Origin: Pedosphaera parvula Ellin514
GTDB lineage: Bacteria; Verrucomicrobiota; Verrucomicrobiia; Limisphaerales; Pedosphaeraceae
DNA length: 60,607 nucleotides
Direction: 5' to 3'
Assembly (NCBI RefSeq): GCF_000172555.1
Contig: NZ_ABOX02000045.1
Span: forward strand, 1 to 60,607
Shown here in pieces: positions 1 to 60,607 of the stretch (position 1 is the first letter of the stretch; the number at the start of each line of letters is the position of its first letter). The translations under genes were made by a program, and so were the position numbers. Under the pieces are notes generated by a model. The model was not told the origin of the DNA, did not search any database, and worked only from the letters and a program-made list of their open reading frames with translations.

Positions 1-191
1 AGCACGGGAAGCTCATTAGCCTGACTTGCAACGAAGCGGCCGACAGCAAGAACACAAGGCCTTCTTATACCTTCATGCGTATGGTATATTTCAATTGAAG
101 GATTATTGACATGACCATACACTTGGGGGCACACATGAGGTATAAATGGCTATAAACACACAGGAGTGCTTTCAAATCAAAGGAAGAAATT

Positions 192-311
192 ATGAGACTT
201 CGGAATGATGTGACACATAGCGGGTCGGTTGCCGGTCAAGGCGGATTGCATTTGGCTTTTGGGGCTGGTTCGCGCGCTGACCTTGAGTTAACACGAGCTA
301 TCTCGAGTTAA
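192..311 (+). CDS. Possible 39-residue ORF (doubtful)
   Basis: An ATG at 192 follows a good ribosome-binding site (AGGAAG at 181-186) with 5 bases between. The frame runs 39 codons to a TAA at 309-311, and its last part is made of the 10-bp repeat at 281-330. The product begins MRLRNDVTHSGSV and has no recognisable motif. Only the ribosome-binding site argues for translation. It could equally be chance in a repeat-rich spacer. Confidence 0.2.
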   Translation: MRLRNDVTHSGSVAGQGGLHLAFGAGSRADLELTRAISS

Positions 312-330
312 CGGCAGTTAACGGCACATC
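281..330. repeat. Degenerate 10-bp tandem repeat
   Basis: Five consecutive 10-base units can be lined up: ccttgagtta, acacgagcta, tctcgagtta, acggcagtta, acggcacatc. The shared core is GAGTTA or CAGTTA. The period equals about one helical turn, as in the array at 491-550. Confidence 0.55.
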
Positions 331-490
331 TTTTTTATTTTAAATGACAGCCCAAATTACAAAGTGTCGGTTGAGAGGCGGTTTGTTGTCGGCCGTCGGA
401 GGTCGCTTTCGCACTTTAAAATGTGTTCGGAGGGCGTATGAAGGTAATGAAGTCCGGCCACCTGTTTTTGGAGATGCATTAAGCATCGTG

Positions 491-550
491 GTGGTCGGTA
501 TCGGAAGCTATCGGAAGGTATCGGACGCCAACGGTCGGTATCGGAAGGTT
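491..550. repeat. Degenerate 10-bp tandem repeat
   Basis: Six consecutive 10-base units: gtggtcggta, tcggaagcta, tcggaaggta, tcggacgcca, acggtcggta, tcggaaggtt. The core TATCGGAAG recurs three times. It ends about 50 bases before the recN stop codon and differs in sequence from the array at 281-330, although the period is the same. Confidence 0.6.
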
Positions 551-598
551 AAAACAGTTGTGGGGCAACATTCAAAATGCAGGAGCCTGTTACCCCTC

Positions 599-2281
599 CT
601 ACTTCAACAGCGCCTCGGCGTGTTTGCGGGCGGCGTCGGATTGGCCGCCGAGCATGCGGGCGAGTTCGGTGATGCGGTCTTTCCGAGTCAACAAGGTGAT
701 GTCGGAGATGGTACGCCCTTCCCTTACTTGTTTGCTCACGACGTAATGCGCGGTAGCGTGCGAGGCGACGGGGGCCAGGTGCGTGATGCAGAGGACCTGC
801 CGTTGTTTGGCGATTTGTTGCATCTTTTCGCCGACGGCATTGGCGGTCTCGCCGCCGACGTTGGCATCGACTTCGTCAAAAACGAGCACTGGGATTTCGT
901 CCACCTGGGCAAGAACCGTCTTGAGAGCCAACATGACGCGGGCCATTTCGCCGGAACTCGCGATGGCGCGCAAAGGGCGGGCGGGTTCGCCGACGTTCGG
1001 AGCAAATTGGAATTCAATCGTGTCGAGGCCGGAGCTGGAGAGTTGAGAGCCAGCTTTCGAGATCGAATCCTTCATCACTGTGGTGATGGTGACATCGAAA
1101 TGGCTTTGGGCAAAGCCGAGGTCCTTGAGTTGTTTGACAGCAGCCTTGCTCAATTGCGGAATGACTTTGCGGCGTTGCGCGGAGAGGTCCTGGCCGACCT
1201 TCCAGATTTCCGCATCGAGCTTTTTGAGTTCGCTGTTGATGCGGTTCAACTCCTCGTCGCGTTGTTCGAGCTGTTGCAACTTCCTGCTTGCCTCGTCACC
1301 GAAAGCGATGACTTCCTCAAGCGACGCGCCATACTTGCGCTTGAGGGAATGGATGACGTTAAGGCGTTCCTCGAGTTCGAGCAGACGGGCGGGATCGATG
1401 TCGAGCTTGTCGGCGTAGTGCGAGAGGTCGCCCTGCAAATCGTTCAGGCCGCTGACGAGTTGCTCGTGTTGGGAAACGAGATTCGCGGCGCTGGCATCGA
1501 CGCGTTGCAATTCTTGCAAGGTGCGGCCCAATTGTCCGGCCTGGGTGAGCAAGGAAGCTTCGTCTTCGCTCAAGAGGTTCAAGGCCGTCTGGCTCAATTC
1601 CAGAAGCTTCGCTGCATTGCTGGCGCGTTGATATTCCTGCTGAACCCGCTCCTCCTCTTCCGGATGAAGTTTGGCCGTCGAGATTTCGTTTACCTGAAAA
1701 CGGAGGAGATCCAATTGCTGGGCGTAAGTCTTTTCGTCGATGATGAGAGAGGCTTTCTCAGCTTCGAGTGCGGAACGACGATGGACGAGTTCGGCAAAGG
1801 CATTGCGCTTCCCTTCCAAGCCGCCGAAAGCGTCGAGGATCGAAAGCTGACGGGCGGCGTTGAGGAGAGATTGATGGTCATGCGGGCCATGCATATCGAC
1901 GAGCCATTGACCGATGGCGCCGAGAGTGGCGAGCGTGGTGGGCGAACCGTTGATAAACTGGCGATTGGTGCCGGCACTGGTAAAGGAGCGCTTGAGAACG
2001 AGTTGGCCATCTTCGACCGGTTCGAGACCGTTTTCGTCGAGAAAGGTTTTGAGCGGAGCCTTGAGCCTGGAGACGTCAAATACGGCTTCGACGGAACAGG
2101 CATCGCTGCCACTGCGGATGAGTGTGCGGTCGGCGCGTTCGCCCAGAACGAGGTTCAAGGCGCCGATGATGATGGATTTGCCCGCGCCGGTTTCGCCGGT
2201 GATGGCATTGTAGCCTGGTTGGATTTCCAAAGTCAGGTCGGCCACCAGAGCAAGGTTTTTAATGCGCAACGTTGTCAACAT
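599..2281 (-). CDS. recN: DNA repair protein RecN
   Basis: RecN is an SMC-like ATPase that acts early in recombinational repair of double-strand breaks. The N-terminus carries the Walker A motif GETGAGKS (residues 29-36). The middle is a long helical region rich in E, Q and L, consistent with the coiled coil. The C-terminal head has the signature ASSGEMARVMLALK and a Walker B stretch VLVFDEVDANVGG, followed by the switch ITHLAPVASHA. At 560 residues it has the usual family length. The frame is open 16 codons further upstream, but the start at 2281 is preferred: it is preceded by an AGGAA about 10 bases upstream, and MLTTLRIKNLALV is the usual RecN N-terminus. It diverges from the metallo-hydrolase at 2346 with 64 bases between. 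I see no clear LexA-type box there. Confidence 0.96.
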   Translation of the reverse strand: MLTTLRIKNLALVADLTLEIQPGYNAITGETGAGKSIIIGALNLVLGERADRTLIRSGSDACSVEAVFDVSRLKAPLKTFLDENGLEPVEDGQLVLKRSFTSAGTNRQFINGSPTTLATLGAIGQWLVDMHGPHDHQSLLNAARQLSILDAFGGLEGKRNAFAELVHRRSALEAEKASLIIDEKTYAQQLDLLRFQVNEISTAKLHPEEEERVQQEYQRASNAAKLLELSQTALNLLSEDEASLLTQAGQLGRTLQELQRVDASAANLVSQHEQLVSGLNDLQGDLSHYADKLDIDPARLLELEERLNVIHSLKRKYGASLEEVIAFGDEASRKLQQLEQRDEELNRINSELKKLDAEIWKVGQDLSAQRRKVIPQLSKAAVKQLKDLGFAQSHFDVTITTVMKDSISKAGSQLSSSGLDTIEFQFAPNVGEPARPLRAIASSGEMARVMLALKTVLAQVDEIPVLVFDEVDANVGGETANAVGEKMQQIAKQRQVLCITHLAPVASHATAHYVVSKQVREGRTISDITLLTRKDRITELARMLGGQSDAARKHAEALLK

Positions 2282-2345
2282 GTTACATTCGTTCCTGTCC
2301 AATCTGGCGATTAAGCCGGAGTTCGGCAAAAAGAAAATTTAAGTA

Positions 2346-3176
2346 ATGTCATTTTCATTCACATTTCTCGGCAGCGGAACCTCCCAAGGGGTGCCGATGA
2401 TCGGGACCGACTATCCGGAGTCGTTTCTGGCGAACCCTAAGAACCATCGCACCCGCCCATCTATTTATATCGCCACTGACCAGATAAAACTAGTAGTTGA
2501 TACCACGCCTGACTTTCGCACCCAGGTTCTGCGCGAGAACATCCGCTGGCTGGATGCGGTGATTTTTACTCATTCACACGCGGACCATATCATGGGCCTG
2601 GACGATTGCCGACGATTTTGCGATTTGCGTAATGGGGCGCTGCCCATCTATGCCAATCAGAATACCATGAACGACCTTAAACGTGTGTTCATTTATGCCT
2701 TCCATGATGGACCGTGGCCGAAGGGATATTTTATCCCAGAACAGCGGATAATTGAAGGGCCTTTTACGATTGGAGATCTTGAGATCACCCCTTTGCCCCT
2801 GCCGCACGGTCGAATGATTACGAATGGCTATTTGTTCGTCCAAGGTGGTAAGAAAAAGCTGGCTTATTTGAGTGATTGCAAGGAAGTTCCGGTCGAAGCC
2901 ATAAAACAAGTCAGCGGCGTCGAAGTGGCGGTGTTGGATGCCCTGCGCCGGGCACCGCATCCGACGCATATGTGCCTGGATGAAGCGTTAACGACTGCCA
3001 GACGCATTGGAGCCGAGCGGACTTATTTCACGCATTTGACACATGATTATGACCATGACATTGCGCAAGCGGAACTTCCACCGAGCGTGGAACTGGCATA
3101 CGACGGCTTGAAAGTGAATTATGAGGATGCATTGCCAATGAATGCCGAAAGCAGTCAATTGACGAGCACTAAATGA
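2346..3176 (+). CDS. PhnP-like MBL-fold metallo-hydrolase
   Basis: This is a metallo-beta-lactamase-fold phosphodiesterase of the PhnP/YycJ group. The metal-binding motif THSHADH occupies residues 75-81, the N-terminus has the group's [11 protein letters not shown] motif, and further ligands appear in [15 protein letters not shown] and THLTHDYDH. The length (276 residues) fits the group. PhnP hydrolyses phosphoribosyl cyclic phosphate, and relatives act on cyclic nucleotides or other phosphodiesters. No phosphonate-metabolism genes are present here, so the substrate cannot be assigned. Its TGA overlaps the ATG of the next gene by 4 bases, which suggests translational coupling to the TIGR03790 protein. 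Confidence 0.85.
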
Positions 3177-4873
3177 ACAAACTTTTCAACATTTTGATGG
3201 TATTGGGACTGCTGGGATCGCCTTCCATCCTTCACGCAGCCGGGCGTGGTGATGAAGTGGTGGTGGTTTATAACACCAGGGTGCCTGAATCCAAAGACAT
3301 TGCGGAACATTACGCCAGGGTTCGGGAAGTGCCGGCGAGCCAGGTATTTGGTTTCGATATGCCGACGCGTGAGACGATCAACCGCCTGGAATTCCACGAA
3401 CAATTGGAGAAGCCTTTGTCCAAGGCGCTCGTTGAAAATGGATTATTTCATTTCAGATTAAAATCCGTTCCCGGTGCAGACGGAAAAGGCGAGCATGCAG
3501 TCCGCAAGGTTACCGATGCCAAAATACGCTATTTGGTGCTTTGCTACGGAGTTCCGCTGGTCATCGGAAAAGACCCGGAGCTGAAAGAGGAAGGCGAGGA
3601 GAAATTGCAACCGGAACTGCGCCGGAATGAAGCCGCCGTGGATAGTGAGCTGGCTTGCCTGCCGTTGATCGAGCAGCACTACATGCGCGCTGGACCGCTT
3701 GTTAATGCCAGCTTTGGATCGACGAATGCAGCGGCCATGAATCCGACGAATAATTTGCTCATGGTAGCCAGGCTAGATGGTCCTTCTCCTGCGATTGCGC
3801 GAGCTTTGGTGGACAAGGCGATGCAAGCCGAGACGGATGGCCTATGGGGCCGGGCCTATTTCGATTTGCGCGGAATCACTTCGGGAAATTATAAACAGGG
3901 AGAAGACTGGCTGCGGGGTGCGTCGGAGGTTTGTCGTCGGCTGGGGTTCGAAACCGTGGTGGATGAAGCGCCAGGCACTTTTCCAATCAGCTTTCCTTTG
4001 AGTCAGGTGGCCTTCTACTCCGGTTGGTACGAGGAAAGCATTACCGGGCCATTTACGCGTCCGACAGTTGAATTCATGCCCGGCGCATTTGCATATCATC
4101 TCCACTCCATCAGCGCGGCCAGTCTGCGGACCACGACGCGACAATGGGTGGGTCCGTTTCTGGCCAAAGGCGTTACTGCAACCATGGGTTGCGTGGACGA
4201 ACCTTACCTTGCCGGCACACCGGACATGGCCATTTTCTACGCGCGTTTTGTGTTCTCCGGCTTCAGTTTCGGCGAGGCTGCTTATGCCTGCCAGGCTGTT
4301 CTATCATGGCAAGCCACTGTGGTCGGTGATCCTTTGTACCGTCCATTTGCCAAAGGTCCTCAGGAGCAACTGGCGGAACTCGAACGAAAGCACAGCCGGA
4401 TGCTGGAATGGTATTACCTGCGTGCGGCCAATTTCAAAATGGCCAATGGCACCAAGGCAACGGAAGTCATTCCGGCGCTGGAGAAGCTCGGACTAACCGC
4501 GCAAAGCGCCGTGCTGTCTGAAAAATTAGCCGAGTTATATCAGGGGCAAGACAAGTCAGAATCCTCGGTTCATGCGCTGCAACAAGCCTTGAAACTGGAG
4601 CCTACTCCTCAACAACGAGTTCGTTTGATGCTAAATCTCGGCACCCGTTTGATTGCGCTCGGACACCATCTGGAGGCTTACGAGGTTTATCAGGCTTTTC
4701 TGAAAGAATGTCCTGACTATCCGGACCGGCCGGCAATTTACAAACAGCTTGTCAGTCTGGCAGAGAAACTGGGCAGAAAGGAAGAGGCTGGCGCGTACCA
4801 ACATGCGGTCGACGATCAGGGTGTTTCTCAAGTCAAGCTCCCGAAACAACCAGCCCTCAGGCCTGGCATTTAG
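3173..4873 (+). CDS. TIGR03790 family exported protein with TPR-like tail
   Basis: A signal peptide (about residues 1-22, ending near LHAAG) is followed by the N-terminal pattern of the TIGR03790 family: [20 protein letters not shown], then a block with [11 protein letters not shown]. The family has no assigned reaction and occurs in Verrucomicrobia, Planctomycetes and some Proteobacteria. The C-terminal quarter (about 400-540) consists of helical repeats such as [20 protein letters not shown] and [20 protein letters not shown], which look like tetratricopeptide repeats. The ATG overlaps the stop codon of the upstream metallo-hydrolase (ATGA), so both are probably made from one message. It converges with the gene ending at 4914, with 40 bases between the stops. 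Confidence 0.8.
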
Positions 4874-4913
4874 CCATTCCTGAGGACTGCGCAAAAACAA
4901 ATTGAAATGGATG

Positions 4914-5927
4914 CTACTTCTTCGCCTGGGCTTTCTTATCAAAAGCCGCATCGAAAGCAACCTTGCTGGGAGCAAAATCCACTTTCTTCACAAAAGCGGC
5001 AGCTTCAGCAGCGCCATGCTCGCGGTCCATGCCAATGTCTTCCCATTCAACAGACAAGGGGCCCTGGTAGTTAATGTCATTTAAAGCGCGAATAATGCGC
5101 TCGAAATTAATTGATCCGCGACCCAGTGAGCGGAATTCCCAGAATCGCCGTGGATCACCAAAGTTTGTATGTCCGCCAAAAACACCGGCTTCCGTGGGTG
5201 TGCTCGACCAATAAACATCCTTCATATGCACATGATAAATACGTTTGGCGAACTTGCGGATAAAACCGACGTAGTCCACTCCTTGATAACCAAGGTGCGA
5301 AGGATCGTAGTTGAATCCAAACTCAGGACGATTGCCAATGGCCTGCAGCGCACGCTCCGCACTGACAATATCAAACGCAATTTCTGTCGGATGCACTTCG
5401 AGGGCAAACTTTACTTTGCAACGTTTGAACTCATCGAGGATGGGGTTCCAACGGGCTGCGAAATCAGCAAAACCATCTTCGATTTGCGCGGGGCTTACTG
5501 GCGGAAAGCTGTAGAGCAAACTCCAGATTTTCGAACCAGTGAAACCATTGACCACGCTGACACCCAAATTCTTCGCTGCATAAGCCGCTTTAATCACTTC
5601 ATCAGCCGCACGCTTCTTAACATCGTCGGGCTTGCCATTGCCCCAAACGTGTGGGGGCAGAATCGATTTATGACGCTCGTCGATGTTGTCACAAACCGCC
5701 TGGCCAACCAGATGCGTGGAAATCGACCAGGTTTTCAGCCCATGCCTGGCGAGGATGGCCTTCCGGTCATCGCAGTAAGCCTTATCCTGCGCCTTGTTAA
5801 CATCAAAATGATCTCCCCAGCAGGCCAGTTCCAAACCATCGTAGCCAAAGGATTTGGCCTTCTGAGCAACGGTTTCGAACGTGAGGTCAGCCCACTGGCC
5901 GGTAAATAATGTAACTGGACGTGCCAT
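4914..5927 (-). CDS. Sugar phosphate isomerase/epimerase-like TIM barrel
   Basis: This is a xylose isomerase-like TIM-barrel protein (337 residues). Metal and substrate residues typical of the family are visible in [47 protein letters not shown] and [15 protein letters not shown]. Such proteins isomerise or epimerise sugars, inositols or keto-sugars; the exact substrate cannot be read from sequence. The frame is open to 5978, but the start at 5927 ([15 protein letters not shown]) is preferred because the fold begins immediately after it and the extra 17 residues look unlike coding sequence. The C-terminus ends in a lysine/alanine-rich tail (FDKKAQAKK). No operon partner is visible. The nearest upstream gene, tatD, is divergent. 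Confidence 0.85.
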
Positions 5928-6108
5928 AGTTGAATGCAATATGCGGTTGAACGATGCGCTAGAATCTATTGAATCCATTCCCCGTATTGCAAGCCGATTG
6001 TTTATTTACGCACAGGCGCTTGCAAGTCCTTCATTGCAGATTCCTGCAAGTGGATTCAGAGTGAGGGTAAACGCGGTTCATGGGTGAACCTTTGAGATGG
6101 AAGGAAAT

Positions 6109-6930
6109 ATGGCTGTTTTCTACGATACACACGCACATCTGGATTATCCGGATTACGCCCAGGATTTGCAGCAGGTGATTGCCCGCTCTGAAGCAGCTGG
6201 CATCACAAAAATAATAAGCATTGGCACGGATCTTGAGAGCAGCAGGCGCGCAATCGAATTAGCCGAACAATTTCCCGGCGTTTATGCAGCGGTAGGCTGG
6301 CATCCGACCAATGTGGAAGAGGCTCCGGATGACTTGCGTCCTGCCCTGCGTCTGCTGGCGAACCATCCCAAGGTGGTCGCCATCGGGGAAACCGGTTTGG
6401 ACTACTATCGTTTACCGAGCACCCAGCAGGAGAAGGGCACGCCGGAGGATGACGAACGTTACAAAAAGAAGCAGGCAGCGATCTTCCAACAACAGTTGGA
6501 GGTGGCTGCGGAGTGCGGCCTCAATTGCATCATTCATACTCGTTCTTCACTCGAAGATACTCTTAAACAAATGGAGCCTTTCATTGGCAGAGTGAAAGGC
6601 GTCTTCCATTGCTTTGTAGACAATCCCGCCGCCATGCAACGAGTTTTGCAAATGGGTTCTCTGGTAAGTTTCACTGGCATTGCCACCTTCAAGAATGCCC
6701 AGACCGTACGCGACACCATTGCCGCCACCCCGCTCGGCAAATTCATGCTGGAAACAGACTCACCGTACCTCGCCCCGGTGCCTTACCGCGGCAAACGTTG
6801 TGAGCCAGGTTACGTGAAGGAAATTTCCGAGCTTGTAGCCAGCGTGAAAGAATGTTCCCTGGAAGAACTTAGCAGAGCCACCTGTGCCACAGCGGCAGGC
6901 TTCTTTCACAAAATCTCCACGGCTTCCTGA
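6109..6930 (+). CDS. tatD: TatD family metal-dependent hydrolase
   Basis: This is a TatD-type metal-dependent hydrolase (DNase or related) of the amidohydrolase superfamily. The ligand motifs appear in order: DTHAHLDYPDY at the N-terminus, GWHP, GETGLDYYR, CIIHTR, FHCF and LETDSPYLAPVPYRG. The product is 273 residues, close to the usual 255-270. The frame also has an ATG at 6097, but AAGGAA at 6101-6106 lies just upstream of the ATG at 6109, so 6109 is chosen (MAVFYDTHAHLD). A second, more distant TatD relative is encoded at 13434. The gene diverges from the isomerase-like gene to its left and is followed by marR after 91 bases. Confidence 0.93.
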   Translation: MAVFYDTHAHLDYPDYAQDLQQVIARSEAAGITKIISIGTDLESSRRAIELAEQFPGVYAAVGWHPTNVEEAPDDLRPALRLLANHPKVVAIGETGLDYYRLPSTQQEKGTPEDDERYKKKQAAIFQQQLEVAAECGLNCIIHTRSSLEDTLKQMEPFIGRVKGVFHCFVDNPAAMQRVLQMGSLVSFTGIATFKNAQTVRDTIAATPLGKFMLETDSPYLAPVPYRGKRCEPGYVKEISELVASVKECSLEELSRATCATAAGFFHKISTAS

Positions 6931-6986
6931 CGCCGCCGTCCTTGCCATGCAGAATAATCGGCGCGCTACGCAATATTTCTTATTGG

Positions 6987-7015
6987 TTGACATATAAACA
7001 ATCTACCTGTAAACG
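6987..7015 (+). promoter_or_regulatory. Possible promoter of marR
   Basis: A perfect -35 box TTGACA (6987-6992) is followed after 17 bases by TAAACG (7010-7015), a weak -10 box. The ATG of the MarR-family gene lies only 6 bases downstream, so a transcript from here would be nearly leaderless. The A/T-rich spacer could also hold a MarR autoregulatory site, but no clean palindrome is visible. Confidence 0.3.
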
Positions 7016-7021
7016 TTTTTC

Positions 7022-7492
7022 ATGAATCGTAAATCAGTAACGCCCGGAAGCCGTTACGAGGCCTTGATCGGACTCCTCCGCACGGCCGAAAACCTTTGGA
7101 ATGCCAGCCGTGTCTTCTTCGCCCGCTGGGATCTCAGCCCAAGCCAGTTCAACATTCTCAATCTTTTGCACGATCAGCCACAGGGTTGCACTCAAATCGA
7201 ACTGAGCCGCCAACTCATCATGCACCGCTCCAATATGACCGGCCTCATTGATCGTCTCGAATCCCGTGGCTTGGTCCGTCGCGCGGAGAACTCTCAGGAT
7301 CGACGCGCCTTCAACGTTGTTCTGACCCCTGCCGGAAGCAAGCTGATCCTCCAAATTCTCCCGCACTATTACGCCGCTGCCGAAACCGTTTGGGGCGATA
7401 TCCCGGCACCTCGTGCCCGTCAAATCGTTTCCGAACTTTCCGTCGTAAACGTGAACGCCGAACAAATCTCGAAAACTGTGTCCGCCAAATAA
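7022..7492 (+). CDS. MarR family transcriptional regulator
   Basis: This winged-helix regulator has 156 residues, normal for MarR proteins. The core is recognisable: LSPSQFNILNLLHD, then the helix-turn-helix CTQIELSRQLIMHRSNMTGLIDRLESRGLV, then the wing RRAENSQDRRAFNVVLTPAG. MarR proteins are usually ligand-responsive repressors that control neighbouring genes and themselves. Here it heads a plus-strand series with an Lnt-like enzyme starting 18 bases later and Aas after that, so control of lipid or envelope genes is a reasonable inference. Its own promoter may be the TTGACA-containing site just upstream. Confidence 0.9.
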   Translation: MNRKSVTPGSRYEALIGLLRTAENLWNASRVFFARWDLSPSQFNILNLLHDQPQGCTQIELSRQLIMHRSNMTGLIDRLESRGLVRRAENSQDRRAFNVVLTPAGSKLILQILPHYYAAAETVWGDIPAPRARQIVSELSVVNVNAEQISKTVSAK

Positions 7493-7510
7493 CTCAATAA
7501 GGACTGTGTT

Positions 7511-8914
7511 ATGACGCATCCAGCATCACAACCCAATACCGCACCTCCAACCATCCCCCAGACTCTCGCGCTGGCTGTGTTGGCGGTCGTTTCCTTTCAA
7601 CTGGCCTATTCTTTTGCCGCATGCACCGCTTTGATGGCGCTGTTCGCCTACTCTCTTTTCGAGTTATCGCGCAGCCATTCTTCAAGGTTCACTTTCTATC
7701 TCGGTCTCGGCGTCGGTCTCGCAGCTTATGCTCCGCAGCTCTCATTCTTTTGGAACATCTTCGGTCCCGCCGCAATTGCTCTTTGGCTCGTCCTTTCCTT
7801 TTGGCTCGCCACCTTTCTCCTGCTCTCCCGCATGGCCCGAGTGCACTTCGGCACGATCCCAGCCACTCTTCTAATCCCTTTTCTTTGGACCGGGCTCGAA
7901 TATTTTCGCAGCGAACTTTACTACCTGAAATTCTCCTGGATGAACATTGGTTACGCGTTCTCCAGCAATGTACCCATGGCTTTCCTCCACTTCACCGGCA
8001 TATATGGCATTGGCTTCCTGCTGATGGCCGCAATCGCTCTCACGAGCTTGCTCAAGGGGAAGACTCTATTCCTCACTCGTCTCGCCATGTTTACCGTTTT
8101 CGCCATCGCCCTGAATCAACCACGCCCCAGCCAAGCCGCTCTTGACCCTGCAAAACAACTCTCCGTCGCCGGCGTTCAACTCGAATTCCCTTCCGAAAAA
8201 GAAGCAGTCTTTCACCTGAACAAATTATTCAAATCCCATCCCGACGCCCAGTTGTTCGTCCTCAGCGAATACACCTTCAACGGTCCGGTGCCGCAAATCA
8301 TCATGGAATGGTGCCGTGAACATAAACGCCATCTCATCATCGGCGCTAAAGACCCGGTTTCAGCAGACGATTTCAACGACACTGCGTTCGTCATCAACCC
8401 ATCTGGCGAAATCATCTTTCGCCAGGGCAAAAGTGTCCCCATTCAATTCTTCAAGGATGGCCTTCCAGCAAAAGAGCAAAACCTCTGGAACTCCCCCTGG
8501 GGCAAAATTGGCATCTGTATTTGTTACGACCTCAGCTACAGCCGCGTGACCGATGGACTCATTCGGCTCGGCGCTCAAGCCATCATTGTCCCCACGATGG
8601 ACCTCGTTGACTGGGGCCGACATCAACACGAACTGCATGCCCGCGTGGCGCCCATCCGTGCCGCTGAATATGCTGTTCCCATCTTTCGGCTCGCCAGTTC
8701 GGGTATCTCCCAATCGGTTTGCCGCACTGGCGAAGTTTTGGCCTCCGCACCCATGCCCGGCGAAGGAGCCATTCTTGCCTGCACACTGGATCTCGGCCGC
8801 CCCGGCACGCTTCCCCTCGACCGCCTTATAGCGCCAATTTCCGTTGGCATCGCAACCATCGCCATTTTCGGCCTGCTTTTTGCTTCATTTCGCAGGCGTA
8901 ATGTCTCAGCTTAA
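7511..8914 (+). CDS. Apolipoprotein N-acyltransferase-like protein (Lnt/nitrilase fold)
   Basis: The N-terminal half (about 1-210) has several hydrophobic segments, for example LALAVLAVVSFQLAYSFAA and AIALWLVLSFWLATFLLLS. The C-terminal half is a carbon-nitrogen hydrolase domain with the Glu-Lys-Cys triad: E253 in LSEYTF, K307 in RQGKSVPIQFF and C338 in CICYDLSY. A last membrane segment closes the protein. This is the architecture of Lnt, which adds the third acyl chain to lipoproteins in the inner membrane. At 467 residues it is somewhat shorter than the E. coli enzyme (about 512). An AAGGA lies about 9 bases before the ATG. Whether it is the cell's only Lnt or a paralogue cannot be told from this window. 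Confidence 0.8.
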   Translation: MTHPASQPNTAPPTIPQTLALAVLAVVSFQLAYSFAACTALMALFAYSLFELSRSHSSRFTFYLGLGVGLAAYAPQLSFFWNIFGPAAIALWLVLSFWLATFLLLSRMARVHFGTIPATLLIPFLWTGLEYFRSELYYLKFSWMNIGYAFSSNVPMAFLHFTGIYGIGFLLMAAIALTSLLKGKTLFLTRLAMFTVFAIALNQPRPSQAALDPAKQLSVAGVQLEFPSEKEAVFHLNKLFKSHPDAQLFVLSEYTFNGPVPQIIMEWCREHKRHLIIGAKDPVSADDFNDTAFVINPSGEIIFRQGKSVPIQFFKDGLPAKEQNLWNSPWGKIGICICYDLSYSRVTDGLIRLGAQAIIVPTMDLVDWGRHQHELHARVAPIRAAEYAVPIFRLASSGISQSVCRTGEVLASAPMPGEGAILACTLDLGRPGTLPLDRLIAPISVGIATIAIFGLLFASFRRRNVSA

Positions 8915-8925
8915 ACCAGACCATC

Positions 8926-11070
8926 ATGAAGTCATTTCTTAGAACCTTATTACGCTGGCTCTACGGATTTCGCGCGTATAACGAAACCGTGCTCAGCTCT
9001 CCCGGCCCCGTATTGCTCACTCCGAATCACGTTTCCTGGATCGACTGGCTCTTTCTCGGTGTTTGTCTGGAGGACGATTGGAAGTTCGTCGTTTCGAGTG
9101 TCTCGGCGCAAACGAGCTGGCTGCATCGGAAGATCATGCTTAACAAGCGCACCTTTCCGATTGATACCACCTCTCCCTTTGCTGTCAAACGGATGGCGGA
9201 ACACCTGCAGGGAGGCGGGCGACTCGTGTTATTTGCCGAAGGTCGCCTCTCTCGCACTGGCACACTGATGAAGCTTTTCGACGGCACCGGCTTCCTGCTC
9301 CACAAAACCTCCGCCAAGGTAATCACCTGTTACCTGCGCGGCGCGAATCGATTGCCTCTCTGCCCCCACCCCGGCTGGAGAAAATGGTTCCCCAAGGTGA
9401 CCGCCCATTTCAGCGAGGTGTTAACCCATCCGGAAGCCAAAAACCTCTCAACGGCTCAAGCCCGCGCAAAGCTTACCGCATGGCTGCGCGATCGCATGGT
9501 GGAACAACAATTTCAAGTTGAGATGGATTTTGGCCCGCAGAATGTGCTCTCAGCCATCCTCGATTCAGCCAAACAGATGCCGAAGATGGAGGTTCTGGAG
9601 GATGCCACCCGCCAAAATCTCACTTACCGCCGGTTGATTGTTGGAGCCGATGTTTTGAGCAAACCTCTGCAAGCTGCTCTCTCACCTAAAAGTGAACGGG
9701 TCGGCATTCTACTACCAAACGTTGCCACGCTCCCCGTTTCCCTGCTCAGCCTCTGGAAGCTGGGAAAAGTACCTGCCATTCTAAATTACTCTACCGGCAC
9801 AGCCACCATGCTCGCCTGCGCTCAATTGGCTGGCTTCAAACAGATCATCACCTCCAAATTGTTTCTTGAACGCGCCAGACTAAAAGTTGAACCGCTCATC
9901 GAGTCAGGCATCGAGATGATTTATCTTGAGGACATCCGAGCTCGCGTGACTGGTTCTCAAAAATTCTCATCCCTTCTGAAGATCACTCTGGATGCGAATT
10001 CATTTCTGCCTGACTCCGGTCGTGGCGAATTCATTGATCCCGCCTCCACCGCCGTGGTTCTCTTCACCAGCGGCTCGGAAGGTGTGCCCAAAGGGGTCGA
10101 ACTCACGCATCGCAACCTCCTGTCCAACATGCGCCAGATGCTCGCTGCCACGGACATCATGGATACCGATCGGCTTTTCAACTGTCTTCCGCTGTTCCAC
10201 AGTTTCGGACTCACGGTAGGCACTTTGCTCCCGCTGGTTCGTGGATTATACGTCTTCATTTATCCTTCGCCGCTGCACTACCGTATCGTTCCTGCCGCGC
10301 TGTACGACACCGATTGCACGGTTTTCCTGAGCACTAATACTTTCCTCAACGGCTACGCCCGCAGAGCCCATCCTTATGACTTCCGCAGCATGCGTTACTT
10401 GTTTGCCGCCGCGGAAAAACTCCAGGAATCCACCGCTCAAACCTGGTCACAGAAGTTTGGTGTACGTGTACTTGAAGGTTATGGTGCCACCGAATGTTCC
10501 CCCTGTGTCAGCGTCAATACGCCGTTAAATCCCAAATACGGCTCCGTCGGCCGCCTGTTGCCGGGCATCGAATTTAAGTTGGAAAAAGTTGAGGGCGTTG
10601 AAGAAGGAGGCCGTCTCTTCGTGCGCGGCCCCAACGTGATGCGCGGTTATTTGAATCCCGATGCCGAGGCCAAATTCAAGGAACTGGACGGCTGGTACGA
10701 TACCGGGGATATCGTCAGCGTCGATTCCGACGGTTATCTCTTCGTTCGCGGCCGGCTCAAGCGTTTCGCCAAAGTCAGCGGCGAAATGGTCAGCCTGACC
10801 GCCGTCGAAGATGCGCTTGCCGGAGCTTTTCCCCAATACGGATTGCGCTGCCAGGTCGCCATCATCACAAGGCCCGATGAAGGCAAGGGCGAGGTGCTGA
10901 TTGCCGTGACCAATGAACCCAAAATGCAACTGGAGGAAATCCGTGGTGCGATTAAAGCCAAAGGGCTTACCAATCTCAGCGTCCCACGTGAAATTAAGGT
11001 GGTGCGTGAAATCCCCAAACTCGGCACTGGAAAAATCAATCACCGTGAACTTGTCAAACTGCTGACTTAG
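8926..11070 (+). CDS. aas: Bifunctional acyltransferase / acyl-ACP synthetase (Aas-like)
   Basis: The domain order is that of E. coli Aas, and the length (714 against about 719) matches. An N-terminal PlsC-type acyltransferase domain has the HX4D motif NHVSWID (H35, D40) and the FAEGRLSR block. An AMP-forming adenylation domain follows, with LFTSGSEGVPKGVELTH (about 378-394), GYGATECSP, WYDTGDIV and the C-terminal lysine region LGTGKINHREL. Aas activates a fatty acid on acyl carrier protein and re-acylates lysophospholipids, mainly 2-acylglycerophosphoethanolamine, at the inner membrane. The partner flippase LplT is not encoded nearby. The gene begins 11 bases after the Lnt-like gene. Since Lnt generates lysophospholipid as a by-product, a joint operon makes biochemical sense. 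Confidence 0.88.
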   Translation: MKSFLRTLLRWLYGFRAYNETVLSSPGPVLLTPNHVSWIDWLFLGVCLEDDWKFVVSSVSAQTSWLHRKIMLNKRTFPIDTTSPFAVKRMAEHLQGGGRLVLFAEGRLSRTGTLMKLFDGTGFLLHKTSAKVITCYLRGANRLPLCPHPGWRKWFPKVTAHFSEVLTHPEAKNLSTAQARAKLTAWLRDRMVEQQFQVEMDFGPQNVLSAILDSAKQMPKMEVLEDATRQNLTYRRLIVGADVLSKPLQAALSPKSERVGILLPNVATLPVSLLSLWKLGKVPAILNYSTGTATMLACAQLAGFKQIITSKLFLERARLKVEPLIESGIEMIYLEDIRARVTGSQKFSSLLKITLDANSFLPDSGRGEFIDPASTAVVLFTSGSEGVPKGVELTHRNLLSNMRQMLAATDIMDTDRLFNCLPLFHSFGLTVGTLLPLVRGLYVFIYPSPLHYRIVPAALYDTDCTVFLSTNTFLNGYARRAHPYDFRSMRYLFAAAEKLQESTAQTWSQKFGVRVLEGYGATECSPCVSVNTPLNPKYGSVGRLLPGIEFKLEKVEGVEEGGRLFVRGPNVMRGYLNPDAEAKFKELDGWYDTGDIVSVDSDGYLFVRGRLKRFAKVSGEMVSLTAVEDALAGAFPQYGLRCQVAIITRPDEGKGEVLIAVTNEPKMQLEEIRGAIKAKGLTNLSVPREIKVVREIPKLGTGKINHRELVKLLT

Positions 11071-11166
11071 CCAAACCCATTCTCCTGGCACTCATCCGTC
11101 AACTTCACCTCTTTTTCGAGCGACGGGTGAACGGGCGGATAAGCAACAAAACCAACCTACATAGGC

Positions 11167-11967
11167 ATGTCACCGATGTTTTCATTAGTAACCCTCCTCA
11201 CCTGCGCTCTGCTGCTTGCCCAACCGGCAACTGCAATCAGCAACGGAGCGGCTTCTGAACTGAATGCCACTCAGCCCGGAAAAGAATATGTCATACTGTT
11301 GCACGGCTTGGGGCGCACTGCCATCTCAATGAAACTCCTCGAATGGCATCTCCAAAGGCGCGGTTACTCCGTCGTGAACGTAAGCTATCCTGGAACCCGC
11401 TTCTCCCTCGAGACTCTTTCCGACATCCACCTCCAACGCATACTCACCGAACACATTCCCGATTCCTCCGCCCATATCCACTTTGTTACCCATTCCATGG
11501 GGGGCATTCTCCTCCGCCAATATCTTTCAAATCATCGCATCGAAAACCTGGGAAGCGTCGTCATGCTCGCTCCGCCCAATCAAGGAAGTGAGCTCATCGA
11601 TCATCTCCGAAGTAATTTCTTCACCTCGAAAATTCTTGGCCCGGCTGGCATGGAACTCGGAACCGGTGATAATGACCTTCCCCAGCGCCTCGGCAAAGTC
11701 GGGGTCAATTGCGGCATCATCGCCGGTGATCGCTCCTTGAACCCGCTTCTCTCCAGTGTGTTTCTCAGCCCGAACGATGGCAAGGTGTCAGTGGAAAGAA
11801 CCAAGATCGAAGGTATGAGCGACTTTATTATTTTGCACAGCACCCACACCTGGATCATGTGTCGGCGCCAAACCACACACCAGGTTCTCTCCTTCCTCCA
11901 AACTGGCCATTTCGATCACATTGGCTTTGAAGCAACGAGACCGCAAACTCACCTGCAACGTCTGTAA
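11167..11967 (+). CDS. Secreted alpha/beta hydrolase (lipase-like)
   Basis: A signal peptide (about residues 1-23, ending LLLAQPATA) precedes an alpha/beta hydrolase. The oxyanion region is VILLHGLGRTAISM, the nucleophile elbow is HSMGG with Ser110, and the following APPNQGSELID matches bacterial lipases and PGAP1-like esterases. A histidine near the C-terminus (STHTWIM) could complete the triad. The 266-residue protein probably acts in the periplasm on lipids or other esters. It follows aas by 96 bases and may be co-transcribed, extending the lipid theme of this run. The last 20 or so residues (FEATRPQTHLQRL) look less like the family. Confidence 0.82.
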   Translation: MSPMFSLVTLLTCALLLAQPATAISNGAASELNATQPGKEYVILLHGLGRTAISMKLLEWHLQRRGYSVVNVSYPGTRFSLETLSDIHLQRILTEHIPDSSAHIHFVTHSMGGILLRQYLSNHRIENLGSVVMLAPPNQGSELIDHLRSNFFTSKILGPAGMELGTGDNDLPQRLGKVGVNCGIIAGDRSLNPLLSSVFLSPNDGKVSVERTKIEGMSDFIILHSTHTWIMCRRQTTHQVLSFLQTGHFDHIGFEATRPQTHLQRL

Positions 11968-12210
11968 ATGCTGAGGATTTGCCTCCCTGTCCACTGCACC
12001 ATCGGGCTTCAAAAAAGTCGCTTGCAAAGCTCCAATAATTGCACGGCGGGTAAGTTGTCTTTCTTTTAGCTGAATTTGCCATTACGGCTGGCTTAGTAAG
12101 TTCAAAATAAGGAAAGAATTCCATGTTGCAACCAGCTCCGTTGTTCTTCCGTTTGTTTCTCCGGACAAATCATGGAATAATATTTGAGCGAAATTAGTTT
12201 CACATCCATC

Positions 12211-13029
12211 ATGCCTGAAGCACTTCAACTCCGCGTCCACGGCGACACTTCCAAACCAGCCTTGATTTACCTGCCCGGCTTGCACGGCGATTGGACTCTC
12301 GTAACCGCCTTCCGCGCCGCTTTAAAGGAGCGAGTCTGCTTCGTGGACATAACTTATCCGCGCTCGCTCACCTGGAACATTGATGACTACGCCAACAACA
12401 TTGAAGATGAATTGTTGAAGTGTGGTCTGACGCGAGGATGGTTATTGGGCGAATCCTTCGGCTCACAAATTACCTGGCCACTGATGGAGAAAAATCTTCC
12501 GGCAAATGCGCTGCACCAAACCAGCCTGCGAAAGAACTCATTCAAAGTGGAAGGCATCATCCTCGCCGGCGGATTTGTGAAGCATCCATGGAAATGGGGG
12601 CCGGGCCTGTTGTGTCGCATCGGCGAAAAGACCTCCATGAAAGGCTACGGGAGCGAACTAAGATTCTACTCCATGTATATGAACTTCCGGCATCGCCACT
12701 CTCCTGAAGCCCGCGCGAGCATTCAAGAGTTCGCCAATCGCCGCACCGACCTTGATCGCCAGGCCATGCGGGCGCGCCTGAAGCTCCTGGATCAATACGA
12801 TCCCCGGCCCACTGCTCGCCAAACCCACGTGCCGGTCCATTACCTTGCTGGTCTAATGGATCCTTTGGTGCCCTGGGTTCTGGTCCGCCGGTGGTTGATG
12901 CGAAATTGCCCCGGCTATCGTGGCGGCAAAACTTTCTGGCTGGCAGATCACAATGTTCTGGCGACTGCACCGAAAGGTTCCGCCGAAACGGCCATCCAAT
13001 GGATGAGCAGCACATCGGCCACCGGCTAA
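12211..13029 (+). CDS. Cytoplasmic alpha/beta hydrolase
   Basis: This 272-residue alpha/beta hydrolase has no signal peptide. The oxyanion motif is IYLPGLHGDW, the nucleophile elbow GESFGS holds Ser82, an aspartate follows in GLMDPLVPW, and the catalytic histidine is in LADHNVLATAPKG. The frame also opens at a TTG at 12184, but the ATG at 12211 is the natural start. A 243-base spacer separates it from the secreted lipase-like gene upstream, so it may have its own promoter. The substrate is unknown. Esterase or lactonase activity is typical of the fold. Confidence 0.78.
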   Translation: MPEALQLRVHGDTSKPALIYLPGLHGDWTLVTAFRAALKERVCFVDITYPRSLTWNIDDYANNIEDELLKCGLTRGWLLGESFGSQITWPLMEKNLPANALHQTSLRKNSFKVEGIILAGGFVKHPWKWGPGLLCRIGEKTSMKGYGSELRFYSMYMNFRHRHSPEARASIQEFANRRTDLDRQAMRARLKLLDQYDPRPTARQTHVPVHYLAGLMDPLVPWVLVRRWLMRNCPGYRGGKTFWLADHNVLATAPKGSAETAIQWMSSTSATG

Positions 13030-13151
13030 TTCAGATAACCGGCCCTTTTTCCGAGTCGAATCCTTGTTGCCATTTGCAAGCCGGTGCGGTTTCATCTCTT
13101 CATTGCTATCGAATAAAAAGCGGCTATGTTGCCGTCAAAGATACGAAGTTT

Positions 13152-13418
13152 ATGACACGTCAACAGACTCTCGACCTTTACTTCATGGATGCGCGTTGCA
13201 AGCTCATCGATCTCGCCGCTTTTATCGACCGCGTCGAACGCTCCCCCGGCGAAGAGGATTTCCGCATGAAAGCCTTTCGCCAGGCTCTCACGGAACTGAG
13301 CAGTGGCAACACTGAAAAGGCCAAGCGCGTCCTCCTTGCGTTGAGTGATCCCACAACCGAACCAATTCCCGCGGCGACAACCAAAGCGGCGTGCGGAGCC
13401 TGGCCTGGAACGAAATAA
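13152..13418 (+). CDS. Small uncharacterised protein upstream of EboB-like gene
   Basis: An 88-residue protein starting at the ATG at 13152, in the same frame as a longer non-coding extension. The first 55 residues look structured and conserved in character: LDLYFMDARCKLIDLAAFID, then a DFRMKAFRQAL helix. The C-terminal part (TTEPIPAATTKAA) is low in complexity. The gene ends 15 bases before the EboB-like gene, which argues for co-transcription and a shared role. I do not recognise a named family and assign no function. Confidence 0.7.
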   Translation: MTRQQTLDLYFMDARCKLIDLAAFIDRVERSPGEEDFRMKAFRQALTELSSGNTEKAKRVLLALSDPTTEPIPAATTKAACGAWPGTK

Positions 13419-13433
13419 ACTTTTTAGCCTCCA

Positions 13434-14243
13434 ATGAGATATATCGAACCTCACGCTCACATGGTCAGTCGGGTAACCGATGACTACGTCCACATGGTTA
13501 CCGCCGGTTGCCAGGCCGTGTGCGAACCTGCTTTCTGGGCCGGTTTTGATCGCAGTTCCGTCGATGGTTTTTACGATTACTTTTGCCAGTTGACGGAGCA
13601 TGAGCCCAAGCGTGCCGCGAAATTCAATCTCCCTCATTTCTCCTGGCTCTGCATCAACCCCAAGGAATCCGAAGATGTCAAACTCGCTGAAGACGTCATC
13701 GCCATCATCCCAAAATTCCTGGACAAACCAACGGTGCTTGGCATCGGCGAAATCGGTCTCAATAAAAATAGTCGCAACGAACTGAAGGTTCTGGAAAAGC
13801 ATGTCGATCTTGCAGCGCAGCACGACCAACTTATTTTGGTTCACACACCGCACCTGGAAGATAAACTGAAAGGCACACGGCTGATTGTGGATTTAATCAA
13901 GAGCGACAAGCGCATCAAACCCGAGCGAGTCATCATCGATCATGTCGAAGAACACACCGTCAAAATCGTGCTCGACTCAGGCATGTGGGCCGGCATGACG
14001 CTCTATCCCGAATCCAAATGCTCCCCTGCCCGCGCTGTCGACATGATCGAAATGTACGGCAATGAACGGATCTGGATGAATTGCGCCTGCGACTGGGGTA
14101 TCAGCGATCCTCTGGCAGTTCCCAAAACCGCACTCGAAATGCGCAAACGCGGACACAGCGCCGAAGCCATCGACAAGTTGATTTATCAAAACCCGGCACG
14201 GTTCCTGAGCCAGTGCCCAAAGTTTAAAATCGCATCGGCTTAA
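13434..14243 (+). CDS. eboB: EboB-like TatD-related metal-dependent hydrolase
   Basis: This is a 269-residue TatD-related hydrolase. The N-terminus MRYIEPHAHMVSRVTDDY and the following CEPAFWAGFDRSSVDGFYDYF match the pattern I know for EboB, a TIM-barrel member of the ebo cluster that bacteria use in moving certain metabolites to the periplasm. Metal-binding positions are H7 and H9, the GIGEIGLNK block, VHTPH, IIDHVEE and the NCACDWG segment. No other ebo gene (UbiA-like prenyltransferase, dehydroquinate synthase-like or EboE/F) lies within the window. Its TAA overlaps the TAA of the convergent DUF4197 gene in the shared TTAA at 14240-14243. It could instead be an ordinary TatD paralogue, but it differs clearly from the one at 6109. 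Confidence 0.65.
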   Translation: MRYIEPHAHMVSRVTDDYVHMVTAGCQAVCEPAFWAGFDRSSVDGFYDYFCQLTEHEPKRAAKFNLPHFSWLCINPKESEDVKLAEDVIAIIPKFLDKPTVLGIGEIGLNKNSRNELKVLEKHVDLAAQHDQLILVHTPHLEDKLKGTRLIVDLIKSDKRIKPERVIIDHVEEHTVKIVLDSGMWAGMTLYPESKCSPARAVDMIEMYGNERIWMNCACDWGISDPLAVPKTALEMRKRGHSAEAIDKLIYQNPARFLSQCPKFKIASA

Positions 14244-15097
14244 GCGGCTGGCTTGACTGCTCCGAAGACTTTTTGCAACACATCAGTGGCTCTTGCGGCC
14301 GGATTCTGACGAATCAGCTTCTCCTGTTCAGCCATTATTTTAAAGAGCCCGTCCATTGTCTTGTTTGTGACATAGGCATCTATGTCCATTGCATCAGGGC
14401 TAAGCAAAGTGTTGCTCACAAGACTTCCAAATGATCCAAGGGATTTCGAGGTTGTGCCGGTGGTTTTTGCCAACATCTGCTTGTAGGCCGATGTGACTCC
14501 TGCCTCTTCCGTGTCCTTCTTCACGATGGGATAAAACTTTGCGTACAAATTCGTTTGGGAAACCTTGCTGAAATACTGGGTAGCCGCGTCATTGGAACCA
14601 AGCAAAATATTCTTGGCATCTTCAATGTTCATTTGTTTTAACGCGTCTCCGAATACATTCGCCGCTTCTGGCACGGCCAATTCGGCCGCCCGGTTCATGG
14701 TGGTAATAAAATTATCCGCCAATTTATCCTGCTTCAAATTCCGCAAGGTCTTCTCTGCCGTTTGCAATTTATCGGGCATCGGTATTTTGACATTCGCATT
14801 TGTCAGAAAGCCGTCCTGATGTCCCAACTGGCTCACAGCCTGCAGCACCCCATTGCTCAAAGCCTGCTTGATTCCGAGCACCACCTGATCCTCGCTCAGA
14901 CCTTTGAGGTCGGCTTGATTGATGTTGGTGCTGCTGCCGGCGTTGGTGGTGGCGAGGTTGGTAGTGCCAGTGGTGTTAGTGGTAGTGAGCTTGTTGAGTG
15001 AAGTTTCCAACTTGTCCAGAAACCCAGCCTCAGCCATCCGGGTCGAAGAGTGGAAAATACAGGCAAGAACGAGTGAAAAGAAATAAACTCTGCGCAT
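14240..15097 (-). CDS. DUF4197 domain exported protein
   Basis: This 285-residue protein has a signal peptide (RRVYFFSLVLACIFHSSTRMAEA). A Thr/Asn-rich low-complexity stretch (about 35-60, with TTTNTTGTTNLATTNAGSST) precedes the DUF4197 domain, recognisable by GLSEDQVVLGIKQALSNGV, LPDKLQ-type MPDKLQTAEKTLR and DAATQYFSKVSQTNLYAKF. DUF4197 proteins are periplasmic and of unknown function. The low-complexity linker is longer than I would expect for the family. The gene converges on and overlaps the EboB-like gene by 4 bases. No terminator is visible at that junction. Confidence 0.85.
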   Translation of the reverse strand: MRRVYFFSLVLACIFHSSTRMAEAGFLDKLETSLNKLTTTNTTGTTNLATTNAGSSTNINQADLKGLSEDQVVLGIKQALSNGVLQAVSQLGHQDGFLTNANVKIPMPDKLQTAEKTLRNLKQDKLADNFITTMNRAAELAVPEAANVFGDALKQMNIEDAKNILLGSNDAATQYFSKVSQTNLYAKFYPIVKKDTEEAGVTSAYKQMLAKTTGTTSKSLGSFGSLVSNTLLSPDAMDIDAYVTNKTMDGLFKIMAEQEKLIRQNPAARATDVLQKVFGAVKPAA

Positions 15098-15175
15098 ATT
15101 TAGTTTTAAGATTACAACGACGCGGAAGAATAGCGTACTGATAGAAAACTGGCAAACAACTCAGGAATCATTATT

Positions 15176-16180
15176 TCAACCCTGGTTCTTGAGAATATTC
15201 CCGGCCGAACGACGCACCATGTCGGCCAATTCGCGAGGCTCCACAACTACGGCATTTCCTCCCCAGCCGAGAATCCAGCGTTCGATTTCCTGCAGGCTGG
15301 AAAGCCTGAGGCGCAGTTCCACGCCGCCATCTTCCAGTTCAATCAATTCCTGGGAGTGATGCCACTTTTTCTCACGAATATAATCAGCCACCACTTCGGC
15401 AAACCGAATCACCACACGAAAATCTCCCTGTGCAGAGTGCACCCCAAAACTGTTCCGCAAACGTTTTTCGAGGGAAAACTTTTGTGGACGCGGAAATCTC
15501 TTGCCTGTCAATTTAAACGCCTTGATGCGCGCCGGGACAAAGGTCCTGATATCGTTGCGCAGATGATCATACGCAAATAAGTACCATTCTCCGTTGATGT
15601 TCGCCAAATGATATGGATCTATCACGCGAACCTCTGTCTCGCGCTGCCCTGGCTTTCTATAGATTAATTCCAACTGCTGCCGGTTCGCCGCAGCTTTGCC
15701 CAAGGCATCAAAGATCTCGAGATTAAGAATCGGCTCCGCCCGCGTGCTGAAGGAAATCGTCTGCTCAAAATCGGCAATATTCACCGATACTGTGTCGGAA
15801 AGTGATGCTGACATTTTCTTGAATGCGGTCATCAGCGGCTTCTCGAAATTTGTTCCGCGATACTGTTGGAGCGCTTTTTCCGCCACCACCATCGCCAGCA
15901 ACTCACCTTCAGTCACCTGAATGGTCGGGAATGCCCCGACTTCCTCCGTATAATAATAACCGTGCCGGTCTTGATCGTAGCCAATTGGCAACCCCAGGCG
16001 ATCCCGCATGAATTCCAGATCACGATGAATGGATTTGGAGCTAACCTCGAATTCCCTGGCTACCTTTGGCGCGTTGGGATATCTGCCTTTCTGAATGAGC
16101 TGATGAAGACGCTGCATCCGCTCGAAAGGCAGACGCGAAAGCGGAGACGAAGGTTCGGCGGCTTTGGGCCGAGATTTCAT
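15176..16180 (-). CDS. WYL domain transcriptional regulator
   Basis: The N-terminal HTH_11 helix-turn-helix (about 18-75: ERMQRLHQLIQKGRYPNAP, EVSSKSIHRDLEFM) is followed by a WYL sensor domain (about 145-230) whose signature is NGEWYLFAYDHLRNDIRTF. A C-terminal WCX-like extension ends with the region WILGWGGNAVVVEP. WYL regulators bind nucleic-acid or nucleotide ligands and often control DNA-damage or phage-defence genes. No such operon is adjacent here. The gene lies downstream of rho on the same strand, with 61 bases between the rho stop and this start, and could be read from the rho message. Confidence 0.9.
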   Translation of the reverse strand: MKSRPKAAEPSSPLSRLPFERMQRLHQLIQKGRYPNAPKVAREFEVSSKSIHRDLEFMRDRLGLPIGYDQDRHGYYYTEEVGAFPTIQVTEGELLAMVVAEKALQQYRGTNFEKPLMTAFKKMSASLSDTVSVNIADFEQTISFSTRAEPILNLEIFDALGKAAANRQQLELIYRKPGQRETEVRVIDPYHLANINGEWYLFAYDHLRNDIRTFVPARIKAFKLTGKRFPRPQKFSLEKRLRNSFGVHSAQGDFRVVIRFAEVVADYIREKKWHHSQELIELEDGGVELRLRLSSLQEIERWILGWGGNAVVVEPRELADMVRRSAGNILKNQG

Positions 16181-16241
16181 GATTTAAGATTTGCGGAACG
16201 CGGACAGGCATAGTTGCATTCCCGCGCCCGCAAAGTCCAAA

Positions 16242-17366
16242 TTAAGCGAGCTTGGAAAGCAACTCGGCGTTGGTCTTGTGCTTCTTCAGCGCAGCCAACA
16301 AGGTTTCCATGGCTTCGATGGGATTCAAATCAACCATCGTGCGACGCAACTTGCGGATCGACTCGATCTGGTTTGGCAAAAATAATTTCTCTTCCTTGCG
16401 CGTGCCGCTCTTCGGGACGTCGATTGCCGGAAACAGGCGGCGGTCGGACAGCTTGCGGTCCAGCACCAATTCCATGTTACCAGTGCCTTTAAATTCCTGG
16501 AAAATCAGTTCATCCATGCGGGAACCGGTATCGACGAGCGCAGTTGCCAAAATGGTCAACGAACCGCCCTCTTCGATCTTACGGGCGGAGGCGAACATCT
16601 TGCGGGGAATTTCCAAAGCGCGAGCATCGACACCACCGGTCATCGTGCGACCGCTTCCGCCGTGCACGCTGTTATAAGCACGAGCGACGCGGGTGATGGA
16701 ATCGAGCAAAACAAATACGTCCTTGCCCGCTTCCACCATGCGGCGGCAACGCTCAATCATGAAGCGCGACAAACGGACATGAGTCTCCAAATCCTGATCG
16801 TTTGAAGAAGCAACCACCTCCGCTTTGACGGAACGTTGGAAGTCGGTGACTTCCTCAGGGCGCTCGTCGATCAGCAACACCATCACATGAACTTCAGGAT
16901 GATTGGTGGTAATCGCATTGGCGATTTGCTTCAGAATGGTCGTTTTACCCGTCCTTGGAGGAGCCACGATCAAGCCGCGCGTGCCCTTCCCAATGGGAGT
17001 GACCAAATCAATGATACGGGTTTCCAGCAGGTCGGGAGTGGTTTCGAGCAGAAATTTTTCGATCGGGTCAATGGTCGTCAGGTTCTCGAAACGCATGGCC
17101 TTGGTGTAATCGGAAAAAGGCATGTCGTTGACCTTATCCACCGCCTTCAATTGCGGACTGTTACCGCGATGCGGCGGCTGGGTCGGACCTTCCACCAGGC
17201 ACCCTTCCCGCAGGAAGTTACGCTTGATCGTATCGGGCGTAACAAAAATATCTGTCGGTTTAGGATGAAAATGGTTTTGCGCTGTCCTTAAAAATCCGAA
17301 ACCCTTTTCAGCGATTTCCAGATAGCCCGAACCAAGGTCGGTTGTCGTATTTGACGGATTACTCAT
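16242..17366 (-). CDS. rho: Transcription termination factor Rho
   Basis: Rho is the hexameric RNA helicase that ends transcription. The cold-shock-like RNA-binding domain is at the N-terminus (GFGFLRTAQNHFHPKPTDIF, about 22-41), the P-loop is GLIVAPPRTGKT (131-142), and the Q-loop, R-loop and Walker B segments follow (VLLIDERPEEVTDF, DSITRVARAYN, GGSLTILATALVDTGSRMD). At 374 residues it lacks the extra N-terminal helical domain of longer Rho proteins. In the P-loop the usual PPKAGKT reads PPRTGKT. The 238 bases upstream contain no gene and are A/T-rich, which would suit a leader with autoregulated termination, but no specific element can be named. Confidence 0.96.
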   Translation of the reverse strand: MSNPSNTTTDLGSGYLEIAEKGFGFLRTAQNHFHPKPTDIFVTPDTIKRNFLREGCLVEGPTQPPHRGNSPQLKAVDKVNDMPFSDYTKAMRFENLTTIDPIEKFLLETTPDLLETRIIDLVTPIGKGTRGLIVAPPRTGKTTILKQIANAITTNHPEVHVMVLLIDERPEEVTDFQRSVKAEVVASSNDQDLETHVRLSRFMIERCRRMVEAGKDVFVLLDSITRVARAYNSVHGGSGRTMTGGVDARALEIPRKMFASARKIEEGGSLTILATALVDTGSRMDELIFQEFKGTGNMELVLDRKLSDRRLFPAIDVPKSGTRKEEKLFLPNQIESIRKLRRTMVDLNPIEAMETLLAALKKHKTNAELLSKLA

Positions 17367-17604
17367 AAACGTTATGTAATGACTTGAAGGGTCTAGAAAC
17401 TATCCCCGAAACTTTTTGAATTTAGAATTTTGGGAAACTGTTGGGCCGAAGAGTGACTTTTTAACCGCTTCACCTGCACAACCAGTTAGACCTACGCAAT
17501 ATAATTACGTTGAAAACCCTTCGAACGCAACTAATATTTTCTAACAACCTCAAAAGGTCAATAGGGAATTTTAATGCAACAAGTTGCACCTGAAAAACTG
17601 TGGC

Positions 17605-18588
17605 TTAGCCGCCTACTTCAGCCTTGGCCTCTGCCGCCAATGGAGTACTGAGATAACGTTCCCCAGTGGAACAGGCTATGGTGACAATCATCTTACCCTT
17701 GTTAGCTGGCCGCTTGGCAACTTCCAGGGCCGCTATAACATTGGCTCCGGTGGAGATTCCAACCAGCAATCCTTCTTCCTTCGCCAACCGGCGCGCCATG
17801 GCGAAAGCATCATCATTGGTTACTTGAATGCATTCCACGATTTGTGCATTTCCTTTGCTGTCCTTTAAATGCAGGTTCTTGGGAATAAATCCGGCGCCTG
17901 TGCCCTGAATCTTATGCGGTCCAGGCTTCAGTGGTTGGCCAGCCAACGCCTGCGAAATCACGGGCGAATCCTTGGGCTCCACCGCAATCGCCTGGAATGA
18001 AGTCTTACGAGGTTTGATCACTTCCACGCAACCTGTGATAGTGCCACCAGTTCCAACCGCTGAAATGAGAATGTCGACCTTCCCATCCGTATCTGCCCAA
18101 ATTTCCTCGGCGGTCGTCTTTTTGTGGATTTCAGGATTGGCAGGGTTATCGAATTGCTGCGGGATCCATGAGTTTGGCGTCTCTTTGGCCAACTGTTCAG
18201 CCTTGGCAATTGCCCCCTTCATTCCTTCGGTGCCGGGTGTGAGGACCAGCTTGGCCCCCAACATCGCCAGCAAGGTGCGACGCTCGAGGGACATCGTTTC
18301 CGGCATCGTCAGGATTATCTTATAACCCTTGGCAGCGGCCACGAACGCCAGGGCTATGCCGGTATTGCCGCTGGTTGGCTCAATGATCACGGTATCTTTT
18401 TTCAAGACGCCGCGTTTTTCTGCATCTTCAATCATTGCCATGCCGATTCGGTCTTTGACACTGCCCAGGGGATTAAAAAATTCGCACTTCAACAAGATCG
18501 TGGCATCAATGCCTGCAGTAACCTTATTAAGCTTTACCAGTGGAGTACGTCCGACAGTTTCAATGATATTGTTGTATATGCGTCCCAT
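17605..18588 (-). CDS. cysK: Cysteine synthase A (O-acetylserine sulfhydrylase)
   Basis: CysK makes cysteine from O-acetylserine and sulfide with pyridoxal phosphate. The PLP lysine is K45 in [12 protein letters not shown], the substrate loop is [14 protein letters not shown], and the phosphate-binding glycine loop is [11 protein letters not shown]. The ending [16 protein letters not shown] is typical. At 327 residues the protein is of standard length. An AAGGT lies upstream of the ATG. No serine acetyltransferase gene is nearby. The 440 bases upstream hold no clear gene, and I see no recognisable S-box or other riboswitch there. rho follows on the same strand after 238 bases. Confidence 0.96.
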
Positions 18589-18835
18589 AAAAAAATTACC
18601 TTGAGGTTAACCAGTGCCTAACCATTTAAATTGAATGAGTAGTAATGTTCTTCAAATGCAAACTGAGGGCAAGCATTTTCTCAAGCTTATCATTTGCTAG
18701 CTGGTTCAATCGCAAGCACATGATCGCGCTCCGAAATCCCATTTACTCCCGCAGCCTGTCTAAACTTTACACAGAATAATCTCTTACGAAATCTAACCCG
18801 CGCCAGCAAGATTGGATTCAAAACCATTTTGTTCA

Positions 18836-18988
18836 TCACTGAGCCGTGTCGAACCGCACGTCCGAAGATTGTTCATCTGACACTCCTCCCTCATGTTCCT
18901 GGTAAACCACCAAAACAAAACTGCCAGCTTGAATAAGTTCCCGGCCGGACTGTCTGAGAGTGCGATGATCTATGGGCTCATAAACCAA
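18836..18988 (-). pseudogene. Orphan reading frame, possible gene remnant
   Basis: A minus-strand frame open from the terminator region to a TGA at 18836-18838. From a TTG at 18988 it would give 50 residues. The product contains YEPIDHRTLRQSGRELIQAG and SFVLVVYQEHEGGVSDEQSS, which look more like real protein than chance, but there is no ATG and no convincing ribosome-binding site. It could be the surviving 3' end of a decayed gene. No family was recognised. Confidence 0.2.
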
Positions 18989-19020
18989 AAAACCGCCCTT
19001 GCGGGCGGTTGGCTAAAAAA
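18985..19020 (-). terminator. Rho-independent terminator
   Basis: A perfect 8-bp stem (AACCGCCC at 18991-18998 and GGGCGGTT at 19003-19010) with loop TTGC. On the minus strand the stem is followed by TTTTGGTTTAT. It stands 18 bases past the stop codon of the small basic gene at 19029-19142. Confidence 0.85.
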
Positions 19021-19028
19021 GATTCAGC

Positions 19029-19142
19029 TTAGGCCTTTTTGGCGGGCTTGGCTTTGGTTTTGGCGTTAATCGCATCGTTCTTGCGTTTGTTGCGAGCCAA
19101 TCTACGTTTCTTTTTTTCAGCTTTATTGTGTTGTTTACCCAT
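19029..19142 (-). CDS. 37-residue Lys/Arg-rich protein
   Basis: A short minus-strand gene, starting at the ATG at 19142 and ending at the TAA at 19029. The product starts MGKQHNKAEKKKRRLARNKR and ends AKTKAKPAKKA; over half of its residues are lysine, arginine or alanine. A strong factor-independent terminator follows directly (18991-19010), so this is a genuine small transcription unit. The composition suggests a nucleic-acid- or ribosome-binding role, as in other tiny basic proteins, but I cannot name a family. It diverges from the lipoprotein gene at 19187 with 44 bases between. Confidence 0.75.
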   Translation of the reverse strand: MGKQHNKAEKKKRRLARNKRKNDAINAKTKAKPAKKA

Positions 19143-19186
19143 AAGAGTCTTTACATTACCAACGCAGTTCGGTTGTTTAGTGAACT

Positions 19187-19711
19187 ATGATGACTAAATG
19201 GGCCCGATTCAATATCTATTTACTGAGCACTGCTGCTCTCCTGCTGATCTGCGGCTGCCAGAGCCCCGATAAAGCAAGGAAGAAACAGGTCACGCAAATT
19301 TCCTTCCACCTGGAAACCAACCAGGATGGAACCGATCACAATGAAAGCGTGCCCGTCTACCGCGAAAATCCTATTTACGTAAATGTGGAAAAAAAAGCCT
19401 TCATCGACGAAGGGAGCATCGACCAGGCCAAACTCGTGGATGACATGGGTGGGTTTTCCATTCAACTCAAATTGAATTGGGAGGGAACTCAACTCCTTCA
19501 AGGAGTCAGCACCGGTAATCGGGGTAAACGGGTCGCCATCCTGGCGGTTTTCGGTAAGAGCCCTCGCTGGCTCGGCGCTCCGGTAATGAACAAAAGTATT
19601 GCCGATGGTGTTTTTACTTTTACTCCAGATGCGTCTCGTGAAGAAGCTGAACGCATCGTGCGCGGCCTGAATAATCTTTCCCAAGCCATCAAAAAGGATG
19701 AGTCATGGTAG
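19187..19711 (+). CDS. Lipoprotein with SecD head-like domain
   Basis: This 174-residue protein has a lipoprotein signal (hydrophobic LLSTAALLLICGC, lipid-bearing Cys24). The C-terminal half resembles the P1-head subdomain of SecDF: FSIQLKLNWEGTQLLQGVS, NRGKRVAILAVFG, GAPVMNKSIADGVFTFT, then SREEAERIVRGLNNL. That domain helps release proteins from the Sec channel. A free-standing lipoprotein form is of unknown role. Its last bases overlap the next gene (M23 peptidase) by 7 bases, so the two are very likely translated together. Two ATGs are in tandem at 19187 and 19190; the first is listed. Confidence 0.7.
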   Translation: MMTKWARFNIYLLSTAALLLICGCQSPDKARKKQVTQISFHLETNQDGTDHNESVPVYRENPIYVNVEKKAFIDEGSIDQAKLVDDMGGFSIQLKLNWEGTQLLQGVSTGNRGKRVAILAVFGKSPRWLGAPVMNKSIADGVFTFTPDASREEAERIVRGLNNLSQAIKKDESW

Positions 19712-20733
19712 GCTCAATTTCTGTTCCTCTAAAACGCAATCTTGCGCTGCTATTGATTGCCGTTTGTGGATTACGCGCACAGGCAGAACTGTTTCAACTG
19801 CCCACGACCAACCGGGCTCTTTTCGAAAAGGGTGGCGAGGAAAGGTTTTTTGTCGGTACGGTCGGCAAAACCTGGACGAGTGGCACCTTCGGCTGCGTTC
19901 GTTCCGATGGTTTTCAAATGCACGAGGGCCTGGACATTCGCTGCCTTCAACGGGATAGGCGTGGTGAACCGATTGATCCGGTTAACGCCACTGCCGATGG
20001 TACGGTCGCCTACATTAACAAAAAGCCGTCCCTCTCAAATTACGGTAATTACATCATTTTAAAGCATCAGGTTGAAGGCATGGAAATCTACTCCGTCTAT
20101 GCTCATCTCCATTCCATTCGCGAGGGACTGAATGTCGGTCAGGCCGTGAAGGCTGGCGAAAATATTGCCGTCATGGGCCGCACCGCCAACACTCACGAGG
20201 GCATTTCCAAAGATCGTGCGCATGTGCACTATGAACTGAATGTCCTGCTGAACGATCGTTATGCCGAATGGCACAGGAAAAACTTACCGGGCCAGCGAAA
20301 TGACCATGGAAACTGGAACGGCCAGAATCTAAATGGCATCGACCCTCGTTTGATTCTGCTGGCGCAGCAACAGGAGGGAAAGAATTTCAGCCTGGTTCAC
20401 TTTATACAATCTGAGACGGAGCTTTGCCGGGTATTCGTGCGCAATGCCAATTTTCAATACTTGAAACGTTATGCCCCCCTGATCACCCACAATCCCACCG
20501 CTGAGAAGCTGGGCATTGTAGGTTACGAAATGGCGTTGGACTACAACGGCGTTCCGATCAATTTAATCCCCCGCTCCACTTCCGAAATAAAAGGGAATGG
20601 CAGATTCCTCCTCCTATCTGTAAATGAGGCTGAACAGAAAAAAAATCCTGCGCGGCACCTCGTCGTCAAGAAGGGAAGTCGTTGGGAGCTGACCACCCAT
20701 GGTGAAAACTTGCTGGATCTCCTCACATTTTAA
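19705..20733 (+). CDS. Exported M23 family metallopeptidase
   Basis: A 342-residue LytM/M23-type zinc peptidase with a signal peptide ending near GLRAQA (about 26). The metal ligands are in HEGLD (H73, D77), in YAHLHS (H134, H136) and in HVHYEL (H173, H175). Such enzymes cut peptidoglycan cross-links, or act as regulators when ligands are missing; here all appear present. The C-terminal 120 residues follow the catalytic domain and match no domain I know. It overlaps the SecD-head-like lipoprotein gene by 7 bases, implying a shared envelope function. Confidence 0.85.
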   Translation: MVGSISVPLKRNLALLLIAVCGLRAQAELFQLPTTNRALFEKGGEERFFVGTVGKTWTSGTFGCVRSDGFQMHEGLDIRCLQRDRRGEPIDPVNATADGTVAYINKKPSLSNYGNYIILKHQVEGMEIYSVYAHLHSIREGLNVGQAVKAGENIAVMGRTANTHEGISKDRAHVHYELNVLLNDRYAEWHRKNLPGQRNDHGNWNGQNLNGIDPRLILLAQQQEGKNFSLVHFIQSETELCRVFVRNANFQYLKRYAPLITHNPTAEKLGIVGYEMALDYNGVPINLIPRSTSEIKGNGRFLLLSVNEAEQKKNPARHLVVKKGSRWELTTHGENLLDLLTF

Positions 20734-20966
20734 TAATAGGCACACCATTATCCTGCAGTCGGGCTGATCATTTGCCGTCTTAATCATTTGAATTTGAATT
20801 ACCTCGATCTGGCAATCATTAATGCTCAGGGAGATGGTCGGGTTCCCGGTTCTGGCTGAGTGCTAAAAATCTACACGGGAATTTCAGCCCACTAATTTAC
20901 AGTGGCAAAACCACCTCCTTTTGCTATTGTGCATTGTTCCTTTGCATTACGCGTCACAAAACGCCC

Positions 20967-21833
20967 ATGAGCCTGGCACTCTTATTTCCTCGATCTGTGG
21001 TTAATTCAGAAACGCGACCACATACTTCGCGGCTCGGGGCGGGATTCACTTTAATCGAACTCCTCGTAGTCATCGCCATTATCGCCCTGTTGGCTGGTTT
21101 GCTTCTTCCGGCATTGAGCCGTGCAAAATCTCAGGGTGCGAGCGCTTCCTGTATGAATAACCTGAAGCAAATGGAGGTTTGTTTTCATCTTTACACCTTG
21201 GATTTCTCGGACACGATGCCGCCAAATAACTTCGTTTATGACATTCTTTCAGGCCAACCGATAGACAGTGGTATCTCCTGGTGCACCAACCTTGCTCCAT
21301 TCGATACCAATCTGGCGGGGATCGAAAATGGGATGCTTTACCAATATAACCGTTCAGCGGCCATTTATCATTGTCCCGCCGACAAATCACTGGTGAGGAC
21401 TCCCGGCGGTACCACGTTGGGTCAACAACGCCTCAGAAGCTATAACATGAGCCAGTCCATCAATGGATACCCCGATTATGATCCACTCATGGCTCAACAG
21501 ACGCTTAGTTATAAAAAATACACAGATATCAAGGACCCGCCTACAAGCGGATTAATGGTATTTATTGATGTGCACGAGGATGAAATTGTCGACACATTGT
21601 TCGGCATTCCAATCCAGTCTGACACTTGGTTCCACAACATGTGGTGGGATCTTCCCGCCAACCGCCACAACCAGGGATGCAACCTTTCCTTCGCAGATGG
21701 CCATGTCGAGCACTGGAAATGGCGGGTGCCTAAAACTGTGACTGTAACCGGCAACGCAGCACAACCAGTCGCAGCCGGCGAACTTCCGGATTATCGACGC
21801 GTCGAATCTGTCGTCCGACAAGCTGCACAATAA
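20967..21833 (+). CDS. H-X9-DG type pseudopilin-like protein
   Basis: This 288-residue protein has a type IV prepilin cleavage/methylation site ([20 protein letters not shown]) after a 26-residue leader. The C-terminal motif ([18 protein letters not shown]) is the H-X9-DG signature seen in the very numerous pseudopilin-like proteins of Planctomycetes and Verrucomicrobia. Signal processing would be by a PilD-type peptidase. No pilus or type II secretion genes are adjacent. The frame opens at a TTG at 20934, but the ATG at 20967 is used. The Cys-rich body ([17 protein letters not shown]) is typical of the group. The precise role of such lone copies is unknown. Confidence 0.85.
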
Positions 21834-21922
21834 GCCTCTCGCCATGATGGCCAATTTCGCTAACGTTTGATTTGCCTACGTGAGCAAACATCTGCGTGTG
21901 CGAATCGAGAAACAGGACATCT

Positions 21923-21965
21923 TTCTTAAAAATAAAAAAGCGACACCCGTTCCTGGATGTCGCTT
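21923..21965 (-). terminator. Rho-independent terminator
   Basis: An 8-bp stem (AAGCGACA at 21938-21945, TGTCGCTT at 21958-21965) is followed on the minus strand by TTTTTTATTTTTAAG. It lies 20 bases past the stop of the minus-strand gene ending at 21985. Confidence 0.8.
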
Positions 21966-21984
21966 ATGAAGACTGTGAATCAGA

Positions 21985-23643
21985 TTACCGCTTGATGCGG
22001 TAGAACTCGATGGCACCGCTCACTGGAGTGGTGGCCTGGAAAAGACCGGTACCTTGTCGCACGATGCTTGCTCCTATCACGTCGGCGAAAGGACCCGTCA
22101 CAGCCGCCGCGCTCTGCAAGGTAAAAGCAGTCGCCGAATCGCTGACAGTATCAGTGAAGTTGATCACTGCATTGCCACCCGAAATGCTAATGCCTGTCAG
22201 ATGTGGCGGCCCGGTCACCTGGATGAAGTTGAGAGCCTTGGTAGTTGCTTGATTGGCGCCTGGTGGCGAATACGCGCGCCATAAACTTGCTGTATTATCC
22301 AAGTCATAAAGGTTGCCCACTGCATCCCAGGCTACATCGGTATGCTCATGGTCGGAGCCAGTATCAATTTTGGCCACCTCAGTTCCGTTGGTCGCATAAA
22401 AAACACGGGTATTTGCGTTCGTCCGGGGACCCGTCGTCGTCCCGCGGAAGGCAACTGCAACATACTTACCAGTCGGGTCCACGGCAATTCCGTTGGCGCT
22501 TGCCATGGTGTTGTCATTGTTACCTATGGCCCAATCAGCTTTCGTTTCTGCAATTCCGTTATTGGTTGAAGGATTATAAGCAGGAAACCGTAATACACGG
22601 GTCGCGGGAGCATCAATATCAGGCTGGTATTGCACAGTATAGATGTTATGGGCTTTATCCACTGCCACATCATAGGGGTTTAGGCTTAAATCGTCACCCA
22701 AGCCCACGACACTGACTCCCGGATCATTGGTGAGACAAGTCCCATCCAGACCGACGGTATATTTAAGGATACCAAGCGATCCGAAAGAACTAGTATCAGC
22801 CATCCAGATTTCGGTGTTTGTCCCGCTGCCATAGATTGCCGGACCGCTCATGTTCACGTTCCCATCATTTCCCCAGTTGTCGTTGCGTAGTACGTAAAGC
22901 AACGAACTGGCTGACAAAGTTGGGTCCCAGCGATAAATCTCACCGTCGCCAGCCCAATCATTGATATAAACGAAGTCATCATCCGAGACTTCAATTTTCC
23001 AGGGACTATAAAACCCTCCCGACCAACCATGACCACCGGTGGTAAATTGGCCTTCCTCAGCGGGGCTCCCGTCGGCATTTAATTTTTGAATGCCAACTAC
23101 ATCACCTGGATTGGTCGCCGCATTAGGCCCCGTTTGGCTGTTGCCGACAAAAACACGGCCATAATAAGGACTGGTCGGGTTCTTATCGACTGCGATTCCT
23201 GTCGGGGTGTTGACATAATTTCCGGCATTGGTATCGCTGGAAATCTGTGTCCAATTGGTGTAGCCAATGGCTGCCGGAGTGATGCTGACTGAAAAAGTTC
23301 CGCCCGGAGCATTTTGGCTGGTGTTATCCTTGCCGTCCCACGAAATGTTATTCACCCCCTTCAAAGTACCGGCGTTTCCAGAGGCAATGGTAAAAGTCCG
23401 GACGACGCTCGTGCCGGAGAGAACCTGAACAGTGGTGCCAGCGGTCGCAGGCTCGTTCAAAATGTAACTGATGTTCACACTCGCACCGGATGCTGCCACG
23501 ATATTGGTGGTGCCGTTGTTGAGCTTGATGTTGGTAGCGTAAACATTCGCACGTGCTTCTGGCGAAAGAATTAGAAGGCCGGCCAAGGCAATAGCTGTCC
23601 CCCCAATTATTGATCGGTTTGATAGGTGTCGTTTAAAGTTCAT
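21985..23643 (-). CDS. Secreted NHL/beta-propeller-like protein
   Basis: A 552-residue secreted protein with a signal peptide (IIGGTAIALAGLLILSPEARA). An N-terminal FlgD/Ig-like domain (VYATNIKLNNGTTNIV ... ISWDGKDNTSQNAPGG, about 35-130) leads into beta-propeller repeats of NHL character: GIAVDKNPTSPYYGRVFVGN, DVAVDKAHNIYTVQY, GIAVDPTGKYVAVAF, DVAWDAVGNLYDLD. The C-terminus (AVTGPFADV ... AIEFYRIKR) has the ending common to many secreted verrucomicrobial proteins. Function is unknown; binding or scaffolding at the cell surface is possible. A terminator follows at 21938-21965. It diverges from the aspartate aminotransferase gene. Confidence 0.75.
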   Translation of the reverse strand: MNFKRHLSNRSIIGGTAIALAGLLILSPEARANVYATNIKLNNGTTNIVAASGASVNISYILNEPATAGTTVQVLSGTSVVRTFTIASGNAGTLKGVNNISWDGKDNTSQNAPGGTFSVSITPAAIGYTNWTQISSDTNAGNYVNTPTGIAVDKNPTSPYYGRVFVGNSQTGPNAATNPGDVVGIQKLNADGSPAEEGQFTTGGHGWSGGFYSPWKIEVSDDDFVYINDWAGDGEIYRWDPTLSASSLLYVLRNDNWGNDGNVNMSGPAIYGSGTNTEIWMADTSSFGSLGILKYTVGLDGTCLTNDPGVSVVGLGDDLSLNPYDVAVDKAHNIYTVQYQPDIDAPATRVLRFPAYNPSTNNGIAETKADWAIGNNDNTMASANGIAVDPTGKYVAVAFRGTTTGPRTNANTRVFYATNGTEVAKIDTGSDHEHTDVAWDAVGNLYDLDNTASLWRAYSPPGANQATTKALNFIQVTGPPHLTGISISGGNAVINFTDTVSDSATAFTLQSAAAVTGPFADVIGASIVRQGTGLFQATTPVSGAIEFYRIKR

Positions 23644-23950
23644 ACAAGCTTTCTCTCAGGGCTCCTAATTCGATATTTCAGAGCCTTTGGCTCCATAGCA
23701 GCGCACAGTCCATCAGATTCAGCGTTAAAAAGCAATTTTTGATTCATCATTTCCGCCGATGCTGTTCGCCTAATTGACGTAAAGCCTGCTAAATGGGTTA
23801 CATCGACTGATGAATCAAGGCAGATTTCGCTCGAGAATCGAAAAGCACATTGAATTCGAGCAAATGCTTTCGTCCACTTTTTACCTCCGAAAACACCGGA
23901 ATTCTCACTTGCACTCTCCTGCCCTGCCCGTTATCTCTTTCCAGCTATTT
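23644..23950. other. Divergent intergenic region
   Basis: This holds the promoters for the secreted propeller gene (minus) and aspC (plus). The aspC frame is open upstream to 23810, but that extension does not look like protein. A TTGACG at 23774-23779 could be a -35 box, without a good -10. I see nothing else. Confidence 0.4.
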
Positions 23951-25126
23951 ATGAACTATAAAATTTCGCACCGGGCTGCGTCGCTATCCTCCTCCTTGAC
24001 TTTGGCCATTGATTCCAAGGCCAAACAGATGAAGGCGGATGGCCTGGATGTTGTTGGCTTCGGTGTTGGCGAACCCGATTTTGACACGCCGCGGCACATC
24101 AAGGATGCGGCCATCAAGGCCTTGAACGAAGGCTTTACGAAATACACCGCCGCCAGTGGCATCCCTGAACTTCGCCAGGCGATCGCGGACAAGTTCAAGC
24201 GGGATAACGGGCTGACCTATAAGCCCTCACAAATCATCGTTTCGTGCGGTGGCAAACACTCCTGCTACAACGTCATAATCGCCACTTGCGAAGAAGGCGA
24301 CGAGGTTGTCATTCCGGCTCCTTACTGGCTGAGCTATCCTGAAATGGTCAAGTTGGCGGGTGCGAAGCCTGTCATCGTTCAGACTTCGGACAAAACAGAA
24401 TTTAAAGTAACTCCCGAGCAATTGCGTGCGGCCATCACCCCTCGCACTCGATTGTTCATCCTGAACTCGCCCAGCAATCCCACCGGCTCGCTCTATTCCC
24501 GCGATGAAATCAAGGCGCTCGGTGACATCTGTGTCGAGAAGGGTGTGCTCATCATGAGCGACGAAATTTATGAAAAGCTGGTGTACGATGGAGCGGAGCA
24601 CGTCAGTGTCGCGAGCTTTTCCAAGGCTCATTATGACCATACGATCGTCGTGCACGGATTTGCCAAGGCCTATTCAATGACCGGCTGGCGTCTCGGTTAT
24701 CTTGCCGCGCCGGAACCGATAGCGAAGGCCATTGATGCCATTCAGAGCCATAGCACCAGCAATCCAACATCCTTCGCCCAAAAAGGTGCGGTGGAAGCGT
24801 TGAATGGACCGCAGGACCATTTGAAAACCTGGCTGGAGGAATATGCCAAACGCCGCATGTTCGCCTATCAGAAATTGAATTCCATTCCCGGTATCAGTTG
24901 TGTGAATGCCAAGGGCGCTTTTTACCTGTTCCCAAACATCTCCAAGCTTGGCCTGAATTCCACTGATTTTTGCGCGAAATTGCTCGAGCAGGAGAAGGTG
25001 GCGGCCGTGCCCGGCATTGCATTTGGCACGGATGAATACATCCGCATCAGCTACGCCACCAGCATGGCCAACCTGGAAAAAGGCCTCGAAAGAATCGAGA
25101 GATTCGCCAAGACGTTGAAGAAGTAA
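23951..25126 (+). CDS. aspC: Aspartate aminotransferase (class I/II, PLP)
   Basis: A 391-residue aminotransferase of the bacterial aspartate aminotransferase subgroup. Visible features are DVVGFGVGEPDFDTP, YTAASGIPELRQAIA, SNPTGSLYSRDE, MSDEIYEKL and the PLP lysine K239 in HGFAKAYSMTGWRLGYLAAP. It interconverts aspartate and 2-oxoglutarate with oxaloacetate and glutamate; relatives act as prephenate or other aminotransferases. The start at 23951 (MNYKISHRAASLSSSLTLAID) is chosen over the open upstream extension because it matches the family N-terminus. A clear factor-independent terminator follows at 25145-25186, so the gene is monocistronic on its 3' side. Confidence 0.93.
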   Translation: MNYKISHRAASLSSSLTLAIDSKAKQMKADGLDVVGFGVGEPDFDTPRHIKDAAIKALNEGFTKYTAASGIPELRQAIADKFKRDNGLTYKPSQIIVSCGGKHSCYNVIIATCEEGDEVVIPAPYWLSYPEMVKLAGAKPVIVQTSDKTEFKVTPEQLRAAITPRTRLFILNSPSNPTGSLYSRDEIKALGDICVEKGVLIMSDEIYEKLVYDGAEHVSVASFSKAHYDHTIVVHGFAKAYSMTGWRLGYLAAPEPIAKAIDAIQSHSTSNPTSFAQKGAVEALNGPQDHLKTWLEEYAKRRMFAYQKLNSIPGISCVNAKGAFYLFPNISKLGLNSTDFCAKLLEQEKVAAVPGIAFGTDEYIRISYATSMANLEKGLERIERFAKTLKK

Positions 25127-25144
25127 TTTAATCGCAGTTGTTTA

Positions 25145-25186
25145 CGCGTGACCCGGTTTCCCGACCAGGTCACGCGATTTTTTTAT
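25145..25186 (+). terminator. Rho-independent terminator after aspC
   Basis: A 9-bp stem (CGCGTGACC at 25145-25153 and GGTCACGCG at 25168-25176) followed by ATTTTTTTA, starting 18 bases past the aspC stop codon. Confidence 0.9.
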
Positions 25187-25242
25187 TCCAGGCGCTTTCT
25201 TATTGTTGGTACGAGCGCTGCTTGTGGTAGGCTCATAAGCTT

Positions 25243-28200
25243 ATGCAAGCAGTGATTAATCGTATCCAGATGCATTTTGCTGTCGTAATGTGCGCCGTTT
25301 TCTGCCTGGCACAAAATGCATCGGCTACGTTGCTTTCCTCCTTCCAGGCGGGCGATGGTGACTGGCAGCTGGGCACGCTCACGGTCGGAAATGTTGACGG
25401 AACTCCTGATTTGGAAATCATTGTTCCTTACCGCAATTCCAACGGTCAGTGGCTCCTGGATGCTTTTAAATGGGATGGCACTCGTTTAGCCGGCTTCCCT
25501 TGGTCTGATGGCAAAAACAGCGTCATGAATACTTCTCCGACGCTTTATGATCTGGATGACGACGGCAAGAATGAAATCATCTTCACCTGCGGCACGAACA
25601 TCATCGCGATGCGTGGCAACGGAACCATCATCTGGTCGAACTCGGTTAACAGATTAAACTACATTCCCACCGGCGGATTCCAGGTGGTGACGAATGGCTT
25701 CTACTGGTCTGCGACTGGTTCGTGGATTTCCAATCTGCCCACCAATTCAGTTTTCTATTCAGAAGTTTCGCCACCCATCATCGCGGATGTCGAAGGCAAG
25801 GGCGTAAAGGAAGTCATCACCGCGTGGAAAATCGATCCCGACAGCGGTAGCGGCAACCAGGATTTCAATCCTTTCATCAACGACATTTGGGGTTCCGGCG
25901 AATGGGGCACCATGGGTGAATCCTGGTCCGGTGGTGTGGTATTCCATAATGCCGCGACAGGAGCCAAGCGCTTCGTCTATCACATTCATCAATTGGTTGA
26001 GTCAGGAATCGGCCTTGGTCACGCCGATTCGAACAAGCCCCTGGAAGTCTATGCATTGAACGACAGCGACAGCGTGGTCTGTTTTGACAAAACCCAACCG
26101 CACGGTCTTTACGGCAAAGGCATGTTGCACGGACAATTTGGCAAAAACCAGCAACTCATTTCCGGCTCCTATCAACAGGGCGTGGACGTTTATCCCGTCG
26201 ACCTCGATGGTGACGGCTTGGCGGAGGTATTGGTGCCCATGTCGCAATTCAACCCTTTCCATCAACCCGGAGATACGATCCTTGACGATGACGGCACCAT
26301 CCTCTGGCGCAAGTGGAAGCAGAGCGTCAACTATACCAACAATCATGGCTGGCTTAACAGCGCGTGCATGATTCCCGTCAATCCCGACCACGATAACCAT
26401 ATCGACGTCCTCACGTTCAGCCATGGCCACGGTATCTCCTTCCGTTACTGGAATGGCATTGAGCTGGTGGACCGTCCCGGCTGGCCGAAAGATTTTTCCC
26501 CGTTGCTGCCTACACCACCTGTCGTTGGTGACGTGGATGGTGATGGACAGCAGGAAATTATTATTGGGACTTACGATCCAACCGCTGTTCCTTCCACCGG
26601 AAACCTCCACGTGTTCGCTCTCGATGGCACTGAAAAGCAACGCATCGCCATTCCCGGTGGCGTGAAACACATCCCCTCACTCGCTGATGTAAACAATGAC
26701 GGCTCATTGGATGTGATCTTCCGCTCCACCCTTGGCAAAATCTATGTCTATAACTTCGGCGCAACAAATGCCACGAATGTTTCCTGGGCCACACATCGCG
26801 GCAATCCACAACACGACGGGAATTATCAACTCTCTTTATTCCCGCCCGGAACACCGATGATCAGCAGTAAGAAATCGGGTTATAAAAAAGCGCTTTTCAA
26901 TTGGAAGGCACCCGCTGGTTATTCGCCCACGAGCTATCGCATTTATCGCGCTGAGCAGGCCGGCGGTCCGTTCACCAACATCGTCACCCTGCCCGCCAGC
27001 GTTACCAGCTATACCGATTCGGCTCTGAAACCGGGCTGGCAATACTTCTACGAAGTAGCCGCGGTTTACAGCACTGGAGAAGTTCACTCCTCACCGTTCG
27101 CCATACTTGCCTTTCTCAATAACAACCTCATTGCCAACGCTGGCTTCGAAGAGAATGACAACAGTCATTGGGATAAATGGTACACAGGCGATCTCGATTG
27201 GACCAACATGATTGGAAACACCAACATTGTTTACCAGGGCAAACAGTCCATGGAGATTCAGCTGATCAATCGGGGCAACAACAGCAGCATTAGCCAGTTT
27301 GACCAATATGGAATTCCTGACGGCACGATTCCGGTCACACCGGGTGGACTTTACAGTTTTGGGGCATGGTTCAAGAGCGTCGGCATATCTCAACCCTCGG
27401 AGCACTGGGTGGAATGGGGCTCCACTCCGACGGCACAGAATGCCAATGCCCGCCCCAGCCTGCCTTTCCCAAATTATTTCACGCCACATTTTGTCATCGG
27501 CACGAATGCCACCAGTTGGGTCTACGCGAATCGAACCTTCATACTTCCAGCCGGATTCCCGAATCTGGAATTGCGTCACCGTTATACCATCACCGGCACT
27601 GGCAGTGGCTCGATGTTTATCGACAACGTCTTCCTGCGGCAACTGCCTGCGCCGAACAGCACCGCCTGGACAGACATGGTTCCTTTCGGATCGATCTGGC
27701 GTTACTACACCACCACACCTCCAGCCAATTGGTATGCGACCAATTTCAATGACAGCACTTGGGCGCAGGGAGCGGCGAAGCTCGGAGCCGGCAGTGGCCC
27801 GACCAATATTGTCACCACCTTGCCCGGTCTAAAACCCGCCTATTATTTTCGCAAAACGTTCAATCTCGCGAATACAAACCTGGAAGAGTTTCTCCTTTCC
27901 GCCACCTGCACCGACAACGGCTCTGGTCCATCCCTGCAGCTATATCTCAATGGACGCCAAATCCCAACCACGGATATCAATTGCGTTTCAGGCCAGGGCA
28001 ATCAAACGCTCTACTATGACCTGGCCCCGTATATCGATTATCTTAAAACGGGCGCGAACACGATTGCAGTCATTTTAAATAATACCTATTCGAGTTGGGA
28101 TGATGTAAGCTTTGATATTGATCTCAAGGTCATTGCCGCGCCTTTGCTTAACGTCACACCGCCCCGAATCAGTTCTGTGATTCCGGACGCAGGAGGTGTA

Positions 28201-28398
28201 ACCCTGAATATTTCAACTCCCTCAAACGGCGTCTGGGTGGTGCAATCTGCCGATACTTTCTCAACCACGCCTCTCTGGCAATTGGTCGGCGCCGTTACCA
28301 ACATCAGCAACACATTCCAGATACGTGATACCGGCCAAAATGGCCGGGTTCCTCCAGGGAATGTTTCGACACGTTATTACCGTGTAATCGCATTCTAA
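25243..28398 (+). CDS. Large secreted FG-GAP / carbohydrate-binding-like protein
   Basis: A 1051-residue exported protein (signal peptide to about residue 29, ASA). The first half (about 30-520) is a propeller of FG-GAP/VCBS-type repeats with calcium-loop-like motifs: LYDLDDDGKNEIIF, PVDLDGDGLAEVLV, GDVDGDGQQEIIIG, ADVNNDGSLDVIF. A fibronectin type III-like domain follows (about 550-625: SYRIYRAEQAGGPFTNI, YFYEVAAVYSTGE). A region resembling a carbohydrate-binding module begins NLIANAGFEENDNSHWDKW, and a second beta-sandwich (YYFRKTFNLANTN) comes after. The end is an Ig-like stretch. FG-GAP folds of this kind occur in rhamnogalacturonan lyases, but I see no catalytic residues that prove an enzyme. 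Polysaccharide binding or degradation outside the cell is the likely theme. Confidence 0.7.
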   Translation: MQAVINRIQMHFAVVMCAVFCLAQNASATLLSSFQAGDGDWQLGTLTVGNVDGTPDLEIIVPYRNSNGQWLLDAFKWDGTRLAGFPWSDGKNSVMNTSPTLYDLDDDGKNEIIFTCGTNIIAMRGNGTIIWSNSVNRLNYIPTGGFQVVTNGFYWSATGSWISNLPTNSVFYSEVSPPIIADVEGKGVKEVITAWKIDPDSGSGNQDFNPFINDIWGSGEWGTMGESWSGGVVFHNAATGAKRFVYHIHQLVESGIGLGHADSNKPLEVYALNDSDSVVCFDKTQPHGLYGKGMLHGQFGKNQQLISGSYQQGVDVYPVDLDGDGLAEVLVPMSQFNPFHQPGDTILDDDGTILWRKWKQSVNYTNNHGWLNSACMIPVNPDHDNHIDVLTFSHGHGISFRYWNGIELVDRPGWPKDFSPLLPTPPVVGDVDGDGQQEIIIGTYDPTAVPSTGNLHVFALDGTEKQRIAIPGGVKHIPSLADVNNDGSLDVIFRSTLGKIYVYNFGATNATNVSWATHRGNPQHDGNYQLSLFPPGTPMISSKKSGYKKALFNWKAPAGYSPTSYRIYRAEQAGGPFTNIVTLPASVTSYTDSALKPGWQYFYEVAAVYSTGEVHSSPFAILAFLNNNLIANAGFEENDNSHWDKWYTGDLDWTNMIGNTNIVYQGKQSMEIQLINRGNNSSISQFDQYGIPDGTIPVTPGGLYSFGAWFKSVGISQPSEHWVEWGSTPTAQNANARPSLPFPNYFTPHFVIGTNATSWVYANRTFILPAGFPNLELRHRYTITGTGSGSMFIDNVFLRQLPAPNSTAWTDMVPFGSIWRYYTTTPPANWYATNFNDSTWAQGAAKLGAGSGPTNIVTTLPGLKPAYYFRKTFNLANTNLEEFLLSATCTDNGSGPSLQLYLNGRQIPTTDINCVSGQGNQTLYYDLAPYIDYLKTGANTIAVILNNTYSSWDDVSFDIDLKVIAAPLLNVTPPRISSVIPDAGGVTLNISTPSNGVWVVQSADTFSTTPLWQLVGAVTNISNTFQIRDTGQNGRVPPGNVSTRYYRVIAF

Positions 28399-28427
28399 GC
28401 GATGCACGCCAGTCAGGTTGAAAATTA

Positions 28428-29780
28428 TCAGGAGAGCTGGACCAGCTTGCCGTTGCTATCACCAATTTTTTCGGCGTGGACTCCCATGCGATCCAGCATC
28501 GAGACATAAAGATTGTTGAGCGGAGTATATTGGTCGACCTTCACATGGCGGCCGGTCTTTATCGTTCCCCCACCCTTGCCCATCATTAAAATCGGCAGAT
28601 CATAATGGGCATGTTGATTTCCATCCGCAATCCCGCCGCCGTAAACAATCATGCAATTATCAAGCAGCGAGCCATCGCCTTCCGGAGTTGACTTCAACTT
28701 CTCGATGAATTTTGCAAATTGCGCCATGTGATAGCGGTTGATTTTTGCAATCTTTCGTATCTTTTCCTCCGAATGATCATGGTGCGAAAGCTCGTGATGC
28801 CCCTCGGTAATGCCGATTTGCGGATAACTATTATTGCTGCCATCATGCGCCACCAAATACGTGGCAACGCGGGTCGTATCGGTTTGAAAAGCCAACGCCA
28901 GCAAATCGAACATCAACTGCGAATGTTCTTCGAAATCCTTTGGAATTCCGATCGGCCGCTTAAAGTCGGGCAGCGCAGCCACATCTTTCTCCGCTCCTTC
29001 AATCCGCTGCTCCAACTCGCGAATCGCAACCATGTATTCGTCCAGTTTGTGGCGGTCCGTGTAGCCAAGGTTACGCTTGAGCTGTTTGGCATCATCCAGA
29101 ACAAAATCAAGAATGCTCTTTTGATATCGACTTCTCAAGACCCGGCTCTCTTCAGATTCACCTTGATAGCCATTCGAGAACAAACGCTCGAAAACCAGTC
29201 GCGGATCCACTTCGGGTGGCATGGGGGTTGATTCCGTTTTCCAAGATATGTTGTACTGATAAGCGCAACTGTAACCTGAATCGCAATTGCCTGAGGTTTG
29301 TCCGCGATCAAGCCCGAGCTCCAGGGAGGCCAACCTCGTTCCACGTCCTACTTTTTCAGCTGCAATTTGGTCTGCAGAGATGCCTACCTTAATATCGGCA
29401 CCACCTGTTTTCTTCGGATGACATCCTGTTAGAAAACTCGCCGAGGCACGCGCATGATCTCCGGCGCCATCACCCAGGGCTTCGCCATTGTGTTGCGCCA
29501 ACCCGCTGAGTACCAGCATATCCTTCTGAAAAGGCTTCAGAGGTTCCAAGGTGGCAGGCAGGTCGAAATCGCTTCCAATGGCACTCGGTGTCCAATCCGC
29601 CATGTTCATGCCGTTGGGAACGTAGACGAATGCCATGCGCTTGGGCAAAGCCCGGCCATCAGCTGAAACCGCACCCAGCGCCTTGGCGGCCGGTGCCATT
29701 GATTCAAGCAGCGGTAAAGCGATTACTGTTCCCAGCCCCCTCAGGAACCTGCGACGTGGAATATGCCAGCGGTTGCTCAT
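28428..29780 (-). CDS. DUF1552 domain protein with TAT signal
   Basis: A 450-residue protein with a twin-arginine signal (RRRFLRG at 9-15, then a hydrophobic GTVIALPLLES). The body has the DUF1552 hallmarks: MAFVYVPNGMNMADWTP, LSGLAQHNGEALGDGAGDHARASASFLTGCHP and the C-terminal ending LNNLYVSMLDRMGV. DUF1552 proteins are exported in folded form and are nearly always encoded next to DUF1592-type multidomain cytochrome-like proteins, as here (69 bases downstream of that gene). Function is unknown. The fold is related to sulfatase/alkaline-phosphatase-type DUF1501 proteins. It converges with the FG-GAP gene. Confidence 0.88.
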   Translation of the reverse strand: MSNRWHIPRRRFLRGLGTVIALPLLESMAPAAKALGAVSADGRALPKRMAFVYVPNGMNMADWTPSAIGSDFDLPATLEPLKPFQKDMLVLSGLAQHNGEALGDGAGDHARASASFLTGCHPKKTGGADIKVGISADQIAAEKVGRGTRLASLELGLDRGQTSGNCDSGYSCAYQYNISWKTESTPMPPEVDPRLVFERLFSNGYQGESEESRVLRSRYQKSILDFVLDDAKQLKRNLGYTDRHKLDEYMVAIRELEQRIEGAEKDVAALPDFKRPIGIPKDFEEHSQLMFDLLALAFQTDTTRVATYLVAHDGSNNSYPQIGITEGHHELSHHDHSEEKIRKIAKINRYHMAQFAKFIEKLKSTPEGDGSLLDNCMIVYGGGIADGNQHAHYDLPILMMGKGGGTIKTGRHVKVDQYTPLNNLYVSMLDRMGVHAEKIGDSNGKLVQLS

Positions 29781-29849
29781 AATCTAATTTCCGGTATTCT
29801 GACGAAGTTAGCCTTTAAAAGCTTCATTTACAAGTGTCTTGGTCGGGTC

Positions 29850-32204
29850 TCAATTGCCCTTTGCCTCTTTCCCACCGCTCTCGGCCACTTTATCCTCTTC
29901 GCCCCGACTCATTCGAAACGGTGAGCTTTTCACAACTGAAAGTACCAAACTCGAAAACTTGAAATCATTTTTAGCTAGTGTTTTGGTAATTTCGTCCACC
30001 GCGCACTTATCATAAAACTCCATTCCACGTCCCAGTGCATAGGTCAGCATCTTCTCGGAAAGGCAATGAACGAAAGCGTCCCGCTTGTCTTTCAGCAGAA
30101 TCCTTTTCAAGTCCTGAACTCCCTGGAAAGACTCGCCGGTGACCAATTTGCCAGTGGTATCAAGGTCGAAGGTTCCCTCCTTCGTGCGCCAAGCTCCAAT
30201 GGCATCGAAATTCTCAAACCCGAAACCAATCGGGTCCATGCGCGCATGGCAACTGGCGCACATTGGGTCCGCCCGATGTTGCTCCATCCGCTGCCGCATG
30301 GTTCCCGAGGCAACCACCTTTTTATCATTGCTCAAAGCCGGCACATTTGGCGGGGGCGGTGGCGGTGGGGCACCCAAAATGGTTTCCAATACCCACTTGC
30401 CGCGTTTTACGGGTGAGGTGCGTGTCGGATTCGACGTCACGGTGAGCACACTTGCCTGTGTCAGCAATCCACCACGTTCATGGTTTTTAAACGTCACCCG
30501 CCTAAACTCATCACCGCTTACGCCAGGAATTCCATATAGCTTCGCGAGCGGTTCGTTAAGGAATGTATAATCTGAATCGATAAATTCCAGGATGCTGCGG
30601 TCGTGTTCCATCACATAACCGAAGTAAAGCTCCGTTTCCTTTTCCATGGCGGAGCGAAGCTTGTCAGTAAACTGAGGAAACACTTCCGGGTCCGGCGTGA
30701 CCGCTGCCAGATTCCTAATCTGCAACCATTGGTCTGCAAAGTTCTTCACCAGTTCACCGGCTTTGGGATCCTTCAACATGCGCGTAACTTGAGCGTCCAG
30801 ATTACCATGCAATTTCCCCCGCTCTGCCAGTTTGAACAATTCGTCATCCGGCATGCTGCTCCAAAGGAAGTAGGATAGACGGGTCGCCAGGGCGAATTCA
30901 TCGATCGGGTGAATTGAATGCGAGTTATTGGGATTCGGTTTCGATTCGCCCCGAAATAGAAAATGCGGCGACACCAAAACTGCCTGCAACGCAACTTTCA
31001 CGCTCGTTTCAAAACTTTCTCCATCCTTCTGCGCCATTTTGAAAAACTGGAACAGCCGATCAAATTCTGCCGTGCTGAGTGGACGTCGGTACGCTCTTTT
31101 GGCAAAACGCTCAATAATTTTTTGTGCCACCTGATTCGTACTATGGGTCGAAGGCTGTTCGGTAAATATACGTTTATGAGATTCCGGCAGCGGTTCCAGT
31201 TCCAGTGGTCCAACCACATCGATATACCTGACCATCAGATTGCGATCGCGCTTTGCAGGGTCGGGATTTTTCTCATCGTAATAATCGTTGATGAAAGCGG
31301 CGGCAATTTTTTTGCCACCGCTGCCATTTACATCAAATTCTATTTCGTAAACTTTTGGATCATCCTTTGGTGCCTTGACTTCGAGTGTTCTCAAAACTTT
31401 ATCGTCCAGACGAACTTCCATTTTAGGCAGGTCAGGCCCGGCTTGCTGTCCGGCAGCCTTCACTCGCAGAATGTATTTTCCTGCCTTCGAAAACAGATTG
31501 GTCGCATAAACCTCCCCGTCTCCGGATAACATTTTTGCTCCGTGCTCCAACTCGTCAACGTGCAACGATCCTTTCAGCCTGTCCCCTTTGAAATGATTGG
31601 TAGGGCCTCCAACGAGGCGTGTGGTAACTATCGCAGCATCCAGTATCTTTTCAGCCGCCACGAAATACTTTTCCATCAACATGGGGGAGAGTGAAAGAAC
31701 ATCACCGATGTTATCGAATCCGTATCCAACGTCATCGACTGGAAAATCATCTGCCGGTTGGAAATCCACCCCTACAAGATCACGAATGGTGTTGTTGTAC
31801 TCTGTGCGATTGAGACGTCGCATCGTGACTCGTCCAGGATCGGGCTGGTTACAGTCGCATCCCAGCACCTCGGCCTCGATCCAATGGCTGATAATCTCCC
31901 GCTCCTCTGAACTTGGCTGAGGCTTGCTCTCCGGTGGCATCTCATGCGCCTGAAGATTATGCAATACTTTTTCAAAAACGTCCCGGTCTTTCTTTACCAG
32001 AGCATCATTGGTATATATTCGTAGATCCAGATCGCCCTTCTTTTTTTCGCCATGGCATCCAAAACAATACTGGCTAAGCAATGGTTTGACATTCTTTTCG
32101 AAAGTCACTTTGGGATTGCTTGAGGAATCCAAGCGCGCCGCCGCCGGGGAACTTTGGAGTCCCCAGAACAAGCACAAGACCAGGATGAAGGCGCGTATCA
32201 TCAT
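29850..32204 (-). CDS. DUF1592/1588/1585 protein with planctomycete-type cytochrome motif
   Basis: A 784-residue exported protein. The order of regions is: signal peptide (1-22); PSCyt1-type segment with a CFGCH haem-binding motif (about 47-51); DUF1587 (about 127-190, RLNRTEYNNTIRDLVG); a carbohydrate-binding-like insert; DUF1595 (about 360-400, FAKRAYRRPLS); DUF1592 (about 410-540, ATRLSYFLWSSMPDDEL); DUF1588 with a second CxxCH motif (CASCHARMDPIGFGFENFD); DUF1585 at the C-terminus. The proline run in GAPPPPPPPNVPAL is typical. These proteins are common in Planctomycetes and Verrucomicrobia and are thought to handle electron transfer linked to polymer breakdown. It lies directly upstream of its usual DUF1552 partner. 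Confidence 0.88.
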   Translation of the reverse strand: MMIRAFILVLCLFWGLQSSPAAARLDSSSNPKVTFEKNVKPLLSQYCFGCHGEKKKGDLDLRIYTNDALVKKDRDVFEKVLHNLQAHEMPPESKPQPSSEEREIISHWIEAEVLGCDCNQPDPGRVTMRRLNRTEYNNTIRDLVGVDFQPADDFPVDDVGYGFDNIGDVLSLSPMLMEKYFVAAEKILDAAIVTTRLVGGPTNHFKGDRLKGSLHVDELEHGAKMLSGDGEVYATNLFSKAGKYILRVKAAGQQAGPDLPKMEVRLDDKVLRTLEVKAPKDDPKVYEIEFDVNGSGGKKIAAAFINDYYDEKNPDPAKRDRNLMVRYIDVVGPLELEPLPESHKRIFTEQPSTHSTNQVAQKIIERFAKRAYRRPLSTAEFDRLFQFFKMAQKDGESFETSVKVALQAVLVSPHFLFRGESKPNPNNSHSIHPIDEFALATRLSYFLWSSMPDDELFKLAERGKLHGNLDAQVTRMLKDPKAGELVKNFADQWLQIRNLAAVTPDPEVFPQFTDKLRSAMEKETELYFGYVMEHDRSILEFIDSDYTFLNEPLAKLYGIPGVSGDEFRRVTFKNHERGGLLTQASVLTVTSNPTRTSPVKRGKWVLETILGAPPPPPPPNVPALSNDKKVVASGTMRQRMEQHRADPMCASCHARMDPIGFGFENFDAIGAWRTKEGTFDLDTTGKLVTGESFQGVQDLKRILLKDKRDAFVHCLSEKMLTYALGRGMEFYDKCAVDEITKTLAKNDFKFSSLVLSVVKSSPFRMSRGEEDKVAESGGKEAKGN

Positions 32205-32289
32205 TGCTTTATCTTTTGCTAAATCTATTGGACGCTGCTGTCCAATATTTATTTAGATTTTCCTGTCCAGTAAATTGATGACAAGAAAC

Positions 32290-33315
32290 TTAAGCAAGCG
32301 CCCATCCGGGCATTATTTCGGAATCCAGGGAGGTGGGCGTTGAACTGTGAAGCAGCTTGCGTTCAGCCAAAACACCAATCATGGCGGCATTATCGGTGCA
32401 AAGCGACTTCTCAGCGAGTCGCAAGGTCAGGTGCTTCCGCTTGCAGGCAGTTTCCAAGGCGCTCCGTAGCGCGCGGTTGCAGGTCACGCCTCCCGAAGCA
32501 GTGACGCACTTGACCTGAAGGCGATTTGCAGCCCGCACTGTTTTCGTAACCAGCACCTCCACAATCGCCTCCTGAACGCTGGCACAGAGGTCTTGCAGCT
32601 TTTGGAGGCTGTCGAGGACGGCTGGATTATCGCGGATGAAGTAGCGAACCGAAGTCTTCAATCCACTGAAACTGAAGTCGTCACTAGCATCCCTCAACAT
32701 AGGCCTGGGAAAGTCATAAGCTTTCGGATTCCCCGCGCTCGCCAACCGATCGATTTCAGGTCCACCAGGGTAAGGCAGGCCAATCAGCTTGGCGACCTTA
32801 TCGAAGCATTCACCAGCCGCATCATCAATGGTTGAGCCCAGCACATGATGTTTCAACTCAGATTCGACATGAATCAGCATCGTATGCCCGCCACTAACGA
32901 TGAGGGAGATGTTGGGCTGGAACGAGTCGAAATCCGCGACCGGCGGACTGCCGGTTATCCAAGGGGAATAAAGGTGGGCTTCGTGATGGTTGATGCCAAA
33001 AAACGGCTTGTTCAATGCGAAGGCCATGCCCTGCGCCGCCTTTAATCCCACCACCAGGGCGCCTGGAAGACCGGGCCCCTGCGTCGCCGCTATGGCATCC
33101 ACCTGATCGCTTTGCACCTCAGCAGCCGTCATGGCAGCATTGGCGACCGGGATAAGATTCGCCAAATGTTCGCGCGCAGCCAGTTCCGGCACCACACCGC
33201 CGTATTCCGCGTGCAACTTTATTTGTGAAGAAACGATGGTGGAAAGGACCTTGCCGTTCCGAATTATCGCAACGCTTGTTTCGTCGCAGGAAGTCTCAAC
33301 GGCAAGCAGTATCAT
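32290..33315 (-). CDS. tsaD: tRNA threonylcarbamoyladenosine transferase TsaD
   Basis: TsaD transfers the threonylcarbamoyl group to adenosine 37 of ANN-decoding tRNAs, together with TsaB and TsaE, which are not encoded here. The ASKHA-fold hallmarks are present: LAVETSCDETSVAI at the N-terminus, the iron-binding NHHEAHLYSP, LIVSGGHTML, STIDDAAGECFDKVAK and CVTASGGVTCNRAL. At 341 residues the length is standard. It is followed by the DUF1592 gene and preceded by an S41 protease gene on the same strand (65 bases). The set of minus-strand genes here looks like unrelated housekeeping genes, not a functional operon. Confidence 0.96.
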   Translation of the reverse strand: MILLAVETSCDETSVAIIRNGKVLSTIVSSQIKLHAEYGGVVPELAAREHLANLIPVANAAMTAAEVQSDQVDAIAATQGPGLPGALVVGLKAAQGMAFALNKPFFGINHHEAHLYSPWITGSPPVADFDSFQPNISLIVSGGHTMLIHVESELKHHVLGSTIDDAAGECFDKVAKLIGLPYPGGPEIDRLASAGNPKAYDFPRPMLRDASDDFSFSGLKTSVRYFIRDNPAVLDSLQKLQDLCASVQEAIVEVLVTKTVRAANRLQVKCVTASGGVTCNRALRSALETACKRKHLTLRLAEKSLCTDNAAMIGVLAERKLLHSSTPTSLDSEIMPGWALA

Positions 33316-33380
33316 GAAGCGATTAATGCACCAAGGGCGGAGGGCACCAAAAATCTTTCGCTCTGCCCCTGATGAAATAC

Positions 33381-34712
33381 TTATTTAGTGGAAGCAACCT
33401 TCTCAGGCTTGCCGGCCATCTTTTGGTTGTCCTGACTGCGGTGGGTATAGATCAAAATGCCACGCAGCAAATCCCTGCCTCGATCGAGTTGGATATCGTG
33501 GGCATTGAGAATCTTTTGACGATCCTTCTCCTCCAGGGTTTCAATACCCGGACGGCGCTTTAGATACACCATGGCTTCTTCTTCATCGGTCATAGGCACC
33601 GGGCAATCCGGAGTAATGCCTTCGCCATGAATTACCTTGTGGCTGGGAGTATAATACTTGGCCGTGGTGAGACGCAGTGCTGAACCATCCTGCAATGGCA
33701 GGATGCTTTGCACCGAACCTTTACCAAAAGTCTTCTCGCCCATGATTTGAGCACGGTGTAAATCCTGCAAGCAGCCAGCCACGATCTCTGAAGCACTGGC
33801 GCTGTTTACATTCACGAGAATCACGATCGGCATGCCGCTCAGTTCATCTCCTCTGCCGTTGGCACGGCGGACTGAGTTTTGAGACGAATTTTGGCCTTCA
33901 GTAGAAACGACCAGTTGACCTCGTGGCAGGAATTTTTCACAGACTTCCACCGCCTGGTCCAACAAACCACCGGGATTCCAGCGTAAATCGATAACAAGTC
34001 CCTGCATTCCCTGAGCCTTGAGCTTTTTCAAAGCTTTTTCCAGCTCATCGCTGGTCTTTTCACCAAATTGAACGAGGCGGACATATCCAATCTTGTCTTC
34101 GCCCAGAGGAAATTCCTTCTTGTTGTTGATATCCTTCACCATGTCCACCTTAATGATGGAACGGGTCAACTTAAGATCTTTTACCTGACCATTGGAGGGG
34201 CGAAGAATAGTCACATTCACATCGGTTCCAGGTTCCCCACGCAAATGTTGCACGGCATCGTTAAGACCGAGCTTGTCGGCGCTCTTCCCGTCGATTTTGA
34301 TGATGCGATCCCCAGACAGAATGCCGGCTTTAAAACCGGGAGAATCCTCCATTGGTGCCAGGACAGTCACGAAGTTGTCCTTCATCTCAATCATTATGCC
34401 AAGCCCGCCAAAAGCTCCTTGAGTATCCTTTTGCAACTCGTCGTATTTGATCGGTTCCATGAACTCGCTGTGAGGGTCCAAGGTGTTGATCATGCCTTTC
34501 AACGCACCATAGACCAGCTCCTGGTAGGTCAATTTCTTGCCATCCACATAATCCTTGCGGACCTTCTCCATGACGTAGGAGAAGAGTTCCAGGCTCGGAT
34601 AAGCGGAATCTTTTTCAGCGGCTTGAGCGGACCGAAAATAGACGCGCGCGCCAACAAGGACGTTAGCTACGAGCAGAATGGCCAAAAGGCCGTAAATGAT
34701 GCGTCTTTTCAT
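33381..34712 (-). CDS. S41 family C-terminal processing peptidase
   Basis: A 443-residue CtpA-type periplasmic protease. A single N-terminal hydrophobic segment (IIYGLLAILLVANVLVGARVYF) anchors or exports it. A PDZ domain follows (about 95-180: GLGIMIEMKDNFVTVLAPME, GDRIIKIDGKSAD), then the catalytic core with Ser in NVNSASASEIVAG and Lys in FGKGSVQSILPL. The C-terminus is lysine-rich (GKPEKVASTK). Such enzymes trim or degrade envelope proteins from their C-termini. It sits between tsaD and ispD; neither neighbour suggests a substrate. Confidence 0.94.
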   Translation of the reverse strand: MKRRIIYGLLAILLVANVLVGARVYFRSAQAAEKDSAYPSLELFSYVMEKVRKDYVDGKKLTYQELVYGALKGMINTLDPHSEFMEPIKYDELQKDTQGAFGGLGIMIEMKDNFVTVLAPMEDSPGFKAGILSGDRIIKIDGKSADKLGLNDAVQHLRGEPGTDVNVTILRPSNGQVKDLKLTRSIIKVDMVKDINNKKEFPLGEDKIGYVRLVQFGEKTSDELEKALKKLKAQGMQGLVIDLRWNPGGLLDQAVEVCEKFLPRGQLVVSTEGQNSSQNSVRRANGRGDELSGMPIVILVNVNSASASEIVAGCLQDLHRAQIMGEKTFGKGSVQSILPLQDGSALRLTTAKYYTPSHKVIHGEGITPDCPVPMTDEEEAMVYLKRRPGIETLEEKDRQKILNAHDIQLDRGRDLLRGILIYTHRSQDNQKMAGKPEKVASTK

Positions 34713-34801
34713 AGGAACCTGATATTAGTCTCGCAGACATTAAATGTGGACTGCTGAATTTGCAAGGAGCGGCTTCACCCCCTTTCTGGTGGCAAAACCA
34801 T

Positions 34802-35485
34802 TCACTTCCGTTGCCTGAGTAACAGCTCAATGTATGCCAAATCCGCAGGCACAGTGACTTTCGGATTCGGCGCAATGCCGGAAACCAATCTCACGGATTG
34901 ACCGATGAGTTCACAGGCAGCCGTATCATCAGTGACCTGCAACCCTCGATGCCTGACAGCCGTCAGCGCCCTCCGAATTACTTCCACACGAAAGGTTTGT
35001 GGCGTTTGCACGGCCCAGAGCTTTGATCGTTGCAAGGTGCGACTCACCATTTTGCCGTCTTCGGATTCCTTGATGGTGTCGGTAACAGGTTGCGCAGCAA
35101 CTGCCGCGCCCATTTCCCGGGCGGCAGAAATGGTTGCATTAATGAGGTCCGCGCTGGTGCAGGGGCGGGCACCGTCCTGAATTGCGACAATCTCCGAACG
35201 TGGCGAAATGGATTCGAGCCCATTCCAAACAGAGTCCTGGCGCTCAGCTCCGCCAATCACTAACCGGTATGGCTTGTTGAGCCCATGTTCTTCAGCCAGT
35301 TCGGCAAACGCGCTCTGCATCCCATCGCGCACGACCACGACAATTTCATGAACCGAGTCGGCTTCGACAAACCGTTGCCACGTATGCGCAACAACCGGTC
35401 GGCCGGCAACCTCTAAAAACAACTTATCAATGTTCGGCCCCATGCGAGTACCCTTTCCCGCAGCAACAATCACAGCAGAAACCAT
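34802..35485 (-). CDS. ispD: 2-C-methyl-D-erythritol 4-phosphate cytidylyltransferase
   Basis: IspD joins CTP to methylerythritol phosphate, step three of the MEP isoprenoid pathway. The nucleotide-binding motif AAGKGTRMG (residues 8-16) with the lysine in DKLFLEVAGRPVVAHT, and the later GGAERQDSVWNGL, QDGARPCTS and TDDTAACE blocks, are all typical. The product has 227 residues. ispF, its frequent neighbour or fusion partner, is not adjacent. It is preceded by miaE (89 bases) and followed by the S41 peptidase gene (89 bases). Confidence 0.95.
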   Translation of the reverse strand: MVSAVIVAAGKGTRMGPNIDKLFLEVAGRPVVAHTWQRFVEADSVHEIVVVVRDGMQSAFAELAEEHGLNKPYRLVIGGAERQDSVWNGLESISPRSEIVAIQDGARPCTSADLINATISAAREMGAAVAAQPVTDTIKESEDGKMVSRTLQRSKLWAVQTPQTFRVEVIRRALTAVRHRGLQVTDDTAACELIGQSVRLVSGIAPNPKVTVPADLAYIELLLRQRK

Positions 35486-35574
35486 CTGGCTGATTTACCG
35501 AGTTGTACGACCGGAGTCGAGAGGAATGCAACGGGAAGTAGTCAAAACTTAACGATGTAACCAATTGTTAGTCG

Positions 35575-36147
35575 TCAGTGCAGCATCGGAATGGAATTGG
35601 GTTGCCGGATAAGTTTGGCATCCAGATCAAGATAAAAATCCAGTCGCCGGTCAGTTTCCTCTTCGTCTATGGCCTTCGCCATAAGCAAATAAGTTGCGTA
35701 ATGGTTGCCCTCGGACTCAACCAGGCCGCCATAAAAATCTGCCAGTTCCACGTCAATGGACCTCAATCCCTCAGCCAAAAACTGAAACTTCTCACAGCTT
35801 CGTCCTTCAATTAAAGCGAACGAAACCAGATGATCAATGGCCTGATAACGATTGCCGTTCCGCACGGCCCGCATCAAACCAGTGATCCAAGGACTGGGAT
35901 AAGGCTGGCTGAAAGGGATGCCCCGCTTTTTCAAGAGATTCAAAACGAGTTGGAAATGCTGCAATTCTTCAATCGCGATGGCGTTCAATTCGTCCACCCG
36001 GTCATACAGGTCACGATACTTTTCGAGGTTCAAGGCCGAGGTCGCCGCCTTGCGCTCCAAATGAGCGTGGTCGACCAGGATGGCGGGCAAATTAGCCTTC
36101 ACCATGGGCAACCAATCTGCCGAAACCTTTTCACGAAACAAAAGCAT
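35575..36147 (-). CDS. miaE: tRNA 2-methylthio-N6-isopentenyladenosine hydroxylase MiaE-like
   Basis: MiaE is a non-haem diiron monooxygenase that hydroxylates the isopentenyl group of ms2i6A37 in tRNA. Diiron ligands are visible in DHAHLERKAA, NAIAIEELQHFQLVL, LIEGRSCEKF and VESEGNHYATYL, in the ferritin-like four-helix arrangement. The product has 190 residues, the usual size. The substrate-making enzymes MiaA and MiaB are not encoded in this window. Other members of this ferritin-like group exist, so the assignment is by motif pattern. Confidence 0.85.
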   Translation of the reverse strand: MLLFREKVSADWLPMVKANLPAILVDHAHLERKAATSALNLEKYRDLYDRVDELNAIAIEELQHFQLVLNLLKKRGIPFSQPYPSPWITGLMRAVRNGNRYQAIDHLVSFALIEGRSCEKFQFLAEGLRSIDVELADFYGGLVESEGNHYATYLLMAKAIDEEETDRRLDFYLDLDAKLIRQPNSIPMLH

Positions 36148-36193
36148 GGGAAATGTTTAACTTCAGTCCCAGGACGTGCAAGGGCTAAAGTGA

Positions 36194-37678
36194 TTAATTA
36201 ACTTTCTGATGGGCGGCAAGCGCAGCATCGGCATCTTCATCCACCGCCGTTGGCCAAACGGCATCTTTTCCCAACCACAAATCCTTACCACCACCAACAC
36301 CACCATCATCTCTTCCATCCTCACCTACGGAATAAAGCACGCAGTGGCCATCGGGACTGAATCGATAACAAACTGGCTTGCCACTCATCGGATCAATGGG
36401 CACTTCGGAAAGGATTCCTGGAGTGAGTAACTTCAATTCATTTGGCCATGCACCATGGCCAAGTTGATAACGCTTGAGGGCAATGGCTGTGATCGTCAGA
36501 CGACGTAACGTTTCCGCGTGGACAACGAGCTCCATCGCCCGGGAATAGTTTGGGTTCGCCAATTCACTAAAGCGGTAGCGGTGAAATTTATCCCTGGCAA
36601 AAGTCTTGTCTGTTTCATGGACCTGATTGGTGACAATCACTTTTACTGTTGGCCAAGGAACGCTGGACTTCAACATTCTCGCGGAATCCAGGACGTTTTG
36701 CATGCTCTTCAGATAAAACAGACCATCGTCATCCGAACTGGTCATTTTATACAAAGGAAAGACTATGTGATCATCCCAAACCTCGCTCCAGTCGATTGGG
36801 GCAGGAGGAACATTGGAGCCCGCAACTGTCGAGAAGGCAAATAATCTCCTTACATTCGCGCCACTGTAGGTTTGCAGCATTGTCAGCATTTCATAACCGT
36901 AGGCTCGCTCTCCTAAAAAGCCCTTTTCCAGGGCGGCAAAGAGATCAATTTCCTGCCACTCCCGCTGCAAACGTGAAAGCATCTCCTCATTCAGATCAGG
37001 GGATTGCATAAGTTCCCAGGTCGCGAACAATCCTAAATTCGCGATGGCATTACGCATCATTTGAACTGGAAGTGTCGGTTCGTCTTTGTTGAGGCTTATA
37101 AGTGCAATAATTTCCTCAACGTCTTCCAGGGCTGCAGCCGGGTGTCCGTGATGAAGATTTTCCATCTCATCCGCCAGAAAACTCTGAGCAACATGACGTT
37201 CCAACGGAATATTGAGTTTGGGCGTATTAAGAAAATTGGTGTGGGGACCAAGGTCTGGCGAAGGATTTTTCAAAGCCCGCCTAAATAATTCCAGGTTCGT
37301 TGCCTGTTGCTTGTTCTGTTCTTCAAGTGCCTTCCATGTTGCGTCGCTCGAGTTTGCTTTATTGGTAGACATCCCTTCCCAATGCAAATCTCCCTTCCAG
37401 CCGATGCGGGCCTTCCCGTCATCGACAAACTTCATTACTTCAGGGACGATGAACGTACCTGCAGCTATATTCGTAGCGAAAAAATTCCTGGATACAATGT
37501 GTTCCGGATTGGTTGAGCAAACCGGGAACAGTTCCGACCCGGCAAGCTTTTCTCCTTTAATCCTTAGTTCGGCCAGGTATCGACGCAAGGTTGCTTTGGT
37601 ACTGGTGCGCTGAACGACGAACGCCAGGACGACAAGCATTACCAAAGCCAGCAGAACGTATCCGAATTGTTTTCTCAT
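36194..37678 (-). CDS. Membrane-anchored protein of unknown function
   Basis: A 494-residue protein with one N-terminal transmembrane segment (FGYVLLALVMLVVLAFVV) and a large outside domain. I recognise no family. The C-terminus carries AIALKRYQLGHGAWPNELKLL, then VPIDPMSGKPVCYRFSPDGHCVLYSVG; this pattern recurs in pseudopilin-like and membrane-anchored proteins of Verrucomicrobia and Planctomycetes. The middle is helical and contains several Trp residues. It is upstream of miaE by 46 bases and diverges from the cupin gene. Function cannot be assigned. Confidence 0.7.
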   Translation of the reverse strand: MRKQFGYVLLALVMLVVLAFVVQRTSTKATLRRYLAELRIKGEKLAGSELFPVCSTNPEHIVSRNFFATNIAAGTFIVPEVMKFVDDGKARIGWKGDLHWEGMSTNKANSSDATWKALEEQNKQQATNLELFRRALKNPSPDLGPHTNFLNTPKLNIPLERHVAQSFLADEMENLHHGHPAAALEDVEEIIALISLNKDEPTLPVQMMRNAIANLGLFATWELMQSPDLNEEMLSRLQREWQEIDLFAALEKGFLGERAYGYEMLTMLQTYSGANVRRLFAFSTVAGSNVPPAPIDWSEVWDDHIVFPLYKMTSSDDDGLFYLKSMQNVLDSARMLKSSVPWPTVKVIVTNQVHETDKTFARDKFHRYRFSELANPNYSRAMELVVHAETLRRLTITAIALKRYQLGHGAWPNELKLLTPGILSEVPIDPMSGKPVCYRFSPDGHCVLYSVGEDGRDDGGVGGGKDLWLGKDAVWPTAVDEDADAALAAHQKVN

Positions 37679-37783
37679 TCGTATTTTTGCCGTTATTGCA
37701 GCAAAAATGTCATAAAAACAAGAGGTGTGAAACCCAAAACCTATTAGTATTGCATTTTTCCGTCAAAAGGGTTGGATGACCCC

Positions 37784-38113
37784 ATGTTTCCATATGTCGC
37801 GTTAAGCAAAGATAAGAAGTGGATGCCTGGCCCATACTCCGGTGTCGAATTGATGGTGCTCCACAAGAACGAGCAAACCGGCGGTGTCACGGTACTCCGC
37901 AAGTTTGCCGCGGGAACAACGGTTCCCGCGCACGTTCATCCGCAGGCGAATGAAACCGCTTTTATTCTATCGGGTGAATGGGAGGAATCAGGAGTTGTTT
38001 ACAGTCAGGGGACCTGTTTTTTCGCGCCGAAGGGTGAACAACACGGGCCGCACATCGCCCTGACCGAAGTCATCAGCCTGACTGCCTTTGATGGTCCGTT
38101 GACGGTGGTTTAA
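37784..38113 (+). CDS. Cupin domain protein
   Basis: A 109-residue single-domain cupin. The metal-binding motifs are recognisable: VPAHVHPQANETAFILSGEW (motif 1) and FFAPKGEQHGPH (motif 2). Its closest look is to ChrR-type or quercetinase-like small cupins, whose roles range from sensing to dioxygenase activity. The ATG at 37784 is used, since an in-frame TTG at 37772 has no room for a ribosome-binding site. The gene is isolated: the 105 bases upstream separate it from a divergent gene, and it converges on pdxJ with 72 bases between. Confidence 0.8.
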   Translation: MFPYVALSKDKKWMPGPYSGVELMVLHKNEQTGGVTVLRKFAAGTTVPAHVHPQANETAFILSGEWEESGVVYSQGTCFFAPKGEQHGPHIALTEVISLTAFDGPLTVV

Positions 38114-38185
38114 AAATGAGCTCACGGCCGTAGGTAAATCGCCACCCGGGAAGTGGGGGTGCCAGCAAAGCCCTTTCAGCCTTAA

Positions 38186-38926
38186 TTAAGGTCGATAACC
38201 TTCCATCAACTTCAGCATTTGTTTGACGGCCGTCTCCAATCCCACAGTAATGGCGCGACTGATGACGCTGTGCCCAATGTTGAGTTCCACGAGATGCGGC
38301 ACGGTGTGGAGCAACGGCAGGTTCTCGTAATTCAAACCATGCCCGGCGTTGACTTGAATTCCCAGTGCGTGCGCCTGCTTTGCGGCGGTGATAAGGCGTG
38401 CAAGTTCCAGGTTTCGCTCGACCTTTTGATTAAAATGTTCCGCGAATGCGCCCGTGTGCAGTTCAATAAATTGAGCTCCAACCCTTGAGGCTGCCTGGAC
38501 CTGAGCCGGTTCGGCGGCAATAAACAGGCTTACCTCAATGCCGGCATCGGTCATTCGCTTGCGGGTTTCAGTGAGCGACTGCAGGTTTCCAACCACGTCC
38601 AACCCACCCTCAGTGGTTACCTCCTGACGCTTTTCGGGCACCAGACAAACAATTTCGGGTTTCAATTTAAGCGCGATCTCCACTATCTCTGGAGCATTCG
38701 CCATTTCCAGATTGAGCCGTGTCTTGATGGCCTTGCGAAGGTTCCAAACATCGCGATCCTGAATATGGCGGCGATCCTCGCGCAGATGGGCGGTAATTCC
38801 GTGAGCTCCTGCTGATTCAGAAATCAGCGCGGCCGAAATGGGATCCGGCTCACCTTGCCCCGTCCCCCGGTAGCGGGCTTCGCGCAACGTGGCCACATGA
38901 TCAATATTTACGCCCAGTTTAAGCAT
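38186..38926 (-). CDS. pdxJ: Pyridoxine 5'-phosphate synthase PdxJ
   Basis: PdxJ condenses 1-deoxyxylulose 5-phosphate with 3-amino-2-oxopropyl phosphate to form pyridoxine phosphate. The N-terminus LKLGVNIDHVATLREAR, the RRHIQDRDVWNLRK loop, VCLVPEKRQEVTTEGGLDV, FIELHTGAFAE and NAGHGLNYENL are all diagnostic. The product has 246 residues from the ATG at 38926. The longer open frame upstream belongs to another gene and is not used. The start codon lies one base after the stop of the upstream lipoprotein gene (TAA-A-ATG on the minus strand), a sign of coupled translation. The stop codon lies inside a 12-bp palindrome (CCTTAATTAAGG, 38180-38191). Confidence 0.95.
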   Translation of the reverse strand: MLKLGVNIDHVATLREARYRGTGQGEPDPISAALISESAGAHGITAHLREDRRHIQDRDVWNLRKAIKTRLNLEMANAPEIVEIALKLKPEIVCLVPEKRQEVTTEGGLDVVGNLQSLTETRKRMTDAGIEVSLFIAAEPAQVQAASRVGAQFIELHTGAFAEHFNQKVERNLELARLITAAKQAHALGIQVNAGHGLNYENLPLLHTVPHLVELNIGHSVISRAITVGLETAVKQMLKLMEGYRP

Positions 38927-38927
38927 T

Positions 38928-40619
38928 TTATTGTTTGGTGGCGGAATTCGTATCGGGAACTGGCATGAGTTGCGGAACGGCAACTGGTCCGTTGGTTGAC
39001 CTGTTCTTAAGATTTGGCCGAACTCGTTCGATTTGGGCGTTGATGGGAAAATTGGGGGATGCAACCCAACGTTTAAGAAGGGTCAACTCCAACGCCGATA
39101 ATCCGATGGACGCATTGCGTACAAAAGTCAACTCAGTGGGCGAGGTAACGGTGCCCACGGTCCCACAATTGCCCAGTTTCGGTGCCATGACATCGAGCCA
39201 TTTTTGCACCAGTGCATTGGGCCCAACGAACGCCTTGCCTGACAATATGCAGTAAAAATCACTCAATCCACGGAGCTGGGGCAAACGTTCACCAGTAACT
39301 TCCCAATCATAGTAAAACAGATTCGTCTTGCTCATAATTTGAGTCAGGATCTCGGTTGGCAGGGGATCTTTTACCGCTGGATTGGGAAAAACCTCAAGTC
39401 TGAGAAAGTCACCTGAAGGGGCGCTGTAAAGTTTCAAATTAGGCGAGAGCATCGGCAGACCAGCCCAAAGAATTTGGTTTTGATTTGTCTTCCATAATAG
39501 TTGTCCAATGTGCTTTTGCTCCAGGAATGGATTATACCTCGAAAGGAGAAGAGGCCCTAACTGTTGCATCAAGTTTGTGCCGTTCTGAACCGGTGCAATG
39601 ATGGAGGTTTCAAGCGGAACTTTATCCATTGCCCAGCCAAAGTATTGATTGGGTATTGTGTCCAGATTCAAAGCCTGTGTTTGCGGGAACTGCTTCAACC
39701 ATGGACCAATTCCACGGACCCCAAGGAAAAAGATCAATGGATCATGAATGAGGTTGGTAGGCACCTGCCACGGATCTAAAGTCATGTTTAAAGGTTCCGC
39801 AAAATCCATTTTCACACTGGTTCGGAAATAGTCCTTGTGGTTGGCGAGTGTAATATCAGTGATTGGAAATTTGACCGGCAGGTTCGTGGGCTGATAAACA
39901 TTCAAGGCTGGACCATTCACCCATGCGTGCAGCAAGGAATCCTTTTCGACATCCACCGGACGACCGTTGCTTTTAATCTTCTCCAGCATTCCAGGCAACA
40001 GCTGAATCTGGTCCTGTCCCCAGCCGAAAACTACCCAGTCGCCAGCCCGGATCAGGCGGATGACGTTGGGGTCCTTATGCTTCTTGAGCTCCCATCCCTT
40101 GTAACCATTCACTTCAATGTCGATTGTGGACAAGTGAGTCCAGCTTTTTAATACCGTGGCGATATTGGTGCGCCAAACTTCAGCGCGCGCATTGTCCAGC
40201 TGGACGGCGATCAGCATTTCCGGAATAACCTTGGTCATGGCGCGCATTTCGGTGTACGATTCAGCGCGGAGAACATCCTCCACCAAAGGTCGTATGAGTT
40301 CGGCTGAGGGCTTGGCGTTGTTATCGAATTTATCCTTAAAGAGACGGTACGGCGTGGTTGCAAGCTTTTGCAACATCTCCTCAAGCAGATCCTTGCTGGC
40401 AGGCAAGTCACCCATCTCCTTCAACCGGGCGGAATTGGTGTCCGCCATTGCTTGTGCCGTCCCAATGAAATGAAGGCGAACCTCAGCTTCCGGCTTATTC
40501 GTCACCGCCGCAGGCACAACCATGGCGATACCGGGCTTTTTTGACTCGGTTACGGCTTTATCGCAACCGGATGCCAACCCAACACCAACCAGTGCAAATA
40601 AAATCAAATACAGTCGCAT
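38928..40619 (-). CDS. Lipoprotein of unknown function upstream of pdxJ
   Basis: A 563-residue exported lipoprotein with a lipobox (LVGVGLASGC, Cys19). Much of the protein is a long mixed alpha/beta body without a recognisable domain; conserved-looking patches include DWVVFGWGQDQIQLLPGML and FGWAMDKVPLETSIIAPVQ. The C-terminus is proline/asparagine-rich (NGPVAVPQLMPVPDTNSATKQ). It is followed by pdxJ with a single intervening base, so its translation probably feeds pdxJ. It could be a solute-binding or assembly factor, but I cannot support either. Confidence 0.7.
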   Translation of the reverse strand: MRLYLILFALVGVGLASGCDKAVTESKKPGIAMVVPAAVTNKPEAEVRLHFIGTAQAMADTNSARLKEMGDLPASKDLLEEMLQKLATTPYRLFKDKFDNNAKPSAELIRPLVEDVLRAESYTEMRAMTKVIPEMLIAVQLDNARAEVWRTNIATVLKSWTHLSTIDIEVNGYKGWELKKHKDPNVIRLIRAGDWVVFGWGQDQIQLLPGMLEKIKSNGRPVDVEKDSLLHAWVNGPALNVYQPTNLPVKFPITDITLANHKDYFRTSVKMDFAEPLNMTLDPWQVPTNLIHDPLIFFLGVRGIGPWLKQFPQTQALNLDTIPNQYFGWAMDKVPLETSIIAPVQNGTNLMQQLGPLLLSRYNPFLEQKHIGQLLWKTNQNQILWAGLPMLSPNLKLYSAPSGDFLRLEVFPNPAVKDPLPTEILTQIMSKTNLFYYDWEVTGERLPQLRGLSDFYCILSGKAFVGPNALVQKWLDVMAPKLGNCGTVGTVTSPTELTFVRNASIGLSALELTLLKRWVASPNFPINAQIERVRPNLKNRSTNGPVAVPQLMPVPDTNSATKQ

Positions 40620-40652
40620 AGGAACGCATTTCTGTGCCAGAGAGCACCGGTT

Positions 40653-41171
40653 TTGGCAAACTCATTTAGAATTAAAGTTGCGTCAAACAGGATTTCCCTG
40701 TTTTTATGCGTCGTGCGCAAAGCATGGACATTCATATATTATTGGGCACCAGTCCTCATCTGGATGGTGACTATTTTCACTGCCTCGGGCGATAGGCAAT
40801 CCTTCCAGCATTCGTCCCGGATTATTGCCCCGCTGCTTCACTGGCTGCTGCCCCATCTCTCTGAACATACAGTCTACAACGTGGTCCTCGTGTTTCGCAA
40901 ATGCGCTCACCTTACCGAATATGCCATCCTCGCGTTCCTCGTCTGGCGCGCAACTAGAAAACTGGTTTGGCGTGACAAGCGTCCCTGGCAGTGGTCGGAG
41001 GCCGGCGTGGCCCTCTGGGTGGCTGCCCTTTATGCTTCCACGGATGAATTTCACCAGACTTTCGTTCCTTCACGTGAGGGTTGCCTGCGGGATGTGTTAA
41101 TCGATAGTTCCGGGGCACTGATCGGCTTGCTGGCACTCTACGCTCTCGGGCGCTGGCTTAAATTCTGGTGA
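40653..41171 (+). CDS. VanZ-like membrane protein
   Basis: A 172-residue VanZ family protein. Several transmembrane segments are visible (YYWAPVLIWMVTIFTASG; VYNVVLVFRKCAHLTEYAILAFLVW; GVALWVAALYASTDEFHQTFVPSREGCLRDVLIDSSGALIGLLALYAL). The motif TDEFHQ plus the downstream D are the conserved VanZ positions. The start is uncertain: the listed TTG (40653) is the longest option, and a GTG at 40713 would remove about 20 residues. VanZ proteins are of uncertain role; some confer resistance to teicoplanin-type antibiotics. It ends 1 base before comEC and may be translationally linked to it. Confidence 0.8.
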   Translation: MANSFRIKVASNRISLFLCVVRKAWTFIYYWAPVLIWMVTIFTASGDRQSFQHSSRIIAPLLHWLLPHLSEHTVYNVVLVFRKCAHLTEYAILAFLVWRATRKLVWRDKRPWQWSEAGVALWVAALYASTDEFHQTFVPSREGCLRDVLIDSSGALIGLLALYALGRWLKFW

Positions 41172-41172
41172 C

Positions 41173-43605
41173 ATGTTGAAACGACCACTAGTCCTGGTGG
41201 CGTTTTGGTACACGGCGGGAATTTTGCTGGCCCGCTGTTCCGCTCCCCTGCCCATTCTGTTCAGCCTGGCTTTTCTGCTGCTCATTCCGGCATTGACTTG
41301 CCCACGATGGCGATTAGTTTGCCTTTGCCCCGTGCTTCTGCTTGCCGGCTGGATAAATCTCGCTCAACGCGAGGCAGTACTTTCCCCACGTGACATTCGA
41401 AGACTGGCTGGTACTAACGAGGCGATTGTTACGATTCGTGGAAAGCTGCACGAAACCCCTCATCAGCGATTGCACAAGCAGAATGATATCGAGGTTTGGA
41501 CGTCGATGGCCCAAGTCGACCTCACAGAGCTGCGGCCCAATCGAAGTGACTGGCAACCAGCTTTCGGTTCCGTAATGGTCAGTGTCAAGGAGCTGCTTTC
41601 AGATAACTTTTTCCGCGGACAGATTGTCGAGATCACCGGCATACTGCGACCTGCCAAAGGACCCATTGCGGAGGGCCTGTTCGATTATCGACAATACCTT
41701 CAACAACAAGGAATTTATTACCAGTTACACACCGAGTCCTCTGGTGACTGGCAGATTTTGTCATCGCCCGGCTCTCGTCCGTTGGAAGATCGCTTTACGA
41801 CCTGGGCGAAAAAAGCTCTGGCGCTTGGACTGCCAGTTGCAGATCAAACGCTCCACTTGGAATGGGCGCTTACGTTGGGATGGAAAGCGGCATTGACGGA
41901 GGAGGTCTCTGAACCATTTATACGTGCTGCGACTTATCACATCTTTGCCGTAGACGGTTTACGAATCGCCATTGTATCCGGAATTTTCTTTGTGCTCCTG
42001 CGGGTCCTCAGGGTTCCCCGGGCCGCCTGCGGCATACTCGTCATTCCCGCTTTGATTTTTTATGCAGCCATGACCGGCTGGCCAGCATCTGCCATCAGAG
42101 CACTTGTGATGGTAGCGGTGATTTATGTTGGCTGGGCACTGAAACGCCCGAGTGACATGATCAACTCCCTCTTCGTCGCGGCCCTGATCATTTTGGTCTG
42201 GGAACCACGCCAGCTATTCCAAGCGGGCTTTCAACTCTCCTTCTTTGTCGTTCTTTGCATTATTTTGATCTGGCCAGTTTTTGACCAGCTGACCTTGCGA
42301 CTTTTGCGTCACGACCCATTGTTGCCGGAAGAACTGGTTCCAAAGTGGCAGCGCTGGTTAAAAATACCAGCCCGATACCTGCTGGATTTATTCTTCTCGT
42401 CCATCGCTGCCTGGCTCGGGTCCATTCCCCTGGCTGCTTATTACTTTCACATCATCACGCCGGCCAGCGGGCCAGCCAATGTGCCTGCCGTTTTTCTTTG
42501 CGGATTGGTACTGATCGCCAACCTGTGCAGCCTGCTACTGGCTGCCTGGTTTCCGTGGGCGGCAGAACTGTTTAACCACGCCGGTTGGTTCCTGATGCGA
42601 GGCATTGAAAACAGCAGTCAATGGTCGGCAAGCTGGCCGGCAGCATATTATTACGTTCCGAGTCCAAGTCTCTTCAGCATCATCGTCTACTATGTGTTGC
42701 TGCTGGCTATTTTCACGGGTTGGATCTTCCGGAAGGAACAACGGAATTGGCGCATCACTGGCGTCGCTTTCCTTGTGATCGTGTGGTGTTCGGTTTACGC
42801 CCTGCAGCATCCTTCGATCACCAGGGTGACAATTCTTCCAATGAATGGCGGTCACGCGGTGTTTGCGAAGAGTTCAACAGATGGAAAAACCTGGTTGATT
42901 GATACCGGCAACAAGACTTCTGTTGAAATGATGGTCAAACCGTTTTTGCAGGCGCAGGGGGTGAATCGACTCGATCACCTCCTTCTCAGCCACGGAGAAA
43001 TAAGCTACACGGGGGGATCACAACTGTTGTCGGAAATTGTTTCCCCTCGCCTCGTTTATACCAGCCCCATCCGATTCCGGTCTCCCGATTATGTCAATTT
43101 TCTGAAGGTTTTGGAATCGACTCGCACACGTCACGAGAATATCTCCTGCGGCGATCACATCGGAGGCTGGACCGTTCTGTATCCACCTGACACCACCACT
43201 TTCGCCCGGGCCAGTGACAACGCGATGGTGCTCAGAGGTGATTTTGCCTCAACCCGCCTCCTGCTCCTTTCAAATCTCGGCGGACTGGGACAGAATGCCC
43301 TGCTTGAAAGAACGAAGGATCTGCACGCGGACATCGTGGTAGCGGGCTTGCCAAATGAAGGAGAACCATTGAACGATCTGCTTCTTGATGCGATTCGCCC
43401 GAAAATCATCATCATCGCCGATGCCGATTTCCCCGCAAACAAACGCGCCGGAAGAAAACTGCAGCAACGACTCGCAGCAAAAGATATTCCTGTCATCTAC
43501 ACCCGGCACTCGGAAGCCGTCACCTTGTCAATCACTGCGAGAGCTTGGGAACTCAATGCGATGGATGGCACTCGTATTTCCAGTTCAGCTTTTATCAAAC
43601 CTTGA
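41173..43605 (+). CDS. comEC: ComEC/Rec2 family DNA uptake channel (degenerate MBL domain)
   Basis: ComEC carries single-stranded DNA across the inner membrane during natural transformation. This 810-residue protein has the family layout: N-terminal membrane segments and a soluble OB-like domain (AEGLFDYRQYLQQQGIYY), the ComEC membrane core (ATYHIFAVDGLRIAIVSGIFF and following helices to about 530), and a C-terminal metallo-beta-lactamase-like domain. In that last domain the LIDTG motif is kept, but the expected HxDxDH reads SHGEISYTGG, and the later metal-binding GD is replaced by SN (LLLLSNLGG). The nuclease function seen in other ComEC proteins may therefore be lost. It follows vanZ by 1 base. 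Confidence 0.88.
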   Translation: MLKRPLVLVAFWYTAGILLARCSAPLPILFSLAFLLLIPALTCPRWRLVCLCPVLLLAGWINLAQREAVLSPRDIRRLAGTNEAIVTIRGKLHETPHQRLHKQNDIEVWTSMAQVDLTELRPNRSDWQPAFGSVMVSVKELLSDNFFRGQIVEITGILRPAKGPIAEGLFDYRQYLQQQGIYYQLHTESSGDWQILSSPGSRPLEDRFTTWAKKALALGLPVADQTLHLEWALTLGWKAALTEEVSEPFIRAATYHIFAVDGLRIAIVSGIFFVLLRVLRVPRAACGILVIPALIFYAAMTGWPASAIRALVMVAVIYVGWALKRPSDMINSLFVAALIILVWEPRQLFQAGFQLSFFVVLCIILIWPVFDQLTLRLLRHDPLLPEELVPKWQRWLKIPARYLLDLFFSSIAAWLGSIPLAAYYFHIITPASGPANVPAVFLCGLVLIANLCSLLLAAWFPWAAELFNHAGWFLMRGIENSSQWSASWPAAYYYVPSPSLFSIIVYYVLLLAIFTGWIFRKEQRNWRITGVAFLVIVWCSVYALQHPSITRVTILPMNGGHAVFAKSSTDGKTWLIDTGNKTSVEMMVKPFLQAQGVNRLDHLLLSHGEISYTGGSQLLSEIVSPRLVYTSPIRFRSPDYVNFLKVLESTRTRHENISCGDHIGGWTVLYPPDTTTFARASDNAMVLRGDFASTRLLLLSNLGGLGQNALLERTKDLHADIVVAGLPNEGEPLNDLLLDAIRPKIIIIADADFPANKRAGRKLQQRLAAKDIPVIYTRHSEAVTLSITARAWELNAMDGTRISSSAFIKP

Positions 43606-43723
43606 TACTCAGGTTGTTCTGGGCGTTTTTCTATGCCAAAGGTAGGTAGGTTACCCGCTGGAAATGGGGCAGCTATGCCATAAGTTTTTTTGTGGAGAAC
43701 GCGGCCAAGCCGTCACCGATTTT

Positions 43724-44287
43724 ATGGAAACGAAAACCAAGAAGAAAGCCCCTCCCCCTGCCGTTCCTAGTGGCAAAGGGAAGAAAGTGGTGAAAGCCTG
43801 CACCATCAGGAAGAGCGCTCCCGAACTCTATGGCTATTGGCGCCAATTTGAGAATCTGCCAGGATTTACGAAACACCTGTTTGCGGTTACTCAAATTTCC
43901 AACGTGGAATCGCATTGGGTCGCCAAGTCCCCTACCGGCGACACCTTGGAATGGGATGCTGTCATCATCAACGAACATCCAAATGAAATGATTGCATGGG
44001 AAAGCGTGCCTGACTCCCAATTTCGCAATGCCGGCTCTGTCCGCTTCAAGCCAGCACCTGCTGGACAAGGAACCGAAGTCACTGTCTCGTTCGAATATGT
44101 GCCCCCAGGCGGGGCGTTGGGAGAGGCGGTTGCCAAGCTCTACGGCGAAGAACCGGACCTCATGGTGGAGGATGATCTTTGCGCTCTCAAGGCACTCATG
44201 GAAACCGGAGAGATTCCAACCACTGAAGGGCAACCGGCTGGAGGTCGGCAAAAAGCGAAGGAAGAAGAAAGAAGAGGTGTAGAATGA
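43724..44287 (+). CDS. SRPBCC family (cyclase/dehydrase-like) protein
   Basis: A 187-residue protein of the START/Bet v1 (SRPBCC) fold. Typical features are [21 protein letters not shown], the strand [23 protein letters not shown] and [19 protein letters not shown]. The N-terminus is Lys/Pro-rich ([18 protein letters not shown]) and the C-terminus is charged ([11 protein letters not shown]). An in-frame ATG at 43664 would extend it by 20 residues; 43724 is preferred because it begins closest to the domain. The stop codon overlaps the next gene (ATGA), so it is translationally coupled to a zinc alcohol dehydrogenase. I do not know a substrate. Confidence 0.78.
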
Positions 44288-45546
44288 GAGCTGTATGTTG
44301 GTACGGAAAAAAGGATGTGAGGGTTGAAGAGGTTGATGATCCAAGGATTTTAAACCCCGGCGACGCAATCATCAAAGTCACTTCCACCACCATTTGTGGC
44401 TCAGATCTGCATCTCTTCGATGGTTTCATCCCCAGCATGGAGGAAGGAGATATCCTGGGCCATGAATTCATGGGGGAAGTCGAGGAAGTCGGCCCCAACG
44501 TAAAAAATCTGAAGCCTGGTGACCGGGTCGTGGTGCCATTCTGCATCTCCTGCGGGCAGTGCCATCATTGCCAGCATCAGGAGTGGTCGTTGTGCGACAA
44601 CACCAACCCAAATGCAGCGCGGAATGCAAAGCTCAATGGGTTCTCGGGCGCCGGACTGTTTGGCTATTCCCATCTTTATGGCGGCTATGCGGGAGGACAG
44701 GCACAATATGCCCGGGTGCCATTCGCTGATGTCGGACCGATAAAAATTCCGAACGGCATGGAAGACGAACAGGTTCTTTTCCTTTCGGATATTTTTCCAA
44801 CCGGCTACATGGCGGCGGAAAATTGCAACATCGAAGGTGGGGACATTGTAGCGGTCTGGGGGTGTGGCCCGGTAGGCCAGTTCGCCATTCGCTCTGCCTA
44901 CCTGCTGGGAGCGGAGAAAGTGTACGCGATTGATGAGGTGCCTGAACGTATGAAACTTGCCGAGGAAGGCGGCGCGATCGCCATTTCAGACAAAGAGGAT
45001 GTTATCGAAATCTTGAAGGAACGGACGGGAGGCCGTGGTCCCGATGCCTGTATCGACGCCGTCGGAATGGAAGCTCATGGTTCAGCCTATGACGTCGTGA
45101 AGCAGGCAATAAAACTCGAAACCGACCGGCCCTATGTGTTGCGGCAGGCAATGCGGGCATGTCGCAAAGGTGGGACGCTATCAATTCCGGGTGTATACGC
45201 CGGATTCCTGGACAAGATTCCATTGGGTGCCGCATTCGCGAAAGGGTTGACTTTCAAGATGGGCCAGACGCATGTGCACAAATATCTCAGGCCGCTGTTG
45301 CAATTGATTCAGGACGGGAAAATTGATCCGCGATTTGTCATCACGCATCGCATAGCGCTGTCCGAGGCACCAGACGCTTATGAAATGTTTGCGAAGAAAG
45401 CGGATGGTTGCATCAAAATTGTTATGAAGCCGCACGAACAGCCTGCACCGGAGATCGAAAGATTGGAACGCGAACTGGCTACTGAATCGGCCGAAGACTT
45501 CGCCATGGCGGTACCTCGCAGCAAACGTTTGCGCGAGGAGAAGTAA
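44284..45546 (+). CDS. Zinc-dependent alcohol dehydrogenase (formaldehyde dehydrogenase-like)
   Basis: A 420-residue medium-chain dehydrogenase. The catalytic zinc ligands are in [12 protein letters not shown] and [12 protein letters not shown], and the structural zinc site in [18 protein letters not shown]. The NAD-binding fold has [11 protein letters not shown]. The sequence resembles the glutathione-independent formaldehyde-dehydrogenase-like group, but the substrate cannot be read. A charged C-terminal tail (about 395-420: [20 protein letters not shown]) extends beyond the usual end. It starts inside the stop codon of the SRPBCC gene. A second zinc dehydrogenase converges on it with 24 bases between. 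Confidence 0.88.
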
Positions 45547-45570
45547 TAAAGTTTGGGAGCGACGGGAATT

Positions 45571-46599
45571 TTAGGGAGTGATCACTACACGAACCTGGTC
45601 GCCGAACTGTTCGAGACGGTCCAGGGAGTGATTGATGCCATCCGCATCGAGCGGTACGGTTTGAGTGATGACTTCCTTTAAGTTCAATTTGCCGACGCGA
45701 GCCCAGTCAAGCAACTGCGGGATTTCTGAAGCCAGGTGATCGGATACGCCAATGATTTCAGCTTCCTTGTTGAGAACCTCGTGATATGGAGAAACAGCGA
45801 AGGATTGCTGCGTGATGCCAACCAGCATCGCGCGTCCTTTGATGGCAAGTGATTGAAGCGCCTGCTTCATGGTCAAAGGCAGACCGATCAATTCGAGAGC
45901 GACATCAACGCCACGGCCATTTGTGAGCCGCTTAATTTCAGCAACGGGATCTGTCGTCGACGCATCAATGGGAATTGCTCCCAGGCGTTTGGCGAAGTCC
46001 AACTTGGAGAATTTGATATCGACCGCATAAACTTGTGAAGCGCCAAAGGCTTGTGCGAGCTGTACTGCGGAGATGCCCAGCCCTCCAACGCCAAAAATCG
46101 CCACGGATTCCCCTGCCCTGATGCGCGCTTTGTTTAGCGCATGTAAGGAAGTTGCGGAAGAACACATCATGACCGCTCCTTGCTCAAAGGGAATTTCGTC
46201 AGGCAGCTTGAAAACGCTACGAGCGGGAATGGCCATATACTCAGCATAGCCGCCATCGCGATATTTCCCGATCATCTGGCCAGTGGTGCAAAACTGTTCA
46301 CTCCCTTGGCTGCAGTATTCACAATCGCCGCAGGTGGCCAGATAATGCACGCAAACGCGGTCGCCTGCTTGGAACCGCTTCACATTCAAACCGACGTTTT
46401 CGATGACGCCAGCCACCTCGTGGCCCAAGGTCAATGGCAAAGGATCGACACGGGAATTGCCCGCACGGTAATGCGCATCGGAATGACAGATGCCGGCGGC
46501 CTTTACTTTGATGAGAACATCGGAAGGCCCGATTTGCGGAATGGGAATCTCCTGCATTTCGAGTGGCTGACCCGGCTTGATAAGGCGAACCGCTTTCAT
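45571..46599 (-). CDS. Zinc-dependent alcohol dehydrogenase
   Basis: A 342-residue medium-chain dehydrogenase, distinct from the convergent one. The catalytic zinc region is GICHSDAHYRAGN with GHEVAGVIENVG, the structural zinc site is CGDCEYCSQGSEQFC, and the cofactor loop is FGVGGLGISAVQLA. The region EQGAVMMCSSATSLHAL is common in this group. The product oxidises an alcohol with NAD(P); which alcohol is not evident. It is separate from folB, which starts 23 bases downstream on the opposite side of a small gap. No regulator is adjacent. Confidence 0.88.
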   Translation of the reverse strand: MKAVRLIKPGQPLEMQEIPIPQIGPSDVLIKVKAAGICHSDAHYRAGNSRVDPLPLTLGHEVAGVIENVGLNVKRFQAGDRVCVHYLATCGDCEYCSQGSEQFCTTGQMIGKYRDGGYAEYMAIPARSVFKLPDEIPFEQGAVMMCSSATSLHALNKARIRAGESVAIFGVGGLGISAVQLAQAFGASQVYAVDIKFSKLDFAKRLGAIPIDASTTDPVAEIKRLTNGRGVDVALELIGLPLTMKQALQSLAIKGRAMLVGITQQSFAVSPYHEVLNKEAEIIGVSDHLASEIPQLLDWARVGKLNLKEVITQTVPLDADGINHSLDRLEQFGDQVRVVITP

Positions 46600-46622
46600 T
46601 TTGTCAAAAGCTCAAAGTGAAG

Positions 46623-46970
46623 TTATCGCTTCTGCGTCCAGGTCACTGAGACATATTGCGCCTGCGGGATGACGAACTTCTTCACTTCGACCGTGATGGC
46701 TTGGGGTTGATATTCGTTGAGAATCATGTCAGCCAGGTTGGCCGAAAGCTTTTCAATCAGTTTCCAACTGCGGCCCTCGCCATATTTCAGCAAAGTTTGG
46801 GCGACAGCGTAATAATCGATGGTTTTCTGGATTCGATCGCTCACGGCGGCAGAGGTGAAGTCGAAGGTCATATCGATCGTGAGCAACAGCCGTTGCGGCC
46901 TGGCACGTTCCTCGTCCGGCACACCGACGCAATAAAACACTTCCAAGTCTTTGATCGTAATCTTTGACAT
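46623..46970 (-). CDS. folB: Dihydroneopterin aldolase FolB
   Basis: FolB cleaves 7,8-dihydroneopterin to 6-hydroxymethyl-7,8-dihydropterin and glycolaldehyde in folate synthesis. This 115-residue protein has the family signatures: DLEVFYCVGVPDEERARPQ at the N-terminus with the active-site Glu, and ITVEVKKFVIPQA near the end with the catalytic Lys. The ATG starts 2 bases after the stop of the HAD-Nudix gene upstream on the same strand, so the two are very probably one operon. This pairing is discussed in the findings. Confidence 0.93.
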   Translation of the reverse strand: MSKITIKDLEVFYCVGVPDEERARPQRLLLTIDMTFDFTSAAVSDRIQKTIDYYAVAQTLLKYGEGRSWKLIEKLSANLADMILNEYQPQAITVEVKKFVIPQAQYVSVTWTQKR

Positions 46971-46972
46971 AC

Positions 46973-48052
46973 TTAATTTACCGGCTTCAGTTCTGATTTC
47001 GCGACGGCTTCAAGCAGAATGCGCGTGGGCTGATTGATGCTCATTTTCAACGCATTCGCCACGGAAAGCCACTTAAACTCCCGCGCTTCGTCGTTGAGCT
47101 TCACTTCTCTGTTTCCCACGGCGAGCGCCGTGTAATTAAGCAAAACGAAATGCGCATCGCGATAAAATTCCTTCGAATGAATGCAATCCTGCACCAGCAC
47201 AAACTTGATGTCGGTAATGTCGAGATTGGTTTCTTCCATGATCTCTCGACGTAACGCAGTGAATGAGTCCTCACCCCATTTTATTTTTCCGCCGGGAATG
47301 CCCCAGAGGTTGGACCATTTATGAGTGCGGACCATCAATACATCCCCAACATCGTTGAAGATAAGAGCACCGACCGTAACTACCGGCATCTTCTCCGTCT
47401 CCTGATCTGCACCGGGGCGAAGTTCCATCCCATTTGATTCCAAAATATTTTGCAGTTCACCAAGATGCTCAACGATGAGATCAGGATGGCTGGCGCGGAG
47501 TTGTTGCAAACCGTTATAGCCCGTTAACACCGCGCAGGAATGAATGCCGCCGTGTTTCGCCGTATCGATGTCATGTTGCATGTCGCCGATGAACAAAGTT
47601 TCATCGGGGTTCACCTGGTTTTCTTCCAGGACGGAATGAATCTTTTCCCGTTTATCAATGATGCCGACATAGGGGCGATCCAGAAATTCGGCGAAGCCGG
47701 TGGTGCCAGCTTGCACGGCGAAATGATCTGAGTGGACAGTGCTCAGGAGAAAGGTGCGAACGCCTTTTTGGCGGCAATACTTTAGAAATGCACGTGCATG
47801 GGGCAGTTCGACAACGGAATCCTGCACCTGCTTGAAGCGCCCATGAAACCAGACCTCCAATTGAGGCATCGAGACGTGCGGCACATAACGTTCGTAAAAC
47901 TTGGTGAAAGGCAGGCAGAACTCCGCGCGGAACGTTTCCAGGCTCATCTCTTCGCGCTCGGCCTGGATCAGGACGTGATTGGTCGCCTTCCAAACGGCTG
48001 GAAGATCATCCACCAACGTGCCCGACCAATCAAAAATGATGTTTCGAATCAC
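46973..48052 (-). CDS. HAD phosphatase - Nudix hydrolase fusion
   Basis: A 359-residue two-domain protein with a GTG start. The N-terminal HAD domain (about 1-205) has motif I DWSGTLVDD (D8; S10 in place of the usual second Asp), motif II LLSTVHSD, motif III lysines in IIDKREKI and motif IV FIGDMQHDID (D157, D161). The C-terminal Nudix domain (about 222-359) carries the box GKIKWGE...REIMEETN (255-276), complete except for Asn instead of the last Gly. A Nudix enzyme removes pyrophosphate from nucleotide-like substrates, and a HAD enzyme removes phosphate. It is upstream of folB by 2 bases. Alternative: an unrelated house-cleaning enzyme next to folB by chance. Confidence 0.87.
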   Translation of the reverse strand: MIRNIIFDWSGTLVDDLPAVWKATNHVLIQAEREEMSLETFRAEFCLPFTKFYERYVPHVSMPQLEVWFHGRFKQVQDSVVELPHARAFLKYCRQKGVRTFLLSTVHSDHFAVQAGTTGFAEFLDRPYVGIIDKREKIHSVLEENQVNPDETLFIGDMQHDIDTAKHGGIHSCAVLTGYNGLQQLRASHPDLIVEHLGELQNILESNGMELRPGADQETEKMPVVTVGALIFNDVGDVLMVRTHKWSNLWGIPGGKIKWGEDSFTALRREIMEETNLDITDIKFVLVQDCIHSKEFYRDAHFVLLNYTALAVGNREVKLNDEAREFKWLSVANALKMSINQPTRILLEAVAKSELKPVN

Positions 48053-48124
48053 GCAAGAAGTGTAACTGTGATTTGATTTGAGGCAACCTTTGGCTCACAG
48101 CCATCAGAAAGGAAATTCAAAGTG

Positions 48125-48472
48125 TTACACTATTTTCCGATGATTTCCAGACCGATACCGCAAAGGCATCGTTCCTCGCGCAATCCGTATGCGGACAAAG
48201 AAATACCAGATAATGGCCAGGGGAAAAAACAGTACACAGGTTACAAACAGACCTACCGGCCCATATGAAAGCCATGTGTCATAACGGCGAAGATCGATAT
48301 GCGTCGAATCAAAAGCCGCAATGCCTGCCGTACTGATTGCCAGAGCTCCGTAATACAGCGTGTTAAAAAAATCGCCTCCCAGAAAAGCTGCGCTGACATA
48401 GAGAATACCAATAAGGCAAATGGCAAACCATGCTTTGGCGGAAAGTTTAAATTTCTGGTTCTTCTTTTCCAT
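48125..48472 (-). CDS. Small membrane protein of unknown function
   Basis: A 115-residue protein with about four predicted membrane-spanning or hydrophobic stretches: AWFAICLIGILYVSAAFLGG, FNTLYYGALAISTAGIAAF, GPVGLFVTCVLFFPLAIIW. A charged N-terminus (MEKKNQKFKLS) and a basic C-terminus (RIRIARG, RYRSGNHRK) suggest that both ends face the cytoplasm. The ATG at 48472 is used, since the extension to 48517 overlaps the neighbouring gene's end. It follows the NTF2-like gene. No family was recognised. Confidence 0.6.
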   Translation of the reverse strand: MEKKNQKFKLSAKAWFAICLIGILYVSAAFLGGDFFNTLYYGALAISTAGIAAFDSTHIDLRRYDTWLSYGPVGLFVTCVLFFPLAIIWYFFVRIRIARGTMPLRYRSGNHRKIV

Positions 48473-48516
48473 TACGCACTTGAAACTAAGTCGAGCAAAG
48501 AAAGTTGTCCAGCACA

Positions 48517-48924
48517 TCAGCTCAGAGGCGATACTGGCTCGGCGGCCAGAAGATTCGCATCACGGAAAAGGATCCAGTTGCCGTCGGGATTTTTCCGCAT
48601 AATAGAGAGAACGAAGCCGGATCGCTGCACGGGTGAACCTTCCTGCCTTGGAGTCATGGTGACGGAAAGATGATTCCAGCAGTAAGCCATTTCACCGGAG
48701 ATTTGTATCTCCTGAATTTGCGAGGTCGCACTGATTTGAAAATGTTGGAGAGCGGTTTGAAAATTTGCGGCGAAGGCGTCCCGGCCACGCATGGGTGGAC
48801 GGCCGGGAATGAGAAAGACAACATCCTCGGCCATGAGTTTAAGCAATTGCGGAAGGTCTCCTGCTGCGCTGGCGCGGAGCCAGGTGGCAATCAGATCGCG
48901 AATTTTTTGTTCGTCTGCATGCAT
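48517..48924 (-). CDS. NTF2-like / SnoaL-type protein
   Basis: A 135-residue NTF2-like fold protein. The family pattern is visible: EQKIRDLIATWLRASAAGDLPQLLKLMAEDVVFLIPGRPPMRGRDAF, and the end WILFRDANLLA. Its closest look is to the SgcJ/EcaC-type group of unknown activity. The ATG at 48924 is chosen as it begins just before the domain; a longer frame to 48954 would overlap the upstream gene by 17 bases. Another NTF2-like protein lies two genes upstream (49342), so these may be paralogues, although their sequences differ considerably. A short gap separates the gene from the small membrane protein downstream. Confidence 0.75.
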   Translation of the reverse strand: MHADEQKIRDLIATWLRASAAGDLPQLLKLMAEDVVFLIPGRPPMRGRDAFAANFQTALQHFQISATSQIQEIQISGEMAYCWNHLSVTMTPRQEGSPVQRSGFVLSIMRKNPDGNWILFRDANLLAAEPVSPLS

Positions 48925-48937
48925 AAGTTGAACGGGT

Positions 48938-49318
48938 TTATTTTGAGCCCTCATCCTCGGATTCGTCCGTTGGCAATTCCGGATCTGGAATTCCAGCGCT
49001 CAAGCACATGCATGAAAGTGAGGACCGCAACGTCTCCACCTGCGTCTGGGTAAGCGCTCGTACAAATCCGCTTAAAAAATAAAACACGACCACTTGAAAA
49101 AGTGAACCGAGACCGACTAAAAAGCAAACGATGGTGGAATAACCATGAAAGATGAGCCATAAAATAATCCCCAGCGCTGCACAGAACACAACTCCAGTCT
49201 GTATTCTCAAAACCGAATCCAAGGTTTCTCCAGCCACGGCCAGCTTTGCGCGTGCTGCCTGTGCATCATTTATGCGGCGGGTATATTGAGACTGAACGTC
49301 TAGAGGCTGGTTGGGCAT
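48938..49318 (-). CDS. Small membrane protein of unknown function
   Basis: A 126-residue protein with two hydrophobic segments (TGVVFCAALGIILWLIFHGYS and TIVCFLVGLGSLFQVVVFYFLSGFV). The N-terminal third is amphipathic (YTRRINDAQAARAKLAVAGE) and the tail is acidic (PELPTDESEDEGSK). The ATG at 49318 is preferred over one at 49351: it has AGAGGA about 10 bases upstream, and the alternative overlaps the preceding gene's stop by 10 bases with no ribosome-binding site. It lies between two NTF2-like genes with very short spacers, so the group is probably one operon. No family was recognised. Confidence 0.65.
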   Translation of the reverse strand: MPNQPLDVQSQYTRRINDAQAARAKLAVAGETLDSVLRIQTGVVFCAALGIILWLIFHGYSTIVCFLVGLGSLFQVVVFYFLSGFVRALTQTQVETLRSSLSCMCLSAGIPDPELPTDESEDEGSK

Positions 49319-49341
49319 ATCGTGGAGTTCCTCTAATGATT

Positions 49342-49770
49342 TCAGTCCCATGAAAGTGGCAGACCGATTTGGCGTGCCTGCGCTGCCGAATCTCTGGCGC
49401 CCCAGCGTTGCTGGATTTTGCCGTCGCGAACGATAAACCGTTCCATTGCGCCCAATTCATAGGATTTGCCGGTCGGTTGATTTCCGCGAAATGGACCTAC
49501 AAATTTTCCACGCTCGAGGTAACGCACCGCAACGTATTCACCCTCGGCGATCATTGATTCCACGGTCAGGACTATCCCAAAAGCTGACCGCAGGTCCTTC
49601 CAAATAGGGATGACGGTAGCCAGACCGCCTTTTCCCAGATCGCCTTTTCCCAGAACGCCTTGAATCACGGCGTCAGGAGCGAATATTCTTTGCAGGGCGT
49701 CGTAATCGCCCGCGTTGAAAGCCTCGGCATAGTTCGCAACAACCTGTTTGTTTACTTCTGATAGATCCAT
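49342..49770 (-). CDS. SnoaL-like (NTF2-fold) protein
   Basis: A 142-residue NTF2-fold protein of SnoaL-like type: VNKQVVANYAEAFNAGDYDALQRIFAPDAVIQGVLG, with the later ERFIVRDGKIQQRWGARDSAA. The ATG at 49770 starts at the family N-terminus; the open frame to 49941 does not look like protein. SnoaL-like proteins act as small-molecule cyclases, isomerases or binding proteins, and nothing here identifies a ligand. It leads a tight minus-strand group of two NTF2-fold proteins and two membrane proteins. Confidence 0.8.
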   Translation of the reverse strand: MDLSEVNKQVVANYAEAFNAGDYDALQRIFAPDAVIQGVLGKGDLGKGGLATVIPIWKDLRSAFGIVLTVESMIAEGEYVAVRYLERGKFVGPFRGNQPTGKSYELGAMERFIVRDGKIQQRWGARDSAAQARQIGLPLSWD

Positions 49771-50025
49771 AATTAGCTGTTCCAACAAGACTGCTAATAA
49801 TGTTGATAATGCACCTTGCTGAGAGGCCAAAAAATAAGACGGGTGAGGCGAGTTGTCGAGCCAATCGTGACTCAGGCAAGAACCTTGAACAACTTGTACA
49901 AGAAAACCCGAAACAGCCGCGTCCTTTTCGAGCAGACGCAACTGTCTCGGGTAAACCTAATTTCAATGGACTCTCTCCCGACGGGCCGCATGAAAATTCA
50001 GCCCGACTGGAAAGGATTTCAGGTG

Positions 50026-51693
50026 CTAATTGAAACTGCCGCCGATGCTGGTCCAGGAGGCCCATGTGGTGCTGTTGGCTGAGGTCTCGGCATTGCGCAA
50101 CATATCGCTTCCCGAGCCAACCAAATAGGCTTCGAGGCGGCCATCCTGGTTTATTCCCAAGGCGGGACGAACATTTTTAGCGAAAGTGCCACCGATGCTC
50201 ACCCAGCCCGCCCAGGTGCTGGTGCCGGTTTGGTGATTGTGGAAGACGCCGCCCGTGCTGCCCACGATGATTACTTCCAACGAACCGTTCTGATTGGCTC
50301 GGGCAACAGGTTGGGTATCAGCTTCGCCGGTGCCACCGAGACTCGTCCAACTGGACCAACTGCCATTAGCAGCGGTTTGGTAGGCATGGTAGAGCGCGCC
50401 ACCACTGCCAATAACAAAGGCTTCCAGTCGACCATCGGAATTGCGGGCCATGGACATGCGGGCGTTCTGGGCAAAAGTGCCGCCCAAGCTGGCACTGGAG
50501 CTGGAGAAACTGCCATTGACCGCAGTTTGATAAAACGTATTCACATGGCCCGTCTTGTCGATCAGGAGCACTTCCTGGCGACCATCGAGGTCATTGCCGT
50601 TGGCGATATCACAATCTTCCGACCACGTGCCGCTCAGACCCGTCCAACTGCTCCAACTGCCGCCCGGGGTGGTCTGGTGCATCTCGTAGAGAGTGCTATC
50701 CGTGCCGACCACAAAGACGGCCAGAGTGCCATCGGCGTTGACGCCGCCGCCCACCTTGACTTGCTGAGTCAATGAGCTGCTGAAGGTGGAGAAGGCACTC
50801 CAACTGGTGCTGCTGCCAGCAGTTTGTTCGGAGGCGTGACTCAACTGGCCACTGCTATTGATGGCGAAGACTTCAAGCCTGCCGTCATTATTCCGCAATA
50901 CCTTGGGCTGGCAGTTTTGTGCGTAGCTGCCGCCCAAACTGACGAAACCCGACCAGGTTCCGTTGATTGTGGTTTGGTAGCTATGTGTCAGTGCGCCAGA
51001 TTTGTTGACGACAAAAATTTCCTGGCGACCATCCGAGTTGATCCCAAGAGCTGGATTCACATGCGAGTTGGTGGTGCTGCTGACCAGATCCATGAAATGG
51101 GTCCAATCCCAGTAAATGCCGGGATCCGTGTGGGAGTTGCACGTGGTATCAATCGAGGGATAGTTGGCAGCCATCCAGGTTTTCCAACTGGCATTCTGCC
51201 ATTCGCCGTGTGCAATAATATGGTTGCGATCAATGGGGATTCCATAAGCACTGGCCATATGACGCTGCAGTCCGGCGGAGGCTTGATACATCGCCTCGCT
51301 ATACCAGGCAGGATTGTTGGCGAAACCTTCGTGCTCGGTGCCCGCCATCCAGGTATTCCAACAGCCGACGTGCCAGGCATAATTGGCTTCACGAACCATT
51401 TGGGTGATCTCACCGGCAGGCGAGTCTGATGAGTTGTCTTTTATTCCGTTGACGCAATAATTGATACTCACTTTTTCCGGGCCGCCACCGCCCTGGATGT
51501 ATGAAATGGTGGAAAGATAATAACCTTCCATGTCATGAATGACTAAAAACTGGTGGCCGTGGCCCGAGGTGTACCAGTGACCGGCATATGCCTGATGCCA
51601 AATGGCGGGGCCATAATCAGGCTGTGCCAGTGCTGCAGTGGCCGTGGTCAAGGCTCCAATCCCAAGCATCAATTTCAAAGATGAGGTTTTCAT
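50026..51693 (-). CDS. Secreted N-acetylmuramoyl-L-alanine amidase with seven-bladed propeller (copy 1)
   Basis: A 555-residue secreted enzyme. After a signal peptide (KLMLGIGALTTATAALA) comes an Amidase_2 domain (about 35-215) with zinc-ligand and active-site motifs FLVIHDMEGYY, TEHEGFANN and HTDPGIYWDW. The remaining 325 residues form seven repeats of about 49 residues, each with the pattern DGR-E-F-V---G---H--QT...SW--W-SLGG, as in the tachylectin/PLL-type beta-propeller lectins. The domains together suggest a peptidoglycan or muropeptide amidase tethered to sugars. The start at 51693 fits the signal peptide; the upstream extension is not protein-like. Its paralogue is at 54099-55760. A conserved element lies 95 bases upstream. 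Confidence 0.88.
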   Translation of the reverse strand: MKTSSLKLMLGIGALTTATAALAQPDYGPAIWHQAYAGHWYTSGHGHQFLVIHDMEGYYLSTISYIQGGGGPEKVSINYCVNGIKDNSSDSPAGEITQMVREANYAWHVGCWNTWMAGTEHEGFANNPAWYSEAMYQASAGLQRHMASAYGIPIDRNHIIAHGEWQNASWKTWMAANYPSIDTTCNSHTDPGIYWDWTHFMDLVSSTTNSHVNPALGINSDGRQEIFVVNKSGALTHSYQTTINGTWSGFVSLGGSYAQNCQPKVLRNNDGRLEVFAINSSGQLSHASEQTAGSSTSWSAFSTFSSSLTQQVKVGGGVNADGTLAVFVVGTDSTLYEMHQTTPGGSWSSWTGLSGTWSEDCDIANGNDLDGRQEVLLIDKTGHVNTFYQTAVNGSFSSSSASLGGTFAQNARMSMARNSDGRLEAFVIGSGGALYHAYQTAANGSWSSWTSLGGTGEADTQPVARANQNGSLEVIIVGSTGGVFHNHQTGTSTWAGWVSIGGTFAKNVRPALGINQDGRLEAYLVGSGSDMLRNAETSANSTTWASWTSIGGSFN

Positions 51694-51758
51694 TTTGTTA
51701 GTTTTATAGGGCGTTCGATTGAGCAAAAAATACGGCTGTTTTGCGGGAGTAATCTGTT

Positions 51759-51805
51759 CCGTAATCTTACGGAGGGAGGAATCCACCTTCAATTACATGA
51801 ACATG
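51759..51805 (-). promoter_or_regulatory. Putative operator/promoter of amidase copy 1
   Basis: Two elements are shared with the region upstream of copy 2. The first, at 51788-51805, reads CATGTTCATGTAATTGAA on the minus strand and is 18/18 identical there. The second is a palindrome CCGTAA-GA-TTACGG at 51759-51772. TTGAAG inside the first, followed after 17 bases by TAAGAT, could act as -35 and -10 boxes. It lies 66-112 bases before the start codon at 51693. Confidence 0.4.
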
Positions 51806-51923
51806 TCATGTGCACTCTGGAGTTCAACGCGACTGGAACGGTAGCTCATAATCAACAACCGGGCAGGTCCAGATGTTCTGGGTTATTTGAAAAGTAGTGG
51901 CGGGGATATTTCCTAGGAGAGCG

Positions 51924-52637
51924 CTATCTGACCGTGACGATTTCCGGGCGGGTGCTTTCTACGATGGCGAGAAGTTCCTTCTGCTCCGTATTGGGAATCT
52001 GCAACTTGTCGAGCGAGGCCTTAATGTCCCCGACTGCTGCATCGAATTCGGGGTTGGAGATATTCATGCCAGCATGGACCGATTTCATGCCTTTGCCTTC
52101 ATATTTCGACGGTCCTCCGGACGCGAGCGAGATGAATTGAACGAGATGTTTCTTGAGCATGGTAATGTTCTCCGACGTGGCCTGCCAAGTGACAGCCTGA
52201 TCGCGATGAAACGAAAATCCCCCGCGTTTGACATCGTTACGCACAAAGTTCACACGGGGATCCTGCAGTATGCGAGGCGTCGCATCCTCCACGATGGCGG
52301 TGATTCCTTTCTCGCCACCGAGGCGGTCAAAGAGGGCCAGCTTTCCCTCTGCTTGCGCGGCCTTGTTGGTGGTGGCACCAGTCGAAGCATCTTCTTTCTT
52401 CTCCGCCTTTTTGACTTTCTTTTCCCCAGCGCCTTCACCGGAACCGGTGATCTGTTCATCTCTGGCCATTCGTTGGCTGGCGCGCTGATCTGCCTCACGA
52501 CTGCCGGAGGTGAAGAAGGAGGTGTTCTGTTTCTCAGGGGTGCTATGACAACCAAACATCGTGGCAAGGGCGGCGAGAATCATTCCCAATGATGAGCACC
52601 GTCCCCAAATCGTAATTGGATACAACGTATTTTTCAT
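51924..52637 (-). CDS. Lipoprotein truncated haemoglobin (group 1)
   Basis: A 237-residue exported globin. The N-terminus is a likely lipoprotein signal (MILAALATMFGC, Cys30). A long charged Lys/Glu-rich linker (about 35-95) follows, and then a truncated-haemoglobin domain: LFDRLGGEKGITAIVED, then SGGPSKYEGKGMKSVHAGMNIS with the proximal haem ligand H188. At the position where most group 1 proteins have Phe-Tyr (B9-B10) it has Ala-Thr (119-120), and an insert of about 20 residues (GGFSFHRDQAVTWQATSENI) lies before the E helix. Haem binding is likely; oxygen or NO chemistry may differ. It lies between the two amidase genes, with the DUF748 gene. Confidence 0.75.
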   Translation of the reverse strand: MKNTLYPITIWGRCSSLGMILAALATMFGCHSTPEKQNTSFFTSGSREADQRASQRMARDEQITGSGEGAGEKKVKKAEKKEDASTGATTNKAAQAEGKLALFDRLGGEKGITAIVEDATPRILQDPRVNFVRNDVKRGGFSFHRDQAVTWQATSENITMLKKHLVQFISLASGGPSKYEGKGMKSVHAGMNISNPEFDAAVGDIKASLDKLQIPNTEQKELLAIVESTRPEIVTVR

Positions 52638-52670
52638 AAAGTAGTTAGTTTAAGGTTGGCACTGTAATGG

Positions 52671-53891
52671 TCACGGTGGATCTCCGGCTGATATGGGATC
52701 GGTCAAATCGGGCGGTCCGAACTGCAGCCCGTCATATTCTTCCTGGCCACCTTCCAGTTTCGGCAGATAGGCGCGCACAAAGGCATTGCGCAGCAGGTTG
52801 CCAAGAGTGGCCAGAATATCGGTGGAACTTCTGCCACTGGCCTCGGCACTAAAAGGAATAAGCGTGCCGAATTGATCATGTGGCTGGTTTTTAAATACGG
52901 TGGTCACGACTCCGACCAACGCCTGCCAGAAGAACTGGAGCACGTTATCCTCCTTCAAATCATGGGTGAGGCTGAATACTTTCAAATCGCGAAAGAGGGG
53001 TTTCACGTACCCGTGGAGTTGGCCTTCCTTGGAGTCCGCCTCGACCACCAGGTCGAACCATCCGCGTTTAAAATCAAATTTACCGTAGGCGAGCGCGAGG
53101 TTGTTGATCTTGACCACATCCAAATTCATCAGGCGCAGCACGAGGTGAAAGGTCGGCTTGTAAGAAAAAGGATCGAGGGTCATTTTCAGTTCCAATTTAG
53201 CCTGATCCATGACCAAGGCATTTGCCTGGATGGTTGATACCAATGGCGTGGTTTGATTATGGATGTTTCCGAGATTGTCGATGGTGGCATCCAACTGGGA
53301 AAGGTAAACGTCGACCGGTTCTTTCTTTTGGTAAGCGCGAAAGTGGGCCGAACCGTTTTGAATGACCGCACGATTGATGGTGAAGGGAAACAGATCGCGA
53401 ATCAGCTGTAACCAGGGCCCACCGGCCCCAGATTGAGATTCGCCCTCATCGGGAGCATCCACAAAATTCAACTCCGGTTCTTCCATGAGAACGCGACCGA
53501 CAATGCGGCGATGAACGAGAGCGTTCCATTGCAGGGCGAATTCAACGCGCTTCGCGGCAAAGAGCGGGACCGGAATGTTGCCGGTCGTCTTGCTCAAACG
53601 AATGTCCTGAATGGAATAAGCACCTCGCAGCAGGTGAATTTGCACATCGCCGATGCGACCCGAGTAGAGCGGATTGCGATCCAGGGTGCGATTGACGTAG
53701 TCCCTGACAATCGAAGGCAGGAAAGCGCGACCGACACCTAAAATGAGAATGAGAATGAGAATAAGCAGGAAAATTCTCCAACGCCGCAATCGCGTGGATG
53801 GTTTGGGGCGATGGCTGCCATCCGTTGCCGCCCCCGGCTTTGAATCATCTCCAGCCGCCATGGGCGGATGAACTGCGCTGCGATTCCTCAT
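52671..53891 (-). CDS. DUF748 domain protein
   Basis: A 406-residue protein with an N-terminal transmembrane segment (IFLLILILILILGVGRAFL) followed by the DUF748 domain: SIVRDYVNRTLDRNPLYSGRIGDVQIHLLRGAYSIQDIRLSKTTGN. Members of this group are envelope proteins related to AsmA-type lipid transport factors and are of unknown exact role. The C-terminus (YDGLQFGPPDLTDPISAGDPP) is proline-rich. It is followed by the lipoprotein globin after 33 bases, so the two may be co-transcribed, and is flanked by the two amidase-propeller genes. Confidence 0.82.
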   Translation of the reverse strand: MRNRSAVHPPMAAGDDSKPGAATDGSHRPKPSTRLRRWRIFLLILILILILGVGRAFLPSIVRDYVNRTLDRNPLYSGRIGDVQIHLLRGAYSIQDIRLSKTTGNIPVPLFAAKRVEFALQWNALVHRRIVGRVLMEEPELNFVDAPDEGESQSGAGGPWLQLIRDLFPFTINRAVIQNGSAHFRAYQKKEPVDVYLSQLDATIDNLGNIHNQTTPLVSTIQANALVMDQAKLELKMTLDPFSYKPTFHLVLRLMNLDVVKINNLALAYGKFDFKRGWFDLVVEADSKEGQLHGYVKPLFRDLKVFSLTHDLKEDNVLQFFWQALVGVVTTVFKNQPHDQFGTLIPFSAEASGRSSTDILATLGNLLRNAFVRAYLPKLEGGQEEYDGLQFGPPDLTDPISAGDPP

Positions 53892-54040
53892 GTGTCCCAG
53901 GTTTACTTACACTTTCTGCCGGTAAAAAATAGTCCTTACAACTGGTTACTGCCATGGGGACAAATTGGAAAAGAGAAGAGAAAAACCAAGTAGGGAAAGA
54001 GAACTTTCGAAAAACAACAAATGAAGAAAGTTTCCCGAAG

Positions 54041-54072
54041 GTACAAAAAGAGGCGGGAGATAATCTCCCGCC
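54041..54072 (-). terminator. Rho-independent terminator after amidase copy 2
   Basis: A 9-bp stem (GGCGGGAGA at 54052-54060 and TCTCCCGCC at 54064-54072) with a TAA loop. On the minus strand a CTTTTTG run follows. It lies 26 bases beyond the stop codon of the amidase gene at 54099. Confidence 0.85.
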
Positions 54073-54098
54073 CCCACTTCTGCTGTATGCTCTATGAA

Positions 54099-55760
54099 TT
54101 AATTAAAACTGCCACCAATGCTGGTCCAGGAGGCCCAGGTGGTGCTATTGGCCGAGGTCTCGGCATTGCGCAACATATCACTGCCGGAGCCAACCGCGAA
54201 AGCCTCCAGGCGTCCGTCCTGGTTTATGCCCAAGGCGGGACGAACATCTTTGACGAAGGTGCCGCCGATGCTCACCCAGCTACCCCACGTGGTGGGGGCG
54301 GTCTGGTGATTATGGTAAACGCTGCCGGTGCTGCCCACGATTAGCAGTTCCAGCGCACCATTCTTGTTGGCTCCGACCACGGGTTGCGTATCGGCTTCGC
54401 CAGTGCCGCCCAGGCTTGTCCAACCGGACCAACTGCTATTGGGACCGGTTTGGGAAGCATGATGAACTGCACCACCGCTGCCGACGACAAACGCCTCCAA
54501 CCGGCCATCAGAATTTCGGGCCATTGCCAGGCGGGCATTCTGCGGAAAGCTGCCACCCAGGCTGGCACTGGAGCTGGAAAAGCTGCCATTCACTGCAGTT
54601 TGATAGAAAGTATTCACTGCTCCCGTATTGTCGATCAGGAGCACTTCCTGACGACCATCCAAATCGTTGCCATTGGCAATGTCACAATTCTCTGACCAGA
54701 CGCCGCTCAGGGAGGTCCAACTGCTCCAACTGCCGCCCGGGGTGGTCTGGTGCATCTCGTAGAGAGTGCTATCGGTGCCGATGACAAAAATATCCAGAGT
54801 GCCATTGGCGTTGGTGCCGCCACCGACTTTGACTTGTTGAGTCAAGGAACTGCTGAAGGTGGAGAAGGCACTCCAACTGGTGCTGCTGCCAGCGGTTTGT
54901 TCAGAAGCGTGGGCCAGTTGCCCGCTATTATTGATGGCGAAGACTTCAAGACTGCCGTCCTTGTTCCGCAATACCTTGGGCTGGCAGGTTGAAGCGAAAC
55001 CGGAGCCCAGGCTGGAGAAGCCTGCCCAACTTCCATTAATGGTGTTCTGGTAGTTGTGCACCAATGCGCCCGATTTGTTGACGAGAAAAATCTCCTCACG
55101 GCCGTCCGAGTTGATGCCCAGCGTTGGACTGGCATGGGTATTGGCTGAGCTGCTAATCAAGTCCATGAAATGGGTCCAATCCCAGTAAATGCCGGGGTCG
55201 GTGTGGGTATTGCAGGTGGTATCAATCTGCGGCCAATTGGAGGCCATCCAACTGGTCCAGCTAGAATTCTGCCATTCATTATGTCCGACGATATGGTGGC
55301 GATCGATGGCAATGCCATAGGCACTGGCCATATGTCGCTGCAATCCGGCGGAAGCTTGATACATGGTCTCGGTATACCAGGCAGGATTGCTGACAAACCC
55401 CTCGTGTTCAGTGCCCGCCATCCAGGTGTTCCAACAGCGCACGTGCCAGGCATAATTAGCTTCACGAACCATTTGAGTGATCTCACCGGCGGGATAGTCA
55501 CTGGAGTTATCCTTAAGTCCATTGACGCAATAATTAATACTGGCTTGCGTGCCGGATTGCTGAAAGTAGGAAATTGTGGAAGCATAATATCCTTCCATGT
55601 CATGGATGACGAGGAACTTATGTCCATTGCCGGAGGTGTACCAATGGCCAGGGTACGCTGGACGCCAGATGGCCGGAGCATAGTCCGGCTGTGCCTGGAT
55701 TGCGGTGACGGTGGCCAGGGCGCCGACCCCCAGCATTAGTTTCGTGATAGGTATTTTCAT
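54099..55760 (-). CDS. Secreted N-acetylmuramoyl-L-alanine amidase with seven-bladed propeller (copy 2)
   Basis: A 553-residue paralogue of the protein at 50026-51693, with the same layout: signal peptide (KLMLGVGALATVTAIQA), Amidase_2 domain (FLVIHDMEGYY, TEHEGFVSN, HTDPGIYWDW), then seven propeller repeats. Over most of the protein the two are very similar. Two stretches of the genes are identical at the nucleotide level: 59 bases (54715-54773) and 44 bases (54850-54893). The start at 55760 fits the signal peptide. The gene ends in a clear terminator (54052-54072) and shares an 18-bp upstream element with copy 1. Confidence 0.88.
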   Translation of the reverse strand: MKIPITKLMLGVGALATVTAIQAQPDYAPAIWRPAYPGHWYTSGNGHKFLVIHDMEGYYASTISYFQQSGTQASINYCVNGLKDNSSDYPAGEITQMVREANYAWHVRCWNTWMAGTEHEGFVSNPAWYTETMYQASAGLQRHMASAYGIAIDRHHIVGHNEWQNSSWTSWMASNWPQIDTTCNTHTDPGIYWDWTHFMDLISSSANTHASPTLGINSDGREEIFLVNKSGALVHNYQNTINGSWAGFSSLGSGFASTCQPKVLRNKDGSLEVFAINNSGQLAHASEQTAGSSTSWSAFSTFSSSLTQQVKVGGGTNANGTLDIFVIGTDSTLYEMHQTTPGGSWSSWTSLSGVWSENCDIANGNDLDGRQEVLLIDNTGAVNTFYQTAVNGSFSSSSASLGGSFPQNARLAMARNSDGRLEAFVVGSGGAVHHASQTGPNSSWSGWTSLGGTGEADTQPVVGANKNGALELLIVGSTGSVYHNHQTAPTTWGSWVSIGGTFVKDVRPALGINQDGRLEAFAVGSGSDMLRNAETSANSTTWASWTSIGGSFN

Positions 55761-55830
55761 GGTGTTGTTTTGTTTTTGGGGTTTCAACGCGTCAAAGTAA
55801 TGGCCAATTCGGGAGTTGCTGAAGCGAGCA

Positions 55831-55871
55831 TGGTAATACCACGGGAGGGCGCGTTCAATTACATGAACATG
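55831..55871 (-). promoter_or_regulatory. Putative operator/promoter of amidase copy 2
   Basis: On the minus strand it carries CATGTTCATGTAATTGAA (55854-55871), identical to the element upstream of copy 1, and a palindrome TGGTA-A-TACCA at 55831-55841. The identical element lies 94 bases upstream of the start codon at 55760, against 95 for copy 1, so the placement is also conserved. Confidence 0.4.
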
Positions 55872-56075
55872 GTATATATAGACACGTTTGTGCCTATGTT
55901 AGCGACAACGAAAGCGCAAAAAAACTTAAGGCCCCAAAGCCCGTTAAGGTTGCAAACCCAATGATTTCCACTGTGGCTGTAAGTTGTTAAAAGCTAGTCT
56001 TCTCCAACCTCCTCATGATAGAGGAAAACCAATAACCGCCATGCGGGCAAATTCCTGCTCTTTACGAGGAAAGAA

Positions 56076-56333
56076 TTATTCCTTGTCGCGGACTTGATTT
56101 CTGGCTTCGTTGAGCTTTTCGGCATAATCCGCTTCGAGCAGTTCCACCAATTGCCCTTTCAAGTCTACACAAAGATTTCACAGCACTCGCTCCTCGGCCT
56201 GGTCATGAATAGCGAGGGTTTCCGCATCGGAAAATCGTGAAAGGAATTCAACCAAACCAAGGCTTCTGATTTTGTTAATTGTAGTACCACGGCATTTTCT
56301 GGCATTTGCCAGTAAGTTTAGATGATGTGGATT
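56076..56333 (-). pseudogene. Small pseudogene with an in-frame TGA
   Basis: A minus-strand frame of 86 codons is interrupted only by one TGA at 56178-56180. Before it the product reads INKIRSLGLVEFLSRFSDAE and AIHDQAEERVL; after it come CVDLKGQLVELLEADYAEKL and NEARNQVRDKE, ending in a TAA. Both halves look like one coiled-coil or helical protein. There is no ATG at its head. A single stop in otherwise coherent sequence suggests a recently damaged gene. Recoding of TGA as an amino acid is possible in principle, but no selenocysteine element is evident. No family was recognised. Confidence 0.5.
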
Positions 56334-56442
56334 TTATTTTACTGCCAACCAGAATCTCCAAGTTTGATGGGTATGATACTCATCATTTAAGGCAGGTTTT
56401 TCTTTACTCCATGGGATGGGAGCGCAAAGTAGTTTGGTTCAC

Positions 56443-58722
56443 ATGAGAACTTTGCGAATGAATGTTACGGCCCCGGTTCTATCTTCCCTGCTGCTTCCAC
56501 TTTTTTGCCTCAACGGGATGGGGGCGGAATCGGAGAAATTGCCTGGGCTCAACGAGGCGATTACGTCGAGGACAGATGTTTATGGTGACGCGGCGATGGC
56601 GCAGCCTAATGGGCCGAGCTACGAGTTTTTCGCGAAGTTGATCCCATCGCTTCATTATGTGAATACAGATTTCAAGCATTACCCGATTGTGTTGAGTGCA
56701 CCGAATGCGACAAAGAAGGCGCGGCTGATTTCAAATGGGAGCGGCATCAACGTGAGGGCGAATACGCGGAGTTGGAATGAAATTGGGACGCCGGTGCTTT
56801 TCCGCGTGGGGAATGATGAAGCCGCGTATGGTGATTTTCTCAATCGATTGGAGGGGCCGAAGTATGCGGAAGGTTATCTGCCGATTGTGGAGATGACCTA
56901 CAAACATGGTGACGGTCGTTACAATCAGGAGACCTTTGCAAGCACGGACCCGGTGTATGCAGGCGATGCAGTTTGCCTGACACAGTTCACCTTTGCCGCT
57001 GGAGAGAGTGGAAAAGGCGGGAAAGGCCGAATGGTGTTGCGGATTGATACGCGCGAAGCGGTAAAGGCGGAGATGGATCATTTGCTCGATGACAAAGGCC
57101 AGGTGTTGGTCTGGTTCGACAGCCATTGGAAATGGGAAGCACCACGTCATGCTCTCGTGGCAATACTTCAGGATAAGGAGAAGGCGGTTGTGGCGGTAGC
57201 GACAGTGCCGATGCTGGCGGCGGTGGCATCGCCGATTGCGGGCAAGGGATATGATGCGCAACGCAGCAAATGCGTGGAGACCTGGCAGAACATTTTGGCA
57301 GTAGGAATGAACGTGGAGGTACCGGAGCCCTATGTGAACGACGCGTGGCGTTCGCTTATTATAGCGAACTTTTCACTGATCAAAGGAGACCGGATGCATT
57401 ACAGTGCGGGGAATCAGTACGATCAACTTTATGAGCAGGAAGGGAGCGAGGCGGCGCTGGCGATGATGCTCTGGGGTTATGAAAGCGACATGAAACGCCT
57501 GATTGTTCCCCTGCTCGATTTCACGCGCAAAGGATTGGAATTTCACCAGGCCGGTCACAAGCTGGATGATGTTTGCCGTTATTATTGGCAGACGCGGGAT
57601 GCGGAGTTCGTGAACTCGCTGCGTCCGAAGTGGCAAAAGGAAGTGGACCGACTTGCCGGGGGACGCGCCAAGAATGGATTGTATCCGCGCGAACAATATT
57701 GTGGCGACATTCCGACGCCGGTGATTTCAATGAATTCGAACGCGAAAGGCTGGCGGGCGTTGCGAGACACGGCGGCGTTGTATGAAGCCTTGGGTGACAA
57801 GAAGCAGGCGGCGAATTTACGCAAGCTGGCGGCAGACTTCCACAAGGACATCATGGACGCGGTGGAGAAGAGCGTGGATAAGAAGCAGCGCCCGATGTTT
57901 ATTCCGAATGCATTGATGGGCGAAGAGCAGCCTTATGATTTCATTCCCGGGAGCAGGATGGGAAGTTACTGGAGTTTGATGGCAAACACGTTCGTCGGAT
58001 CGGAAGTTTTTGGACAAAATTCCGAACTCGAAACCGACATGGTGCAATACATGCAGCAACATGGCGGATTGTTCATGGGGTTGGTGCGTTCGCGTCCCGC
58101 GCCGAGCTTTTGGGTGAGCACGGCGAATATGAATCCTCTTTATGGATTGCGCTATGTGCGAACCGTGCTGCGCCGGGATGAACCCGAACGGGCGCTGGTA
58201 AGTTTCTATGGGATGCTGGCGGCCGGGTTGAGTCGCGACACTTTCACGTGCGGCGAAGGCTGCTCCATCGAACCGGTTGATGAATGGGGCCGTCAGTATT
58301 ATTGCCCGCCGAACAGCGCGGGGAATGCCTTTTGGTTGCAAACATTTCGTCGCATGCTGGTGCAGGATTGGGACTTGGATGAAGATGGTGAGCCGGAGAC
58401 ATTACGACTGCTCTTTGCGACCTCGAAGCATTGGTTGGAGGATGGCAAGGAGATCAAAGTTGAGCGCGCTCCAACAGCTTTTGGGCCCGTATCGGTGCAT
58501 GTGCAGTCGAAGCTGAGCCAGGGCGAAGTCCTTGCGGAGGTAGATCTGCCACAACGGCAGGCCCCGCGGCAAACGTTGTTGCGCATTCGTGTGCCGGAAG
58601 GTTGGACCGTAATTTCCGCGCAGGCAGGAGCGCAAACGTTAATGGTTGACAAGGAGGGCACCGTGGACATTACGGCGCTTAAAGGCAAAACTAATTTGCG
58701 ATTTACGGTTAAGAAATCATAA
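56443..58722 (+). CDS. Secreted six-hairpin glycosidase-like protein (copy 1)
   Basis: A 759-residue exported protein with signal peptide (VLSSLLLPLFCLNGMGAES). The body has long helical stretches and motifs typical of an alpha/alpha-barrel glycosidase: QPNGPSYEFFAKL, RLISNGSGINVR, MHYSAGNQYDQLYEQEGSEAA (about residue 318), HKLDDVCRYYWQTRDAEFV, YDFIPGSRMGSYWSLMAN, CGEGCSIEPVDEWGRQYYCPP. I do not recognise a named family, so enzymatic activity is inferred only from fold appearance. Several ATGs are possible (56416, 56443, 56458); 56443 gives the best signal peptide. A close relative follows after 9 bases, so the two form an operon. Confidence 0.75.
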   Translation: MRTLRMNVTAPVLSSLLLPLFCLNGMGAESEKLPGLNEAITSRTDVYGDAAMAQPNGPSYEFFAKLIPSLHYVNTDFKHYPIVLSAPNATKKARLISNGSGINVRANTRSWNEIGTPVLFRVGNDEAAYGDFLNRLEGPKYAEGYLPIVEMTYKHGDGRYNQETFASTDPVYAGDAVCLTQFTFAAGESGKGGKGRMVLRIDTREAVKAEMDHLLDDKGQVLVWFDSHWKWEAPRHALVAILQDKEKAVVAVATVPMLAAVASPIAGKGYDAQRSKCVETWQNILAVGMNVEVPEPYVNDAWRSLIIANFSLIKGDRMHYSAGNQYDQLYEQEGSEAALAMMLWGYESDMKRLIVPLLDFTRKGLEFHQAGHKLDDVCRYYWQTRDAEFVNSLRPKWQKEVDRLAGGRAKNGLYPREQYCGDIPTPVISMNSNAKGWRALRDTAALYEALGDKKQAANLRKLAADFHKDIMDAVEKSVDKKQRPMFIPNALMGEEQPYDFIPGSRMGSYWSLMANTFVGSEVFGQNSELETDMVQYMQQHGGLFMGLVRSRPAPSFWVSTANMNPLYGLRYVRTVLRRDEPERALVSFYGMLAAGLSRDTFTCGEGCSIEPVDEWGRQYYCPPNSAGNAFWLQTFRRMLVQDWDLDEDGEPETLRLLFATSKHWLEDGKEIKVERAPTAFGPVSVHVQSKLSQGEVLAEVDLPQRQAPRQTLLRIRVPEGWTVISAQAGAQTLMVDKEGTVDITALKGKTNLRFTVKKS

Positions 58723-58731
58723 CTGAAAAGT

Positions 58732-60607
58732 ATGATGAAATGTTTTCGTTTTGACGGCAGCATTGGAAGAAGGATACAAGCAACCTGCTATGCCATCGGC
58801 CTGCTCAGCCTCGTAACATCCGTAAAATCTGCCGACACGAAGAAAATACCTTCAACGTCCGCTGCTCAATCGGCGATTTCGTTGGAGGAAGTATTGAGGT
58901 CCAAGGAAGATCTCTGGGGAAACGAGGCGATGCGGCAGCCGAATGGGCCGAGCTATGAATTCTTCAAGGACTTGTTGCCGCCCGTGCGCTATGTCAGTTC
59001 GGATTTCCGGTATTATCCATTGCTTCTCGCCGCTCCCAACAGCCGTCGCAAAGGGCGGCTAATTTCGAACGGCAGTGGCATAAATATCAAAGGGAACACC
59101 GCGTCATGGAATGAACCGGGCATTCCAGTTCGTTTTCGCGTAGGAACGCAGGAACTGCTGTTTGGCGAGTATTTTCAGCATGTTGATGGGCCGCAGCTCG
59201 AAGAAGGTTATTTGCCGATCTATCAACTCAAGTATGAGCATGGCACAGGTACGTTTGGGGAGGAGGTTTTTGCGAGTGTCACGCCGGAGCTAGGCAGCAA
59301 CGCGGTGGCGCTGGTGAGATTCAGTTTTGCCAAGGGCAAAGACGGGATGGATAAGCCGGGAGTCATCAGCCTTTGCCCCGAAACGAAAGATCCGCTCAAG
59401 GACGACAACGGCAGGCTATTGAATGACAAGGGCGAAGTCGTGATTTGGTATGACGAGCATTGGAAGTGGCATGCTGGCCGCGGAGGGATGCTCGTGGCAA
59501 ATTTCAAGAAGGACGGCACGGCAATCGTTGCGATTGCGACACAGCCGGTGAACCAGACTGTTGCGTCGCCATTGGCCAATGGTGGTTACGAAAAGGAACG
59601 GACGAAGTGTGCGGCGGCCTGGAAGAATATTTTGAGGTGCGGGATTGGGATGGAGATTCCCGAACCCACCGTGAACAATGCCTGGCGCTCGTGTGTGCTG
59701 CAGAATTTTGGATTGGTGAATGGGAATCGGATTCATTACAGCGCGGGCAACCAATACGATAAACTATATGAGGGTGAAGGGAGTGATACAGCGACCGCCT
59801 TCAATCAGTATGGTTACGAGGAGGATGTAAGGCGATTCCTGCTGCCACTGCTCGATTTCACGCGGAAGGGATTGGAGTATCATCAAGCTGGCCACAAGCT
59901 CGAGGACATTTGCCGTTTCTATTGGCAAACGCGGGATGCGGAGTTTGTGAAGTCGCTTCGCCCGCGCTGGGAAAAGGAACTAATGCGGCTGATGGATAAT
60001 CGTACGGGCACCAATGGCTTGTATCCAAAGGAGCAGTATTGCGGTGATATTCCAACGAATGTGTTTTCGTTGAACTCGACTGCGAACGGCTGGCGGGCAA
60101 TGCGTGACACAGCGGCGGTGCTGGCCGAAATGGGAGAGAAGGAACAAGCAGAAAGAGTTTTCCAAACAGCGGCTGAATTCAGGAAGAATATTTTGAAAGC
60201 TGTTGAACTCAGCGAACGCAAGGACGTTCAGCCGCCTTTCGTTCCCCTCGCTCTTTACGGACAGGAAGAGGCTTATGATTTCATCCCGGCGACGAAGATT
60301 GGCGGCTACTGGAATCTCATGGCGAACTACATTTTAGGCTCACACGTGTTCGGAATTGATTCACCACTTGAGCGTAATTACATGACTTACCTGCAGCAGC
60401 ACGGTGGACTGGTCATGGGATTGACACACGGAAGGTCGTGGCCAACGTGGTGGGAAGGACCGGACAACAACAACCTGGTTTATGGAATGCGGTATGGATT
60501 GACTGTCTTACGCAAAGATGAACCAGAGCGGGCATTGGTGACCTTCTATGGATTGCTCGCACAAGGAATGGCGCGCGATACCTTTTATTCCGCAGAGAGC
60601 GCATCAT
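58732..60607 (+). CDS. Secreted six-hairpin glycosidase-like protein (copy 2, cut at window edge)
   Basis: A frame open from the ATG at 58732 to the end of the window (625 residues plus one base), without a stop. It is a close relative of the gene just upstream: QPNGPSYEFFKDL, RLISNGSGINIKG, IHYSAGNQYDKLYEGEGSD, CRFYWQTRDAEFVKSLRP, YCGDIPTNVFSLNSTANGWR, YDFIPATKIGGYWNLMANY and LQQHGGLVMGL all recur. A signal peptide is present (ATCYAIGLLSLVTSVKSAD). The spacer to copy 1 is 9 bases. The remaining C-terminus is outside the window. Motif lengths are preserved, so this is an ancient or moderately old tandem duplication, unlike the amidase pair. Confidence 0.75.
   Translation, partial: MMKCFRFDGSIGRRIQATCYAIGLLSLVTSVKSADTKKIPSTSAAQSAISLEEVLRSKEDLWGNEAMRQPNGPSYEFFKDLLPPVRYVSSDFRYYPLLLAAPNSRRKGRLISNGSGINIKGNTASWNEPGIPVRFRVGTQELLFGEYFQHVDGPQLEEGYLPIYQLKYEHGTGTFGEEVFASVTPELGSNAVALVRFSFAKGKDGMDKPGVISLCPETKDPLKDDNGRLLNDKGEVVIWYDEHWKWHAGRGGMLVANFKKDGTAIVAIATQPVNQTVASPLANGGYEKERTKCAAAWKNILRCGIGMEIPEPTVNNAWRSCVLQNFGLVNGNRIHYSAGNQYDKLYEGEGSDTATAFNQYGYEEDVRRFLLPLLDFTRKGLEYHQAGHKLEDICRFYWQTRDAEFVKSLRPRWEKELMRLMDNRTGTNGLYPKEQYCGDIPTNVFSLNSTANGWRAMRDTAAVLAEMGEKEQAERVFQTAAEFRKNILKAVELSERKDVQPPFVPLALYGQEEAYDFIPATKIGGYWNLMANYILGSHVFGIDSPLERNYMTYLQQHGGLVMGLTHGRSWPTWWEGPDNNNLVYGMRYGLTVLRKDEPERALVTFYGLLAQGMARDTFYSAESAS

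Follow-up and report, generated by a model that had tools for sequence, protein, structure and literature searches.

A HAD-Nudix fusion gene beside folB in Pedosphaera parvula: a candidate pterin-branch module for the two-step dephosphorylation of dihydroneopterin triphosphate

The window analysed here, a stretch of 60,607 nucleotides from Pedosphaera parvula Ellin514 (contig NZ_ABOX02000045.1), carries on its minus strand two closely spaced genes. The upstream gene (46973..48052), delimited by its open reading frame and Pfam matches, starts with GTG and encodes a 359-residue protein in which a HAD domain (residues 1-205, 47438..48052) is joined to a Nudix domain (residues 223-341, 47030..47386); both domains score above the Pfam cut-offs (HAD_2 over residues 5-175, E 7.4e-17; NUDIX over residues 223-341, E 9.7e-21). 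Its TAA stop codon is separated by 2 nt from the ATG (position 46970) of folB (46623..46970), which lies on the same strand and encodes a dihydroneopterin aldolase of 115 residues (Pfam FolB, E 7.6e-25; TIGR00525). A preliminary description of this DNA had given the same layout, a 359-residue HAD and Nudix protein ending 2 bases before folB, and the ORF coordinates and Pfam agree with it; its readings of HAD motif I as DWSGT, devoid of the second Asp (residues D8-W9-S10-G11-T12, 48017..48031), and of a Nudix box at residues 255-277 (47222..47290), in which E270, E273 and E274 prove to be intact, are likewise correct. Two further small minus-strand frames found upstream of the pair (48125-48517 and 48938-49351) have no Pfam match, and no match to them was found in the named loci described below (the 80 top-ranking ones among at least 534).

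The window folB is the single FolB match in the 7.41 Mb genome of P. parvula (G000). Its product passes the dihydroneopterin aldolase equivalog TIGR00525 (74.9 bits, cut-off 72.15), and residues G16, E21, Q26, Y53, E73 and K98 are invariant in 31 of 31 sequences, with E21, Y53, E73 and K98 presumably being the catalytic and pterin-binding residues. Among 97 genomes of the order, FolE2 is present in 83, that of P. parvula included (contig C60), and FolE in 15; one or the other is found in 91 of the 97, and the six genomes with neither are each at most 82% complete. FolE and FolE2 look largely complementary, as the 14 genomes lacking FolE2 comprise eight with FolE and six with neither, and seven genomes carry both. 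HPPK is also encoded in the P. parvula genome, on a different contig.

The Nudix domain contains the box with catalytic glutamates that defines Nudix hydrolases, in addition to its Pfam match above the cut-off. Within this box, G255, E261, R269, E270, E273 and E274 are invariant in 51 sequences, and the last Gly usual for a Nudix box is replaced by N277 in the window protein. Against the NudB equivalog NF006961 the window protein reaches 31.4 bits (cut-off 103), and it thus falls outside this model. Among solved structures NudI is the nearest to the domain (E 1.3e-11), NudB reaching 2.1e-7 and Nudix hydrolase 1 7.6e-7, and NudI structures are found among the Foldseek matches of the AlphaFold2 (AF2) model. 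The preliminary description had proposed to look for an absence of separate nudB genes, and such an absence is what is seen as far as the narrow NudB model, passed by only one of 14 controls, can reach: 0 of the 97 order genomes hold a NudB match above the curated cut-off, and 42 of the 97 have lower-scoring matches, which in some cases are due to the fusion protein. Note also that no close separate copy of the fused Nudix was found in 21 genomes that possess the HAD but no fused Nudix (best match 48 bits, compared with 176-248 bits for the fused Nudix in six fusion genomes). Thus, if the model proposed below is right, another pyrophosphatase must serve in these 21 genomes.

The AF2 model of the whole HAD-Nudix protein, built with 51 sequences, has a mean pLDDT of 93.3 and a pTM of 0.82, and places the HAD part among C1-capped proteins with a phosphoglycolate-phosphatase-like fold. 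Aligned with VIA-align, the HAD part superimposes on 2ah5 with a Z score of 25.9 and an rmsd of 1.9 over 204 residues; the phosphoglycolate phosphatase-like C1-cap HADs 2ah5, 3mc1 and 3d6j altogether match it in fold with Z scores of 24.4-25.9 over 200-206 residues, but share only 18-20% identity with it and differ from it at the acid/base Asp, for which the window HAD carries Ser. Residue conservation, computed over 145 copies of the HAD, revealed eight invariant residues (D8, W9, D16, N25, K134, D157, H160 and D161), and position 104 is Ser in 136 copies and Thr in nine. All features of a C1-capped member of the HAD superfamily are therefore in place: the nucleophile Asp, the Ser/Thr of motif II, the Lys of motif III, the Asp pair of motif IV and the fold itself. 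From general knowledge of HAD proteins, we take D8, K134, D157, D161 and Ser/Thr 104 to be the kit required for Mg binding and phospho-aspartate formation.

Most HAD phosphatases use an acid/base Asp located two residues after the nucleophile. At this position (residue 10) the present family has Ser in 144 copies and Cys in one, so that the Asp of canonical HAD phosphatases is found in none of the 145. Two of the invariant residues could replace it as proton donor, namely D16, which directly precedes the first cap helix (residues 17-30) in the AF2 model, and H160, which lies within motif IV. The absence of this Asp in 145 of 145 copies also agrees with another reading, according to which only the Nudix domain acts in the pathway, while the HAD domain, weakened in catalysis, serves as a scaffold or regulator keeping the Nudix beside FolB. 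We consider this unlikely, as the nucleophile, K134, D157 and D161 are fixed in all 145 copies, unlike in a decayed enzyme; moreover, the HAD occurs without Nudix in 11 of the 89 order genomes that possess it, seven of these 11 keeping FolB within 250 nt, and HAD-FolB fusions exist that contain no Nudix at all.

Phosphonoacetaldehyde hydrolases (phosphonatases) also do without an Asp at the +2 position, and their conserved cap Lys forms a Schiff base. The preliminary description had raised the possibility of such altered chemistry for the window HAD, which indeed resembles phosphonatase in fold (1rql, Z 21.1). However, the invariant cap lysine is absent here: position 51 is Lys in 37 of the 145 copies and varies otherwise, leaving K134 of motif III as the sole invariant Lys of the family. 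On these grounds phosphonatase-type chemistry is not supported, and that suggestion is rejected.

The fold shared with phosphoglycolate phosphatases does not reveal the substrate of the HAD. Since its profile and fold neighbours, phosphoglycolate phosphatases and phosphonatases, act on small two-carbon compounds, one may ask if the HAD instead dephosphorylates a by-product, for instance phosphoglycolate in a house-cleaning role or, if FolB cleaves dihydroneopterin monophosphate directly, glycolaldehyde phosphate. The release of glycolaldehyde by FolB, stated in the available text of PMC6451014, is in line with this proposal. We nevertheless hold it to be very unlikely, as the HAD remains far under the two phosphoglycolate phosphatase equivalog cut-offs (57.8 versus 225 bits and 55.1 versus 180 bits) and has no conserved Lys in its cap such as phosphonatases possess.

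The distribution of the gene pair was followed in the order sample (97 genomes, that of P. parvula included), which was searched with the HAD-Nudix protein and with FolB, the positions of the matches being compared. The HAD is present in 89 of the 97 genomes, fused to Nudix in 78 and without Nudix in 11. Its presence in 78 of 97 genomes indicates that the window fusion is not a product of chance; the other 77 fusions of the order are 51-80% identical to it. A same-strand FolB gene lies within 250 nt downstream of 70 of the 78 fusions and of seven of the 11 HAD-only genes, and at 251-2000 nt from four more fusions and one more HAD-only gene. The preliminary description had considered that the fusion might stand next to unrelated genes in most species; within the order the opposite is seen, with FolB adjoining these 70 of 78 fusions. 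The remaining four fusions include two whose FolB is on another contig (G002 and G090) and one (G093) that stops 13 nt before a contig end, the FolB contig of this genome opening with a piece that matches fusion residues 317-350; the separation in G093 is probably an assembly gap. In G019 the fusion match stops at residue 296 and FolB was not found in the genome. As to the remaining three HAD-only genes, FolB is on another contig in G029 and was not found in the genomes G061 and G079. Conversely, two genomes of the order (G004 and G055) possess FolB without this HAD. How often HAD and FolB occur in the same genomes was not counted as evidence, because neighbours located on one missing contig vanish together.

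A contig search provided the named loci, the 80 top-ranking ones among at least 534 matches; most of their titles either point to Verrucomicrobia or say little about the source, and one names Proteobacteria. FolB follows the HAD gene in 71 of these 80 top-ranking loci, within 20 nt in 48 cases and within 100 nt in 61; the nine top-ranking loci without FolB next to the HAD consist of two that run off the contig (L057 and L063) and seven others. As a neighbour control, nine other window proteins were compared with the same 80 top-ranking loci: eight of them recur in 0-5 of the 80 and the ninth, ComEC, in 31, it being understood that flank sizes vary with the length of the contig and distant neighbours are somewhat undercounted. 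With FolB in 71 of these 80 top-ranking loci and the eight proteins in 0-5, chance synteny of HAD-Nudix with folB is rejected. Three loci titled Akkermansia muciniphila (L074, L091 and L130), probably mislabelled, also encode HAD-Nudix proteins, 67-73% identical to the window protein in the HAD domain.

The ComEC-like gene (41173-43605, plus strand), which lies on the strand opposite to the pair, is a conserved neighbour too, though a weaker one than folB. In 30 of the 31 loci with ComEC among the 80 top-ranking ones, it is convergent with FolB and downstream of it, and is therefore not part of the operon. These observations bear on the proposal that the window protein is an ordinary house-cleaning Nudix-HAD fusion, serving in nucleotide sanitation and found beside folB by inherited gene order alone. 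The proximity of its Nudix domain to NudI rather than NudB among solved structures (E 1.3e-11 versus 2.1e-7) is in keeping with this proposal, as is the recurrence of ComEC on the other strand in 31 of the 80 top-ranking loci, which implies that some gene order is inherited. What makes it quite unlikely is the margin by which FolB (71 of the 80 top-ranking loci) exceeds the eight other proteins (0-5 of 80), together with the physical fusion of the HAD to FolB in eight fetched loci.

At the level of the phylum, 288 genomes were sampled. A strong HAD match was found in 43 besides P. parvula and a weak one in seven more, and 20 of the 43 were fetched. FolB is present in 260 of the 288 genomes and a strong HAD match in only 44, P. 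parvula included; many FolB-containing genomes of the phylum are thus devoid of the HAD, and FolB does not require it. In some of the lineages without this HAD, FolB neighbours other folate genes: folP and folK (L166), folK (L165), folP (L168) or folE (L161). The HAD is likewise found away from FolB. In three of three loci of family f65 (L141-L143), FolB is absent within 2.5-2.8 kb downstream of the HAD and is encoded elsewhere in the genome, and two loci of family f64 (L138 and L139) have the HAD with no FolB nearby. The f65 copies (in L141 at 2538-3182 on the minus strand, L142 and L143) share the DWSGT motif, and that of L141 is flanked on one side by a zinc-type ABC transporter and on the other by a lysine-decarboxylase-like gene. 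Genome G045 contains, besides HAD-Nudix near folB, a second, HAD-only copy (L046, C95:44655-45281) located beside a CotH-kinase gene with FolB not nearby. Given this second copy, members of the HAD family may also act in another role.

The 20 class-level loci that were fetched comprise eight HAD-Nudix genes, seven genes for HAD alone and five HAD-FolB fusions without Nudix (L133, L134, L135, L145 and L147; 327-330 residues). In three genomes HAD, Nudix and FolB form a single frame (L032, 484 residues; L033, 499; L034, 500). Each domain scores above its Pfam cut-off in all of the FolB fusions scanned, seven of the eight, namely in the three HAD-Nudix-FolB proteins and four of the five HAD-FolB proteins. 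An AF2 prediction made from a single sequence for one triple fusion has a mean pLDDT of 32.7. Overlong frames ending in FolB from other lineages (L153-L158 and L160, with L159 left out) were not counted as fusions, FolB alone being recognised by Pfam in all seven. A quick tree of 65 rows split HAD-FolB into two groups and the triple fusion into three, hinting at several independent HAD-FolB fusions. That idea was withdrawn, as one-clade tests are compatible with one origin for each type (p-AU 0.777 for HAD-FolB and 0.524 for HAD-Nudix-FolB), and trees that hold either type together even score better. Since FolB keeps its HAD in loci that have no Nudix, it is the HAD that is the steadier partner in these lineages and Nudix the variable one.

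We propose that HAD-Nudix and FolB form a pterin-branch folate module in which one polypeptide performs the two-step dephosphorylation of dihydroneopterin triphosphate, a reading to which we assign a probability of roughly 0.64. Its basis, well supported by context, consists of the domains and their conserved catalytic residues, the linkage of the pair and of the fusions, and the presence in the P. parvula genome of FolE2 and HPPK, which act before and after this module. FolE2, or FolE in some relatives, would make dihydroneopterin triphosphate, from which the Nudix domain, as the putative pyrophosphatase, would take off pyrophosphate to yield dihydroneopterin monophosphate. The HAD domain would then remove the last phosphate, presumably with D8 as the nucleophile and Mg bound by D8, D157 and D161, and FolB, from the gene that starts 2 nt further on (in some relatives, as part of the same polypeptide), would cleave the resulting dihydroneopterin. 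The preliminary description had suggested that one polypeptide could carry out the dephosphorylation and hand its product to FolB; the association with FolB has since gained strong support from genome context, through the conserved pair and the triple and HAD-FolB fusions, and the substrates, the order of the steps and any channelling are what we infer for this scheme.

The steadier partnership of HAD with FolB points to the HAD as the dihydroneopterin-monophosphate phosphatase and to Nudix as the triphosphate pyrophosphatase. The more specific suggestion that the HAD is a phosphatase dedicated to dihydroneopterin monophosphate, working without the canonical acid/base Asp, using D16 or H160 as proton donor and joined to its partners as HAD-Nudix, HAD-Nudix-FolB or HAD-FolB, is put forward tentatively, its chances being just short of even. 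If true, the HAD would give the dihydroneopterin monophosphate step a specific gene and a readily assayable protein, and would be a clean example of a HAD phosphatase that does not use the customary acid/base residue. The fusions with FolB would then represent a natural single-polypeptide route from dihydroneopterin triphosphate to 6-hydroxymethyldihydropterin.

In papers of 2007 and 2019 (PMC1971073, PMC6451014), as far as their available text goes, the last phosphate of dihydroneopterin monophosphate is left to a non-specific phosphatase, and an alkaline phosphatase is listed in the folate route in the accessible part of PMC10917623. No gene for a dihydroneopterin monophosphatase is named in the available portions of PMC1971073, PMC5041015, PMC5389931, PMC4790348, PMC10917623, PMC6451014, PMC12702654 and PMC5615194, and the open-licence literature searched names no HAD for the monophosphate step. 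The last of these papers (PMC5615194) is the only one found in the open-licence literature searched that combines dihydroneopterin, haloacid dehalogenase and folate, with the HADs in its available text concerning another pathway (KdsC). The HAD as a FolB partner, and HAD-FolB and HAD-Nudix-FolB proteins, were likewise not found in print in the open-licence literature searched.

Among known systems, the FolQ/NudB pyrophosphatases resemble the window protein in their Nudix domain, whose catalytic box is intact, and in their linkage to folate genes, exemplified by Lactococcus lactis FolQ in the folKEPQC cluster (PMC1971073, available text). The window protein differs from them in staying below the NudB cut-off (31.4 bits, with 103 required) and in the fusion of its Nudix domain to a HAD. 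The joining of Nudix to FolB is prior art, since FolQ and FolB of Parachlamydia are marked as fused in Table 2 of PMC1971073, as available. The Parachlamydia FolQ-FolB protein is thus similar to the window-type fusions in joining a pathway Nudix with FolB; however, a HAD is not mentioned for it in the available part of PMC1971073, whereas in the proteins described here the HAD is the steadier part.
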